This document shows, one piece after another, positions 1 to 38,477 of a stretch of DNA of 38,477 nucleotides. The stretch comes from a virus. Where the stretch lies: positions 1 to 38,477 of IMG/VR virus record IMGVR_UViG_3300020021_000028, one strand, 5' to 3'. Both the position numbers and the translations under genes were made by a program. Positions within the stretch are counted from its first letter, which is position 1, and each line of letters opens with the position of its first letter. Below the pieces are notes generated by a model. It had not been told where the DNA came from, ran no database searches, and saw only the letters and a program-made list of their open reading frames with translations.

Positions 1-1264
1 CAGTGGCGGCGGCCGAGAGGAGGACGCGCTGCTGCCACTTGGTCAGGCCGTACTGGTCACCCAGGCCCTTGATGAAGGTGGTGACCCGCTGGCGACCGCG
101 CATCTCCCCCGTGACCGGGTCCGGGATCTTGTACCGTCCCCACTGGTCGAAGTCGATGCCGTCCTGCGGCCCGGGGCGCAGCGAGTGAACCGGCGCGTCC
201 GGGTGGGCAGCGTGCTCGCTGGGTGCCGGCGGCGCAGCGGTGAACCGGGTATCCGGGCTAGCGCTCGGGACCGGGGCGGCGGGCTCACGGCCTCCGCGGA
301 AAACCAGCGCCATGTTCCCGGTCTCCGGTCGGGGGTCAGGGCGAAGCTGCGGCTTGAACGTGGCCGTAGGGGTTCCGTCCGGTGTGTAGCCGGACGGAAC
401 CCCTACGGCCACGGTCGGCGGTTCGGAGTGCGTGAATTCGATCGACCCCTGACTGGTCGGGTACTCCGGTGTGGTGTACCCGGCCAGCGCATTAGCGTGC
501 GCCATCTGGTCCGGGGTGCCCCATTGCTTGTACGCGGGACCCGGGTCGCTGAACTCGGAGACGGACGGCCCGTATTCCATGGGCGGACCCGGGTCCGGGT
601 AGACGGGCATGGTCGGCAGCGGCTCGCGCCACGGGTTCGGGCCCGGGTTGCCGGCGTCGGGACGCACGCCGTGCCTGGTCGCGCGCTCCACCGTGGCCAT
701 CGATTCATCGTAGAGGTCTTCCGGGTACTCCCCGTGTCCGCCGTCCACGACCTGGCTCGCCTCGCGGTACTCGGTCGCGGTCGGGCGCAGGTCGGTCTCC
801 GGCCCCGGTGCGGGGTTGTCCGCGATCGTGGGGTCGTGCGGGTACTGCTCCGGCCGCGAGCGCTGGAGAGCGGCCCGGGTCGCGGGGGTCAGCTTGTCCA
901 GGTTGCCCGCCTTGAGGACCAGCAGCGCGCGTGCGTACTCAGGCGCCTGATCGGGGGTGGGTTGCCGGGTGTCCAAGACCATGTCCTGTGCCCACATGAC
1001 CGTGCCGTGGCCAGGGATCTCCCCCAGTTCCTTGAGTGCGTCCGTGCTCTCGTACTCCCGGAAAGCATCCCACTCGTCACGCTGCTCGGGAGTCGAGTCC
1101 CCGGCCGCCCCGTCCTGGTCCTCCACCGGCACGGCGCCGGTCCCCTTGCAGGGGTCGGAGCGCTTCCCGTGGGACCGGATCTTCCCCTCTGCCGTGAGCC
1201 GGACGTCTTCCTTGTTGCACTCGGGGCAGGTCCCTGTCCCGAAGTTCCGCCGCTTCTCAGCCAT
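1..1264 (-). CDS. RecB/Cas4-like PD-(D/E)XK nuclease, N-terminal part (gene crosses contig ends)
   Basis: This is the 5' part of one gene that continues at 38477..37322. The frames agree through the 126-base terminal overlap, and the joined product is about 762 aa. This part begins with a zinc-knuckle-like stretch (CPEC near residue 13, then HGKRSDPC) followed by roughly 350 residues rich in Pro, Gly, Thr and Asp that look disordered. The nuclease domain lies in the other part. The ATG at 1264 overlaps the stop of the upstream small ORF by 8 bases, which indicates translational coupling. Bases 1-5 lack one C present in the other copy at 38351; only the other copy keeps the frame, so I take the left edge to be an assembly error. 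A long disordered arm on a RecB-type nuclease is unusual, and its role is unknown. Confidence 0.85.
   Translation of the reverse strand, partial: MAEKRRNFGTGTCPECNKEDVRLTAEGKIRSHGKRSDPCKGTGAVPVEDQDGAAGDSTPEQRDEWDAFREYESTDALKELGEIPGHGTVMWAQDMVLDTRQPTPDQAPEYARALLVLKAGNLDKLTPATRAALQRSRPEQYPHDPTIADNPAPGPETDLRPTATEYREASQVVDGGHGEYPEDLYDESMATVERATRHGVRPDAGNPGPNPWREPLPTMPVYPDPGPPMEYGPSVSEFSDPGPAYKQWGTPDQMAHANALAGYTTPEYPTSQGSIEFTHSEPPTVAVGVPSGYTPDGTPTATFKPQLRPDPRPETGNMALVFRGGREPAAPVPSASPDTRFTAAPPAPSEHAAHPDAPVHSLRPGPQDGIDFDQWGRYKIPDPVTGEMRGRQRVTTFIKGLGDQYGLTKWQQRVLLSAAAT
6..131. repeat. Terminal overlap, left copy
   Basis: Identical to 38352-38477. It lies inside a gene that reads through the junction, so it reflects a circular or permuted assembly. 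Confidence 0.9.
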
Positions 1265-1508
1265 GGTTCTGCCCTGTCTTCCCGTCGATTGTCGTACGCC
1301 ACATTAGCACGAACGTCTCGTCAAGGCGCGCGTCCGCGGCCACGTCCTGCATCCGGTCCGGGCTGGCCCACCGCTCGATCATCCGGCGGCCCCCGGACGT
1401 GGTCTGATCCCGGACCAGGCCGTAGAACGCGGCCTGCTCCCGGACCGGGACCGGGGTGCGTTCGGCTTCCGGGCCGCCGACCAGAATCCTGATCACTGGT
1501 TCCGCCAT
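1257..1508 (-). CDS. Hypothetical protein, 83 aa
   Basis: I do not recognise this protein. It starts MAEPVIRILVGG and has a mixed basic/acidic body with the motif RRMIERWASPDRM, so it is probably a small soluble helical protein. The ATG at 1508 overlaps the end of the upstream membrane ORF by 16 bases, and its stop overlaps the nuclease start by 8. It therefore sits inside a tightly packed leftward operon of helicase, small ORFs and nuclease. A longer frame opens upstream (to 1706), but it would overlap two better-supported genes, so the shorter start is preferred. A role accessory to DNA processing is only inferred from position. Confidence 0.65.
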   Translation of the reverse strand: MAEPVIRILVGGPEAERTPVPVREQAAFYGLVRDQTTSGGRRMIERWASPDRMQDVAADARLDETFVLMWRTTIDGKTGQNHG

Positions 1509-1654
1509 TCGTCGTAGTGCCGCGCCTCGCGCCGCTCGGTAACCGTCTCCACCACGTACGCGATCGCGCACAGGACCAGCACCGCCAGCCCGGCGAGCGA
1601 GAAGATCCTCGCCGCGTCCATCGGGTGGGACACCAGCCAGTTGAGGACCCTCAT
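1493..1654 (-). CDS. Small single-pass membrane protein, 53 aa
   Basis: The translation has a short N-terminal segment (MRVLNWLVSHPMDAARIF), then a hydrophobic stretch of about 20 residues (roughly 18-36), then a charged tail ending in HYDEWRNQ. This fits a single-pass inner-membrane protein. The ATG at 1654 sits on the stop codon of the upstream gene (1-base overlap), and the 3' end overlaps the next gene by 16 bases, so it belongs to the same leftward operon. I cannot assign a function. Confidence 0.65.
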   Translation of the reverse strand: MRVLNWLVSHPMDAARIFSLAGLAVLVLCAIAYVVETVTERREARHYDEWRNQ

Positions 1655-1902
1655 CACCGCACCGCGTCTTCGTGCTGGCGGCGCAGGATGTTGTAGGTGT
1701 CGTCAAGGAACTCCACCGCAGTCCGGATGTCCTCCGGGTCCGCCGGCCCGTACAGGGTCAGGCCCCCGTCTTTCAGGCCGTGTTCCAGGTACTCGCTCGC
1801 CACCCGGATTCCCTCGATCAGGCACTTCTGCCCGTACCGCTCCACCTCGGACAGCGCGGGCGCTTCCGGTGTCTCGTCTTTGACCTTGCTGAGATTGATC
1901 AT
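1654..1902 (-). CDS. Hypothetical acidic protein, 82 aa
   Basis: An 82-residue protein rich in Glu, Asp and Leu (MINLSKVKDETPEAPALSEV at the N-terminus, then helical segments ending HEDAVR). There are no cysteines arranged as a metal site and no membrane segment. The ATG at 1902 overlaps the helicase stop as ATGA, and its own stop touches the start of the small membrane protein, so translation is probably coupled along the operon. The family is not recognised; position suggests an early gene linked to DNA metabolism. Confidence 0.65.
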   Translation of the reverse strand: MINLSKVKDETPEAPALSEVERYGQKCLIEGIRVASEYLEHGLKDGGLTLYGPADPEDIRTAVEFLDDTYNILRRQHEDAVR

Positions 1903-3578
1903 GATCCAGTTCCTAGGTAAGGGTCGAAAACCCTGCTGGCCTTGTACGTGTCGATCAGGTCGGAGACCGCGCCCGCGTTCATCTCACCCGAGGTCTCGAT
2001 CCCCATGCGGCCTGCGAGACCGCGGGCCCGGTCGCTCGCAGGCTTCTTGCGCCATCGCGCGGACCGGTCCGCCAGGGAGGCGCCGACGTCCTCGGCCTCG
2101 GCCTCGGCCCACGTCATGGCGGTGTCCAGCTCCATCCCCGTGTACTGGGTGGGACGCCAGTGCAGCAGCTCCCCGTGCGGCCCGAAAGGAAGGACCCACA
2201 CATCGTGCAGGCCCGGTTCCCCGGCGGCCGGTGCCAGGAAAACGTACCCCGCCTCCCCGCACCCGATGAACCACACCCCGCCGGCCGTCCGGTTCCACGC
2301 GGACCGGGAGGACTGGAACAAATCGAACGACTCCTGCGCGGACCGGCGTACCCGGATCACCGCGGCCTGACCGTCCTTGGGGCAGGTGCACTCGGTCTTC
2401 ACAAGCAGTTTGCACTCCGGGCACAGGCACTCGCACGGCAGGCAAAGACAGTCCTTGCACGGCTTGGCCTGCGGCCAGAGCCCGTCTTCCAGGTCGATCA
2501 GCGACACCAGTTTGCTGTCGTCGCTGGCACCCACCACGTCGATGATCAGTGCGTCGGTCTTGCCCGGGAAGGGGCGCAGCACCCGGCCCACCATCTGCAC
2601 GTAGAGGGGGTTGGATTTGGTTGGCCGGAGCATGATCGCAGCCGACAGCCACGGTGCGTCGAACCCCTCCGTGAGCACCATGCAATTGCAGATCACCCGG
2701 ATCTTCCCTGCCTGGCTCGCGGCGTAGACCGCACGGCGCTGCTCCCGGGGCGTGCCGCCCGATACCGCGGCGGCAGGGATGCCCCTGGCGTTGAGCATCG
2801 CGGCCAGGTGCTCAGCGGTGGCCACGGTCGGGGTGAAGGCGATGCCGGTCCGGCCGGCTGCGTACTTCTCGTACGCGGTTACCGCCGCCTCCAGCGCGGT
2901 GCTGGACTCCAGCGCATCCCCGAGCGCGCCTTCCTGGAAGTCGCCACGGGAGTTCTTGAGGCCGTCCAGGTCCAGCCCCTCCACCGGGATGTTCCGGCCG
3001 CGGGGCTTGACCAGGAAGCCGTGTGCCACCGCGTAGGCGATGGACTTGGAGGACACCACGTCATCCCATACCGAGCCAAGACCGATCTTGTCCGAGCGCT
3101 CCATGGTCGCGGTGAAGCCGACGTGCAGCGCGTCCGGAGTGGCTGCGTAGATCCGCTGGTATGCGGGGGCTAGTGCGTGATGGCACTCGTCTGTGACCCA
3201 CAGGCCCGGGGCCCCGCGCCGGCTGGACAGAATCCGGTCCAGCCGGCCGGAGCGTGCCAGGGTCTGCACGCTGGCCACCACCACGTCGGCGTCCACGTCG
3301 TCTTCCCGGGCCTTCACCTTGCCGATGGCCAGGTGCGGGGCTACCGACTCCAGCTTGTGCAGCGCCTGGTCCGCCAGTTCGTCACGGTGGACCAGCACCA
3401 CGGACCGGCGGCCGGTGGACGCGTGCTGCTCCGCGATCATGTGCGAGAAGACCACGGTCTTGCCCATGCCGGTGGGGAGCACCACCGCCGGCCGCCGCAC
3501 TCCGGCCGCCCATGCGCCGGTCACCTTGTCGATGGCCTCGCGCTGGTACGGACGGAGGCTGAGCAAGTCGCGTGTCAC
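1899..3578 (-). CDS. Superfamily 2 DEAD/DEAH-type helicase with Cys-rich insertion, 559 aa
   Basis: An ATP-dependent SF2 helicase/translocase. Visible motifs are RPYQREAI (9-16), Walker A PTGMGKT (35-41), motif II DECH (130-133), motif III FTAT (155-158) and motif VI QMVGRVLRP (328-336). Directly after motif VI lies a cluster of nine cysteines (374-399, containing CKDC, CLPCECLCPEC and CTC), probably a zinc- or Fe-S-binding insert. The rest of the C-terminal third is unassigned. I chose the GTG at 3578 because it overlaps the upstream stop as GTGA and starts just before the first motif; an upstream ATG at 3737 would run through the neighbouring gene. Likely roles are in replication, recombination or repair alongside the downstream RecB-like nuclease. 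Confidence 0.93.
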   Translation of the reverse strand: MTRDLLSLRPYQREAIDKVTGAWAAGVRRPAVVLPTGMGKTVVFSHMIAEQHASTGRRSVVLVHRDELADQALHKLESVAPHLAIGKVKAREDDVDADVVVASVQTLARSGRLDRILSSRRGAPGLWVTDECHHALAPAYQRIYAATPDALHVGFTATMERSDKIGLGSVWDDVVSSKSIAYAVAHGFLVKPRGRNIPVEGLDLDGLKNSRGDFQEGALGDALESSTALEAAVTAYEKYAAGRTGIAFTPTVATAEHLAAMLNARGIPAAAVSGGTPREQRRAVYAASQAGKIRVICNCMVLTEGFDAPWLSAAIMLRPTKSNPLYVQMVGRVLRPFPGKTDALIIDVVGASDDSKLVSLIDLEDGLWPQAKPCKDCLCLPCECLCPECKLLVKTECTCPKDGQAAVIRVRRSAQESFDLFQSSRSAWNRTAGGVWFIGCGEAGYVFLAPAAGEPGLHDVWVLPFGPHGELLHWRPTQYTGMELDTAMTWAEAEAEDVGASLADRSARWRKKPASDRARGLAGRMGIETSGEMNAGAVSDLIDTYKASRVFDPYLGTGS

Positions 3579-3775
3579 TTCCGGGCACCTTTCAGTTTCA
3601 GATGGGCGGGGCAGACGTCCCGTCCGAGCTTGTCCCTGCGCCACCCGGACTTGTCGTGTGCGTCCCGGCGGAGGTATGCGGCGGTGGAGTGCAGACTGCT
3701 GCGGACGCTGGAGTCTTCCGGCGGGCACACGTCGCACACCAGCCGGGAGACTCCACCGCTCTTGGTGTAGCTCAC
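3575..3775 (-). CDS. Small zinc-binding (treble-clef-like) protein, 66 aa
   Basis: A basic 66-aa protein with CDVC at 14-17 and CPAH at 54-57, a spacing that suggests a single zinc-stabilised fold. The middle holds a Ser/Arg-rich helix. The GTG start at 3775 overlaps the upstream stop as GTGA, and the stop overlaps the helicase GTG in the same way. Both junctions therefore support the start and indicate coupled translation. It could bind DNA or be an adaptor for the helicase; neither is shown by the sequence. Confidence 0.7.
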   Translation of the reverse strand: MSYTKSGGVSRLVCDVCPPEDSSVRSSLHSTAAYLRRDAHDKSGWRRDKLGRDVCPAHLKLKGARK

Positions 3776-5031
3776 GATCCGCTGTCCCCCGCCTTGTCCT
3801 GGACCGTCTCGGCCCCGTGGCCGGCCGTGTGGCGGGACCAGGCCGAGGGGGTGTCGAAACCCCAGCCGCACACCCCGCACCGGAACGGGTGCGGGTTTCT
3901 CGCGGTGGGCTGCGGGCTCCGGTCGGACGGGAGGTTGAGGCTCAGTACTTCCTGGAGCCGCATGATCAGGTTGTACGTGTCCAGCGCGGGCCGCTCGGAC
4001 GTGAGGGGCGGGGCCGTGTCCTCCCGGACCGCCGCCTGCACCGCGTTCCGCAGTGCCTCGCGCCTTGCGGCCAGGACGCCCCGGGCCCATGAGATGGCGC
4101 TCAGGCTGTCCCACTCCTGCACCAGATCGGACGGCACCCGGACGCCGGAGTACACCATGGGCGTGTCGGCGTCGCTGCGGACCAGGTCCGTTTCCCGGGG
4201 GTCGCCCATCATGCGGCCGAGCTGGGTGAACGCCCGGCCCGCGCTCCGGTTTTTTGCCGTCCACGCGTCTCGGTCGAACACCACGGTCGCGTCGTCGTCG
4301 TCGTCGGCGGGGGTCCGGTCATCGTCCGGCAGGGTGCAGACGTACGGTACCGGGGCGTCCGCGTCGGTCTTGAAGTCCGCGTAGAACCGGTTCCCGTCCG
4401 GCAGGGCGCCGGTCAGGTCGGGGGCGTGCAGGGGGTTTCGCCGGGCCGCATCCGCCCGGCGGAGTACCAGGTCCATCCGCTGGGCGGCCAGGTCTTCGGC
4501 AGTGGGCTCCGGAGCGTACGGGTCCTCGGTCGCGTCCGTCACGGTGGCCGGCTGGACCGGCGCGGCCACGGGCCGGTGGATCACGGCGATACCCCACGAT
4601 CCGCGCGGCTCTTCCGTGGTCACGTACGCAGCGTCCATCGCGTCGAACAGGGACAGGCGGCGCAGGTCCTCCGGGTGCTCAAGGAGTCCGTGCTCCCAAT
4701 CAGCCGTCACGGGGGCGGGAGCGCTGCCCACTGAGTAGGCCAGGTCGATCGCGTCTGACCAGTCGGTCCGACCCTCATCCGCCGGGCGCTCGATCCCGTA
4801 CGCCTCCTTGAGGAAGGCCCATCCGGCGGGGGTCACGTTCCACAACATCGTGGTGTCGTGGACCCTCCACCCCCCAGCGTCACCCAGCTCCGCCACTGCC
4901 GACCACTCGATCACTCCGCGCGACTCCAGCGCGGTCAGCGTGCGGACGGCCGGCTCAAGGTGCGCGAGGTAGTGGCCGGCGGCCAGGTACCGAAGTGCTT
5001 CTTCCATCGTGTCGCTCAGCTTGCGGTTCAT
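3772..5031 (-). CDS. Hypothetical early protein with C-terminal C2H2 zinc finger, 419 aa
   Basis: First gene of the leftward operon. The N-terminal ~85 residues (MEEALRYLAAGHYLAHLEPA, then a winged-helix-like region ending TPAGWAFLKEAYGI) look like a helical DNA-binding fold. The middle is unassigned and acidic (DDDRTPADDDDDATVVF). The C-terminus carries a textbook C-x2-C-x12-H-x3-H finger: C385, C388, H401, H405. The ATG at 5031 is preceded by GGAGGG at good spacing and by a strong promoter (TTGACG-N17-TAAGCT, 5067-5095). A regulatory or DNA-processing role fits the domains, but the family is not recognised. Confidence 0.75.
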   Translation of the reverse strand: MNRKLSDTMEEALRYLAAGHYLAHLEPAVRTLTALESRGVIEWSAVAELGDAGGWRVHDTTMLWNVTPAGWAFLKEAYGIERPADEGRTDWSDAIDLAYSVGSAPAPVTADWEHGLLEHPEDLRRLSLFDAMDAAYVTTEEPRGSWGIAVIHRPVAAPVQPATVTDATEDPYAPEPTAEDLAAQRMDLVLRRADAARRNPLHAPDLTGALPDGNRFYADFKTDADAPVPYVCTLPDDDRTPADDDDDATVVFDRDAWTAKNRSAGRAFTQLGRMMGDPRETDLVRSDADTPMVYSGVRVPSDLVQEWDSLSAISWARGVLAARREALRNAVQAAVREDTAPPLTSERPALDTYNLIMRLQEVLSLNLPSDRSPQPTARNPHPFRCGVCGWGFDTPSAWSRHTAGHGAETVQDKAGDSGS

Positions 5032-5066
5032 GGTGTTCCCTCCGTCGGTGTGTTGCTCTGCTCTTG

Positions 5067-5095
5067 AGCTTACCCGTGAATCTGTCGTACGTCAA
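5067..5095 (-). promoter_or_regulatory. Promoter of the leftward helicase/nuclease operon
   Basis: On the minus strand, TTGACG (5090-5095) and TAAGCT (5067-5072) are separated by exactly 17 bases, a vegetative-sigma pattern. The 17-base stretch from the -35 into the spacer (5079-5095) is identical to the one at 5461-5477. The box CGTACGACAG adjoining the -35 could be an operator. The predicted RNA starts near 5060 and has a leader of about 30 nt ending in GGAGGG. Confidence 0.8.
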
Positions 5096-5105
5096 GCCCC
5101 GACTA

Positions 5106-5414
5106 TCAGGCCGCGTCCGCCAGCAGGATACGGGCGGCGGCGGTGTGGTAGCAGCGCACGCCACGGATGCCGGCGGGGCAGGTGCAGGCGCCCGGCGCGG
5201 TGCGGTACTGGCGACGGCCGTCCGAGCTGACCGCCAGGAAGATGACCGAGCGGAGCGGGACGATGGCGCCCTCCGCGATCAGCTCGGCTGCTTTGGCCAC
5301 CTGTTCGGGCTTGTAGATGCTCAGGTCCGGGGCGGGCCGGCGGACCGGCAGGACCTCGGTACCCCGGCGCCGGTTCCGCAGGGTGCTTCGCTCGGTACGG
5401 CTGCGCGCGTTCAT
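5106..5414 (-). CDS. SWIM-type zinc finger protein, 102 aa
   Basis: A basic N-terminus (MNARSRTERSTLRNRRRGTE) precedes a mixed alpha/beta body and a C-terminal SWIM-like motif, CTCPAGIRGVRCYH: C-x-C-x8-C-x-H, where the last Cys and His are one residue apart. SWIM domains bind zinc and usually mediate DNA or protein contacts. The ATG at 5414 is preceded by the GGAGGGAACACACC leader that also precedes the 419-aa gene, which supports it over the upstream ATG at 5477. It has its own promoter at 5449-5477 and stops 11 bases before the -35 of the next leftward promoter, so it is probably a single-gene early transcript or reads through. Confidence 0.75.
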   Translation of the reverse strand: MNARSRTERSTLRNRRRGTEVLPVRRPAPDLSIYKPEQVAKAAELIAEGAIVPLRSVIFLAVSSDGRRQYRTAPGACTCPAGIRGVRCYHTAAARILLADAA

Positions 5415-5448
5415 GGTGTGTTCCCTCCGTCGGTGCTGCTCTGCGCTC

Positions 5449-5477
5449 AGCCTATCCCCCAATCTGTCGTACGTCAA
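5449..5477 (-). promoter_or_regulatory. Promoter of the SWIM-finger gene
   Basis: TTGACG (5472-5477) and TAGGCT (5449-5454) on the minus strand are 17 bases apart. The first 17 bases (5461-5477) are identical to the promoter at 5079-5095, and the following leader (GCAGAGCA, then CACCGACGGAGGGAACAC) is nearly identical too. This indicates a duplicated promoter-leader cassette. Confidence 0.8.
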
Positions 5478-5494
5478 GGACCGACACCTTGTGC

Positions 5495-5500
5495 TATCTT
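5495..5500 (+). promoter_or_regulatory. -10 element of rightward early promoter (leaderless)
   Basis: TATCTT, preceded by TGC (extended -10), lies exactly 6 nt before the ATG at 5507. RNA would start at or near the A of ATG, and no Shine-Dalgarno sequence is present. The -35 position is occupied by the CTGTCGTACGTCAA box shared with the divergent promoter, so one regulator could control both directions. Confidence 0.6.
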
Positions 5501-5506
5501 GGCAGC

Positions 5507-5755
5507 ATGGAAGAGAACTGGATCACCAAGACCGAGGCGGCTGCCCTGCTGGGCGCCTCGCTGCGCACCGTGGACAGGCTGGTGGCGGAAGGGGTCATCG
5601 CCTGCAAGAAGTACGGCGACCACCCGCGCGCTCCCGTGCGCGTGTCCCGCGCTGACACCGACCTGGTCAGGACCAGGCTGCCCCCGGACCGGGCCAAGCA
5701 CGGATGGATTCGGCACACCTCGGCCGTGCAGCCGGACGCGGGGGACCAGGCGTGA
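5507..5755 (+). CDS. MerR/excisionase-like HTH DNA-binding protein, 82 aa
   Basis: The N-terminus ITKTEAAALLGASLRTVDRL followed by VAEGVIACKKYG is a standard helix-turn-helix of the MerR/HTH_17 (excisionase-like) type, with a short wing. A basic tail follows. No integrase is visible, so it is more likely a transcriptional regulator than a true excisionase. Its start at 5507 lacks a ribosome-binding site but fits leaderless expression from the -10 at 5495-5500. It is the first rightward gene, and its stop overlaps the polymerase GTG (GTGA). It sits beside the shared CGTACGTCAA box, which makes it a good candidate for the protein that binds there. Confidence 0.8.
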   Translation: MEENWITKTEAAALLGASLRTVDRLVAEGVIACKKYGDHPRAPVRVSRADTDLVRTRLPPDRAKHGWIRHTSAVQPDAGDQA

Positions 5756-7494
5756 CCGGTGTCGTGTTCGACCTTGAGGGAGCGGACGCCGACCGGCTGT
5801 ACCGCGGCGGGCACGACGGCCCCTACATCCGGCTGACCGGGGCGGTCAACCCCGCGGGCGGGCCGGCCGAGGTGGGCACCGATCCTGAAGCGTTCGCGGC
5901 CAGGCTCGCCGCGGTGGACGGGCGCAGGATCGGGCACAACATTCTCAAGCACGACATCCCCGCGCTCGCGCGGCACCACGGGGGCGACTTCACCGCGCTG
6001 GCCCGGGGCGCGGTGGATACGCTGGTGGCCGCGAGGCTGGCCGATCCGCCCGGGGCAAAGGGTCAGAAGCCGTGGGGCGTACCGGGGTACTACGGCCTCG
6101 ATCAGGTGGCGCAGCGCTACGGGGTGGCCGGCTCCCGGGATGCTGCCAAAGGGGTGCTCGCCGACCTGGCCGCAGAATTCGGCGGGTACGACAAGATCCC
6201 CCAGGATGATGCGCGGTACCGGTCGTACCTGCGCGATGACCTGTCCGAGACAGAGGCCGTGTACCGGGCGCTGCTCCCCGTGATCGAGACTCCCTATGCG
6301 CAGCGTGAGATGCGAATCGTTGCCGTACAGCAACGGATGACTTTCAACGGGTGGCGCATTGACGTGCCCGAGCTGGCGGTCCGGGTCAAAGAGGAGGAGC
6401 GTCGCCAGGCCGAAGCACTGGAAGAGCTGCACGGCCTCGGCCTGCCCCGCACCACGGGCACCAAGCCGCTCGCCTCGGCCACGGGCAAGGAGTGGTTCGC
6501 CGCGGGGCTGGAACGGCTCGGTGTGCCGGTGCCGCGGACCCCTCCGACCAAGCGGTTCCCGGACGGGCAGCCGTCGGTGGCCGGAGACACGCTCAAGGAT
6601 CTGGCCAAGCGGACCGGTAGCCACCCGGTGCTGTCACAGGTGCTCGATCGCATGCTGATCGTGGCGGGCATCACCTCCAAGTACGCGGAGATCCAGCGGC
6701 ATCTGATCGGTGACCGGGTGCACGGCGGGATCGGGGCGGACCAGGCATCCGGCCGGTGGGCCATGACCAGGCCATCGCTCACCAACTTGGGCAAGCGCGG
6801 GGCTGAGAAGGTCGCGCAGCGCGGTCCCTTCCTCCCCGAGCACGGCCACGTCCTCATGACCTTCGACCTCGATCAGGTGGACATGCGCGCCATCGCGGCC
6901 CTGTCCCAGGACCCTGCCTACATGGCGCTTTTCGAGCCGGGCCAGGACGCGCACGCGATGATCGCGGACGCGGTCTTCGGCCGGCACGACGGCCCGTGGC
7001 GTGAGCGCTCCAAGCGGTGCGGGCACGGCTGGAACTACGGGATGGGGGTCAACGGCCTGATCCGCTCGGGCGTAGATCCGGAAGTAGCGCGTCAGTTCAA
7101 TCAGATGATGCTCGCCTCGTTCCCCGTGCTGTGCTCGGAGCGTGAGAAGTGGCGTGCCATCGCGGCGAGCGGAGCGTTGATGGACAACGGATTTGGCCGG
7201 AAGATGCGGCCCGACCCGGAGCGGTCCCACACCCAGGGGCCGGCGCTGATGGGGCAGGGCGGGGCCCGGGACATCATGTGCGAGGGACTGCTGCGGCTGG
7301 ACCCTGCGATCCACCCCATGCTGCGCGCCGTGGTCCATGACGAGATCGTGATGTCGGTCCCGATTAACCAGGTAAATGCGGTGCGCGAGCACGTGACCCA
7401 GGCCCTGACCTGGACATGGCGCGGTGTCCCGATCACGACCGGTGCGAGCCGGCCCGGGATCAACTGGGCTGACTGCTACGCGAAGGCGGCATGA
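5752..7494 (+). CDS. polA: Family A DNA polymerase (Pol I type), 580 aa
   Basis: Replicative phage polymerase. The N-terminus has a 3'-5' exonuclease-like domain with FDLEG (D7, E9) and GHNILKHD (61-68). The polymerase domain has motif A FDLDQVDMR (D372), motif B RSKRCGHGWNYG (419-430) and motif C VVHDE (527-531, D530 and E531). There is no 5'-3' flap nuclease domain, as usual for phage enzymes of about 600 aa. The GTG at 5752 overlaps the previous stop as GTGA and begins just before the first exonuclease motif; the upstream ATG at 5704 would lie inside the regulator gene. The downstream HTH gene overlaps its stop by four bases. Confidence 0.95.
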   Translation: MTGVVFDLEGADADRLYRGGHDGPYIRLTGAVNPAGGPAEVGTDPEAFAARLAAVDGRRIGHNILKHDIPALARHHGGDFTALARGAVDTLVAARLADPPGAKGQKPWGVPGYYGLDQVAQRYGVAGSRDAAKGVLADLAAEFGGYDKIPQDDARYRSYLRDDLSETEAVYRALLPVIETPYAQREMRIVAVQQRMTFNGWRIDVPELAVRVKEEERRQAEALEELHGLGLPRTTGTKPLASATGKEWFAAGLERLGVPVPRTPPTKRFPDGQPSVAGDTLKDLAKRTGSHPVLSQVLDRMLIVAGITSKYAEIQRHLIGDRVHGGIGADQASGRWAMTRPSLTNLGKRGAEKVAQRGPFLPEHGHVLMTFDLDQVDMRAIAALSQDPAYMALFEPGQDAHAMIADAVFGRHDGPWRERSKRCGHGWNYGMGVNGLIRSGVDPEVARQFNQMMLASFPVLCSEREKWRAIAASGALMDNGFGRKMRPDPERSHTQGPALMGQGGARDIMCEGLLRLDPAIHPMLRAVVHDEIVMSVPINQVNAVREHVTQALTWTWRGVPITTGASRPGINWADCYAKAA

Positions 7495-7739
7495 TGGCCG
7501 GTGGCCTGGACATGGAAATAGTGCTGTGCTGCCTGCTCCGGGTCACCCCGGCAGGGCCGGGTGACAGGGGCCGGTCCCTGCCGTTGGAAGCTGACTGGCT
7601 GCGGGCGGCGGATCGGAGGGAGGTAGCACGCCGGGCCACCCGGTGCGGTTACAGCTCGAAGCAGATCGCGGCCCTGTTGGGGGTCACCCCGCGGACCGTG
7701 TTCCGGTACCGGGCCTACTGGCGTACGACAGACCTGTGA
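7491..7739 (+). CDS. Helix-turn-helix protein, 82 aa
   Basis: The C-terminal half, GYSSKQIAALLGVTPRTVFR followed by YRAYWR, is a clear sigma-region-4/resolvase-like HTH. The N-terminal half (LPLEADWLRAADRREVARRA) looks like a short helical support. The ATG at 7491 overlaps the polymerase stop as ATGA. A DNA-binding regulatory role is inferred; a target could be the CGTACGACAG promoter that begins inside its last codons. Confidence 0.75.
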   Translation: MMAGGLDMEIVLCCLLRVTPAGPGDRGRSLPLEADWLRAADRREVARRATRCGYSSKQIAALLGVTPRTVFRYRAYWRTTDL

Positions 7740-7745
7740 TACGAT
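7718..7745 (+). promoter_or_regulatory. Rightward promoter with CGTACGACAG box
   Basis: CTGGCG (7718-7723) and TACGAT (7740-7745) are 16 bases apart, with TGA directly before TACGAT (extended -10). The bases after the -35, TACGACAG, match the box in the two minus-strand promoters near 5.1 and 5.5 kb. It would drive the tiny Cys-rich ORF at 7781. Confidence 0.6.
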
Positions 7746-7780
7746 ATAGCTCTGTTACACCGAGAGAAAGGACAAGGACC

Positions 7781-7926
7781 ATGTTCTGCTCCAACCCCGA
7801 CTGCCGCAAGATGGGCTGCTCCAGCACGCCCCGTAAGGGCGCCTGACGTTCTGCGACGGCAATCACGAGTGGGTCATGTGGGGCGGAAAGATGCGCTGCC
7901 GCAAGTGCGGCACCCCGCAGGGCTAG
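7781..7926 (+). CDS. Tiny Cys-rich reading frames (21 aa ORF at 7781-7846, then Cys-rich frame to 7926)
   Basis: An ATG at 7781 with a good GAGAAAGGA ribosome-binding site opens a 21-residue peptide with three cysteines (MFCSNPDCRKMGCSSTPRKG, then A and stop). In the -1 frame, from 7849, the DNA continues FCDGNHEWVMWGGKMRCRKC and ends GTPQG before TAG at 7926. Together they look like the two halves of one small zinc-ribbon protein of about 47 aa (CxxxxC, then CRKC). The two frames could be joined by frameshifting or be split by a mutation or sequencing error. Alternatively a 16-aa peptide could start at ATG 7876. A promoter lies just upstream and a strong terminator just downstream, so the unit is transcribed by itself. 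Confidence 0.45.
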
Positions 7927-7937
7927 ACCTGCACGAC

Positions 7938-7969
7938 GAACGCCCCGGGCGACGGGACCCGGGGCGTTC
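7938..7969 (+). terminator. Hairpin terminator
   Basis: Perfect 12-bp arms GAACGCCCCGGG (7938-7949) and CCCGGGGCGTTC (7958-7969) with an 8-nt loop lie after the tiny Cys-rich unit. There is no long T tract, as is common in high-GC actinobacterial systems. Confidence 0.75.
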
Positions 7970-8000
7970 TGCCCACCCAGCGAGAGGAAGGAACCTCCGC

Positions 8001-8438
8001 ATGTCATCACGGTACAGCTACGGCGCGTCACTGGAGTACAGGGTCCGGGACGACTTCGAGCAGGAAGGCTACTACGTGGTCCGGTCCGCCGGTTCCGCAG
8101 GGGTGGCCGACCTGGTGGCACTGGACATGTACGCCCCCGGGCCGCCGGTCATGATCCAGGTCAAGCGGGCCAAGGGAACCATGTCCGTGGCCGCGTGGAA
8201 CCACCTGCTGAGGATCGCGGGCGCGGCGGGTGCGGTGCCCGTGCTCGCTGTCGAGCACCCCACCAGGCCGCTCGTCTACACGTTGCAGCGCATCACCGCT
8301 CCGCGCCGGCCGCGCCGGCAGGCAACCCCGGACCAGTGGGAGGTCTGGCCGCTGGTCCCGGCAGAGGTGCGGTCCGTGACCGTGCACCTGGACAACACTG
8401 ACGCGGTGTTCGAGCCGTCGCCACGGGGCCGGTCATGA
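8001..8438 (+). CDS. Hjc-like Holliday junction resolvase, 145 aa
   Basis: A PD-(D/E)XK fold of the archaeal Hjc/phage resolvase type. Visible are E12 (LEYRVRDDF), the RSAGSAGVADLVALD segment with D37, and IQVK (Q53, K55); the usual acidic residue of ExK is Gln here, which also occurs in related nucleases. The enzyme would cut branched DNA during replication or before packaging. The ATG at 8001 has GGAAGGA upstream and replaces a longer frame that begins inside the preceding terminator region. Its stop overlaps the whiB ATG (ATGA). Confidence 0.8.
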   Translation: MSSRYSYGASLEYRVRDDFEQEGYYVVRSAGSAGVADLVALDMYAPGPPVMIQVKRAKGTMSVAAWNHLLRIAGAAGAVPVLAVEHPTRPLVYTLQRITAPRRPRRQATPDQWEVWPLVPAEVRSVTVHLDNTDAVFEPSPRGRS

Positions 8439-8707
8439 CCGGGGAGTGGCAGGATCTGGCCGCGTGCAGGGGGCACGACCCCAAGATCTTCTGCAAGGAC
8501 GGGCAGAAGGGTTCGTACCAGCTGGCGAAGCGGTTCTGTGCGGTGTGCCCGGTCATCGGCACCTGCCTTGAGGCTGCGCTGAGCGAGGAAGGCGCCACGC
8601 CCCGGAATTTTCGGGCGTGCATCCGAGGGGGCAAGACCCCTGAGGAGCGGCACGACATTCACATGGGGCGGCGGCCGGCCCCTGCGGCCCGTCTGGTACC
8701 CGCGTAG
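8435..8707 (+). CDS. whiB: WhiB-family regulator, 90 aa
   Basis: WhiB proteins are actinobacterial [4Fe-4S] transcription regulators that act with the principal sigma factor. Here the cluster cysteines are C11 (DLAACRGHD), C35, C38 and C44 (FCAVCPVIGTC), with an extra C20, followed by the conserved turn CIRGG and a basic tail. Length and order match phage WhiB proteins. ATGA overlap with the resolvase stop fixes the start. It may shift host transcription toward phage genes or block host WhiB function. A terminator follows directly. Confidence 0.9.
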   Translation: MTGEWQDLAACRGHDPKIFCKDGQKGSYQLAKRFCAVCPVIGTCLEAALSEEGATPRNFRACIRGGKTPEERHDIHMGRRPAPAARLVPA

Positions 8708-8722
8708 TACCCGTCCCACCAG

Positions 8723-8750
8723 CGACCCCCGTGTTCAGGCGCGGGGGTCG
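8723..8750 (+). terminator. Hairpin terminator after whiB
   Basis: Arms CGACCCCCG (8723-8731) and CGGGGGTCG (8742-8750) are perfect over 9 bp with a 10-nt loop. It separates the early DNA-metabolism genes from the lysis module. Confidence 0.7.
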
Positions 8751-8804
8751 TCGCCGTTCCCGGGACTGGCGCGTACGCTGACCACTGAGAGTAAGGGAGG
8801 AAGG

Positions 8805-9797
8805 ATGGCAGTCAGCTATGCCGTAGACGTGTCGAACAACCAGGCGAGCCACCAGCCCTGGAAGTCTTTCGGCGTCCACATGGGCATCGTCAAGGCGAGC
8901 GAGGGGCAGCACGGCCGGGATGCGTGGTTCACCCGGCACATGGACGACATCGCGCGTGCCGGCATCAAGGTCCGCGGGGCGTATCACTTCGCCTGGCCGA
9001 ACCAATCCGCGGCGGCCGAGGCGATGAACTACTGCGCGGCCGTCGGCCCGTACGCACGGGCCGGGATGATGTACCACATCCTGGATCTTGAGCCGTACCC
9101 GGACGGGCGCAACTACCAGGGCGCGACGGCGGCCCAGATCAAGGCGTATGCGGCTACCTGGGTGGCCTCGGTCAAGCGTTCTTTCCCGGGTCACCCCGTG
9201 CTGGTCTACACCCCGCGCGACAACGTGGGCAGGCACTACCCGTCCAACAGTGACGGCTACTGGTACCCCGCGTACCCCGTCCAGGGGCGAAGCTTCGCGC
9301 AGGCCGCGAAGCTGTCCCGTCCAGAATCGGGCCCCGGCGGGAGCCCCGTGTGGGGCTGGCAATTCACCAGCATCCCGCTGGACCGGACCGTGGTCTACCT
9401 GACGCCGGCCGATCTGCTGGCCACGGTGGCCGGCACCCCTGCGACACCATCCAAGGAGGAAGACATGCCCATATCAGCCGCTGATGTGGAGCGGATCGAG
9501 AACGCGGTATGGACCAGGCTGTGGACCAGCCCGACCACCGGTAAGCCCACCATGATGGGCACCTACCTGGCGTACGGCGATGCGCACTTCGCGGCCACGG
9601 TCAAGGCGGTGCAGGACGCGGCCAACGCCACCACCGCCGGAGTGGTGAGCGCGGTGGTCAAGGCGCTGACACCGCTGATCGGCACGGACGCCGACACTGA
9701 CCGGGTGGTGAGCGCGCTGAAGCAGGCGCTGATCGATACGCCGGCTCTCAAGATCGAGGTCACTCAGGCCCCGGCTACCCCAAGTGACGGAGCGTAA
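8805..9797 (+). CDS. Endolysin, GH25 lysozyme with C-terminal domain, 330 aa
   Basis: A glycoside hydrolase 25 muramidase that cleaves the host cell wall. The N-terminal domain (1-~205) starts with YAVDVSNN (D8) and has the catalytic D-x-E pair in HILDLEP (D94, E96) and a YHFAWP strand. A short linker rich in Thr, Pro and Ala is followed by a helical C-terminal domain (~221-330) with alternating Ala/Val helices, probably for cell-wall binding or oligomerisation. Start ATG 8805 has a strong GGGAGGAAGG site. An internal in-frame ATG at 9465 with AAGGAGGA could make the C-terminal domain separately. The gene opens the lysis module. Confidence 0.93.
   Translation: MAVSYAVDVSNNQASHQPWKSFGVHMGIVKASEGQHGRDAWFTRHMDDIARAGIKVRGAYHFAWPNQSAAAEAMNYCAAVGPYARAGMMYHILDLEPYPDGRNYQGATAAQIKAYAATWVASVKRSFPGHPVLVYTPRDNVGRHYPSNSDGYWYPAYPVQGRSFAQAAKLSRPESGPGGSPVWGWQFTSIPLDRTVVYLTPADLLATVAGTPATPSKEEDMPISAADVERIENAVWTRLWTSPTTGKPTMMGTYLAYGDAHFAATVKAVQDAANATTAGVVSAVVKALTPLIGTDADTDRVVSALKQALIDTPALKIEVTQAPATPSDGA
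9453..9797 (+). CDS. Internal translation unit of the endolysin C-terminal domain, 110 aa (putative)
   Basis: Inside the endolysin, AAGGAGGA (9453-9460) precedes an in-frame ATG at 9465, which would give a 110-aa protein starting MPISAADVERIENAVWTRLW. It coincides with the linker/domain boundary. Other GH25 and amidase endolysins make such free binding-domain subunits and assemble with them. The reading frame is certain; use of the start is inferred from the ribosome-binding site. Confidence 0.55.
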   Translation, partial: KEEDMPISAADVERIENAVWTRLWTSPTTGKPTMMGTYLAYGDAHFAATVKAVQDAANATTAGVVSAVVKALTPLIGTDADTDRVVSALKQALIDTPALKIEVTQAPATPSDGA

Positions 9798-9801
9798 CGA
9801 C

Positions 9802-10089
9802 ATGGTCAGCAGAATCAACCCTTGGCTGATCGAGGCCAAGGTGTGGGCGGCTACCGCGTCCGGGCTCGGCATCGGCCTGGTCGTCACCGTGCTCAACGAG
9901 ATGCCCGGCGACGCGTCGCTGATGGGCTCGCTTCCCGGCTGGGCGCAGGGCATCCTGACCCTGGCCTCCCCCACCGTGCTCGGCTTCCTGGTCCCGTACC
10001 TGACCCGGCACACCCCGCGGCCGGACCTGCTACCGCCGCACGTCCCGTACGATCCCCCGGCGGCCACGCCCCCCGTTACCGGGGCGTGA
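9802..10089 (+). CDS. Holin-like membrane protein, 95 aa
   Basis: Two hydrophobic segments, about residues 12-32 (AATASGLGIGLVVTVLNEMP) and 47-68 (ILTLASPTVLGFLVPYL), are followed by a Pro-rich hydrophilic tail (RHTPRPDLLPPHVPYDPP). This layout resembles r1t-type actinophage holins that release the endolysin. I prefer the ATG at 9802 with GGAG upstream, after the lysin stop; an in-frame GTG at 9784 would add six residues and overlap the lysin. It sits directly downstream of the endolysin, as lysis partners do. Confidence 0.75.
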   Translation: MVSRINPWLIEAKVWAATASGLGIGLVVTVLNEMPGDASLMGSLPGWAQGILTLASPTVLGFLVPYLTRHTPRPDLLPPHVPYDPPAATPPVTGA

Positions 10090-10092
10090 TCC

Positions 10093-10389
10093 ATGGACCA
10101 GCAGCAGGCAGACCCCCTGTCGTACCTGCTCAATTTCGGGGTGCTCGGCCTGCTGCTGGTCCTGTGGCTGACCGGCAGGATCGTCAGTAAGTCCGAGCAC
10201 GACCGGGCTATCGGGGAAGGGGAGCAGTGGAAGCAGCGGTTCGAGCAGGAGGCGGCGGCTCACAACGTGACCAGACAGGCGCTAGGTCAGGAGCGGGAGC
10301 GTGGGGACAGCAGCATCGAGGCGGCTCGGATGGGGACTGCGCTGCTCTCCGCACTGAGCCATCACCAGCTACCCGGGAACGCCCCGTGA
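10093..10389 (+). CDS. Membrane-anchored coiled-coil protein, 98 aa
   Basis: One N-terminal transmembrane helix (about 13-27, FGVLGLLLVLWLTG) is followed by a charged heptad-rich region (KSEHDRAIGEGEQWKQRFEQ and beyond) typical of a coiled coil. Such proteins follow the holin in many actinophages and may be a second holin, antiholin or spanin-like factor. The stop overlaps the next GTG (GTGA). Confidence 0.65.
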   Translation: MDQQQADPLSYLLNFGVLGLLLVLWLTGRIVSKSEHDRAIGEGEQWKQRFEQEAAAHNVTRQALGQERERGDSSIEAARMGTALLSALSHHQLPGNAP

Positions 10390-10622
10390 TCCGCGGTGTG
10401 GTGCGCCGCATCCTGGGCGCCTCGCTGGACCCGGACCCCGCGCTGATCGAGGCCCGGCGCCGGACCGAGGCATCCATGCGACAGGCCGATGCCGACCTGC
10501 TCGCGTCCCGCACCCGGGCCGCGGAGGGGCGGGCCGTGGCGGACCAGCTACGGCGCCACAACCAGGCCAACGGGTACGCGCGCTGGCTTGAGGACACAGT
10601 CCTGCACGGCGGCCGGTCGTGA
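10386..10622 (+). CDS. Small coiled-coil/helical protein, 78 aa
   Basis: Starts at the GTG overlapping the previous stop (GTGA). The sequence is mostly charged helix (EARRRTEASMRQADADLLAS, then RTRAAEGRAVADQLRRHN), with no membrane segment. It lies between two membrane proteins of the lysis module, and its stop again overlaps the next start. Function is unknown; partner of its membrane neighbours is a guess from position. Confidence 0.6.
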   Translation: MIRGVVRRILGASLDPDPALIEARRRTEASMRQADADLLASRTRAAEGRAVADQLRRHNQANGYARWLEDTVLHGGRS

Positions 10623-10915
10623 TGGCCGCCGTCCTGTTCACCCTGTACGCCGCGGGGCTCGTTTTCGCTGTCGCGTTCCTGGCCCGGTACCTGCCCCGCC
10701 GGTGGTACAGCGCAGCGTCCTTGAACGGCGCGGGGTGGATCATCATCGTGGTGATCACCTTCGCCCGCGCCCTGGCACTGATGTTGTTGCGCGGCGGCCC
10801 GCAGCCGACGCGCGGCCCGCTGGACGCGCTGATCTCGCTGGGCTCCCTGGCCGCGGTGGACCTGCTGCTGCTGGTCCGGCTGGTCAGCTACCTGCGGTAC
10901 CGGCGCGCGGGCTGA
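10619..10915 (+). CDS. Three-pass membrane protein, 98 aa
   Basis: Three hydrophobic helices are visible at about 4-25 (LFTLYAAGLVFAVAFLARYL), 38-58 (WIIIVVITFARALALMLL) and 70-92 (ISLGSLAAVDLLLLVRLVSY). The start is either GTG 10619, overlapping the previous stop, or ATG 10622. It could be a second holin or an inner-membrane partner in lysis timing. Its end is followed within 30 bases by the promoter of the ribbon-helix-helix gene. Confidence 0.65.
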   Translation: MMAAVLFTLYAAGLVFAVAFLARYLPRRWYSAASLNGAGWIIIVVITFARALALMLLRGGPQPTRGPLDALISLGSLAAVDLLLLVRLVSYLRYRRAG

Positions 10916-10940
10916 CACCTGTGTCACGGCGTGATACGGT
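10912..10940 (+). promoter_or_regulatory. Promoter of the ribbon-helix-helix gene (leaderless)
   Basis: CTGACA (10912-10917) and TACGGT (10935-10940, with TGA before it) are 17 bases apart. The ATG follows the -10 by exactly 6 nt, so the mRNA would begin at the start codon. There is no Shine-Dalgarno sequence. Confidence 0.65.
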
Positions 10941-10946
10941 CGGGTC

Positions 10947-11114
10947 ATGACCGAAGAATTTGACGACAGCCTCAAGACGCTGCCCGTCCGTGTCCCGGAC
11001 CACCTGCGCGAATGGCTTGAGGACTACGCCGCGCGCCACCGGTGGAACCGGTCCGTCGCCCTCCGCGTGATCTTGGAAGACGCGCGCCGCAAGGACCAGA
11101 ACCTCTCCCGCTGA
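10947..11114 (+). CDS. Ribbon-helix-helix (Arc/CopG-like) DNA-binding protein, 55 aa
   Basis: MTEEFDDSLKTLPVRVPDHL gives the beta strand, and REWLEDYAARHRWNRSVALR with VILEDARR gives the two helices of an RHH dimer, matching Arc/CopG-type repressors in length. It is leaderless with a good promoter. It precedes the primase and may regulate the replication genes or its own promoter. Confidence 0.75.
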   Translation: MTEEFDDSLKTLPVRVPDHLREWLEDYAARHRWNRSVALRVILEDARRKDQNLSR

Positions 11115-11149
11115 CCGGCCCCGCACCATGATCCAGAAAGGCGGGGCCT

Positions 11150-13450
11150 GTGTCCGTCACCCCTTTTTCACCCCCGGCCATGGAGCGGTTCGCCGCGGCC
11201 CTGGTCGCCGTCGGCTCGAAGTCGTCCAACGGGCGTGACTGGACCTGCCCGGCGCACGCCGACGTGGGGCCGTCCCTGTCCGTGAGCTACCGCGATGACC
11301 GGGTGCTGTTCAACTGCCACGCCGGCTGCCCCGGGTACGCCGTGCTCGCCGTGCTCGGACTGGAGGACGCCGACCTGAGCGACGCGGCCCCCGCAGTCGA
11401 GCCCGCCGCGGTGGTGCCCGCCGGCCCGCCCCCGTCGTGGGCGGCCAAGCCGCACGACACGATGCAGTACGGGTACACCGACGCGGCGGGCAAGCCGCTT
11501 TTCACCGTGCACCGCAGGGTGAAGGACGGCAAGAAGACCTTCCTCCAGCAGGCCGCGGACGGTACGTGGTCCATCAGGGGCATTGACCCCGTGCTGTTGG
11601 GTCTGCCCCGGGTGCTGGACACCGCGGCCCTGGGCGGCGCGGTGCACGTGGTGGAGGGGGAAAAGGACGCCACCGCCCTGTACCTGTCCGGCGAGGTGGG
11701 CACCTGCAATCCCGGGGGCGCCAAGAAGTGGCGGGATGCGCTGGCCGATGCGCTGGCCGGCTGCTCCGAGGTGGTCGTGTGGCGGGACAGGGATTGGATC
11801 AAGACCGGTGACGGGCCGGACGCGCGAACCCCGGGCGACACGTGGGCCCGCGCCGTGGTGGACTCCCTGGCACGCCGTGCCATCCCGTACCGGGTCGTTG
11901 AGGCGGCCGGCGGCAAAGACGCGTGGGACCACCTGGCCGGCGGCTACAGCCTGGCTCAGGCGGTGTCCGTCACACTGGACGGGGCGGGGGGCGCCGATCT
12001 GGAGGACACGGAGCTCATGCCTGCCAGCGACACGCCGATGCCGGTGGCACGCCGGCTCGAACAGGAGTGGCTGGACATCGCCACGGGCCTGCCGGTGCGG
12101 TACTACTGGCGGGGGTCGTGGCTGGTCTGGAAGGGCGCGCACTGGGCTGAGCAGGATGACGACAGCTTCCGGTCCGGTCTCTACCTTCGGATGGAGCACG
12201 CGGTGTACGAGAAGACCTCGGCCGCCGGCAGCGCGTCGCTGGTGAAGTGGAACCCGGGGCCGCGCACCATCGGCCCTGTGGAGGCCGCAGCGCGCGCCGT
12301 ACGGATGCTGGCACCCGAGGTGGAGGCGGGCAGCACCCTGGACCCTGACGAGGGTTGGACGCCCCCGCAGGGGGCCCGGGTGGCGTTCTCCAACGGCGTG
12401 CTTGACGTGGCCACCCGCAAGTTCACCGAGCCGTCCCCCGCCTACCTGAACACGTCCTCGGTGCCGTTCGCCTACGACCCCGCCGCGCCCGTGCCCGTGC
12501 GCTGGCTCGCCTTCCTCGGCCAGGTGATGCCCGGGGACGGCGAGGCGGTACAGCTGTTGCAGGAGTGGTTCGGGTACGTGCTCAGCGGCATGACCGACCA
12601 GCAGAAGATCCTGTATTTGCAAGGCGCGCCCCGGGGTGGCAAGGGTACGGTCGCCCGCATCCTCAAGCGCCTGGTCGGCGAGGTCAATTTCGTGGGCCCC
12701 ACCCTGGCCGGCATGTCCACTGACTTCGGCCTTGCTCCCATGATCGGGAAGTCACTGGCAGTGATCTCCGACATGCGCATGCCGGAGAGAAATGCTCAGC
12801 TCGTACTGGAGCGGCTGCTCTCGATCAGCGGCGAGGACACGCTGAGCGTCAACCGGAAGTACCGGGCCGACTGGAACGGCCAGCTCCCCGTCCGGCTGAT
12901 GTTCCTGTCCAACAACCTGCCCGCGTTCCGGGACGCGTCCGGCGCTTTTGCCTCCCGGCTGCTGCTCATCCGCATGCCGCAGTCCTTCCTGGGGCGCGAG
13001 GACCCAGGGCTTGAGGCCAGGCTCGCCACCGAGTTGCAGGGCATCCTGCTGTGGGCCCTGGAAGGGCTGGCCCGCCTGCGCGCCCGGGGGCACTTCGTGC
13101 AGCCTGCCACGTCGGTGGAGACCCTGGCCGCCGTGTCCGATGCGGGGAGCCCGCTGGGGGTCTTCCTGGCTACCCGCACGGTGCCCGACCCAGGCGGCGC
13201 GGTGTCCTGCAAGGCGCTGTTCGCCGCGTACCAGCAGTGGGGCACGGAGGAGAACGGCCAGAAGTGGACGGCCACCCAGACACAGCTGGGGCGCGAGATG
13301 GCCGAGCTGGGGTACGCACGGACCCAACGCCAGGTCTCCGGCCGGCGGGAAGGGGTCTATCCCGGGCTCGCGCTGGCACCCCTTCCCGGGGCAGCAGCGC
13401 CCGTGTTCACGGGGAGTAACCCGTTCGCTCCGGGCGGTAGTCCCGGGTAG
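11150..13450 (+). CDS. Primase/SF3 helicase fusion (D5/P4-type), 766 aa
   Basis: Replication initiator that primes and unwinds DNA. The N-terminus has a CHC2-like zinc site (C33, H36, C56, C60). A Toprim-like domain follows with VVEGEKD (167-173) and RDRD (D213, D215). The C-terminal half is a D5-type SF3 helicase with Walker A GAPRGGKGT (492-500), then AVISDMRMP (motif B) and LMFLSNNLP (motif C with sensor Asn). The GTG at 11150 is chosen by its position after the RHH gene and the weak AAAGGCGGGG upstream; ATG 11180 is an alternative that still keeps the zinc site. The iteron region lies immediately downstream, as expected for an initiator helicase next to its origin. Confidence 0.93.
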   Translation: MSVTPFSPPAMERFAAALVAVGSKSSNGRDWTCPAHADVGPSLSVSYRDDRVLFNCHAGCPGYAVLAVLGLEDADLSDAAPAVEPAAVVPAGPPPSWAAKPHDTMQYGYTDAAGKPLFTVHRRVKDGKKTFLQQAADGTWSIRGIDPVLLGLPRVLDTAALGGAVHVVEGEKDATALYLSGEVGTCNPGGAKKWRDALADALAGCSEVVVWRDRDWIKTGDGPDARTPGDTWARAVVDSLARRAIPYRVVEAAGGKDAWDHLAGGYSLAQAVSVTLDGAGGADLEDTELMPASDTPMPVARRLEQEWLDIATGLPVRYYWRGSWLVWKGAHWAEQDDDSFRSGLYLRMEHAVYEKTSAAGSASLVKWNPGPRTIGPVEAAARAVRMLAPEVEAGSTLDPDEGWTPPQGARVAFSNGVLDVATRKFTEPSPAYLNTSSVPFAYDPAAPVPVRWLAFLGQVMPGDGEAVQLLQEWFGYVLSGMTDQQKILYLQGAPRGGKGTVARILKRLVGEVNFVGPTLAGMSTDFGLAPMIGKSLAVISDMRMPERNAQLVLERLLSISGEDTLSVNRKYRADWNGQLPVRLMFLSNNLPAFRDASGAFASRLLLIRMPQSFLGREDPGLEARLATELQGILLWALEGLARLRARGHFVQPATSVETLAAVSDAGSPLGVFLATRTVPDPGGAVSCKALFAAYQQWGTEENGQKWTATQTQLGREMAELGYARTQRQVSGRREGVYPGLALAPLPGAAAPVFTGSNPFAPGGSPG

Positions 13451-13481
13451 CGGGAGTGCACGGGGTGCACGGGGTCCAAGG

Positions 13482-13520
13482 GCCGGTGCATGGGGTTGAA
13501 ATCAAACCCCGTGCACCGGC
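13482..13520 (+). terminator. Hairpin after the primase gene
   Basis: GCCGGTGCATGGGGTTGA and TCAAACCCCGTGCACCGGC pair almost completely round a 2-nt loop (one mismatch and one bulge), followed by TTTCTG. It could end primase transcription. Because its arms include GTGCAC/T sites, it may also be part of the iteron array. Confidence 0.5.
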
Positions 13521-13820
13521 TTTCTGCATGTCATCCCGGGTGTAGAGGCCCAAGTGCACGGGGTGCACGGGGTTGTGTAAGACCTTCCTACGCGCGCGAG
13601 GGAATAAGGACTATGAGCTATACCCCCATACATGCTCCGGAGAGCACACAGGGGGCACGCAACCCCGTGCACCCCATGCACTTGGGCCCTGACCTGCAAG
13701 GACCCTCGAAAAGTGCCCGTGCACTTGCCCGTGCACCTCCTCAAAACCCCGTGCACTTGCCCGTGCACTGCCCTGTTTGGGGGCACCCTTGACCCCCGAG
13801 CGGTCCGGCTCAGGTTCAGG

Positions 13821-13826
13821 TACGCT
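13821..13826 (+). promoter_or_regulatory. -10 element, probable leaderless start
   Basis: TACGCT lies 6 nt before the ATG at 13833, and there is no ribosome-binding site. No convincing -35 is seen at 17-18 bases, so an activator or the neighbouring iteron-binding protein may be needed. Confidence 0.4.
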
Positions 13827-13832
13827 GCGGGC

Positions 13833-14186
13833 ATGACGGATCTGACAGCACCACGGGGCCCCGCCCCGCTCTCCCGCGCGGCGGCGCGCCTCTGGCTTGC
13901 GGACCACTTCGCGGAGCACGGCCCGGAGATCCCGTGCTCGGACGTGATGGCAGCCGCGATCGCAGCCGGCCACTCCCGCTCCACCCTCAAGCGCGCATGG
14001 AGCCAGCTCGTGGCCGGCGGGGTGGCGGAGTCCTTCCGCGCCACCGGAGCGCTCCCTGTGACGGTCACTGTGTGGTCCTACCGCCCCCGGGTGGCCACCG
14101 CCGCCCCCTCCCCCGCCCCCGTGGCCGACCTCGGCCTGGTCGATCAGCCGTACCGCCCTTCCGGCACCCCGCGGTGGGACGTATGA
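13833..14186 (+). CDS. Winged-helix DNA-binding protein, 117 aa
   Basis: The segment LWLADHFAEHGPEIPCSDVM with AAAIAAGHSRSTLKRAWSQL and VAGGVAESF has the helix-turn-helix and wing pattern of small phage winged-helix proteins. A Pro/Ala-rich tail follows (ATAAPSPAPVADLG). Start ATG 13833 is preceded only by a -10 box at 6 nt spacing; a longer frame from 13632 would run through the iterons and is rejected. Being next to the iteron array, it is a candidate origin-binding or origin-regulating protein, though this is positional inference. Confidence 0.7.
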   Translation: MTDLTAPRGPAPLSRAAARLWLADHFAEHGPEIPCSDVMAAAIAAGHSRSTLKRAWSQLVAGGVAESFRATGALPVTVTVWSYRPRVATAAPSPAPVADLGLVDQPYRPSGTPRWDV

Positions 14187-14380
14187 GCACCATTGAGCGG
14201 GAAGGCCGCGAGTCGGGCTACCACGTCCGGGCGGACGCCGCCCGGGAGGAGTACCTGCGCAAGGAGATCGACCGGGCAGGGTGCATGATCGCGGGCCGGT
14301 TCTACGTCTGGGTGAAGAACCCGGCCGGCCGGCTGTCGCTGCGCAGCACCGGACTGGCCGTGCCCCGGGTGCCGCGGTGA
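14183..14380 (+). CDS. Hypothetical basic protein, 65 aa
   Basis: A small basic protein (MSTIEREGRESGYHVRADAA, then EEYLRKEIDRAGCMIAGRFY and WVKNPAGRLSLRS), likely a compact alpha/beta fold. The ATG at 14183 overlaps the previous stop as ATGA, and its stop overlaps the next GTG. No family is recognised. Confidence 0.6.
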   Translation: MSTIEREGRESGYHVRADAAREEYLRKEIDRAGCMIAGRFYVWVKNPAGRLSLRSTGLAVPRVPR

Positions 14381-14538
14381 TCGGGCCCGAGTTCGCCGGC
14401 CTGCTGGTCGCCCTGGTGGTCGTGCTGCTGATCATCCGGGCCCTGCACGAAGACCTCGCGCAGCGCATCGCCAACGAGGTTGCAGCCGTGCTGGAGCGCC
14501 GGGACCAGGCCCTGAGAGGGGATGATGATCATGGTTGA
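14377..14538 (+). CDS. Single-pass membrane protein, 53 aa
   Basis: The start is the GTG overlapping the previous stop (GTGA). One N-terminal hydrophobic helix (FAGLLVALVVVLLIIRAL) is followed by an amphipathic charged tail (ANEVAAVLERRDQALRGDDD). The end overlaps the terminase small subunit start. Function is not known. Confidence 0.6.
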   Translation: MIGPEFAGLLVALVVVLLIIRALHEDLAQRIANEVAAVLERRDQALRGDDDHG

Positions 14539-15091
14539 TTTGGGCGATTTGGACCCTGCCGGGGGTCAGACGTCCCGGGCTCCGGGTGCTGCGATCCCGA
14601 CCTCGGAGCGGGTCAGGAACGGGCGCGGGCAGTGGATCACGACCACGGACCAGGTCATGATCGACGCCGAGGCCGCGCGCCTGCGGTCCCGGTCCCTGAG
14701 CTATGCGCAGATCGCGGCCGAGATGGGATGCGGGGAGGAGACAGCCCGCGAACGGGTGGGGCGCGCGCTCGCGTCCATCACCCGGGAGCCGGCCGCCGAC
14801 CTGATCACGATGGAGCTGGCCAAGCTGGACCGCCTTGAGCGGTCCGTGATCAAGGTGCTGGAGTCTTTCCACTACGTGGTCAACGAAGGGCGCATCATCA
14901 AGCGCCGTGACCCTGCGTCACGGAAGATGGTCGAGCTGGAAGACGACGCCCCCGTACTGGCCGCGGCCAAGGTGCTCAAGGATCTGTCCGAGTCACGGCG
15001 CAAGCTGCTCGGGCTCGACTCCAGCACGAAGGTCAACGTGTCCGGCGGGGTCGTGTACCGCTTCGAGAACGTCTCGGATGAGGACCTGTGA
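14531..15091 (+). CDS. Terminase small subunit-like HTH protein, 186 aa
   Basis: Next but two to the large terminase subunit. It has an HTH (LSYAQIAAEMGCGEETARER with VGRAL), then a long helical region (MELAKLDRLERSVIKVLESF and EDDAPVLAAAKVLKDLSESR) typical of small terminase oligomers, and a C-terminal strand segment (VNVSGGVVYRFENV). It would recognise the packaging site. ATG 14531 has GAGAGGGG about 9 nt upstream; in-frame ATGs at 14522 and 14525 are alternatives. The stop overlaps the next start. Confidence 0.75.
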   Translation: MVDLGDLDPAGGQTSRAPGAAIPTSERVRNGRGQWITTTDQVMIDAEAARLRSRSLSYAQIAAEMGCGEETARERVGRALASITREPAADLITMELAKLDRLERSVIKVLESFHYVVNEGRIIKRRDPASRKMVELEDDAPVLAAAKVLKDLSESRRKLLGLDSSTKVNVSGGVVYRFENVSDEDL

Positions 15092-15348
15092 TGGGCAAGT
15101 CGCGAGTGGAGATCCACACGGACCCGGAGACGGGCCTGCCCAAGCTGTTCCTGGACGGGGCCGACATCGGCGCACAGGTGAACCGTGTCGAACTGATCGT
15201 CGGCCTCGGTGGGGACATCCGGGTATCGCTGCGCCTGCCCCGGGTGCTGCCCCTGGGTGTGAGCGTGGACGCCTCGGTGGGCGTGGACGCCAGCACCGCG
15301 GCGGCGCTGTCCCGGCTGGGCTGGACGCCCCCGGCGGCGGACTCATGA
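15088..15348 (+). CDS. Hypothetical protein, 86 aa
   Basis: Starts at GTG 15088 (overlapping the previous stop) or ATG 15091. The sequence is beta-rich (SRVEIHTDPETGLPKLFLDG, then VNRVELIVGLGGDIRVSLRL) with a Val/Ala C-terminus. It resembles short phage proteins that sit between terminase subunits, but I cannot name it. Coupled by overlaps on both sides. Confidence 0.6.
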   Translation: MMGKSRVEIHTDPETGLPKLFLDGADIGAQVNRVELIVGLGGDIRVSLRLPRVLPLGVSVDASVGVDASTAAALSRLGWTPPAADS

Positions 15349-15902
15349 CCCAGCGTGAGCAATCGGACTGGCGCGTCCAGCGCGCCCCGATGGACGCCCC
15401 GACCGGCTACCCCTGGCGGGTGCTGCACCCGGACGTGGTCCGCTCGTTCGCTACCCAGGGTGAGGCGTTCGAGTACGCCATGCGCCGGGCGGACAAGTGC
15501 ACCGTGTGCGGGAGCTGCGCCCACGACCACGGCGGCTGGTCGCACGCCTACACCCGGGCCAAGCGGGCCCGCGCCCGTACGGAGGACGTGAGCACCCTCA
15601 CCCAGGCCCCGGGTACGGTGCGCGCCGTGACGGACGTGCTGCTGCCCCACGGGTGCGGCGTGTGCGCGGGCATGATCGCGGGGTGGTGCGGCACGTGCGG
15701 CCGGCTGTGCACGCCGGAGCTGGACGCGGCGTCTGTGACGGTCCAGGTGCCGCACCACCCCGCCGCGGCCCGGTACGCGGACCTGGTCAGGCTGTACAAC
15801 GAGCTGGTGACGCCCCATGGCCTGGCTCCCATGGACCCGGCGCGCATCCTCGGCGCAGAGCGGGAGCCCCTGGCGTTCACGGACAGCGGTGACGTTACGT
15901 GA
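15345..15902 (+). CDS. Cys-rich zinc-binding protein, 185 aa
   Basis: ATG 15345 overlaps the previous stop as ATGA. Residues 47-60 hold CTVCGSCAHDHGGW and residues ~104-120 hold CGVCAGMIAGWCGTCGRLC, giving at least eight Cys plus His, enough for two zinc sites. The rest is mixed, with a helical C-terminus. Position just before the large terminase subunit suggests a packaging or DNA-binding accessory, but nothing in the sequence proves it. The last bases overlap the terminase GTG. Confidence 0.65.
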   Translation: MTQREQSDWRVQRAPMDAPTGYPWRVLHPDVVRSFATQGEAFEYAMRRADKCTVCGSCAHDHGGWSHAYTRAKRARARTEDVSTLTQAPGTVRAVTDVLLPHGCGVCAGMIAGWCGTCGRLCTPELDAASVTVQVPHHPAAARYADLVRLYNELVTPHGLAPMDPARILGAEREPLAFTDSGDVT

Positions 15903-17317
15903 CCATGGCCGCGCCCCCTGCCCCGGGTGCTGAGCAGGTCCACACCTTCAAGGCGCAGGGGGCCGCGGTCGATCTCTGGAAGGCCCGGGCCAACGAGGTG
16001 CTGATGTCGGGGCCGGCGGGCACCGGCAAGTCCCGGGCGTGTCTGGAGAAGCTGCACGCCCTCATGCTGAAGTACCCGGGTGCGCGCGGGCTGATGGTGC
16101 GCAAGACCCGGGAGTCCCTGACATCTACGGGCCTGGTCACGTTCCGTGAGAAGGTCGCGAACGAGGCGATCGATACCGGGCTGGTGGAGTGGTACGGCGG
16201 CAGCCATGAGGAGCCCCCGCAGTACCGGTACGGCAACAGCTCCAAGATCATGGTCGGGGGCATGGACAAGCCGACCAAGATTATGTCGTCCGAGTACGAC
16301 GTGATCTTCGTGCAGGAGGCTATCGAGCTGACCGTGACCGACTGGGAGAACCTGACCACGCGCCTGCGCAATGGCGTGGTGCGTACCATGCAGCTGATCG
16401 CGGACACCAACCCCGACCGGCCGCAGCACTGGCTGAAGCAGCGCGCGGACACCGGCGCCACGTCCCTGATCGAGTGCCGGCATGAGGACAACCCCATGCT
16501 GTACGACGCCGCTGCGCGGGACTGGACGGACGCGGGCCGCGTCTACATGGCCCGGCTGGGCGCGCTGACCGGGGTGCGCAAGGAGCGCTTGCTCAGGGGC
16601 CGGTGGGTCACGGCCGAGGGGCTGGTGTACGAGAACTGGGACCCATCGGTCCACCTGCTCCCGGCCATGCGCCGGCCGCCCAAGAGCTGGCCGGTCTTCT
16701 GGTCGATCGACTTCGGGTACACGAATCCTTTCGTGTGCCAGTGGTGGGCGCAGGACCCGGACGGCAGGCTGCACCTGTACCGGGAGCTTTACCGCACCAA
16801 GCGCCTGGTCGAAGATCACGCCAAGGACATCATGCGGCAGGTGGCCACCTGCAAGCGGCAGTGTGATCGCACGGACCGCGACCACTTCCCGCTCACCTGC
16901 GAGCGCTGTCAGGTGGTGTGGATGGAGGCCAGGCCCACCGCGATCATCTGCGATCATGACGCGGAGGACCGTGCCACGCTGACCAAGCACCTGCGGTTGC
17001 AGACTGTGCCCGCCAAGAAGACCAAGACCCGGGGCATCCAATGCGTAGAGTCACGGCTCAAGGTGCAGCCGGACGGGCACCCGCGGCTGTACATTCACAG
17101 GGACGCACTGACCGAGCGTGACGAGCTGCTGGAGGAGGCGAAGCTCCCGCTCTGCACGGAGCAGGAGATCGGCGGGTATGTGTGGCCGCCCGAGGCGGTG
17201 GCGGGCACGGCGCCCAAGGAGGAGCCGGTCAAGCGCGACGACCACGGCATGGACGGCATGAGATACATCGTGGCCCACCACGATCTCAAGGGGAGGTACG
17301 ACATCAAATGGCTGTGA
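15899..17317 (+). CDS. terL: Terminase large subunit, 472 aa
   Basis: The packaging motor and headful/cos nuclease. ATPase motifs: Walker A SGPAGTGKS (37-45) and Walker B YDVIFVQE (133-140, catalytic E140). RNase H-like nuclease motifs: WSIDFGY (D271) and IICDHDAED (D352, D354), with a final Asp-rich segment KRDDHGMDGM near the C-terminus. A Cys-rich patch (CKRQCDRTDRDHFPLTCERC, about residues 319-338) inserted between the nuclease motifs probably binds zinc. Start GTG 15899 overlaps the previous stop (GTGA); ATG 15905 is an alternative. Length is typical. Confidence 0.95.
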   Translation: MTMAAPPAPGAEQVHTFKAQGAAVDLWKARANEVLMSGPAGTGKSRACLEKLHALMLKYPGARGLMVRKTRESLTSTGLVTFREKVANEAIDTGLVEWYGGSHEEPPQYRYGNSSKIMVGGMDKPTKIMSSEYDVIFVQEAIELTVTDWENLTTRLRNGVVRTMQLIADTNPDRPQHWLKQRADTGATSLIECRHEDNPMLYDAAARDWTDAGRVYMARLGALTGVRKERLLRGRWVTAEGLVYENWDPSVHLLPAMRRPPKSWPVFWSIDFGYTNPFVCQWWAQDPDGRLHLYRELYRTKRLVEDHAKDIMRQVATCKRQCDRTDRDHFPLTCERCQVVWMEARPTAIICDHDAEDRATLTKHLRLQTVPAKKTKTRGIQCVESRLKVQPDGHPRLYIHRDALTERDELLEEAKLPLCTEQEIGGYVWPPEAVAGTAPKEEPVKRDDHGMDGMRYIVAHHDLKGRYDIKWL

Positions 17318-17583
17318 CCACCGACCGCCCCGCGATCGACCGCGGTACCCGCCCGTGGGGCAAGGCTGCCCCCACCCGGGCCAGGCTGCGGGCGCAGCTG
17401 TCCAGCGCCGGCCGCACGGTCCGCCAGCGCATCGTCAGTGCCCGGTCCGCCCTGCTGACCGTGACCGGGTTCGGCTGGATCGACGCAGCGGCCTGGCACA
17501 CCCTTGGCGCCGGGGCGGGGTTCCTGACCATCGGCGTATCGTTCCTGGTGATCGAGTTCCTGAGCCGGGAGGTCACCGCGTGA
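17308..17583 (+). CDS. Small membrane protein between terminase and portal, 91 aa
   Basis: ATG 17308 overlaps the terminase end by 10 bases and has GGGGAGG about 10 nt upstream. The N-terminal half is basic (TTDRPAIDRGTRPWGKAAPT, then RARLRAQL); the C-terminal half contains hydrophobic stretches (WHTLGAGAGFLTIGVSFLVI). A membrane location is likely. Similar small ORFs occur at this place in actinophages, but the function is not known. Confidence 0.6.
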   Translation: MAVTTDRPAIDRGTRPWGKAAPTRARLRAQLSSAGRTVRQRIVSARSALLTVTGFGWIDAAAWHTLGAGAGFLTIGVSFLVIEFLSREVTA

Positions 17584-19820
17584 GGTCACCGCTGCGCGCC
17601 GTGGTGGACCTGGTCCCGCGCGGCACGGCCAGGACGCCGGTGCCGATCCCCAGCCGCGCGCAGTCCGAGCGCTCGATCTTCTCGGGGACCAGCTCGCAGG
17701 CCACCTCGGCCATCGACGCCATGGGCTCGGTCGGCACCCTGTTCAACATCGTGAGCACCACGTCACAGGCTGTAGCCAAGGTGAAGTGGCAGCTGTGGCG
17801 CAGCGCCAAGAGCGGTGACCCCAAGGACCGGGTCCTGGTCGCGGACCACCAGGCACTGCGGGTGTGGAACAGGCCGAACGATTTCATGTCCGGTATGCGC
17901 TTCCGGGAGGCGCAGGCGCAGCACCTCAAGCTGACCGGCGAGGCGTGCTGGGTGGTGCAGCGGCAGGCCCCGGCCCCGTGGCCCATGGGCATGTGGCCGG
18001 TGCGACCGGACCGGATCACCCCGGTCCCCAGCGTAGAGACCTTCCTCGCCGGGTTCGTCTACACCAGCCCGGACGGGGAGCAGGTGCCGCTGGGGATCGA
18101 GGACGTGATCCGCCCCATGATGCCCAACCCCGCGGACCCCTACCGGGGCATGGGCGCGGTGCAGGCCATCCTCACCGACCTCGACAGCGAGCGGTACACG
18201 GCCGAGTGGAACCGGAACTTCTTCCGGAACTCGGCCACGCCCGGGGGCATCATCGAGGTGCCCGAGGGGCTTCAGGATGCGGACTTCCGCCGGTTGCAGC
18301 GGCGGTGGGCTGAGCAGCACCGCGGGGTGGCCGCTGCGCACCGGGTGGGCATCCTGGAAGCGGGCATGAAGTGGATCGACCGGTCCTTCAGTCAGCGCGA
18401 CATGCAGTTTGCTGAGCTCCGGCAGGTCGGGCAGGACGTCATCCGTGAGGCGTTCGGCTTCCCGGGTTTCGCCGCGGGCAAGGTCACGGACGTGAACAGG
18501 GCGACGGCCGAGGCGTCCGACTTGTGGTTCGACAAGCACCTGACCGTGCCGGACCTGGACCGGATCAGGGACGCGGCCAACTGTGAGTTCCTGCCGCTGT
18601 TCGGGCTGGCCGGGGCGGGGCTGGAATTCGACTACATCAGCCCCGTGCAGGGGGATGAGGAGCAGGACGCGGAGATCCTGGTGTCCCGCTCCAAAGCCCT
18701 GCACAACTTCACCCAGGCAGGCGTGTACGGGCCCGACGCCCTGGAACTGGCGGGCCTGCCGGGTGACGCCGACTTCGGCCAGCCGGGCGCGGACCCGGAC
18801 CGCATCCTGCTGACCTCGCTGGTCCAGGGCGCGCCGTCGCTGGCACCCATGATCCTGCCCGTGCTCATGCCGGGCGTGGACTGGTCGAACACCGCGCCGT
18901 CCATCACGCTGCCCCGGGCCCACCCCGGCGAGGTGGCACCCGGGGCAGCAGCCGTACCGGGCGCCCCGGTGCCCAAGGAGCTGGAGGCCGCGCCCAAGGA
19001 CCGGGGCGTGCACCTGATCACCAGCGCAGCGGACGGAGCACACCTGATGGGCTGCATGATCGCGCTGGTACCCAGCGCTCCGGACGCCGCGCGGATCGCG
19101 GTGCCCGGCGGGGAGCTGGCCGATGATCTTCACCTGACCCTGGCCTACCTGGGGCCGGACGCAGGCGACTGGTCGCCCAACGACACCCGCGGCGTGATCG
19201 ACGCCGTGCGCAGTTACGCTGCGTACCTGCCTACCGTGGACGCCAAGATCTTCGGCGCTGCGCTCTGGAACGCGGACACCGATAAACCCGCATGGGTCTG
19301 GAACGTGGGCGACTACGAAGCGGGCGGTGTCCTCACCCGGGCCCGCGCCACCGTGCTGGCCGGCGCGGAGGACGTGCTGTACGACCGGTTCCCGGTCCAG
19401 CGCACGCCCTGGGCGGCGCACGTCTGCGCGGCGTACAGCGCGGACCCTGCGCTGCTCCCCGTGCTGTCCGAGCGCATGGGCGCGCTGATCTTCGACCGGG
19501 TAAGGGTCACGTTCGGTGACCTGGTCACGGACATCATGATCGGCCCTGTCCCGGGCACCGAGCTCGATCCTTCCGTTGGCTACGACGACCACGGCGTGCC
19601 CGTGATCGAGGCGGCCATGCGCTGGGTGGTGAAGGCGCACAAGGATGACAGCACGTGCGCGCCGTGCCTGGCACAGGACGGGAAGCTGTACCGTAACCGT
19701 GAGTCAGCGTATGAGGACTACCCGGACGGCAAGTCCTACGTCAACTGCGTAGGCGCCAAGTACGGCAACGACTGCAGGTGCACCGTGGTCAAGCGCGGGC
19801 GCAAGGGAGGCGGGGAGTAG
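17580..19820 (+). CDS. Portal protein fused to 2H phosphoesterase-like domain and MuF-type tail, 746 aa
   Basis: Residues 1-~460 are an HK97-type portal (VGTLFNIVSTTSQAVAKVKW, SERYTAEWNRNFFRNSATPG, VTDVNRATAEASD), the dodecameric ring through which DNA enters and leaves the head. Residues ~480-660 carry a 2H phosphoesterase-like domain with LHLTLAYLG (H518, T520) and WAAHVCAAY (H614, C616). Two HxT/S-type motifs about 95 residues apart define that superfamily; the second has Cys in place of Ser/Thr. Residues ~685-746 look like the C-terminal part of MuF proteins: DDSTCAPCLAQDGK (C693, C696) and NDCRCTVV (C732, C734). GTG 17580 overlaps the previous stop. It is several hundred residues longer than a simple portal, and the ring would present twelve copies of each extra domain. 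Confidence 0.85.
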   Translation: MRSPLRAVVDLVPRGTARTPVPIPSRAQSERSIFSGTSSQATSAIDAMGSVGTLFNIVSTTSQAVAKVKWQLWRSAKSGDPKDRVLVADHQALRVWNRPNDFMSGMRFREAQAQHLKLTGEACWVVQRQAPAPWPMGMWPVRPDRITPVPSVETFLAGFVYTSPDGEQVPLGIEDVIRPMMPNPADPYRGMGAVQAILTDLDSERYTAEWNRNFFRNSATPGGIIEVPEGLQDADFRRLQRRWAEQHRGVAAAHRVGILEAGMKWIDRSFSQRDMQFAELRQVGQDVIREAFGFPGFAAGKVTDVNRATAEASDLWFDKHLTVPDLDRIRDAANCEFLPLFGLAGAGLEFDYISPVQGDEEQDAEILVSRSKALHNFTQAGVYGPDALELAGLPGDADFGQPGADPDRILLTSLVQGAPSLAPMILPVLMPGVDWSNTAPSITLPRAHPGEVAPGAAAVPGAPVPKELEAAPKDRGVHLITSAADGAHLMGCMIALVPSAPDAARIAVPGGELADDLHLTLAYLGPDAGDWSPNDTRGVIDAVRSYAAYLPTVDAKIFGAALWNADTDKPAWVWNVGDYEAGGVLTRARATVLAGAEDVLYDRFPVQRTPWAAHVCAAYSADPALLPVLSERMGALIFDRVRVTFGDLVTDIMIGPVPGTELDPSVGYDDHGVPVIEAAMRWVVKAHKDDSTCAPCLAQDGKLYRNRESAYEDYPDGKSYVNCVGAKYGNDCRCTVVKRGRKGGGE

Positions 19821-20533
19821 TGGCACGGATCTGGACACCCGGGCAGGTGGCCAACCTCCAGCGGACCGGGCGTGCGTCCTGGTACCGGGTGGAGGCCAGT
19901 GCATCGGGAGTCACGGAGGTCTCGATCTATGACGCCATCGGGGAGTGGGGCGTCACTGCCCGTGACTTCCTCAACGAGCTGGGGGAGATCAAGGGCGCGA
20001 TCGAGCTGCACCTGAACAGCGAGGGCGGTGAGGTCTTCGACGGCATGGCCATCTACGACGCGCTCAAGCGGCGCGGCGGGATCACCGTGCACGTGGACTC
20101 CCTCGCTGCCTCGATCGCGTCCGTCATCGCGCAGGCAGGCGAGCGCCGGATCATGGCGCCGCAGGCCACGATGATGATCCATGAGGCCAGCTCGGGGGCC
20201 GCGGGCAACGCTTCCGACCTGCGCACGCTGGCCGATCTGCTGGACAAGACCTCGGACAACATCGCCTCGGTGTACACCGAGCGCGCCGGTGGCGACCTGG
20301 CCGGGTGGCGTGCGTCGATGCAGGCCACCACCTGGTACAGCGCGGCCGAGGCCGTCAAGGCGGGGCTTGCTGATGAGGTGCGGGGTACCGCGCCCATCAC
20401 GGGCCTGGCCGAACCCGCCAAGCCCGCGGGCGCGACAGTGCCCGTGAACCGGGCGGACGCCGCGGCCCCCGCGCCGGCCGCCACCCTGACCACCATCGCG
20501 GACCTGATCCGCGCACAGAAGGGACCGCGATGA
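19820..20533 (+). CDS. ClpP-like capsid maturation protease, 237 aa
   Basis: A head maturation protease of the ClpP fold. Evidence: the strand IELHLNSEGGEVFDGMAIYD, the catalytic Ser in SLAASIASV (S98) and the catalytic His in MMIHEASSG (H121), followed by the helical dimer region DLRTLADLLDKTSDNIASVY. It would trim the capsid protein and perhaps the portal/MuF tail during head assembly. GTG 19820 shares one base with the portal TAG and has GGGAGG upstream; a longer frame from 19778 is rejected. Its stop overlaps the capsid ATG. Confidence 0.9.
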   Translation: MARIWTPGQVANLQRTGRASWYRVEASASGVTEVSIYDAIGEWGVTARDFLNELGEIKGAIELHLNSEGGEVFDGMAIYDALKRRGGITVHVDSLAASIASVIAQAGERRIMAPQATMMIHEASSGAAGNASDLRTLADLLDKTSDNIASVYTERAGGDLAGWRASMQATTWYSAAEAVKAGLADEVRGTAPITGLAEPAKPAGATVPVNRADAAAPAPAATLTTIADLIRAQKGPR

Positions 20534-21909
20534 CCAAGCTGGCAATCCCCCAGACCCAAGTCGAGATGGAGGAGATGCTGAGTGACCCCACTCAGCTCGC
20601 CAAGATCGTAGAGGACGGCGGCCTGCCCGAGTTCGTCAAGGCGTACGCGGGCAGCGCCATGTCCGCGAAGACGGACCTCGCTGTGCAGGTCCGTGAGCAG
20701 ACGCAGATGGTCCTCACGGACTGGCTCAAGGAGCACGGGCAGGATCTGGAGAAGCGCTCCAACCTGCTGGACCTGCGCCCCAAGGGGGCCGACGACTTCG
20801 CGTCCAAGCCCACCAGCCTGTACAACCCCCGGGCTGTCGGGGCGCACAAGGACATCGCGCACCTGTACCCGGACGCCGCGTCCCTGTTCCAGGCCATCTG
20901 GCACAATCCCCTCGCCTCGAACAGCACCAAGGAGGCGCGCGAGCGCCTTGAGGTGCTGCGTAACTACAGCGAGTCACAGCCCAGCGAGGGCGGCTTCCTG
21001 GTCCCGGAGATCCTGCGCAGCGAGCTGCTTCAGATCTCGCTGGAGAAGGCCGTGGTCCGGCCGCGCGCCCGCGTGATCCCGATGGAGAGCCAGCGGGTCC
21101 CGTTCCCCAAGATCGACTCCACCACGAACGTGGGCTCGGTCTACGGCGGCATCACCTCGTACTGGGTGGAGGAGTCCGCTGACCTCCCCGAGTCCGAGGC
21201 CAGCTTCGGGCGCGCCGTGCTGGACGCCAAGAAGCTGATCACGTACGCGGAGGCTCCGAACGAGCTGGTCCGCGACTGGTCAGCCTTCGGCGCCTTCATC
21301 GGGTCTGTCATGCCCGAGGCGATGGCGTTCTTCGAGGACCTGGCGTTCATGGGCGGCAACGGCGTCGGCATGCCGACCGGCGCCCTGAACACCTCCAACG
21401 GCGCCAACATCGCGGTACTCGCAGAGCCGGGCCAGGCTTCTGCCACGATCGTGTGGCAGAACGTCATCAAGATGTTCGCCCGCATGCTGCCGCAGTCCCT
21501 GAGCAGCGCCGTGTGGGTCGCGACCATCGACGCGTTCCCCGAGCTGGCCACCATGGCGCTGTCGGTGGGCACCGGCGGCGGCCCCGTGTGGCTGGGCGGC
21601 CCGAACTCTTCCGGTGCGGACACGCCCCCGGTCACCATCCTCGGCCGCCCGGTGATCTTCACGGAGAAGACCCCGAGCGCGCTCGGCGGCCAGGGCGACC
21701 TGTCGTTCGTTGACCTGTCGTACTACCTGATCGGCGACCGCCAGCAGATGACGGCCGAGTCCAGCGAGCACTACAAGTTCAAGAGCGACCGGACTTCCTA
21801 CCGCATCACGCAGCGCGTGGACGGCCGGCCGTGGCTGGACAGCGCCATCACGCCGGCCAACGGCGGCCCGGCCCTGTCTCCGTTCGTCCAGCTCGCGGCG
21901 CGCCCGTAA
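20530..21909 (+). CDS. HK97-fold major capsid protein, 459 aa
   Basis: The sequence follows the HK97-fold pattern: a helical, charged N-terminal arm (1-~130) likely removed or used as internal scaffold, then QPSEGGFLVPEILRSELLQI, the segment VVRPRARVIPMESQRVPFPK and the E-loop/P-domain strand YAEAPNELVRDW. The A-domain follows (FEDLAFMGGNGVGMPTGALN), with the C-terminal YYLIGDRQQMTAESSEHYKF and FVQLAARP end. The ATG overlaps the protease stop (ATGA). No separate scaffold gene is seen, which fits an N-terminal delta domain. A strong terminator follows. Confidence 0.95.
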   Translation: MTKLAIPQTQVEMEEMLSDPTQLAKIVEDGGLPEFVKAYAGSAMSAKTDLAVQVREQTQMVLTDWLKEHGQDLEKRSNLLDLRPKGADDFASKPTSLYNPRAVGAHKDIAHLYPDAASLFQAIWHNPLASNSTKEARERLEVLRNYSESQPSEGGFLVPEILRSELLQISLEKAVVRPRARVIPMESQRVPFPKIDSTTNVGSVYGGITSYWVEESADLPESEASFGRAVLDAKKLITYAEAPNELVRDWSAFGAFIGSVMPEAMAFFEDLAFMGGNGVGMPTGALNTSNGANIAVLAEPGQASATIVWQNVIKMFARMLPQSLSSAVWVATIDAFPELATMALSVGTGGGPVWLGGPNSSGADTPPVTILGRPVIFTEKTPSALGGQGDLSFVDLSYYLIGDRQQMTAESSEHYKFKSDRTSYRITQRVDGRPWLDSAITPANGGPALSPFVQLAARP

Positions 21910-21921
21910 GCTGGTCTCCTG

Positions 21922-21961
21922 CTGCGCGGCGGTGGCCCGGTGATCTCACACCGCCGCGCAG
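21922..21961 (+). terminator. Terminator after the capsid gene
   Basis: Perfect 13-bp arms CTGCGCGGCGGTG (21922-21934) and CACCGCCGCGCAG (21949-21961). A second hairpin (CCCGGGCG at 21973-21980 with CGCCCGGG at 21989-21996) follows at once. It may be leaky, lowering expression of downstream tail genes relative to capsid. Confidence 0.75.
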
Positions 21962-22066
21962 TGGGCAGGCATCCCGGGCGGCAGCAAGCGCCCGGGGTTC
22001 CGCATAGCGCAGGTGCGCGCCCCGTACGGCGGGGAGGCTGGCTCGATACCAGGTGCGGGAGCTGAT

Positions 22067-22130
22067 CCGCCGGCACTCAACCCCCGGCGGACCGCAGCGA
22101 GGCCGCCGGCACTCAACCCCCGGCGGACCG
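22067..22130 (+). repeat. Tandem 28-bp hairpin repeat upstream of virion protein
   Basis: A 28-bp unit (CCGCCGGCACTCAACCCCCG, then GCGGACCG) occurs exactly at 22067-22094 and 22103-22130. Each copy can fold as CCGCCGG/CCGGCGG. The rest of the 21910-22148 gap holds only the two hairpins listed before; no gene is seen. The repeats end 18 bases before the next ATG, so they lie in its 5' leader. Confidence 0.75.
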
Positions 22131-22148
22131 TAACAGAGAGTAGGCAGC

Positions 22149-22592
22149 ATGTCCGGAATGGAAGGACTGGGGCGTGAGTTCAACTGCGTCCCTGCCGCGA
22201 ACGGCGTCGAGATTGCCATGCGGTACGCCTCGGGGATCACGTTCGTCTGCACGGGTGCCAATGCCGAGACCTTCACCGTGGCCGAGTGCAAGGACGCGAA
22301 CGGCACCGGTGCGCAGACCCTGTCCCACATCACGCACTACTTCACCATGGCCACCTCGGCCGGCTCCAACACCTGGGTTCGCACCCCGCTCAGCGGGGAG
22401 AGCGCAGCATCGGGTGTCATCACGACCACGACGGCGCTCCCCGTGGCCGCGTTCTTCGTGGGCGCGGACTCCCTCTCGGACGGGTTCAACTACATCCGGG
22501 TGACCCGGAGTGCTGCCGGTCAGGTCGTGGCCATCACGCACGACCTGGTGACGCAGCGCAAGCCGTCCAGCCTGCCTGCCCTGGGGGTCTGA
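22149..22592 (+). CDS. Probable virion protein, 147 aa
   Basis: Follows the capsid gene after a structured leader; ATG 22149 has GAGAGTAGG upstream. The protein is beta-rich with Thr/Ser/Ala stretches (NAETFTVAECKDANGTGAQT, then ITTTTALPVAAFFVGADS and YIRVTRSAAGQVVAITHDLV). It resembles small capsid decoration or head-associated proteins found at this position in actinophages. It ends one base before the next gene. The exact role is not known. Confidence 0.65.
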   Translation: MSGMEGLGREFNCVPAANGVEIAMRYASGITFVCTGANAETFTVAECKDANGTGAQTLSHITHYFTMATSAGSNTWVRTPLSGESAASGVITTTTALPVAAFFVGADSLSDGFNYIRVTRSAAGQVVAITHDLVTQRKPSSLPALGV

Positions 22593-22593
22593 C

Positions 22594-23061
22594 ATGAGCG
22601 TGCTCAACAACGGCGCCGCCTACCTCGGCGGCGTACTGGGACTTCAGGTGAACCGCGCAGCGGCCACGCTGCCTGCCACCGCGCAGACGCCGTACTTCAC
22701 CGTGACCGGCGGAAAGGTGCTGATCACGGGGATCGTGGGCGAGGTGACCACCGCGGTACAGGCGCAGGCAACCACACTGCAACTGATCGCGACCCCGGCC
22801 GCAGGCACGGCGGTCGCCCTGTCCAGCGCGGCCACGGACGCCACCGGCAAGGAGGCGGGTGCGACCATCACACCCGCGGCCACGCTCGGGGGGGCCCTGT
22901 CGATCAGCAACGCGGGCGCCAACGTGCTGTCCTTTGGCGTGGGGTTCGTGGTCCGTACCGGCACCATCGATCTGAAGACCGTGGCCACTTCCACCGGCGC
23001 CACCAAGTGGACTGTGACCTACGTCCCCCTGGACAGCGGCGCGGCGGTGGTCGCAGCCTGA
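22594..23061 (+). CDS. Probable capsid decoration/virion protein, 155 aa
   Basis: An Ala/Thr/Val-rich, beta-structured protein (SVLNNGAAYLGGVLGLQVNR, then PYFTVTGGKVLITGIVGEVT and DLKTVATSTGATKWTVTYVP) with no cysteine. The layout resembles head decoration proteins or trimers next to the capsid gene in siphophages. Start ATG 22594 lies one base after the preceding stop, suggesting coupled translation. A terminator follows. Confidence 0.65.
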   Translation: MSVLNNGAAYLGGVLGLQVNRAAATLPATAQTPYFTVTGGKVLITGIVGEVTTAVQAQATTLQLIATPAAGTAVALSSAATDATGKEAGATITPAATLGGALSISNAGANVLSFGVGFVVRTGTIDLKTVATSTGATKWTVTYVPLDSGAAVVAA

Positions 23062-23080
23062 CCAGGGTACAAGACCGGGG

Positions 23081-23109
23081 CCGGCCGCCCCTTCGACCCG
23101 GGCGGCCGG
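23081..23109 (+). terminator. Hairpin terminator
   Basis: CCGGCCGCCC (23081-23090) and GGGCGGCCGG (23100-23109) pair perfectly with a 9-nt loop. It lies between two head genes, so it is probably partial. Confidence 0.65.
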
Positions 23110-23133
23110 TCTCACCCATGGAAGGAGAGCACG

Positions 23134-23385
23134 ATGCCCAAGAGCACCTTGCACGGCGGCGTCACGAACGAGGCGGTGGAGCAGTCGCGGCGCACGGGCG
23201 TGGTCCCGGAGCCCGACCCGGAGCCTGAGCACGGGAAGAGCGACCCGGAGACGGATCAGCCGGTCCGGCCGGCGGCCGGCGAGCCCAAATCGGCATGGGT
23301 GGACTACGCCGTGTCGCAGGGCGTGGTTCGTGAGGAGGCGGAGCGGCTGACCAAAGCCGATCTGCTGGACAGGTACAAGGACTGA
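23134..23385 (+). CDS. Hypothetical head-associated protein, 83 aa
   Basis: ATG 23134 has an excellent GGAAGGAGA site. The N-terminal two thirds are hydrophilic, rich in Glu, Pro and Asp, and probably disordered (PEPDPEPEHGKSDPETDQPV). The C-terminal ~30 residues (SAWVDYAVSQGVVREEAERL, then TKADLLDRYKD) form a small helical SAP/LEM-like fold seen at the ends of several phage head proteins. It ends two bases before the next ATG. Confidence 0.65.
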   Translation: MPKSTLHGGVTNEAVEQSRRTGVVPEPDPEPEHGKSDPETDQPVRPAAGEPKSAWVDYAVSQGVVREEAERLTKADLLDRYKD

Positions 23386-23387
23386 CC

Positions 23388-23582
23388 ATGGCCTATCAGC
23401 AGCTCTTGGACATCCTCAAGGAGCAGGCCGAGTACCGGAAGCAGTACGTGGACACCCCGCCCGTGGCGTGCCCAGATGACGGGGTGCTGCTGGACTCCAA
23501 CGCGGCCGGGGTACTGCACTGCCCGATGGGCCACTACATCACGCAGATCAACGGGCAGTGGCTGACGGCTGCCTGTCCGTGA
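23388..23582 (+). CDS. Small zinc-ribbon-like protein, 64 aa
   Basis: A helical start (AYQQLLDILKEQAEYRKQYV) is followed by CPDDG and HCPMGH and a final C62, a degenerate zinc-ribbon pattern. Small proteins of this build are common between the capsid and adaptor genes of actinophages. The ATG lies two bases after the previous stop. A strong terminator follows. Confidence 0.65.
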   Translation: MAYQQLLDILKEQAEYRKQYVDTPPVACPDDGVLLDSNAAGVLHCPMGHYITQINGQWLTAACP

Positions 23583-23624
23583 GCTACGCTGCTCCCGGGT
23601 GATGGTCCGCAGTAGCAGTACCGC

Positions 23625-23663
23625 GAAGACCCCCGGTCCCTTCCGAGTGGACCGGGGGTCTTC
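23625..23663 (+). terminator. Strong terminator between head and connector genes
   Basis: GAAGACCCCCGGTCC (23625-23639) and GGACCGGGGGTCTTC (23649-23663) are perfect 15-bp arms with a 9-nt loop. It marks the end of the head transcript; the gene-free stretch 23583-23740 holds nothing else except a weak -10-like CACACT at 23694-23699. Confidence 0.85.
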
Positions 23664-23740
23664 CGCTGTCTGCAACCGCCCGGGTCCCGTGGCACACTGT
23701 GACCACATGCACCGCCCGACCGAAAGCAGTGGGGGCCCCG

Positions 23741-24796
23741 GTGAGCTGGTACGCCACACGCGAGTCTGTGAAGACCGCGCTCGATATCAAGGACACGGCG
23801 CGCTCTGACGCTGCCGTGGACGATGCTCTGACCGGTGCCACCGAGGCCGTGGACGGGGATTGCCGGCGCACCTTCACCCCGGTCCTGACCACGAGGAAGT
23901 TCGATTTCCCGGACGCGGTCATGTCCTCCCGGTCCTGGAAACTGTGGCTGGGGTCCAACGAGATCATCGCCGTGACGCAGCTCGCGAGCGGCGGCAGGGT
24001 CATCACCCCGGACCAGTACATCCTGCGCCGCGCGGACGACAGCGACCGGCCGCCTTTCGACTGTGTGGAGATCCTGCTCTCCGGCCGGTCCACCTTCGGC
24101 GGGGGCGCCACCTACCAGCAGGACATACAGCTGACCGGCTGGTACGGGTACAGCGACACCTCCCGGGCCGCCGGAGCACTGGCCGCGGACGCCGCGCCCG
24201 CTGACTCCAGCGTGCTGGTGGACACTGCCGCGTCTGCCGCGGTCGGGGTGGGCGACCTGCTGACCCTGGGTACCGAGCGCGTCGCCGTGACCGGCCGGCG
24301 GTCCGCGGCCAGCGGCACCGTGCTGGCAGCGGACCTGGCACAGAACACTGCGGCCACCGCGGTCACGGTGGGCAACTCCGCGGCGGTCACGGTGGGCGAG
24401 GTCATCACCGCGGGCACGGAGCGCATGCTCGTACTCGACATCCTTGGCTCGGTGCTGTCCGTCCGCCGGGCCTGGGACGGCACCACCCTGGCAGCGCACA
24501 CCAACGGCGACGCGCTGTACGCCGCGCGCCGGCTGGTGGTGGACCGGGCGCAGTGCGGGACCGCGGCAGCCGCGCACCTGACCGGGTCCACGACCAGCCG
24601 GCTGGTCGTTCCGGGGCTGGCGGAGTCGGTGTGCCGGGGGATCGCGCTGAGCACCCTGCTCAACGAGCGGGCGGGCTACGCCCGGGTGTCGGGCAGCGGG
24701 GAGACCGCGCAGGAGCTCAAGGGAACCGCGCTGGGACAGCAGCGGGCCCTGCTCCGGCAGCAGTACAGGCGCATGGCGCTCAGTGAGGCGGTCTGA
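23741..24796 (+). CDS. Head-to-tail adaptor with repeated insert, 351 aa
   Basis: The first ~130 residues (SWYATRESVKTALDIKDTAR, then VDDALTGATEAVDGDCRRTF) are a helical-bundle head-tail adaptor (gp6/gp15-like) that docks under the portal. An insert of about 110 residues contains two related beta units (GVGDLLTLGTERVAV near 167 and TVGEVITAGTERMLV near 216), then RRAWDGTTLAAH, a pattern seen in other actinophage adaptors. A helical C-terminus follows. I chose GTG 23741 with GTGGGGG upstream; GTG 23699 would add 14 residues of atypical sequence. Confidence 0.75.
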   Translation: MSWYATRESVKTALDIKDTARSDAAVDDALTGATEAVDGDCRRTFTPVLTTRKFDFPDAVMSSRSWKLWLGSNEIIAVTQLASGGRVITPDQYILRRADDSDRPPFDCVEILLSGRSTFGGGATYQQDIQLTGWYGYSDTSRAAGALAADAAPADSSVLVDTAASAAVGVGDLLTLGTERVAVTGRRSAASGTVLAADLAQNTAATAVTVGNSAAVTVGEVITAGTERMLVLDILGSVLSVRRAWDGTTLAAHTNGDALYAARRLVVDRAQCGTAAAAHLTGSTTSRLVVPGLAESVCRGIALSTLLNERAGYARVSGSGETAQELKGTALGQQRALLRQQYRRMALSEAV

Positions 24797-24798
24797 CC

Positions 24799-25185
24799 GT
24801 GCCCCATTTCAATGTCACCGTGCGTACTACCGGCCCGGTCTTCGACGGCCGGGCCAAGCGCGCCGTGCGGGACTTCCAGCAGGCCGCGGAGCGCGCGGTG
24901 GCCGAGGAAGGCGCCAAGCGGGTCCGGGTCCGGCTGAAGAAGGTGCTGCGGCACCCGACCGGCTACTACATGGGCCACGTGGCGGCCGAGAAGGTGTCCA
25001 ACCTGTGGGAGGTCAACGACGACGGGATCATCTACGGCCCGTGGCTGGAGGGGACCGGGTCCCGCAACCGCACCACCCGCTTCAAGGGCTACGCCACCTT
25101 CCGCATGGTCAAGTCCCTTCTTGACGCGCAGTCCGCGGGCATCGCGCAGCGTGAGCTACCCCGCTACCTGGCGAGGATGAACTGA
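24799..25185 (+). CDS. Head-tail connector/neck protein (HK97 gp10-like), 128 aa
   Basis: A basic protein with alternating strands and helices (PHFNVTVRTTGPVFDGRAKR, then ARRAVAEEGAKRVRVRLKKV-like helix and the strand IIYGPWLEGTGSRNRTTRFK). This is the usual pattern of HK97 gp10/tail-completion proteins. The GTG start lies two bases after the adaptor stop, with a GTGAGGCGG site upstream. The order adaptor, this gene, tail terminator, tail tube is the standard siphophage neck order. Confidence 0.75.
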   Translation: MPHFNVTVRTTGPVFDGRAKRAVRDFQQAAERAVAEEGAKRVRVRLKKVLRHPTGYYMGHVAAEKVSNLWEVNDDGIIYGPWLEGTGSRNRTTRFKGYATFRMVKSLLDAQSAGIAQRELPRYLARMN

Positions 25186-25649
25186 TGGCGCTGAACACTT
25201 CCGGTGTCCTCACCGGACTCCAGACCTTCGGCCAGTCCACCGGCCGGTTCGAGACCGTGATGCTCCATGAGCCCAAGTCGGCCCCGTCCGCCGGAGGGCT
25301 GACCCTGTGCTTCTGGCTGGACCGGACCATGCCGTTCGCGGAGGGGTCCGGGCTGGCTGCGGTGAGTATGGCCATGGTGGTCAACGCCCGGATCTACCTC
25401 AAGTTCCTGGCCGAGCCGGAAGACGCGATCGACACCGCCATCGCGGAGGCCGCAGACGCGCTCATGGCCGATCTGTGCGGCGGGTTCACGCTCGGCGGCC
25501 TGGTGCGCAATGTGGACATCTTCGGCGAGTCGTTCGATAAGGGACTTGAGCTGGAGTACGGCTATCTGACGCAGGACGGGGCCGTTTTCCGGGTGGCCGA
25601 GATGGTCATCCCCATGATTCTCAACGACGTGTATACGGAGGCGCCGTGA
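25185..25649 (+). CDS. Tail terminator protein, 154 aa
   Basis: Position directly before the tail tube gene and an alpha/beta profile of the gpU type (TVMLHEPKSAPSAGGLTLCF, then SMAMVVNARIYLKFLAEPED and a C-terminal YRVAEMVIPM-like strand) support a ring protein that caps the finished tail. The ATG shares one base with the preceding stop, and its end overlaps the next GTG. Confidence 0.75.
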   Translation: MALNTSGVLTGLQTFGQSTGRFETVMLHEPKSAPSAGGLTLCFWLDRTMPFAEGSGLAAVSMAMVVNARIYLKFLAEPEDAIDTAIAEAADALMADLCGGFTLGGLVRNVDIFGESFDKGLELEYGYLTQDGAVFRVAEMVIPMILNDVYTEAP

Positions 25650-26410
25650 CCGGCAGCGTGATTCTCGCCAAGCAGAGCGGGCTGGGCGACGGCCTGTTGT
25701 TCGGGCCGTACGACATGAGCGGGGACGTGCAGCAGCTCAGCTCGCTGTCCACCCCGCGCGGGGTGCTGGACTTCACCGGCATCGACAAGTCGGCCACCGA
25801 GCGGCAGACCAGCACCAAGGACGGCGCGCTCGGGATGACCACGTTCTTCAACCCCGGGCCCGCGGCGAGCGCAGCGCACCTGGTGGCCAGGGCGCTGCCC
25901 TATACCGACGTGCAGCTCGCCTACCTGCGGGGCACCGCGCTGGGCTCCCCGGCGTTCTGCATCCTGGGCAAGCAGACGACCTACGACGGCAGCCGGGGCG
26001 CGGACGGCTCTTTCACTTTCAACGTGAACGCGGTGGCCAACGGGTTCGCCGCGGAGTGGGGCGACCAGCTGACCCCCGGGCCGCGGACCGACGTCACGGC
26101 CACCACCCCGGCCAGCGGCGTGGACCTGACCGACGTGAGTACTGCTTTCGGGTGGTCCGCCTACCTGCACGTCCTGGCCTTCACGGGCACCTCGGTCACC
26201 ATGACCCTGGGTGACAGCGCAGACAACGCCGCGTTCACCGCGCTGTCCGGCGGTGCGTTCGCAGCCGCGACCGCCATCGGGGTGCAGCGGATCGCGGGCG
26301 GCCCGACTGCCGTCGTGCGCCGCTACCTGCGGGTGGCCACGTCCGGCACGTTCACCTCCGCCACGTTCGCGGCGGTTTTCGTGCGCAACCGAGCGGACGC
26401 ACTGCTGTGA
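25646..26410 (+). CDS. Tail tube protein (long paralogue), 254 aa
   Basis: The N-terminal ~130 residues (ILAKQSGLGDGLLFGPYDMS, then LSTPRGVLDFTGIDKSATER) are a tail-tube fold. The C-terminal ~100 residues (VSTAFGWSAYLHVLAFTGTS and FTSATFAAVFVRNRADALL) look like an added beta-sandwich decoration domain. Strikingly, the 136-aa protein at 27302-27712 shares KQSGLG, STP/ATPR, D-x-TG-[IV]-DK-x-A-x-ER and VFN/FFN at matching positions, so the two are paralogues. GTG 25646 overlaps the previous stop (GTGA). Confidence 0.8.
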   Translation: MTGSVILAKQSGLGDGLLFGPYDMSGDVQQLSSLSTPRGVLDFTGIDKSATERQTSTKDGALGMTTFFNPGPAASAAHLVARALPYTDVQLAYLRGTALGSPAFCILGKQTTYDGSRGADGSFTFNVNAVANGFAAEWGDQLTPGPRTDVTATTPASGVDLTDVSTAFGWSAYLHVLAFTGTSVTMTLGDSADNAAFTALSGGAFAAATAIGVQRIAGGPTAVVRRYLRVATSGTFTSATFAAVFVRNRADALL

Positions 26411-26829
26411 TGCCCGGGGGTCAGGTGCCCGCGTCCCTGCGCAGGCGCTACCGGGTGAGCGCTCCGGTGGCCACGCACTTCGAACCCTTCACGCAGGCAG
26501 ACATCGCCGCGGGCCGGGCCTGCGCCGGGGTGGACTGTCCGGACTACCTGCTCGGGTGGAGGCTCCGGTACGACGTGCTGAGTGAGCAGCAGCGGTACGA
26601 CGTGGACCACTGCGGGCGGCACTTCACAGTGGTGGACGGGTGGGCCGTCTTCGAGGCGGGACAGCCCTGCTTCAAGGCGTCCGTGCACCTGCGCCGGCTG
26701 GACCGGGAGGGCGTTTTCCGGATGAAGGACGGCCTGTCCCGCCCCGCCACGTTCACCACCCCCGAGGCGTGGCGGGATGACCTTCACGAGCACACCGACA
26801 AGATCGAGCAGACCAGACAGAAGGGCTAA
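26407..26829 (+). CDS. Hypothetical tail-region zinc-binding protein, 140 aa
   Basis: Start at GTG 26407 (overlapping the previous stop) or ATG 26410. Cysteines and histidines are grouped in CAGVDC (38-43) and DHCGRHF, suggesting one metal site; the rest is mixed, with a charged helical C-terminus (DDLHEHTDKIEQTRQKG). It lies between the two tail-tube paralogues, before the HNH gene. I cannot name its role; tail assembly is a positional guess. Confidence 0.6.
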   Translation: MMPGGQVPASLRRRYRVSAPVATHFEPFTQADIAAGRACAGVDCPDYLLGWRLRYDVLSEQQRYDVDHCGRHFTVVDGWAVFEAGQPCFKASVHLRRLDREGVFRMKDGLSRPATFTTPEAWRDDLHEHTDKIEQTRQKG

Positions 26830-26838
26830 GCAACCCTG

Positions 26839-26844
26839 TAGACT
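26839..26844 (+). promoter_or_regulatory. -10 element of the HNH gene, probable leaderless start
   Basis: TAGACT, with TG just before it (CTGTAGACT), stands exactly 6 nt before the HNH ATG at 26851, and there is no ribosome-binding site. A weak CAGACA lies 19 bases upstream. The inserted gene may carry its own promoter. Confidence 0.45.
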
Positions 26845-26850
26845 TTAGCC

Positions 26851-27315
26851 ATGTTCATTGGAGAGACCTCCCGCGAGTGTGGCACCTGTCATGAGACCAA
26901 GCCCTATAGCCGGTTCTCACCCCGTGGAAAGAGAGGCGACATTGTACTGTATAAGAGCGTTTGCAAACAGTGTGCCGCTACACGGGCCAGGAAATGGGCT
27001 AAGGACAATCCGGAGCGTAACCGGGAGAACAGTCTCAACTGGCAATTGCGGAACGTGTACGGTATCGAACCGGAGCGCTATTACGAATTGCTGGACAGAC
27101 AGGGCGGAGTCTGTGCTGTATGCGGAAAGGATGAACTCAGCGCGCACGGTCGAACCGGCACCCGGTTCCGCCTGTCCGTGGACCACTGCCATGTTACGGG
27201 CAGGGTACGCGGCCTGTTGTGCCAGTCCTGCAACCGGGCTATAGGATTGCTCGGGGACAATATCGGTATCCTGGAAAAGGCTATCGATTACCTAAAGGGA
27301 GATGAGCCCAATTAG
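26851..27315 (+). CDS. Endonuclease VII-type HNH endonuclease, 154 aa (inserted in tail operon)
   Basis: The N-terminus has a zinc-ribbon pair CGTC and CKQC. The C-terminal half is a recombination endonuclease VII-like ββα-metal/HNH domain: CAVC (113-116 region), SVDHCH (catalytic Asp/His), then GLLCQSCNRAIG. Such free-standing genes behave as homing endonucleases. It has visibly lower GC and different codon use (ATA, TTG, TTA-like choices) from its neighbours, and it separates two paralogous tail genes. It overlaps the next ATG by 14 bases, so it is well fitted into the operon. It is probably leaderless. Confidence 0.9.
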   Translation: MFIGETSRECGTCHETKPYSRFSPRGKRGDIVLYKSVCKQCAATRARKWAKDNPERNRENSLNWQLRNVYGIEPERYYELLDRQGGVCAVCGKDELSAHGRTGTRFRLSVDHCHVTGRVRGLLCQSCNRAIGLLGDNIGILEKAIDYLKGDEPN

Positions 27316-27712
27316 CAAACAGAGCGGCCTCGGGTGGACCACGCTCAGCGTGGACACCTCCACCCCCACCCTTACCGACATCAAGAACGACGTGACCAAC
27401 TTCGACTTCGCGACCCCGCGCGCAGTCCAGGACGTGACCGGCGTGGACAAGTTCGCGATCGAGCGCCTGTTGCTGCTCGCGGACTTCACCATCACCCTGG
27501 CCGGGGTTTTCAACACGGCCAAGTCGCACACCGTGTTCAAGGACGTGGCGGGCACGAACGTGGTGCGCACCTGCTCCCTGGTGATCAGCGCTCAGACCCT
27601 GTCCAACGAATGCGTTTTCACCGACTACGCCGTGTCACGTCAGGCCGGCGGGGCCCTGACCTGGTCTTCTCCCGGCGCGCTGGCTGACGGCACCGTGCCT
27701 GCCTGGTCCTGA
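27302..27712 (+). CDS. Tail tube protein (short paralogue), 136 aa
   Basis: SKQSGLGWTTLSVDTSTPTL, then FATPRAVQDVTGVDKFAIER and FTITLAGVFNTAKSH align by eye with the longer tail-tube protein at 25646-26410. It ends with a strand-rich segment typical of tube subunits and lacks the decoration domain. It directly precedes the tail chaperones, which is the normal place of the major tail protein, so this may be the main tube subunit. The ATG overlaps the HNH gene end; the nearest ribosome-binding site (AAAGG) is very close to it. Confidence 0.75.
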   Translation: MSPISKQSGLGWTTLSVDTSTPTLTDIKNDVTNFDFATPRAVQDVTGVDKFAIERLLLLADFTITLAGVFNTAKSHTVFKDVAGTNVVRTCSLVISAQTLSNECVFTDYAVSRQAGGALTWSSPGALADGTVPAWS

Positions 27713-27756
27713 TCCACCGCTGCGCCCCGCACCACCTGAGAGGAAGGAACCGCGCC

Positions 27757-28179
27757 ATGGGCTTCCGCCCGAAGAAGCGCACACAGACTGTCACCATGTC
27801 GGAGGGATCGGACTGGTACGGGCTGGAGATCGAGACCATGCCCATGAGCTTCGACACCTGGCTTGCCCTGACAGCCAGCGGTGCCAGCGGGCTGACCATG
27901 CGCGACGTGATCACGGCCGTAGAACGGCTGAGTGAGAACGTCGTGAACTGGAATCTGGAGGACGCCGACACCGGGGAGCCGGTCGGGACCGACCCGGAGA
28001 CCGTGATGCACCAGGACCCGGAAATGCTCACGGAGGCTGCTACCCGATGGGTGCAGATGGTGGTCGGGGTGGACGACCCTTTGCCTCCGACCTCCGACGA
28101 TACGCCGTCGTTGCCGGGGGTGTCACTGCCGACGGAAACCCTGTCCCTGCCCCCGGAGAGCTCCGGCGAGCTCGCCTGA
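27757..28179 (+). CDS. Tail assembly chaperone (gpG-like), 140 aa
   Basis: The N-terminus (MGFRPKKRTQTVTMSEGSDW, then YGLEIETMPMSFDTWLALTA) and helical middle (TMRDVITAVERLSENVVNWN) are typical of the short chaperone that coats the tape measure before tube assembly. The Pro/Ser-rich end overlaps a -1 frame encoding the second chaperone part. ATG 27757 has a strong GAGAGGAAGGA site. Order tube, chaperones, tape measure is canonical. Confidence 0.85.
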   Translation: MGFRPKKRTQTVTMSEGSDWYGLEIETMPMSFDTWLALTASGASGLTMRDVITAVERLSENVVNWNLEDADTGEPVGTDPETVMHQDPEMLTEAATRWVQMVVGVDDPLPPTSDDTPSLPGVSLPTETLSLPPESSGELA

Positions 28180-28319
28180 CCCTGCACCTGTGCGAGCGGT
28201 TCCACTGCCTCCCGAGCCAGCTCATGCGGGAGCCGGCGGAGTTCCTGCGCATGATCGAGATAGACAGCCTGGCCCGCCCGCCAGAGGAAGACCAAGAGGA
28301 GGAGTGGCCCGATGACTAA
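27936..28319 (+). CDS. Tail assembly chaperone second frame (gpT-like, probable -1 frameshift)
   Basis: The -1 frame relative to the first chaperone is open from 27936 to 28319. Its end, RARLTLHLCERFHCLPSQLM then REPAEFLRMIEIDSL and an acidic tail, is the recognisable C-terminal part of siphophage chaperone fusions, and it overlaps the tape measure ATG. No canonical X-XXY-YYZ site is obvious in the overlap; a G5 run (28116-28120) and a C5 run (28150-28154) are candidates. Independent initiation at ATG 28047 (90 aa) is the alternative. Confidence 0.7.
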   Translation, partial: ERRELESGGRRHRGAGRDRPGDRDAPGPGNAHGGCYPMGADGGRGGRPFASDLRRYAVVAGGVTADGNPVPAPGELRRARLTLHLCERFHCLPSQLMREPAEFLRMIEIDSLARPPEEDQEEEWPDD

Positions 28320-30855
28320 CAGCGTGCGGATCGCGATCACGGGTAGTTCCACTGACGCGCAGAACGCTATCGAGGCCGCGAACCGTGCCGCCAAGGAGGC
28401 GGCCGGCGGGGGTCTGGACAAGCTCAAGGGCGCGTTGCTCTCCCTGGCACCGGCCGCCATCCCCATCGCTGCCAGCCTGGTCCCCATCGCCGCGCACATG
28501 GGCGCCGGGGCAGTGGCGGCGGGGGCGTTCGCAGCCGCGATCATCCCGCAGGTGAAGCAGTTCGGGGAGCTGTCCACCGCGCAGGACAAGGCGACCGCTG
28601 CAGCGGCCAAGTACGGGGCCGGCTCCAAGCAGGCGGCCGAGGCCAGCGACCTGGCGTACGAGGCACTGAAAGCCCTGCCGCCCGAGACGCAGCGGGCGGC
28701 CGAGGCTTTCTCGATCCTTAAGGACAGCTATCAGGGCTGGTCCGACAGCCTCGCCAAGGACACCATGCCCGTCTTCGCCAAGGGCCTGGCGGTGGTGAAC
28801 GCGCTGCTTCCGCAGACCACGGGCCTGGTCACCGGGGCGTCCAAGCAGTTCGACCGGCTGGTGACCACCCTCGGCGGGCAGGTCTCCACTCCCGGGTTCG
28901 ACGCGGCGGCGGCCAGGTTCAGGAAGTTCGCGAACGAATCGCTGAAGAGCGCGACGGATGAGGCCATCCACTTGGAGCGGGTGCTGTCGCAGGGCGACGC
29001 CAGCGGCCCCATCAGCACGTTCATGGACTACGTCAACAAAACCGGGCCGGAAGTAAAGGACACGCTGCGTAACCTCGGTGACACGCTGCTACATGTGGGC
29101 GAGGCTGCCGCCGACGCGGGCCCCGGGATGCTGTCCGTGGTCAACGTGCTCGCCAAGATCGTGGACTCCGTACCGGAAGCCGTACTGACCAGGCTCGTAC
29201 AGCTGTACACGGTCCTCAAGCTGATGGCGCTGACCAAGGTGGGTGTCGAGCTGGCGGGGGCCGCGGTGCTGCGCCTCGCGGGCTCGATCAATGCGGCGGG
29301 CATCCGGATGGCCGCGGCCGGCGGCGGGGTGCGCGGCCTGGCCGCGGAGTTCGGCCGGCTGTCCACTGCCACCAAGATCACTGGCACGCTGGCCGCCATC
29401 GCAGCGCTGTACCTGGTGGTCAACAAACTCACCGAGTCGAGCCGGAAAGCCCCGGACATCGACAGGATGACCACCGCTATCGGCCGGCTCGGGGACACCG
29501 GCAAGGTTAGCGGGGAAGCCGCGCGGATCTTCGGTTCTGACCTGAGCGGTCTTGCCAAGGATATTGACCGGGTGACCGGCGGCGGTTCCAAGATGGACCA
29601 CTTCAACGATGTCATGAACAAAGTCTTTTCCCTGGGAATGGCCAAGTCCAATTCGGCCAAGCAGGCGAGCAAGGATCTTGACGCGCTGGACAAGAGCCTT
29701 GCCAACCTGGTGCAGGGCGGCCATGCGGACCTGGCCGCGCAGGCTATAAAGGATCTACAGAACGAGACCGGCAAGAAGATCCCCACCAAGTCGCTCGACA
29801 ATTACAAGAGCGCGCTAGCGGACCTGGATTACGAGAACAAGCTCGCGTCGGAATCCCTCGGCCTTTTCGGGGCGCAGTCCCTGGAAGTGCAGAAGCGGCT
29901 CAACGCACAGAAGCAGAGCGCACAGGGATTGCAGCAGGCGATTCTGGACCTCAATGACGCGAACCGCGCCGGCATGGACGCCATGTCGGATTTCGAACAG
30001 GCCATTGACGACTCCACCGCCGCGATAAAGGGGCACCGGAACGCGCTGTCGTACAGTAACGGCGAGCTGGACCTGACCAGCAAGAAGGCGCGCGAGGCGT
30101 ACAAGCCGCTGTCCGACCTGGCCAGTACCGCGGAGGCCGCGGCCACTGCCGCGATCCAGCAGGGCAAGAGCCAGGACTACGCCAACGGCATCCTGATCCG
30201 GGCGCACGACCAGCTAGTCAAGGCAGGCCAGCAGATGGGCCTGACCCGGTCGCAAGCGATCAAGCTGGCCGACTCGCTCGACAACATCAAGGACCCGAAG
30301 ATCAAGGTCACGGGCTCGGTGGCGCAGCTCACCAGCGTCATCGCGGACGCAAAGCGCAAGCTGGCGTCCCTGCCCAAGTCGCATTCCTCCCGGGTCAACG
30401 CCGATTCCTCGCAGTTGCGGAACGTGATCAGGGACGCTCAGGCGCGCATCAACTCGCTCCGGGGGAAGACCGTGCCGATCATCATCTCGCAGACCTACAC
30501 CACGCACGGGAGCGTGGCCCATGAGGGCGGCGGGTACGCCACCGGCGGCCCGGTGGGTCTTGGCCGGCGCGCCGGTACCGCGGCGGTGGGCGGCCCGCGC
30601 AGCGACATGACGTGGGTCGGTGAAGCAGGGCCGGAGCTGGTCAGCCTCGCGCCCGGAAGCTCGGTCCGGCCGCACGCCAACTCGGTGATGGACGCCCGGG
30701 GCGGCGGGAGCGGGGGAGGCGAGGCGCAGCACATCTACCTGATGGTGCCGGACGGCCGTGTGCTGGCCGAGTGGCTGTTGGAGCCCATGCGGAACTTGGT
30801 GATCCGCAAGGGCCGCGGGGACGTGCAGCAGACCTGGGGAAAGAGGGTTGGCTGA
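28312..30855 (+). CDS. Tape measure protein, 847 aa
   Basis: A long helical, Ala-rich protein with hydrophobic segments near the N-terminus (LLSLAPAAIPIAASLVPIAA and AGAVAAGAFAAAIIPQV) and in the middle (TLAAIAALYLVVNKL), flanked by coiled-coil regions. The Gly-rich C-terminus (VAHEGGGYATGGPVGLGRRA, then WVGEAGPELVSL) is typical of actinophage tape measures. It sets tail length; at the usual ~1.5 Å per residue it predicts a tail of roughly 120-130 nm. It overlaps the chaperone end and is followed at once by the minor tail gene. Confidence 0.92.
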   Translation: MTNSVRIAITGSSTDAQNAIEAANRAAKEAAGGGLDKLKGALLSLAPAAIPIAASLVPIAAHMGAGAVAAGAFAAAIIPQVKQFGELSTAQDKATAAAAKYGAGSKQAAEASDLAYEALKALPPETQRAAEAFSILKDSYQGWSDSLAKDTMPVFAKGLAVVNALLPQTTGLVTGASKQFDRLVTTLGGQVSTPGFDAAAARFRKFANESLKSATDEAIHLERVLSQGDASGPISTFMDYVNKTGPEVKDTLRNLGDTLLHVGEAAADAGPGMLSVVNVLAKIVDSVPEAVLTRLVQLYTVLKLMALTKVGVELAGAAVLRLAGSINAAGIRMAAAGGGVRGLAAEFGRLSTATKITGTLAAIAALYLVVNKLTESSRKAPDIDRMTTAIGRLGDTGKVSGEAARIFGSDLSGLAKDIDRVTGGGSKMDHFNDVMNKVFSLGMAKSNSAKQASKDLDALDKSLANLVQGGHADLAAQAIKDLQNETGKKIPTKSLDNYKSALADLDYENKLASESLGLFGAQSLEVQKRLNAQKQSAQGLQQAILDLNDANRAGMDAMSDFEQAIDDSTAAIKGHRNALSYSNGELDLTSKKAREAYKPLSDLASTAEAAATAAIQQGKSQDYANGILIRAHDQLVKAGQQMGLTRSQAIKLADSLDNIKDPKIKVTGSVAQLTSVIADAKRKLASLPKSHSSRVNADSSQLRNVIRDAQARINSLRGKTVPIIISQTYTTHGSVAHEGGGYATGGPVGLGRRAGTAAVGGPRSDMTWVGEAGPELVSLAPGSSVRPHANSVMDARGGGSGGGEAQHIYLMVPDGRVLAEWLLEPMRNLVIRKGRGDVQQTWGKRVG

Positions 30856-33641
30856 TGGCCGGGCGATTCGCACCCAGCGTGCAGCTACAGATCAACGGGG
30901 TCTGGACCGACGTGACGTCCCGGGTCCGCGGCGCCATCGATGTGGAGTACGGGATCAAGGCGTCGGGCGGGAAGATCGCGGACCCTGCCAGTTGTTCGAT
31001 GACGCTGGAGAACAATGACGGGGCCCTGTCCATCCGCAACCCCCTGTCGCCGTACTACCCGTGGCTGGGGGTCAACACCCCGATCAGGGTGGGGCAGGCC
31101 GTCATCGGGGCCGCCCCGTGGCTGGACATGCCCAACGGGAGCACCGGCCGCGCAAGCACCCCGGACGCGGCGGTGCTCGACATCACGGGGGACCTGGACC
31201 TTCGTGCGGATATCGAGTGCGCCGTGTGGGGTGACGCGGTCGATTCCAACCTGGGCGCTCAGGAGATCATGGGCAAGTCCACGGCGGTGGGGTCGCAGAA
31301 GTCCTGGCTCTTCCTCGTCACCTCGGACGGGGGTCTGAAGCTGTTCTGGTCCGCGGACGGGAGTACTGACCTGGGGGTCGCGTCCGTCGCGGTGGGCCAG
31401 GTGCCCGGTGCCCGGCTCAGTGTCCGGGTCACGCTTGACGTGGACAATGGCTCCAGCGGCTGGACGGCTACTTTCTACACCAGCACCACGCCGGGCACTT
31501 CAGGCCCCTGGACGATGCTCGGTACGCCGATCACTGTCGCGGGCATCACCTCGATCTTCAACAGCACGACGGCCGTCCACGTGGGGGACGTGGCCACGGT
31601 TGGTTTCGGGAACCTGGCAAGGAAGATCTTCAAGGCCGAGGTGCGGTCCGGGATCGGCGGGACGATCGTGGCCAACCCCGACTTCACCGCGCAGGCCCTG
31701 GGCGCCACCAGCTTCGCGGACACCGCCCCGTCCGCGCGCACCTGGACCGTCACGGCCGGCGCGGTGACCAACGTCTACCGGCGGTTCACCGGCCAGGTCA
31801 GCGAGTATCCGCCGACCTGGGACACGGGCGGCCAGGACGTCACGGTGCCCATCGTGGCGGCCAGTGCGCTGGACCGGTACAGCCGGTCGCGTACGGTCCT
31901 GTCGTCCACGCTCCGGCGCAGGATCGCGTCCTACTTCGGCCCCGCAGGCCCGAACACCTTGATCGCGTACTGGCCGTGCGAGGACGGGGCGGACGCCACG
32001 ACGGCCATGTCCCCTATCCCGGGTGTGGCGCCCATGACCACGTCCGGGGTCACGTTCGCCTCGGACAGCACCCTGCCCGGGTCGTCTCCGCTGCCCGTGC
32101 TCGGCACGGACAGCTCCACCTCGGAGGGGGCGGTGCCTTTCGCTGCACCCGGGCAGTGGGATGTCGAGCTGGTATACAAGATCCCTGCCGTCCCCCCGAG
32201 CAATTCAGCATTCTTCTATATCAATTCGTCTACAGGCACATGGCGCATCGCCATCGATTCCACGCTTATCCACGTAGACGTTTTCGATACCACGGGCACT
32301 TCCGTGTACAGCCTTGCCGGGATAACCAACCTCGGATTCACCGGGGCGTGGACGCACTTCAATTTCCAGACGCAGACGTCCGGATCGAACACGTCCTATC
32401 ACATGGGGTGGGTCGTGACCGGGGGCGGCGGGTTCTTCTGGGAAGACACGGTCACCGGCATTCTTCCGGGCCGGGTTACCAGCGTGGTGCAGTCCCATGG
32501 CGGCACGCTGGGGCAGATGTCTTTCGGGCACATCGCGGTCTTCAACGCCTACAACCTCGGCAACGCCGCGTTCTCAGGGGCCGACACGGGATTCAATCTG
32601 GAAAGGTCCACTGCCCGCGTCGTCCGCCTCGCCAAGGAGCAGGTGATTCCCATGTCCATCGTGGGCGCGGCGGGGGACGGGGTCCAGATGGGGCCGCAGC
32701 CGATAGACACCGTGATCAATACCCTGACCGACGCGGTACTTGCGGAGGAGACTTTCCTGTACGAGGCGCGGGATTTCGCGGGGCTCCGCTTCCGGAACCT
32801 CAACTCGATCTACGCGCAGCCGTCCATGCTCGATCTGCCGTACCGGTCCGGGTCCGGGAAGCAGATGATCGTCGCGCCGTTCAAGCCCGTGGGCGACTTG
32901 CAGAACGTGGTCAACGACAGCACGGTGACCATGGCCAACGGCACCTCCGCCCGGGTGCAGGTGACCACCGGACGCCTGTCCGTGCAGGAGGCGCCCAACG
33001 GGATCGGCACCGGCTACGCGGAGAACATCCCTGAGAACCTGGGCTACGCCAGCGACACCGCCGACCATGCCGGGTGGAGATCTTTTGTCGGCACCTTCGA
33101 CGCCGACCGGTACCCGAGTATCAGTCTCCGGCTGGAAAAGGATCTGACCCGGGTGCCGGACGTGGCGCGCCTAGACGTGACCCACCGGCTCAGGGTGCTG
33201 GCTCCGCTCCTCAGCCAGATGGCGCCCACCACCGTGGACCAGATGCTGCTGGGGTACTCCGAGCAGCTCGATCAGTTCTCATGGCTGTGGACGGGCGCCT
33301 GTCAGCCGCACGGGCCGTACGGGTCGGTACTCCGCTACGACGACGCGGTGGCCAAGTACGACGCCCCGAGCTGTACCCTGTCCGCCGGCATGACCACCAC
33401 GGCGACCTCCGCATCGGTGGTGCACGCCTACGACGCGGACCGGTGGGCGGACAGCGCGACCTACCCGGGGGACTTCCCTTTCAGCGTGGTCATAGCCGGC
33501 GAGGTCTGCACGTGCACCGCAGTCACGGGCACTACCGCGGTGCAGACCATGACGCTGACACGCAGCGTTAACGGCATCATCAAGGCGCAGGTCACCGGGG
33601 AACCCGTGCACCTCGCAGCCCCCAGCGTCTACGGATTGTGA
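30855..33641 (+). CDS. Minor tail protein with LamG/concanavalin-like domains, 928 aa
   Basis: Starts at ATG 30855 directly on the tape measure stop. The N-terminus (FAPSVQLQINGVWTDVTSRV, then GIKASGGKIADPASCSMTLE) is the usual distal-tail/baseplate entry domain. Residues ~100-290 and ~400-580 look like two jelly-roll (LamG/concanavalin) modules, of the kind that bind sugars on the host surface. The C-terminal ~280 residues return to a tail-associated fold (DVARLDVTHRLRVLAPLLSQ). Bases ~32190-32650 are noticeably AT-richer than the flanks, suggesting an exchanged receptor-binding module. Confidence 0.8.
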   Translation: MAGRFAPSVQLQINGVWTDVTSRVRGAIDVEYGIKASGGKIADPASCSMTLENNDGALSIRNPLSPYYPWLGVNTPIRVGQAVIGAAPWLDMPNGSTGRASTPDAAVLDITGDLDLRADIECAVWGDAVDSNLGAQEIMGKSTAVGSQKSWLFLVTSDGGLKLFWSADGSTDLGVASVAVGQVPGARLSVRVTLDVDNGSSGWTATFYTSTTPGTSGPWTMLGTPITVAGITSIFNSTTAVHVGDVATVGFGNLARKIFKAEVRSGIGGTIVANPDFTAQALGATSFADTAPSARTWTVTAGAVTNVYRRFTGQVSEYPPTWDTGGQDVTVPIVAASALDRYSRSRTVLSSTLRRRIASYFGPAGPNTLIAYWPCEDGADATTAMSPIPGVAPMTTSGVTFASDSTLPGSSPLPVLGTDSSTSEGAVPFAAPGQWDVELVYKIPAVPPSNSAFFYINSSTGTWRIAIDSTLIHVDVFDTTGTSVYSLAGITNLGFTGAWTHFNFQTQTSGSNTSYHMGWVVTGGGGFFWEDTVTGILPGRVTSVVQSHGGTLGQMSFGHIAVFNAYNLGNAAFSGADTGFNLERSTARVVRLAKEQVIPMSIVGAAGDGVQMGPQPIDTVINTLTDAVLAEETFLYEARDFAGLRFRNLNSIYAQPSMLDLPYRSGSGKQMIVAPFKPVGDLQNVVNDSTVTMANGTSARVQVTTGRLSVQEAPNGIGTGYAENIPENLGYASDTADHAGWRSFVGTFDADRYPSISLRLEKDLTRVPDVARLDVTHRLRVLAPLLSQMAPTTVDQMLLGYSEQLDQFSWLWTGACQPHGPYGSVLRYDDAVAKYDAPSCTLSAGMTTTATSASVVHAYDADRWADSATYPGDFPFSVVIAGEVCTCTAVTGTTAVQTMTLTRSVNGIIKAQVTGEPVHLAAPSVYGL

Positions 33642-33650
33642 GCACGGATC

Positions 33651-34145
33651 ATGACGGGTGTCCTGGCAGGCCAGACCATTTCATCGGCCCGGGAGAATGA
33701 CAACAGCTCGCGGACTACGGCCTATACCGCGATCACGGCGAACGCCGCCCTGAACTCGGGGGTGGAGACTGTGTACATCACCACGCCCACGATCCTGTTC
33801 CGGAACAACCGCGCTTTCCGGGTCACCGCCAAGGGGAGGTGGAACCCCACTGCGGCCAACGACCAGTTGCAGATCGGGGTGCGGAAAACAAACGCCTCCA
33901 CCACGCCCAAGCTGATGGACACTTTCCGTATCAGCAGCGCGGGCACCGGGACGTACTCGTTCTTCTACCAGACCGTGATCATCAATACGTCCGGCGGGGA
34001 CATCTCCGTGCCCCTGGTGGCCACGTGCATGCGCGCGTCCGGAACCAGCGTGACCGTCCAGGGGTCCACCGCCGACCCCTCGTACCTGATGGTGGAGGAC
34101 ATCGGGCCGGCCTCGGACTACCCTGCCGCGTGCAGCATGACCTAG
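33651..34145 (+). CDS. Minor tail/virion protein, 164 aa
   Basis: Last rightward gene. MTGVLAGQTISSARENDNSS is a start often seen in short actinophage tail proteins; the body is beta-rich (TVYITTPTILFRNNRAFRVT, then KGRWNPTAANDQLQIGVRKT) and ends with VTVQGSTADPSYLMVEDIGP. This is consistent with a small fibre- or tip-associated protein. It starts 10 bases after the previous stop and is followed by the convergent terminator. Confidence 0.7.
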   Translation: MTGVLAGQTISSARENDNSSRTTAYTAITANAALNSGVETVYITTPTILFRNNRAFRVTAKGRWNPTAANDQLQIGVRKTNASTTPKLMDTFRISSAGTGTYSFFYQTVIINTSGGDISVPLVATCMRASGTSVTVQGSTADPSYLMVEDIGPASDYPAACSMT

Positions 34146-34172
34146 GCTGCCCCTGTGCCGCTCCGCACGCAG

Positions 34173-34204
34173 AGAGACCCCCGGCTGACACACCGGGGGT
34201 CTCT
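34173..34204. terminator. Bidirectional terminator at the convergence point
   Basis: Perfect 12-bp arms AGAGACCCCCGG (34173-34184) and CCGGGGGTCTCT (34193-34204) surround the loop CTGACACA. It ends the rightward tail transcript and the leftward HNH transcript. The inner 20 bases, 34179-34198, recur in inverted orientation at 34772-34791. Confidence 0.85.
34179..34198 (+). repeat. Left copy of 20-bp inverted repeat flanking the HNH gene
   Basis: CCCCGGCTGACACACCGGGG, identical to the minus strand of 34772-34791. It lies 13 bases from the end of the HNH gene. Confidence 0.85.
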
Positions 34205-34210
34205 GGCGTT

Positions 34211-34738
34211 CTACGCGGGCCCGTGGTTCAGGTAGTCGATCGCGGCCTGCAACAGGACCGGGTCATCCTGGAACTGGCCTAGGCCCGTATTGCACGGAGA
34301 GCACAGTATTCCGCGTACGCATTTTCCGCAGGAACGGTATCCAGGGCAGCATGAATGATCGTGATCCACGTGGAATTGCCCGCGTCCTACTGGCGTATCT
34401 GTCCCGCACACCGCGCACGAATAATTCTGGGCTCTCCACATTGAATCGTATTGATATTCAGCTAGACTGTATTGGCTTAGCCTTTGTTGTTTACGGGACC
34501 TGGCCCTAGCCCTACCTCCATGCGGTGACGCTTTGTATGTAGCGGACCGGTCCCGTTGGTACTCCGGGTTTTCTAGTTGCCTTTTTTGGTAGTTAGCCTT
34601 ACTGCCCTTTCTGTGGCACTCTATGCACTGAGAGGCCCTAGGCAGAACTCCATCCTTTCGACGGGCAGATTCACCCTTATAATGGAACTGGTCCAGCGCC
34701 TTGACCTCTTTGCAATTCGTGCACGTCTTGGTCTCCAC
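34211..34738 (-). CDS. Endonuclease VII-type HNH endonuclease, 175 aa
   Basis: N-terminal zinc pair CTNC (6-9) and CIEC, a basic middle (RSATYKASPHGGRARARSRK), then CAVC, FHVDHDH (catalytic Asp/His) and GILCSPCNTGLG, the endonuclease VII-like HNH signature. An extra CCPGYRSCGKC loop adds Cys residues. The GTG at 34738 has AAGGAG upstream. The gene is much AT-richer than the genome and unlike its neighbours in codon use, which points to recent transfer. It is enclosed by inverted copies of a terminator-like hairpin. It could be a homing endonuclease or a branch-cutting enzyme. Confidence 0.9.
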   Translation of the reverse strand: METKTCTNCKEVKALDQFHYKGESARRKDGVLPRASQCIECHRKGSKANYQKRQLENPEYQRDRSATYKASPHGGRARARSRKQQRLSQYSLAEYQYDSMWRAQNYSCAVCGTDTPVGRGQFHVDHDHSCCPGYRSCGKCVRGILCSPCNTGLGQFQDDPVLLQAAIDYLNHGPA

Positions 34739-34760
34739 CTGTGCTCGCTCCTTAGCACAG

Positions 34761-34801
34761 AACGGCCCGGTCCCCGGTGTGTCAGCCGGGGCCGGACCGT
34801 T
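34761..34801 (-). terminator. Terminator between the 55-aa ORF and the HNH gene
   Basis: Arms 34761-34777 and 34786-34801 pair with one bulge and one mismatch round the loop TGTGTCAG. It would stop leftward transcription from the DUF732 operon before the HNH gene. Its core is the inverted copy of the terminator at 34173-34204. Confidence 0.65.
34772..34791 (-). repeat. Right copy of 20-bp inverted repeat flanking the HNH gene
   Basis: On the minus strand this reads CCCCGGCTGACACACCGGGG, exactly the sequence at 34179-34198. The HNH gene lies between the two copies. Confidence 0.85.
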
Positions 34802-34815
34802 CGCGTTCCTGCCTG

Positions 34816-34983
34816 CTACCGGTCGCCGTACGCCCGGTCTATCTGCTCCGCGTCGGCGGCGATCTGCTCATCGGTCGGGGGCTGGAACTGGTCGTCCAGG
34901 TGCTTGGCCTCCGCGTCGCCCATGAGCGCGCGCTGCACAGTCCCGGGGGTCTCCCCGCTGTCGGGCTTTCCTCGGTGGCTCAC
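34816..34983 (-). CDS. Hypothetical small acidic protein, 55 aa
   Basis: The sequence starts VSHRGKPDSGETPGTVQRAL and ends in an acidic helix (EQIAADAEQIDRAYGDR). The GTG at 34983 shares one base with the stop of the DUF732 gene. There is no membrane or metal signature and no family is recognised. It is the last gene before a terminator in the short leftward operon 35928-34816. Confidence 0.55.
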   Translation of the reverse strand: MSHRGKPDSGETPGTVQRALMGDAEAKHLDDQFQPPTDEQIAADAEQIDRAYGDR

Positions 34984-35459
34984 TACGTGTCCTCTCCCTC
35001 GTAATCCGCCACGTCCTGTGCGTAGGCGGGGCAGTAGGCGACCGTGGCCGCATCCATGATTTCGGACATCGTTTCCAGGGACAGGCTGTGCGCCACCGCC
35101 ACCGCGTACACGTCGCTGACCGAGGCGCCCGTGTCCAGCACCCCGCATGCGGTCCGCCCCACCCGGGCAAGGTCCGGTCCCGAATTTACGGCGAGCAGTT
35201 CCGGGTCCTCGGCACTGACGATGTCCAGGAAGACCGCGTCGTCGTCCGTACCGCCCTGTGCGGCCGGGGCCCCCGGGTCGTCCTGCGCGGCCGGCACGGG
35301 GGATGCGCCCGTGGTGGGCACGGGCCGGGCGCCGTGGTCGGACCCGGACCTGCCGCCGAAGTGCACGACGCCGTAGATCAGGGCGACCAGGATCGCGGCT
35401 ACGACCAGGTACGGGACGCAGCCCTTCCCCGCGGGCGGCTGGTCGTGGTGCATGGTCAT
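34983..35459 (-). CDS. DUF732-like membrane-anchored secreted protein, 158 aa
   Basis: A short basic N-terminus is followed by a hydrophobic helix (about 16-35, VPYLVVAAILVALIYGVVHF), acting as membrane anchor or uncleaved signal. A Pro/Ala-rich linker follows (ARPVPTTGASPVPAAQDDPG). The C-terminal ~75 residues (VFLDIVSAEDPELLAVNSGP, then GRTACGVLDTGASVSDVY and ATVAYCPAY) match the DUF732 pattern of actinobacterial cell-envelope proteins, with two Cys that probably form a disulphide outside the membrane. Host-derived surface protein in a phage early operon suggests a role at the envelope, for example superinfection exclusion; that is inference only. Confidence 0.75.
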   Translation of the reverse strand: MTMHHDQPPAGKGCVPYLVVAAILVALIYGVVHFGGRSGSDHGARPVPTTGASPVPAAQDDPGAPAAQGGTDDDAVFLDIVSAEDPELLAVNSGPDLARVGRTACGVLDTGASVSDVYAVAVAHSLSLETMSEIMDAATVAYCPAYAQDVADYEGEDT

Positions 35460-35746
35460 CTCAGGCTCTCCGGAATCAGTAGCTGCACGACGTGCGGGGC
35501 GGAGGCGAGACCCGGTACCCGGGGCGCGTACTCGATCAGGGCGTCTTCGACCAGAGCGTCAAGCGCCCGTCGCCCTGCCTGTTCGTCGTCCAGCAGGCCG
35601 GCCGTGATGACAGCCTCGATCACGAACCGGCGCCGGTCGTGCAGGGTCCACGCGATGCGCACGACGATATCCCTGGACGGGTAGTCGACCGAGACAGAGA
35701 GCCGATCGATCCCGTCCGGTTCCGCGGGCTGTGTGATCAGGCTCAT
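35456..35746 (-). CDS. Hypothetical protein, 96 aa
   Basis: ATG 35746 overlaps the upstream gene by four bases, and its stop overlaps the DUF732 start as ATGA. The protein has a strand-rich first half (LSVSVDYPSRDIVVRIAWTL) and helical second half (DDEQAGRRALDALVEDALIE), with a hydrophobic end (HVVQLLIPESLR). No family is recognised. The overlaps make it a firm member of the operon. Confidence 0.65.
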   Translation of the reverse strand: MSLITQPAEPDGIDRLSVSVDYPSRDIVVRIAWTLHDRRRFVIEAVITAGLLDDEQAGRRALDALVEDALIEYAPRVPGLASAPHVVQLLIPESLR

Positions 35747-35928
35747 GCGCTCTGCCCCCGTGATCCGGCCAGGACCAGGCACCCGAGAAGACCGGAGCCC
35801 ATCAGGCCCCACGTGATCGTGGCTGTCAGGTCTATCAGGTCGTCCCGCCGGTGGCGCAGCGTCCAGCACACCGTACCCAGGACCAGGGTCAGCGGCGGGC
35901 GTCGCGTCCTGCTCCGGTGCTTCCTCAT
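35743..35928 (-). CDS. Small membrane protein, 61 aa
   Basis: A basic N-terminus (MRKHRSRTRRPPLTLVLGTV) and a C-terminal hydrophobic helix (ATITWGLMGSGLLGCLVLAG) fit a membrane protein with the positive end inside. The ATG at 35928 is preceded by CGGAGGGAACAGAC, very similar to the leaders of the two early genes at 5031 and 5414. First gene of a four-gene leftward operon; function unknown. Confidence 0.65.
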   Translation of the reverse strand: MRKHRSRTRRPPLTLVLGTVCWTLRHRRDDLIDLTATITWGLMGSGLLGCLVLAGSRGQSA

Positions 35929-35953
35929 GTCTGTTCCCTCCGTTGCAGGGTGG

Positions 35954-36006
35954 CAGCCGCCCGGCCAACGGCGCGGGCTCGACTCGTTTCGTGGGTCGGG
36001 CGGCTG
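35954..36006 (-). terminator. Long-loop hairpin downstream of the tRNA-like gene
   Basis: CAGCCGCCCG (35954-35963) and CGGGCGGCTG (35997-36006) are perfect 10-bp arms separated by 33 bases. It may end or process the tRNA-like transcript. The remaining bases to 35929 are the leader of the small membrane protein. Confidence 0.4.
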
Positions 36007-36008
36007 GG

Positions 36009-36102
36009 TGGACCCGGACCGATTCGAACGGCCGTCCTCGGATGCACGCCAGGCTGCCCCTGACGCTCCGGATACCGCGCTCTGCCACTGAGCTACGGGC
36101 CC
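36009..36102 (-). tRNA. tRNA-like gene with enlarged anticodon region (possible pseudo-tRNA)
   Basis: Three arms are canonical. The acceptor stem is GGGCCCG with CGGGTCC; the D arm is GCTC-AGTGGCA-GAGC; the T arm is GGCCG-TTCGAAT-CGGTC. CCA is not encoded. Between D and T arms there are 45 nt where a class I tRNA has 23, and I could not find a normal 5-bp anticodon stem with a 7-nt loop carrying T33. A hairpin CGTCAGG-ggcag-CCTGGCG occupies that place instead. It could be a tRNA with an insertion, a degenerate tRNA or a tRNA mimic. I give no amino acid. Confidence 0.6.
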
Positions 36103-36108
36103 TGGGGT

Positions 36109-36145
36109 GCCGGCCCCTCCCTACTCCGACGCGGGAGGGGCCGGC
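36109..36145 (-). terminator. Terminator after the OB-like gene
   Basis: Perfect 13-bp arms GCCGGCCCCTCCC (36109-36121) and GGGAGGGGCCGGC (36133-36145) lie 9 bases after the stop of the 267-aa gene and just upstream of the tRNA-like gene. Confidence 0.8.
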
Positions 36146-36154
36146 GGTTGCGGG

Positions 36155-36958
36155 TCAGCCCTGGGGGGCGAACGGGTTGGGGCCGCTGCCGAGCGGCGGG
36201 CCGCTCTGCTCCCAGGGGTTGGCCGGGGGCGCCTGCGGGCCGTACGGGCCCGGGGCGGCCGGCTGTCCGTACCCGGGGGCCGCGTTGTTCGTCTGGGCGC
36301 TGTACTGCTGGACACCCTGCGCGAACTGCTGCGCGGCCTGCTGGACCGATCCCTGTGCCTGGCCCGGCATGACGACCATGGACCGGTCACCGTTGAGGTA
36401 CCGGGTGGCCAGCTCGGCATCCTGCGGGGTGAACTGAGTCTCCACACCCCACGCGTTGCCCTTGGCCGCAGGGCCGGTGCCCCGCTGGGTGTTGATTCGG
36501 CCGAGTACGACCTGTCCGGTGCCGGCCAGCTCGCGGAGCTGGCGGGCGACCCGGACACCGGACAGGCCGATGCCGGTGAAGGCGTGCCCGTCGAAGACCT
36601 TGCCGTTCGCGGCGGGGTCCATGCTGACCACGGGGCCGCCGTCCAGCACGACCACGTCAGAACTGACGCTCTCGAAAGTGGAACCGGGATTGGTCTGGCT
36701 GGGGACGATCTCGATCTTGCGCGGGGTGATCAGCAGCAGCCGGCCGCGCAGGTCGCCCATGTGCGGGAAGTCCGAGGCTCCGGACGCCGCAATGAACGGG
36801 GGGTGCGGGTTGAACGCGGGCGCGGCCTGCGCCTGCTGGACGGGGGCGGCGGCTGCCTGCTGGTACTGCGTGGGCGCCGGGCCCTGGTACTGCGGCTGGT
36901 ACTGCTGCGGGTTCACCGGGTAGTTCTGCTGGCCCGGGTACTGCGGGGGGTACGTCAC
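36155..36958 (-). CDS. Putative OB-fold/ssDNA-binding-like protein with low-complexity arms, 267 aa
   Basis: The first ~55 residues are Gln/Pro/Tyr/Ala-rich (MTYPPQYPGQQNYPVNPQQY and beyond) and the last ~65 are similar, so both arms are probably disordered. The core (LRGRLLLITPRKIEIVPSQT, then SSDVVVLDGG and GQVVLGRINTQRGTG with FTPQDAELATRYL) is a compact beta-rich domain resembling a family common in actinophages and suspected to bind ssDNA. GTG 36958 has GGAGATCC upstream. It has its own promoter 330 bases upstream, a highly structured leader and its own terminator. The ssDNA-binding role is an inference. Confidence 0.6.
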   Translation of the reverse strand: MTYPPQYPGQQNYPVNPQQYQPQYQGPAPTQYQQAAAAPVQQAQAAPAFNPHPPFIAASGASDFPHMGDLRGRLLLITPRKIEIVPSQTNPGSTFESVSSDVVVLDGGPVVSMDPAANGKVFDGHAFTGIGLSGVRVARQLRELAGTGQVVLGRINTQRGTGPAAKGNAWGVETQFTPQDAELATRYLNGDRSMVVMPGQAQGSVQQAAQQFAQGVQQYSAQTNNAAPGYGQPAAPGPYGPQAPPANPWEQSGPPLGSGPNPFAPQG

Positions 36959-37321
36959 GGTTGGATCTCCAGTTCAGTTCGGATGGGTACCGCCCGGGGT
37001 CTTGAGCTGTTCAGTTCTGTTCGGGTCAACCCCGGGCGGTAGCGGACTATCCGGGACTCGCACCCGGCCCCTGTCCTGTCCCCCGGCCCCGCTCGCAAGA
37101 GGGGTCGGGTTGAGGACAGCTGCACTCGCAGTAGTCCTGACCAGCCGTCGCCGGTCAGTGCCATTCCCGATGCCTCGGGAATTCTGCGCGGGCCCCGTCT
37201 CAACGGAGGGGAAGGTACGGGGCCCGCAGTCTTGGTCTGCCCGGGTGAGCGGTCTCGCAGGGTCACGCTCACCCGGGCAGGACTCCAGCATGGCACACGT
37301 TCTGTCGTGCGTCAAGCTATG
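36959..37321 (-). ncRNA. Gene-free region with at least six hairpins (structured leader or small RNA)
   Basis: On the minus strand from the promoter at 37287-37315 to the gene start at 36958 there is no convincing ORF. Perfect inverted repeats occur at 37266-37280/37237-37251 (15 bp), 37217-37227/37188-37198 (11 bp), 37175-37182/37163-37170 (8 bp), 37153-37158/37137-37142 (6 bp) and 37029-37041/36988-37000 (13 bp). A CCCGGCCCC/GGGGTCGGG pair lies near 37083-37109. GTTCAGTTC occurs twice on the plus strand (36972, 37009). It may be a regulatory leader, a stable small RNA or a packaging/recombination site. Confidence 0.55.
37287..37315 (-). promoter_or_regulatory. Leftward promoter with CGCACGACAG box
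   Basis: TTGACG (37310-37315) and CATGCT (37287-37292) are 17 bases apart on the minus strand, and the spacer starts CACGACAGA, one base different from the promoters at 5079-5095 and 5461-5477. It would transcribe the hairpin region and the 267-aa gene. Confidence 0.65.
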
Positions 37322-38477
37322 TCAGAACGGGGGCTCGCCACGCCCGATCGTGACCAGCTCCAGCAGGACCGGGTCCCCGGCGGGGAACGTGGCCGTGGCC
37401 GTCTCCCACACCGCGGCCTGCCCGCCCCTGCCTTCCTGGAACGCTTGCCACATGGCCGCCCGGGCGTACCCGCGCAGCGTGCCCAGGTCCGGTTGCAGGT
37501 CCGGCAGGGAAGGGGGCTGGACCGCGAGCGGGGTGGGGAAGACGGGCTCGGGTCCGTGCTCTCCGGCCCATCCGGCCGGCGGCCGGGACGCGGGGGCGTC
37601 CACCGAGGCGGGGTCGTCTGCCTGCGGACCGGGCGCAGCCGGCTGGAACTCCGGGCCGTCCGTGATCAGCAGCGGCAGATCCTTCCGGGTCTTGCGCGCG
37701 TCGCGGATCTGCATCGACAGGGCGCAGTCAGCCCACCCGTGTACCAGGTCCACCCGGCGCAGCGTGCAGGTGCCGGAACCGGCGGGGATGTGGACCACGA
37801 TCGCGAAGTCGGTCCGCACCTTGGGCGCCGGCAGCCACCGGCCCCGTTCCGGAATGTCGTTGTCCCACTCCCAAATGCCGTTCTCGTTCACGCCGTGCGC
37901 GTAGCAGGCAAGCTGCTGCCGGATGTCCAGCGCTGCGTACTCCATGCTCTGGCCGGTCTTCACGTCCCCGATCACGTACTCCCCGTTGGGGAGCTGGAAG
38001 ATCTTGTCAAAAGTACCGGCCACCTCCAGCGACCGCAGGATCGTGGTCCGCTCAAGCATGTCCGGAACCGGGACCAGGCCCGTGGCCTGGATCTTCCGCA
38101 CGTACGCCTCGACATCCGCGCGGAACGGCGCCGGCACGCTGGCCAGGTCGAGCCGGCCGAGGTCGTACAGCTCGGTGTAGCGGTGCACCTTGGTCCCGTG
38201 GTCCGCTGCGAGCTTGTCACCGCCCGCGGTCTTCAGCGCGTCGGCCAGCTTGTCCAGCGCGCCCGCGTTGGTCTTGACGTCGAACCCCCCGCCGTCCTTG
38301 GCCGGTGCCAGCTCCCGCGCCTGTGCCATCTGCGGGGAGTTCGGGTAGTGCGCGGCGGCCGAGAGGAGGACGCGCTGCTGCCACTTGGTCAGGCCGTACT
38401 GGTCACCCAGGCCCTTGATGAAGGTGGTGACCCGCTGGCGACCGCGCATCTCCCCCGTGACCGGGTCCGGGATCTTG
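37322..38477 (-). CDS. RecB/Cas4-like PD-(D/E)XK nuclease, C-terminal part (continues at 1264..132)
   Basis: This part holds the catalytic domain of the joined ~762-aa protein. Motifs in joined numbering: THGTKVHRYTEL-like helix with H471/H476 (seen as DHGTKVHRYTELYDLG), VAGTFDKI (D535), IGDVKTG (D549, K551) and the RecB-type QQLACYAHG (Gln and Tyr). This order (H, D, DxK, QxxxY) defines RecB/Cas4/lambda-exonuclease-like enzymes that degrade or trim DNA ends. The C-terminal ~100 residues are Pro/Ala-rich, ending near a helical segment. Its stop is followed at once by a new promoter. An ATG at 38449 begins a 375-aa frame, but the true start is at 1264. Confidence 0.9.
   Translation of the reverse strand, partial: KIPDPVTGEMRGRQRVTTFIKGLGDQYGLTKWQQRVLLSAAAHYPNSPQMAQARELAPAKDGGGFDVKTNAGALDKLADALKTAGGDKLAADHGTKVHRYTELYDLGRLDLASVPAPFRADVEAYVRKIQATGLVPVPDMLERTTILRSLEVAGTFDKIFQLPNGEYVIGDVKTGQSMEYAALDIRQQLACYAHGVNENGIWEWDNDIPERGRWLPAPKVRTDFAIVVHIPAGSGTCTLRRVDLVHGWADCALSMQIRDARKTRKDLPLLITDGPEFQPAAPGPQADDPASVDAPASRPPAGWAGEHGPEPVFPTPLAVQPPSLPDLQPDLGTLRGYARAAMWQAFQEGRGGQAAVWETATATFPAGDPVLLELVTIGRGEPPF
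38352..38477. repeat. Terminal overlap, right copy
   Basis: Identical to 6-131. Bases just before it (38347-38351) also match the left edge if one C is deleted there. Confidence 0.9.

Follow-up and report, generated by a model that had tools for sequence, protein, structure and literature searches.

The question raised by this locus is what function is served by a dense array of GTGCAC words lying between two genes of a viral contig, and which protein reads it. The window is the whole stretch of DNA analyzed here, 38,477 nt (positions 1 to 38,477 of IMG/VR record IMGVR_UViG_3300020021_000028), and the array occupies a non-coding region (13451-13832) that runs from the stop codon of a gene for a primase/D5-type (SF3) helicase to the gene at 13833. 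A preliminary description had placed it between a primase/SF3 helicase and a winged-helix gene, and on one side there is a gene with D5_N and DUF5906 domains, on the other a putative HTH gene (Table 1). Based on comparison of related loci and on structure prediction, we propose that the array is very probably the replication origin of the phage and that its initiator is the primase-helicase encoded immediately upstream.

Structure of the iteron array

The ten exact GTGCAC sites reported earlier lie at 13456-13768, within 313 bp, and the two one-base variants are GTGCAT at 13486 and ATGCAC at 13676; four further one-mismatch hexamers in the array look like chance. The array is real and far beyond chance, as the maximum count per 315 bp is 10 in the window, whereas 100 dinucleotide-shuffled versions of the full window never exceeded 4, and the 382-bp region shuffled 1000 times gave a mean of 0.33 and a maximum of 4. 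The window as a whole shows no enrichment of GTGCAC (27 copies versus 21 expected), and the point of the signal is therefore its clustering. The reading of GTGCAC as a restriction site was set aside since relatives keep the geometry with other words.

The iteron unit is a directional 9-mer, GTGCACGGG, consisting of GTGCAC plus flank, a feature missing from the preliminary description. Twelve iterons (≤1 mismatch) are present in the orientation + + + -, + +, - -, - - - -, at 5+, 14+, 35+, 57-, 103+, 112+, 213-, 222-, 265-, 277-, 297-, and 309- relative to the primase stop. With that stop at 13450 and the first iteron at 13456, the array is directly 3' of the initiator primase-helicase gene. The direct repeats reverse across the center as had been described, the inner pairs being inverted on either side of it, and this gives the two-sided symmetry sought as a mark of the SaPI/PICI type: + +, a center of 92 bp with 57% GC, then - -. 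The AT-richer 86-bp center defined earlier (13575-13660) has 58% GC, compared with 64% for the 382 bp and 69% for the window, and only 0.33% of window positions are predicted, from nearest-neighbor energies, to be weaker than the weakest 40-bp stretch of the 92-bp center. The 27/28 inverted repeat (13547-13574/13661-13688) was recovered and extends to 32 nt at 94%, and the repeats at 13456/13554 and 13716/13748 (a 21-mer) are exact; the inverted repeats at both lengths and the two exact repeats are explained by the arrangement of the iterons. The hairpin on the left side, also absent from the preliminary description, is made of two iterons (+ at 13486, - at 13508).

Table 1. Features of the array and of the genes around it (positions in the window)
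Feature	Position	Strand	Basis or remark
Family A DNA polymerase	5704-7494		upstream of primase
Primase-helicase gene, 766 aa	11150..13450	+	D5_N, DUF5906 (SF3 helicase), C-terminal winged helix
C-terminal winged-helix domain, proposed iteron-binding	13148..13390	+	AlphaFold2 model, pLDDT 79.9
Outer left iterons 1-2, GTGCACGGG x2, 9 bp apart	13456..13473	+	
Hairpin, 16-nt arms (13482-13497/13505-13520), 7-nt loop	13482..13520	.	inverted-repeat scan
GCATGTCA, left copy of non-iteron motif GCAGGTCA, one base off	13526..13533	+	read from sequence
Inner left iteron pair, + +, 9 bp apart (13554/13563)	13554..13571	+	
Weaker-paired center, proposed unwinding region, 92 bp	13572..13663	.	57% GC vs window 69%
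Inner right iteron pair, - -, 9 bp apart (13664/13673)	13664..13681	-	
TGACCTGC, right copy of non-iteron motif GCAGGTCA, inverted	13690..13697	.	read from sequence
Outer right iterons 13716, 13728, 13748, 13760, all -; 21-mer repeat	13716..13768	-	
Small putative HTH DNA-binding gene, 117 aa	13833..14186	+	single weak match, PHROG 10342 'DNA binding protein', E 6.4e-4
TerL	15899-17317		downstream; starts ~2.1 kb after array

Promoter and terminator scans found neither in the array, all Rfam matches were far below the family cut-offs, and the tRNA search found none; an RNA element as the main function of the array was rejected. A GC-skew peak had been suggested as a check on the origin, and the computed skew has no extremum at the array and is uninformative.

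A sister contig and the genes next to the array

The closest comparison is provided by contig L004 (the same contig as L085 and L188, one contig under three labels), which has the gene order of the window, a primase that is 64% identical, and a TerL that is 71% identical. The corresponding position holds an array whose iteron, GCTCCTAGC, is quite unlike that of the window, with copies at 24+, 36+, 47+, 68-, 117+, 126+, 217-, 226-, 274+, and 304- relative to the primase stop. Its inverted repeat is 22 nt long with 80 nt between the arms, compared with 32 nt and 78 nt in the window, and the iteron hairpin with 16-nt arms is also there (6867-6904). The word has changed, and the layout is largely kept. 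A search of related phages for the motif at this position, suggested earlier as a check, finds the array and its layout in L004 with another iteron.

The gene downstream of the array has a detectable homologue in one of the 161 loci scanned, that on the L004 contig (33% identical). This bears on whether the repeats are operators to which the small HTH protein binds to control transcription of its own gene or of the primase. The array lies directly upstream of that gene, its palindromic repeats would suit a dimeric repressor, and the gene is kept in L004, but its restriction to that contig among the loci scanned, the different genes that follow the arrays 3' of other primases (an integrase in L269, for example), and a scan limited to sigma-70-like promoters that found none in 13400-13900 all argue against control of transcription. 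We regard the operator as very unlikely and have rejected it as the main function, given the single homologue and the arrays that stand before other genes. The small HTH gene is not needed in the origin model, and since among the loci scanned it has a homologue only at L004 and many loci have arrays without it, the likely binder is a domain of the primase rather than the 13833-14186 protein.

Further downstream the gene order is a gene in the TerS position, TerL, portal, and major head protein, with the terminase genes at 14522-17317. The gene at 14522-15091 matches PHROG 645 'RNase E', yet it occupies the TerS position before TerL in many relatives, and it may be a small terminase misnamed in PHROG. 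The 821-aa portal protein (17355-19820) is a portal fusion in which residues 556-722 match PHROGs named 'RNA ligase' and head maturation protease. On the minus strand, opposite to the replication and capsid genes, 1899-3737 encodes a 612-aa helicase (ResIII, Helicase_C).

Distribution of the array geometry

An alignment search yielded 80 viral primase loci, 79 of them with enough downstream sequence. An array, called when the 9-mer array score was at least 6 and above five shuffles, lies 3' of the primase in 34 of the 79, a count that includes near-identical records, while a score of 6 was reached in 2/79 upstream and 4/78 downstream control stretches. The inner geometry was searched with 8-mers using a template (two copies 8-11 bp apart, a gap of 50-120 bp, two inverted copies 8-11 bp apart) that had been set from arrays seen earlier. 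It is present just 3' of the primase in 29 of the 79 loci, near-identical records again included, and in none of the controls (upstream 0/79, downstream 0/79, shuffles 0/237), which together with the layout kept in L004 supports the earlier reading of the array as a likely replication origin. The association of array and primase is common and not universal, as 45 of the 79 loci fall short of the array threshold, and no array is seen in L185-L187, three cultured phages whose primases are distant.

Removal of similar arrays left 29 distinct ones, including those of the window, L154, and L030. A center could be defined in 23 of these 29, with six, L154 among them, giving none by the automatic rule and the automatic center being doubtful in L252, L258, L262, and L266 (gaps of 41-44 bp). 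All 23 centers are below the GC content of their locus (mean -0.20), and because high-GC genomes tend toward lower GC outside genes, these low-GC centers are supportive only. In L030 the geometry first reported lies elsewhere in the 4 kb, and the primase-adjacent array, to which the iteron AGGGTGCA was assigned by hand, fits too; the same locus has ten TCCGGA words within 400 bp from 4402, apart from the primase-adjacent array.

The geometry is also found on two circular plasmids, L269 and L270 (Streptomyces virginiae and Pseudonocardia), 3' of a P4-family primase or DNA primase family gene, their annotated replication genes being a prim-pol and a primase of this kind; a third circular plasmid, L271 (Thermaerobacter), has no array. 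L269 and L270 carry terminase, integrase, and primase genes together with the array, and from this gene content they look like phage satellites maintained as plasmids. At the Streptomyces genome loci that have no related TerL or portal, the arrays come directly after the primase stop, and one such locus, L107, is an element with TraB/FtsK, excisionase, and integrase as read from its frames. The Streptomyces arrays are often more compact (four iterons, short spacer), and a long weak center is therefore not universal.

Because the terminase genes lie close by, a cos or pac packaging site was also considered. TerL begins about 2.1 kb downstream of the array, and the linear genome of phage Dagobah opens with a 1187-bp repeat about 1.8 kb upstream of its TerL. 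However, in the 51 TerL loci (window included) for which 2.5 kb or more of preceding sequence was available, the geometry is present in three of the four that have a primase relative within 5.5 kb and in two of the 47 that have none. The 80 genome-contig primase loci L090-L169, among which arrays are numerous, yielded no relative of the window TerL or portal at E 1e-5. The geometry goes with the primase and not with the terminase, and the packaging site, which we consider extremely unlikely, was rejected.

Other searches added no relatives: the exact 20-mer search of viral contigs and the DNA similarity search in phages returned nothing, and neither the primase nor the small HTH protein, each used as a single query, gave a confirmed viral relative. 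The pattern CCCGTGCAC-N(0-6)-CCCGTGCAC matched 15 viral stretches, and in no case did the surrounding DNA that was examined hold a primase relative; one of them, L178, is a low-complexity GTGCAC-rich region.

A second, non-iteron motif is placed within the arrays. GCAGGTCA (or GCWGSTCA) and its inverse sit between the outer and inner iteron sets in many arrays that have different iterons, with copies at 6911-6918 and 7079-7086 in L004 and in the arrays of L107, L141, L269, and L270, and in some arrays the motif is reversed. The motif was defined post hoc, after looking at the arrays; exact sharing extends to seven arrays versus a shuffle maximum of six, and the wider pattern to 19 arrays versus 5 and 2 in control stretches (29 loci). 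As a shared array element the motif is only suggestive, and a conserved factor or the primase could possibly bind it.

The primase-helicase and its C-terminal domain

The gene preceding the array matches D5_N (2.3e-10) and DUF5906 (2.6e-13) in Pfam and DNA primase in PHROG (2.9e-89). Its N-terminus reads as a putative TOPRIM-type primase with a zinc element, the corresponding Pfam matches all being below the cut-off (Zn_ribbon_DnaG, E 0.19; Toprim_3, E 0.036 in L004). A structure model of residues 290-766 has a mean pLDDT of 81.7, and the solved structure that matches it best is the SaPI5 primase-helicase 7ola_D (Z 27.0, rmsd 3.7, 330 aligned). A second SaPI5 structure, 7om0_D (Z 26.8, rmsd 6.0, 386 aligned), covers model residues 2-455 with the C-terminal domain included, and poxvirus D5/E5 and ASFV PrimPol come next. 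The model thus predicts the SaPI Rep/D5 helicase fold followed by a C-terminal DNA-binding domain, as sought for the SaPI/PICI type. The C-terminal domain alone is nearest to the AsfvPrimPol C-terminus (Z 10.1) and RFX DNA-binding domains (Z 9.3/9.1); the P4 origin-binding domain 1ka8 ranks below these with Z 7.6 (rmsd 3.1, 79 residues), a score that ordinary winged helices also reach. RFX recognizes DNA chiefly with its wing.

The iteron binder is likely the primase-helicase's own C-terminal winged-helix domain, and related loci allow this to be compared with iteron identity. For 40 Streptomyces loci placed in three iteron classes that were defined with the data already in view (of 79 primases, 39 belonged to none of the classes and were left out), nearest-neighbor class agreement is 39/40 for the C-terminal domain and 30/40 for the helicase region, and the class changes eight times on the helicase tree versus twice, the minimum, on the C-terminal tree. 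The 20 most class-informative columns include 17 from the C-terminal domain, though this accounts for only 68 of 460 columns; nine of the 17 fall in columns 910-924, where the strands and turn of the wing are predicted, and six are in the loose tail after the domain. The A5 row set consisted of 23 of the 25 listed references plus the window (L157 and L104 left out) and the A6 row set of 39 of the 41 listed references (L146 and L090 left out). The Streptomyces covariation fits iteron recognition by the wing, and since the codons of the C-terminal domain adjoin the array, joint transfer by recombination could mimic recognition. Over 37 viral loci iteron distance is correlated to a similar degree with the C-terminal domain (0.55) and with the helicase region (0.52). 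L192 and L154 differ by 33% in their helicase regions and by 75% in their C-terminal domains and have unrelated iterons, a pattern that looks like exchange of a specificity module. L164 and L165 are identical in the helicase part and differ in the iteron; both are fragments of one draft assembly and may share an assembly node.

Relation to known origins

The preliminary description knew of no described origin with this iteron; no second occurrence of the iteron array came to light, but the kind of origin is known from P4, SaPIs/PICIs, and SCCmec Cch2 with its putative origin. SaPI Rep and Cch2 are described as initiator helicases in which the C-terminal domain reads iterons directly downstream of the gene (PMC7581432), and in SaPI/PICI elements the origin is directly 3' of the initiator gene, with two iteron sets around an AT-richer center (PMC7581432, PMC6092414). 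The window resembles this arrangement in the place of its origin candidate 3' of the initiator, the two iteron sets, the AT-richer center, and a putative C-terminal binder, and SaPI5 is the best match of its primase model. Unlike these satellites, the element has its own terminase, portal, and capsid genes, its DNA is high-GC, and its iterons number about twelve and have a palindromic core; its N-terminus reads TOPRIM-like, whereas the SaPI5 primase is described as AEP-type (PMC7581432). Cch2, as described there, belongs to the D5 helicase family and uses its C-terminal domain to bind direct repeats that closely follow its gene (PMC7581432). The window parallels this with repeats just after a D5-family helicase gene; Cch2 differs in having three AAGTG iterons, with no two-sided symmetric array described in the sections cited here (PMC7581432). 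The archaeal plasmid pRN1 is described as needing the region directly downstream of its replication gene, which holds a stem-loop and not iterons (PMC4234260). A survey of AICEs names prim-pol-associated replication proteins, and the word 'iteron' is absent from its main text (PMC3218068). No report of such an origin type in actinophages was found in the open-access literature searched.

Phage P4 is the comparison that supplies an alternative. In its record crr follows the alpha primase gene immediately on the 3' side, with type 1 repeats partly 9 bp apart, and the window likewise has short iterons, partly 9 bp apart, directly 3' of a gene for a primase-helicase with a predicted C-terminal winged helix; in P4 alpha, also a primase-helicase, the C-terminal winged helix binds the origin. 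The annotated P4 origin is separate, with more type 1 repeats kilobases away, and the window array could in the same way be an auxiliary region required in cis, bound by the primase while synthesis begins at an origin elsewhere. P4 crr, however, is built of two direct repeats of 120 bp each, and the window showed no second array: the one exact GTGCACGGG outside the array is at 33603, and no second cluster of exact copies is seen. The array also has its own weaker-paired center, as PICI origins are described to have (PMC6092414). We consider an auxiliary region unlikely, and the window array is, with high probability, a primase-adjacent iteron origin of the P4/SaPI-PICI kind.

Proposed mechanism and implications

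In the mechanism that we propose for this primase-adjacent origin, the C-terminal winged helix of the primase-helicase would bind the iterons, and the two inverted inner pairs would position two helicase rings facing the weaker-paired center. The center would melt, the SF3 helicase would unwind in both directions, and the attached primase would start synthesis, with extension probably carried out by the family A DNA polymerase of the phage. The roles of the outer iterons and of the hairpin made of iterons may be to load additional protein, to keep copy number in check, or to terminate transcription of the primase gene.

What appears to be new here is how far this kind of origin extends, the conservation of spacing while the iteron words change, and a hint of parallel change in the initiator wing. 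The P4/SaPI-PICI design would be extended to a phage contig that encodes packaging and capsid functions of its own, and the relatives would carry it further, to integrative elements and plasmids. We put forward, as a hypothesis with about equal chances of being right or wrong, that a single origin design is common to tailed phages, integrative elements of Streptomyces, and small plasmids, namely an iteron skeleton of near-fixed spacing 3' of a D5-type primase-helicase, in which the iteron and the C-terminal wing change together as an exchangeable specificity module, giving rise to many mutually blind replication groups. Since the relatives form a natural series of iteron/initiator pairs with conserved geometry, a change of DNA specificity by the initiator is directly testable. 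The geometry would also provide a practical rule for finding origins in uncultured phages, in that the DNA immediately 3' of a D5-type primase gene could be searched for two iteron pairs that face each other at a distance of about 75-90 bp.

Follow-up and report, generated by a model that had tools for sequence, protein, structure and literature searches.

The portal gene of this virus continues without interruption into a 2H phosphoesterase domain and a short MuF-like tail, and its product is best read as a head-associated 2H enzyme. Overall, we assign a probability of about 0.7 to the reading that this fusion portal is a head-associated 2H phosphodiesterase/RNase that arose by the merger of a portal gene with a 2H-MuF gene. 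If the 2H domain is active in the head, the protein would offer a small, testable example of a possible anti-signalling or RNA-processing enzyme that a phage has mounted on its portal. The three-part architecture of portal, 2H domain and MuF-like tail, which an earlier note on this DNA had proposed, is correct in our judgement, with a confidence close to certainty.

The window analysed here is the whole stretch of 38,477 nucleotides that makes up positions 1 to 38,477 of IMG/VR virus record IMGVR_UViG_3300020021_000028. The fusion gene occupies positions 17580 to 19820 on the + strand and encodes 746 amino acids, with a Shine-Dalgarno-like GGGAGG just 5' of its GTG start and a TAG stop that, on inspection of the sequence, runs into the GTG at which the following gene starts. 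The frame runs from the portal into the 2H region as a single open reading frame with no internal stop, just as the earlier note had described it. Residues 54–367 (17739 to 18680, + strand) form a full-length HK97-type portal domain, covering profile positions 3–302 of the 321 in PF04860 (E 1e-52) and matching the portal family phrog_2662 (E 7e-61). A Pro/Ala-rich linker of about 50 residues follows (residues 437–487; 18888 to 19040, + strand), predicted to be disordered (pLDDT <50 in the full-length model), and then the 2H domain (residues 488–656; 19041 to 19547, + strand) and the Cys-rich tail (residues 673–746; 19596 to 19817, + strand). Confident folds were obtained in the full-length model for parts of the portal core and 2H domain; the tail was poorly predicted, mean pLDDT 67. 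On the same strand, the gene is preceded by that of the terminase large subunit (15899 to 17317; phrog_2, E 2e-32) and followed by those of a ClpP-like head maturation protease (19820 to 20533; phrog_2976, E 3e-66), which overlaps the fusion stop codon, and the major head protein (20530 to 21909; phrog_10, E 2e-41). This order of terminase, portal, ClpP protease and capsid is also that of Streptomyces phage Dagobah, whose portal is 40% identical but ends normally, without a 2H domain or MuF tail.

As the portal is a separate gene in most relatives, the possibility was weighed that two genes had been joined artificially, by misassembly, a frameshift or a sequencing error. Two independent IMG/VR contigs (L002 and L041) carry the same portal-2H-tail arrangement as a single open reading frame of 769 and 753 amino acids, respectively, with identity to the window fusion of ~64% over the best segment. 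Comparison of these two sister genes gave dN/dS values of ~0.13 for the portal, ~0.32 for the 2H domain and ~0.13 for the tail, and therefore all three parts are under purifying selection, weakest on the 2H part. Since the same triple fusion occurs in both contigs, sequencing error is excluded; the artefact explanation is refuted by these two contigs, leaving it a vanishingly small probability, and we are highly confident that the fusion is genuine. In the tree, the 2H domains of the three fusions form one clade (support 99/91), nested in a group otherwise made up of 2H-MuF proteins, with the window copy on a long branch (0.95). One scan of genome contigs found only a portal relative without a 2H domain. 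The linker contains in-frame ATG and GTG codons, none of which has a convincing Shine-Dalgarno sequence at the right distance in all three fusion phages, and from these sequences the production of a free 2H protein from an internal translation start in the linker is not supported.

The domain following the linker belongs to the 2H superfamily by both fold and homology, in a clade with a variant second motif. By homology, phrog_2659 (named "RNA ligase") matches residues 481–647 (E 2.9e-22) and phrog_18402 (named "head maturation protease") matches residues 484–670 (E 1e-14), and in other phage head proteins, too, both families match the 2H part. The Pfam family 2_5_RNA_ligase2 matches relatives of the domain, one of them, from Rhodococcus phage E3, above cutoff. 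A profile search against PDB sequences yielded weak matches only (E 0.15–0.6), three of them named 2'-5' RNA ligase or RNA 2',3'-cyclic phosphodiesterase and the fourth a hypothetical protein that the title of its structure compares with 2'-5' RNA ligase. An AlphaFold model of the domain, run on an alignment of 63 relatives, reached a mean pLDDT of 90 and a pTM of 0.82, and structure comparison with Foldseek and VIA-align returned 2H proteins as the best solved matches, with a Foldseek E of 4e-6 to 2'-5' RNA ligase-like proteins. The highest Z scores were those of TT0787 (15.3), the P. horikoshii 2'-5' RNA ligase-like protein (14.2), human Usb1 (13.5–13.8) and E. coli LigT (13.7), with the rotavirus VP3 phosphodiesterase at 12.9 and the anti-CBASS nuclease Acb1 at 10.5. 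The predicted structure confirms a 2H (LigT-like) fold for residues ~488–656, bearing out what the earlier note had read from the motifs.

The closest solved fold is therefore that of the LigT/ThpR 2'-5' RNA ligase-like phosphodiesterases, from which the window domain differs in having HxC rather than HxT as its second motif and in being fused to a portal. The likeness to Acb1 that had been suggested earlier holds for the shared 2H fold and for phage origin, but by Z score the domain appears nearer to LigT/ThpR- and Usb1-type proteins, and Acb1 is thus probably a functional analogy and not a family to which the domain belongs. Acb1 is also a stand-alone protein, unlike the fused window domain. 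Membership was rejected on the motif, as Acb1 has an HxT/HxT active-site tetrad (H44/T46/H113/T115; PMC9117128) and the second motif of the window domain is HxC. The closeness of Usb1 raises another reading, in which the domain is a Usb1-like RNase acting against host or guide RNA and not a signal-degrading phosphodiesterase. Such an activity is one of two options that Iyer et al. 2017 give for such 2H domains, and tie to MuF/portal fusions (PMC5512222); LigT/ThpR-type proteins nevertheless rank equal or higher, and substrate cannot be read from fold rank. We consider a Usb1-like RNase unlikely.

The first active-site motif, H518-L-T520 (19131 to 19139, + strand), has the H-x-[ST] form of the 2H superfamily, and the second, H614-V-C616 (19419 to 19427, + strand), has a cysteine in place of the Ser/Thr; the two lie 96 residues apart, and all four residues were found at the positions the earlier note had given. 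An HxS/T pair spaced 80–110 residues apart arises in ~4–5% of shuffles of the fusion protein, so the motifs alone are weak evidence and were not relied on; the identity of the domain is settled by homology and fold, independently of the motif pair. Among the aligned relatives, which were fetched with motif patterns and whose counts consequently carry sampling bias, H518 and T520 are each present in 63/63, H614 in 62/63 and a cysteine at position 616 in 60/63. Because of this bias, fairer cross-counts were used: HxT was present at the first motif in all 56 loci matching the motif-2 pattern, and histidine was present at the second motif in 18 of the 19 loci matching the motif-1 pattern, 16 of them with cysteine. 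The sole aligned relative with an arginine replacing the second histidine (ARICAAY; L063, 4986–5543) is possibly inactive. Neither of the outcomes that the earlier note had named as refuting its reading, a predicted structure lacking the 2H fold or weak conservation of H518 and H614, was thus observed.

These counts bear on the second-motif cysteine, which the earlier note had taken as a possible mark of altered or lost activity. As a sign of decay in this phage it was rejected, since cysteine is the family consensus. The second motif reads HVC in the window, HIA in L002 and HVT in L041, so the histidine is held while the Ser/Thr is dispensable in this actinophage 2H clade. With no canonical Ser/Thr in the window or in L002, catalysis could be changed or lost, and canonical catalysis is not assumed here. 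Alternatively, the 2H domain may have changed or lost its catalysis and be retained to bind nucleotides or RNA, or as a structural element of the portal crown, which would fit this variation in the second motif and the faster evolution of the 2H part relative to portal and tail. A purely structural role would not, however, need both histidines and the first threonine to be almost invariant across a diverse family, and we regard this explanation as rather unlikely. It is a more speculative proposal, and a doubtful one, that the actinophage HxT/HxC clade is a distinct enzymatic subtype in which cysteine replaces the second threonine as a phosphate ligand, is perhaps redox-sensitive, and serves a dedicated nucleotide-signal nuclease placed in the head via portal, MuF or protease. 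In any case, the HxC clade poses the biochemical question of how far a 2H active site can vary.

The Cys-rich tail (C693, C696, C723, C732 and C734) represents no more of a MuF protein than its 75 C-terminal residues. The MuF-type tail of the earlier note therefore stands as far as C-terminal Cys-rich homology goes and does not extend to a whole MuF domain: PF04233 is matched over profile positions 64–111 of 112 only, at 13.1 bits against a cutoff of 29.6 (E 0.17). The tail carries the MuF C-terminal cysteine motif C-x2-C ... C-R-C, with CAPC beginning at residue 693 and CRC at residue 732. It shares 74–77% identity with the tails of the two sister fusions and 66% with a separate gene in L010, and it aligns to the C-terminus of 2H-MuF proteins with E down to ~1e-10. 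With Pfam alone below cutoff, its probable MuF identity comes from these sequence relatives. The layout of a MuF polymorphic toxin, with MuF followed by a C-terminal toxin and an adjacent immunity gene, is absent from this gene and its neighbour, as the 2H domain precedes the MuF remnant, nothing follows the remnant and the next gene encodes the protease.

In about 30 other portal loci that were fetched, the portal ends normally, and in most of these the ClpP-like protease follows closely, as in Dagobah. Downstream of the portal, L105, L112, L115 and L117 have a MuF-like gene, which overlaps the portal stop in the last three, and L010 has the MuF tail as a small gene of its own after the portal. 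In L112, the gene directly after the portal (6322–7968) joins a MuF-like part to a segment resembling PI3/4 kinases (PF00454, E 2e-4, below cutoff), another possible cargo in the same slot. Across the 80-odd loci, the 2H family itself nearly always sits on MuF or on protease-MuF polyproteins, and it has such carriers in Streptomyces and Gordonia phages as well. It also occurs alone, unfused, in phages of Gordonia and Rhodococcus and, going by the annotation "RNA ligase", in many large mycobacteriophages. In Streptomyces phage YDN12, the portal overlaps a MuF-2H-protease gene, and in L014 it overlaps a 2H-MuF gene (5893–7992) that also has an ADP-ribosyltransferase. A second gene of the latter kind, with the ADP-ribosyltransferase C-terminal to 2H-MuF in both, occurs in L050 (4980–7010), giving two candidate effectors per head protein (PF03496, E 1.5e-18 and 2e-7, respectively). 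Pfam confirmed this domain in L014 and L050; the "ART" label in the domain tally of the 80-odd loci is inflated because the query began inside MuF.

Because the relatives have normal portals followed by a protease, a MuF gene or a lone MuF tail, the fusion looks like a merger of head genes. The simplest and most likely history, judged from the observed gene arrangements, is that a portal gene merged with a 2H-MuF gene located downstream, of a kind common in actinophages, and that most of the MuF would then have been lost while its C-terminal Cys-rich piece was kept. As the 2H domain is carried by portal, MuF and protease-MuF proteins, the common denominator of its fused carriers is a head component, and the occurrence of one 2H family on three such carriers argues that the head location is itself selected.

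Fusions of portal and 2H, and the idea that they disarm nucleotide signals, have been in print since 2017. Iyer et al. 2017 report phage polyvalent proteins in which a 2H domain is joined to MuF or portal, and suggest that it acts as an RNase or degrades immune nucleotides (PMC5512222); a 2022 NAD/ADPr survey describes the same 2H-MuF/portal fusions with injection and counter-signalling (PMC9503650). Head packaging is proposed for them in both papers (PMC5512222, PMC9503650). These fusions share with the window protein the same two domain classes on one chain and the same proposed packaging and anti-signalling/RNase role, whereas the MuF of the window protein is a C-terminal remnant only; the window lineage may be among their examples (PMC5512222, PMC9503650). 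Only the three-part order and the HxC clade are less familiar, and either may already have been described. Portal-MuF gene fusions are known from Microbacterium phage clusters EA and EB, which, like the window, join portal and MuF in one actinophage gene but with no 2H domain reported between them (PMC7302621). The Streptomyces phages TurkishDelight, YDN12 and phiSAJS1 (2H-MuF-protease or MuF-2H-protease) share the 2H family (43–47% identity), the HxT...HxC/T motifs and the head-gene position; unlike in the window, their 2H carrier is a MuF/maturation protease and their portal is a separate gene.

The product is a portal subunit that ends in a 2H domain and what is left of a MuF minor head protein. 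From known portal topology, the 2H domain may be expected at the crown, inside the capsid, in up to twelve copies per virion. It probably binds or cleaves a nucleotide substrate, for which cyclic oligonucleotide signals, 2'-5' bonds and RNA ends are candidates. Countering host nucleotide signalling is possible as its main role, at somewhat short of even odds. A role in tRNA/RNA end repair, by opening the 2',3'-cyclic phosphates that host anticodon nucleases leave behind, would suit the "RNA ligase" name of the PHROG and the cyclic-phosphate-opening activity of LigT-type 2H enzymes (PMC5283653). The window carries no tRNA, however, and no RNA ligase, kinase or KptA was among the genes scanned (part of the open reading frames of a record that may be incomplete), making tRNA repair less likely; in addition, Iyer et al. 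never found these 2H versions beside RNA ligases (PMC5512222). We judge end repair improbable.

For the preferred head-associated 2H enzyme, the place of action may be either of two cells. The domain could act in the infected cell as this late protein accumulates or, provided that the linker is cleaved, in the next host once it has been ejected there. The portal normally remains with the capsid, so delivery would need cleavage, and the domain may just as well act in the cell in which it is produced. The predicted disordered linker (residues 437–487) is a candidate cleavage region, from which the neighbouring protease might release the domain.

Finally, other genes of the window include a WhiB-like regulator (8435–8704), which fits an actinobacterial host, a GH25 lysozyme (8805–9797) and a weak Hjc-type resolvase match (7869–8438). 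A 956-amino-acid protein of the tail region (30771–33641) strongly matches phrog_5313, a family of unknown function, and also shows a "phosphodiesterase" PHROG match over residues 682–838.
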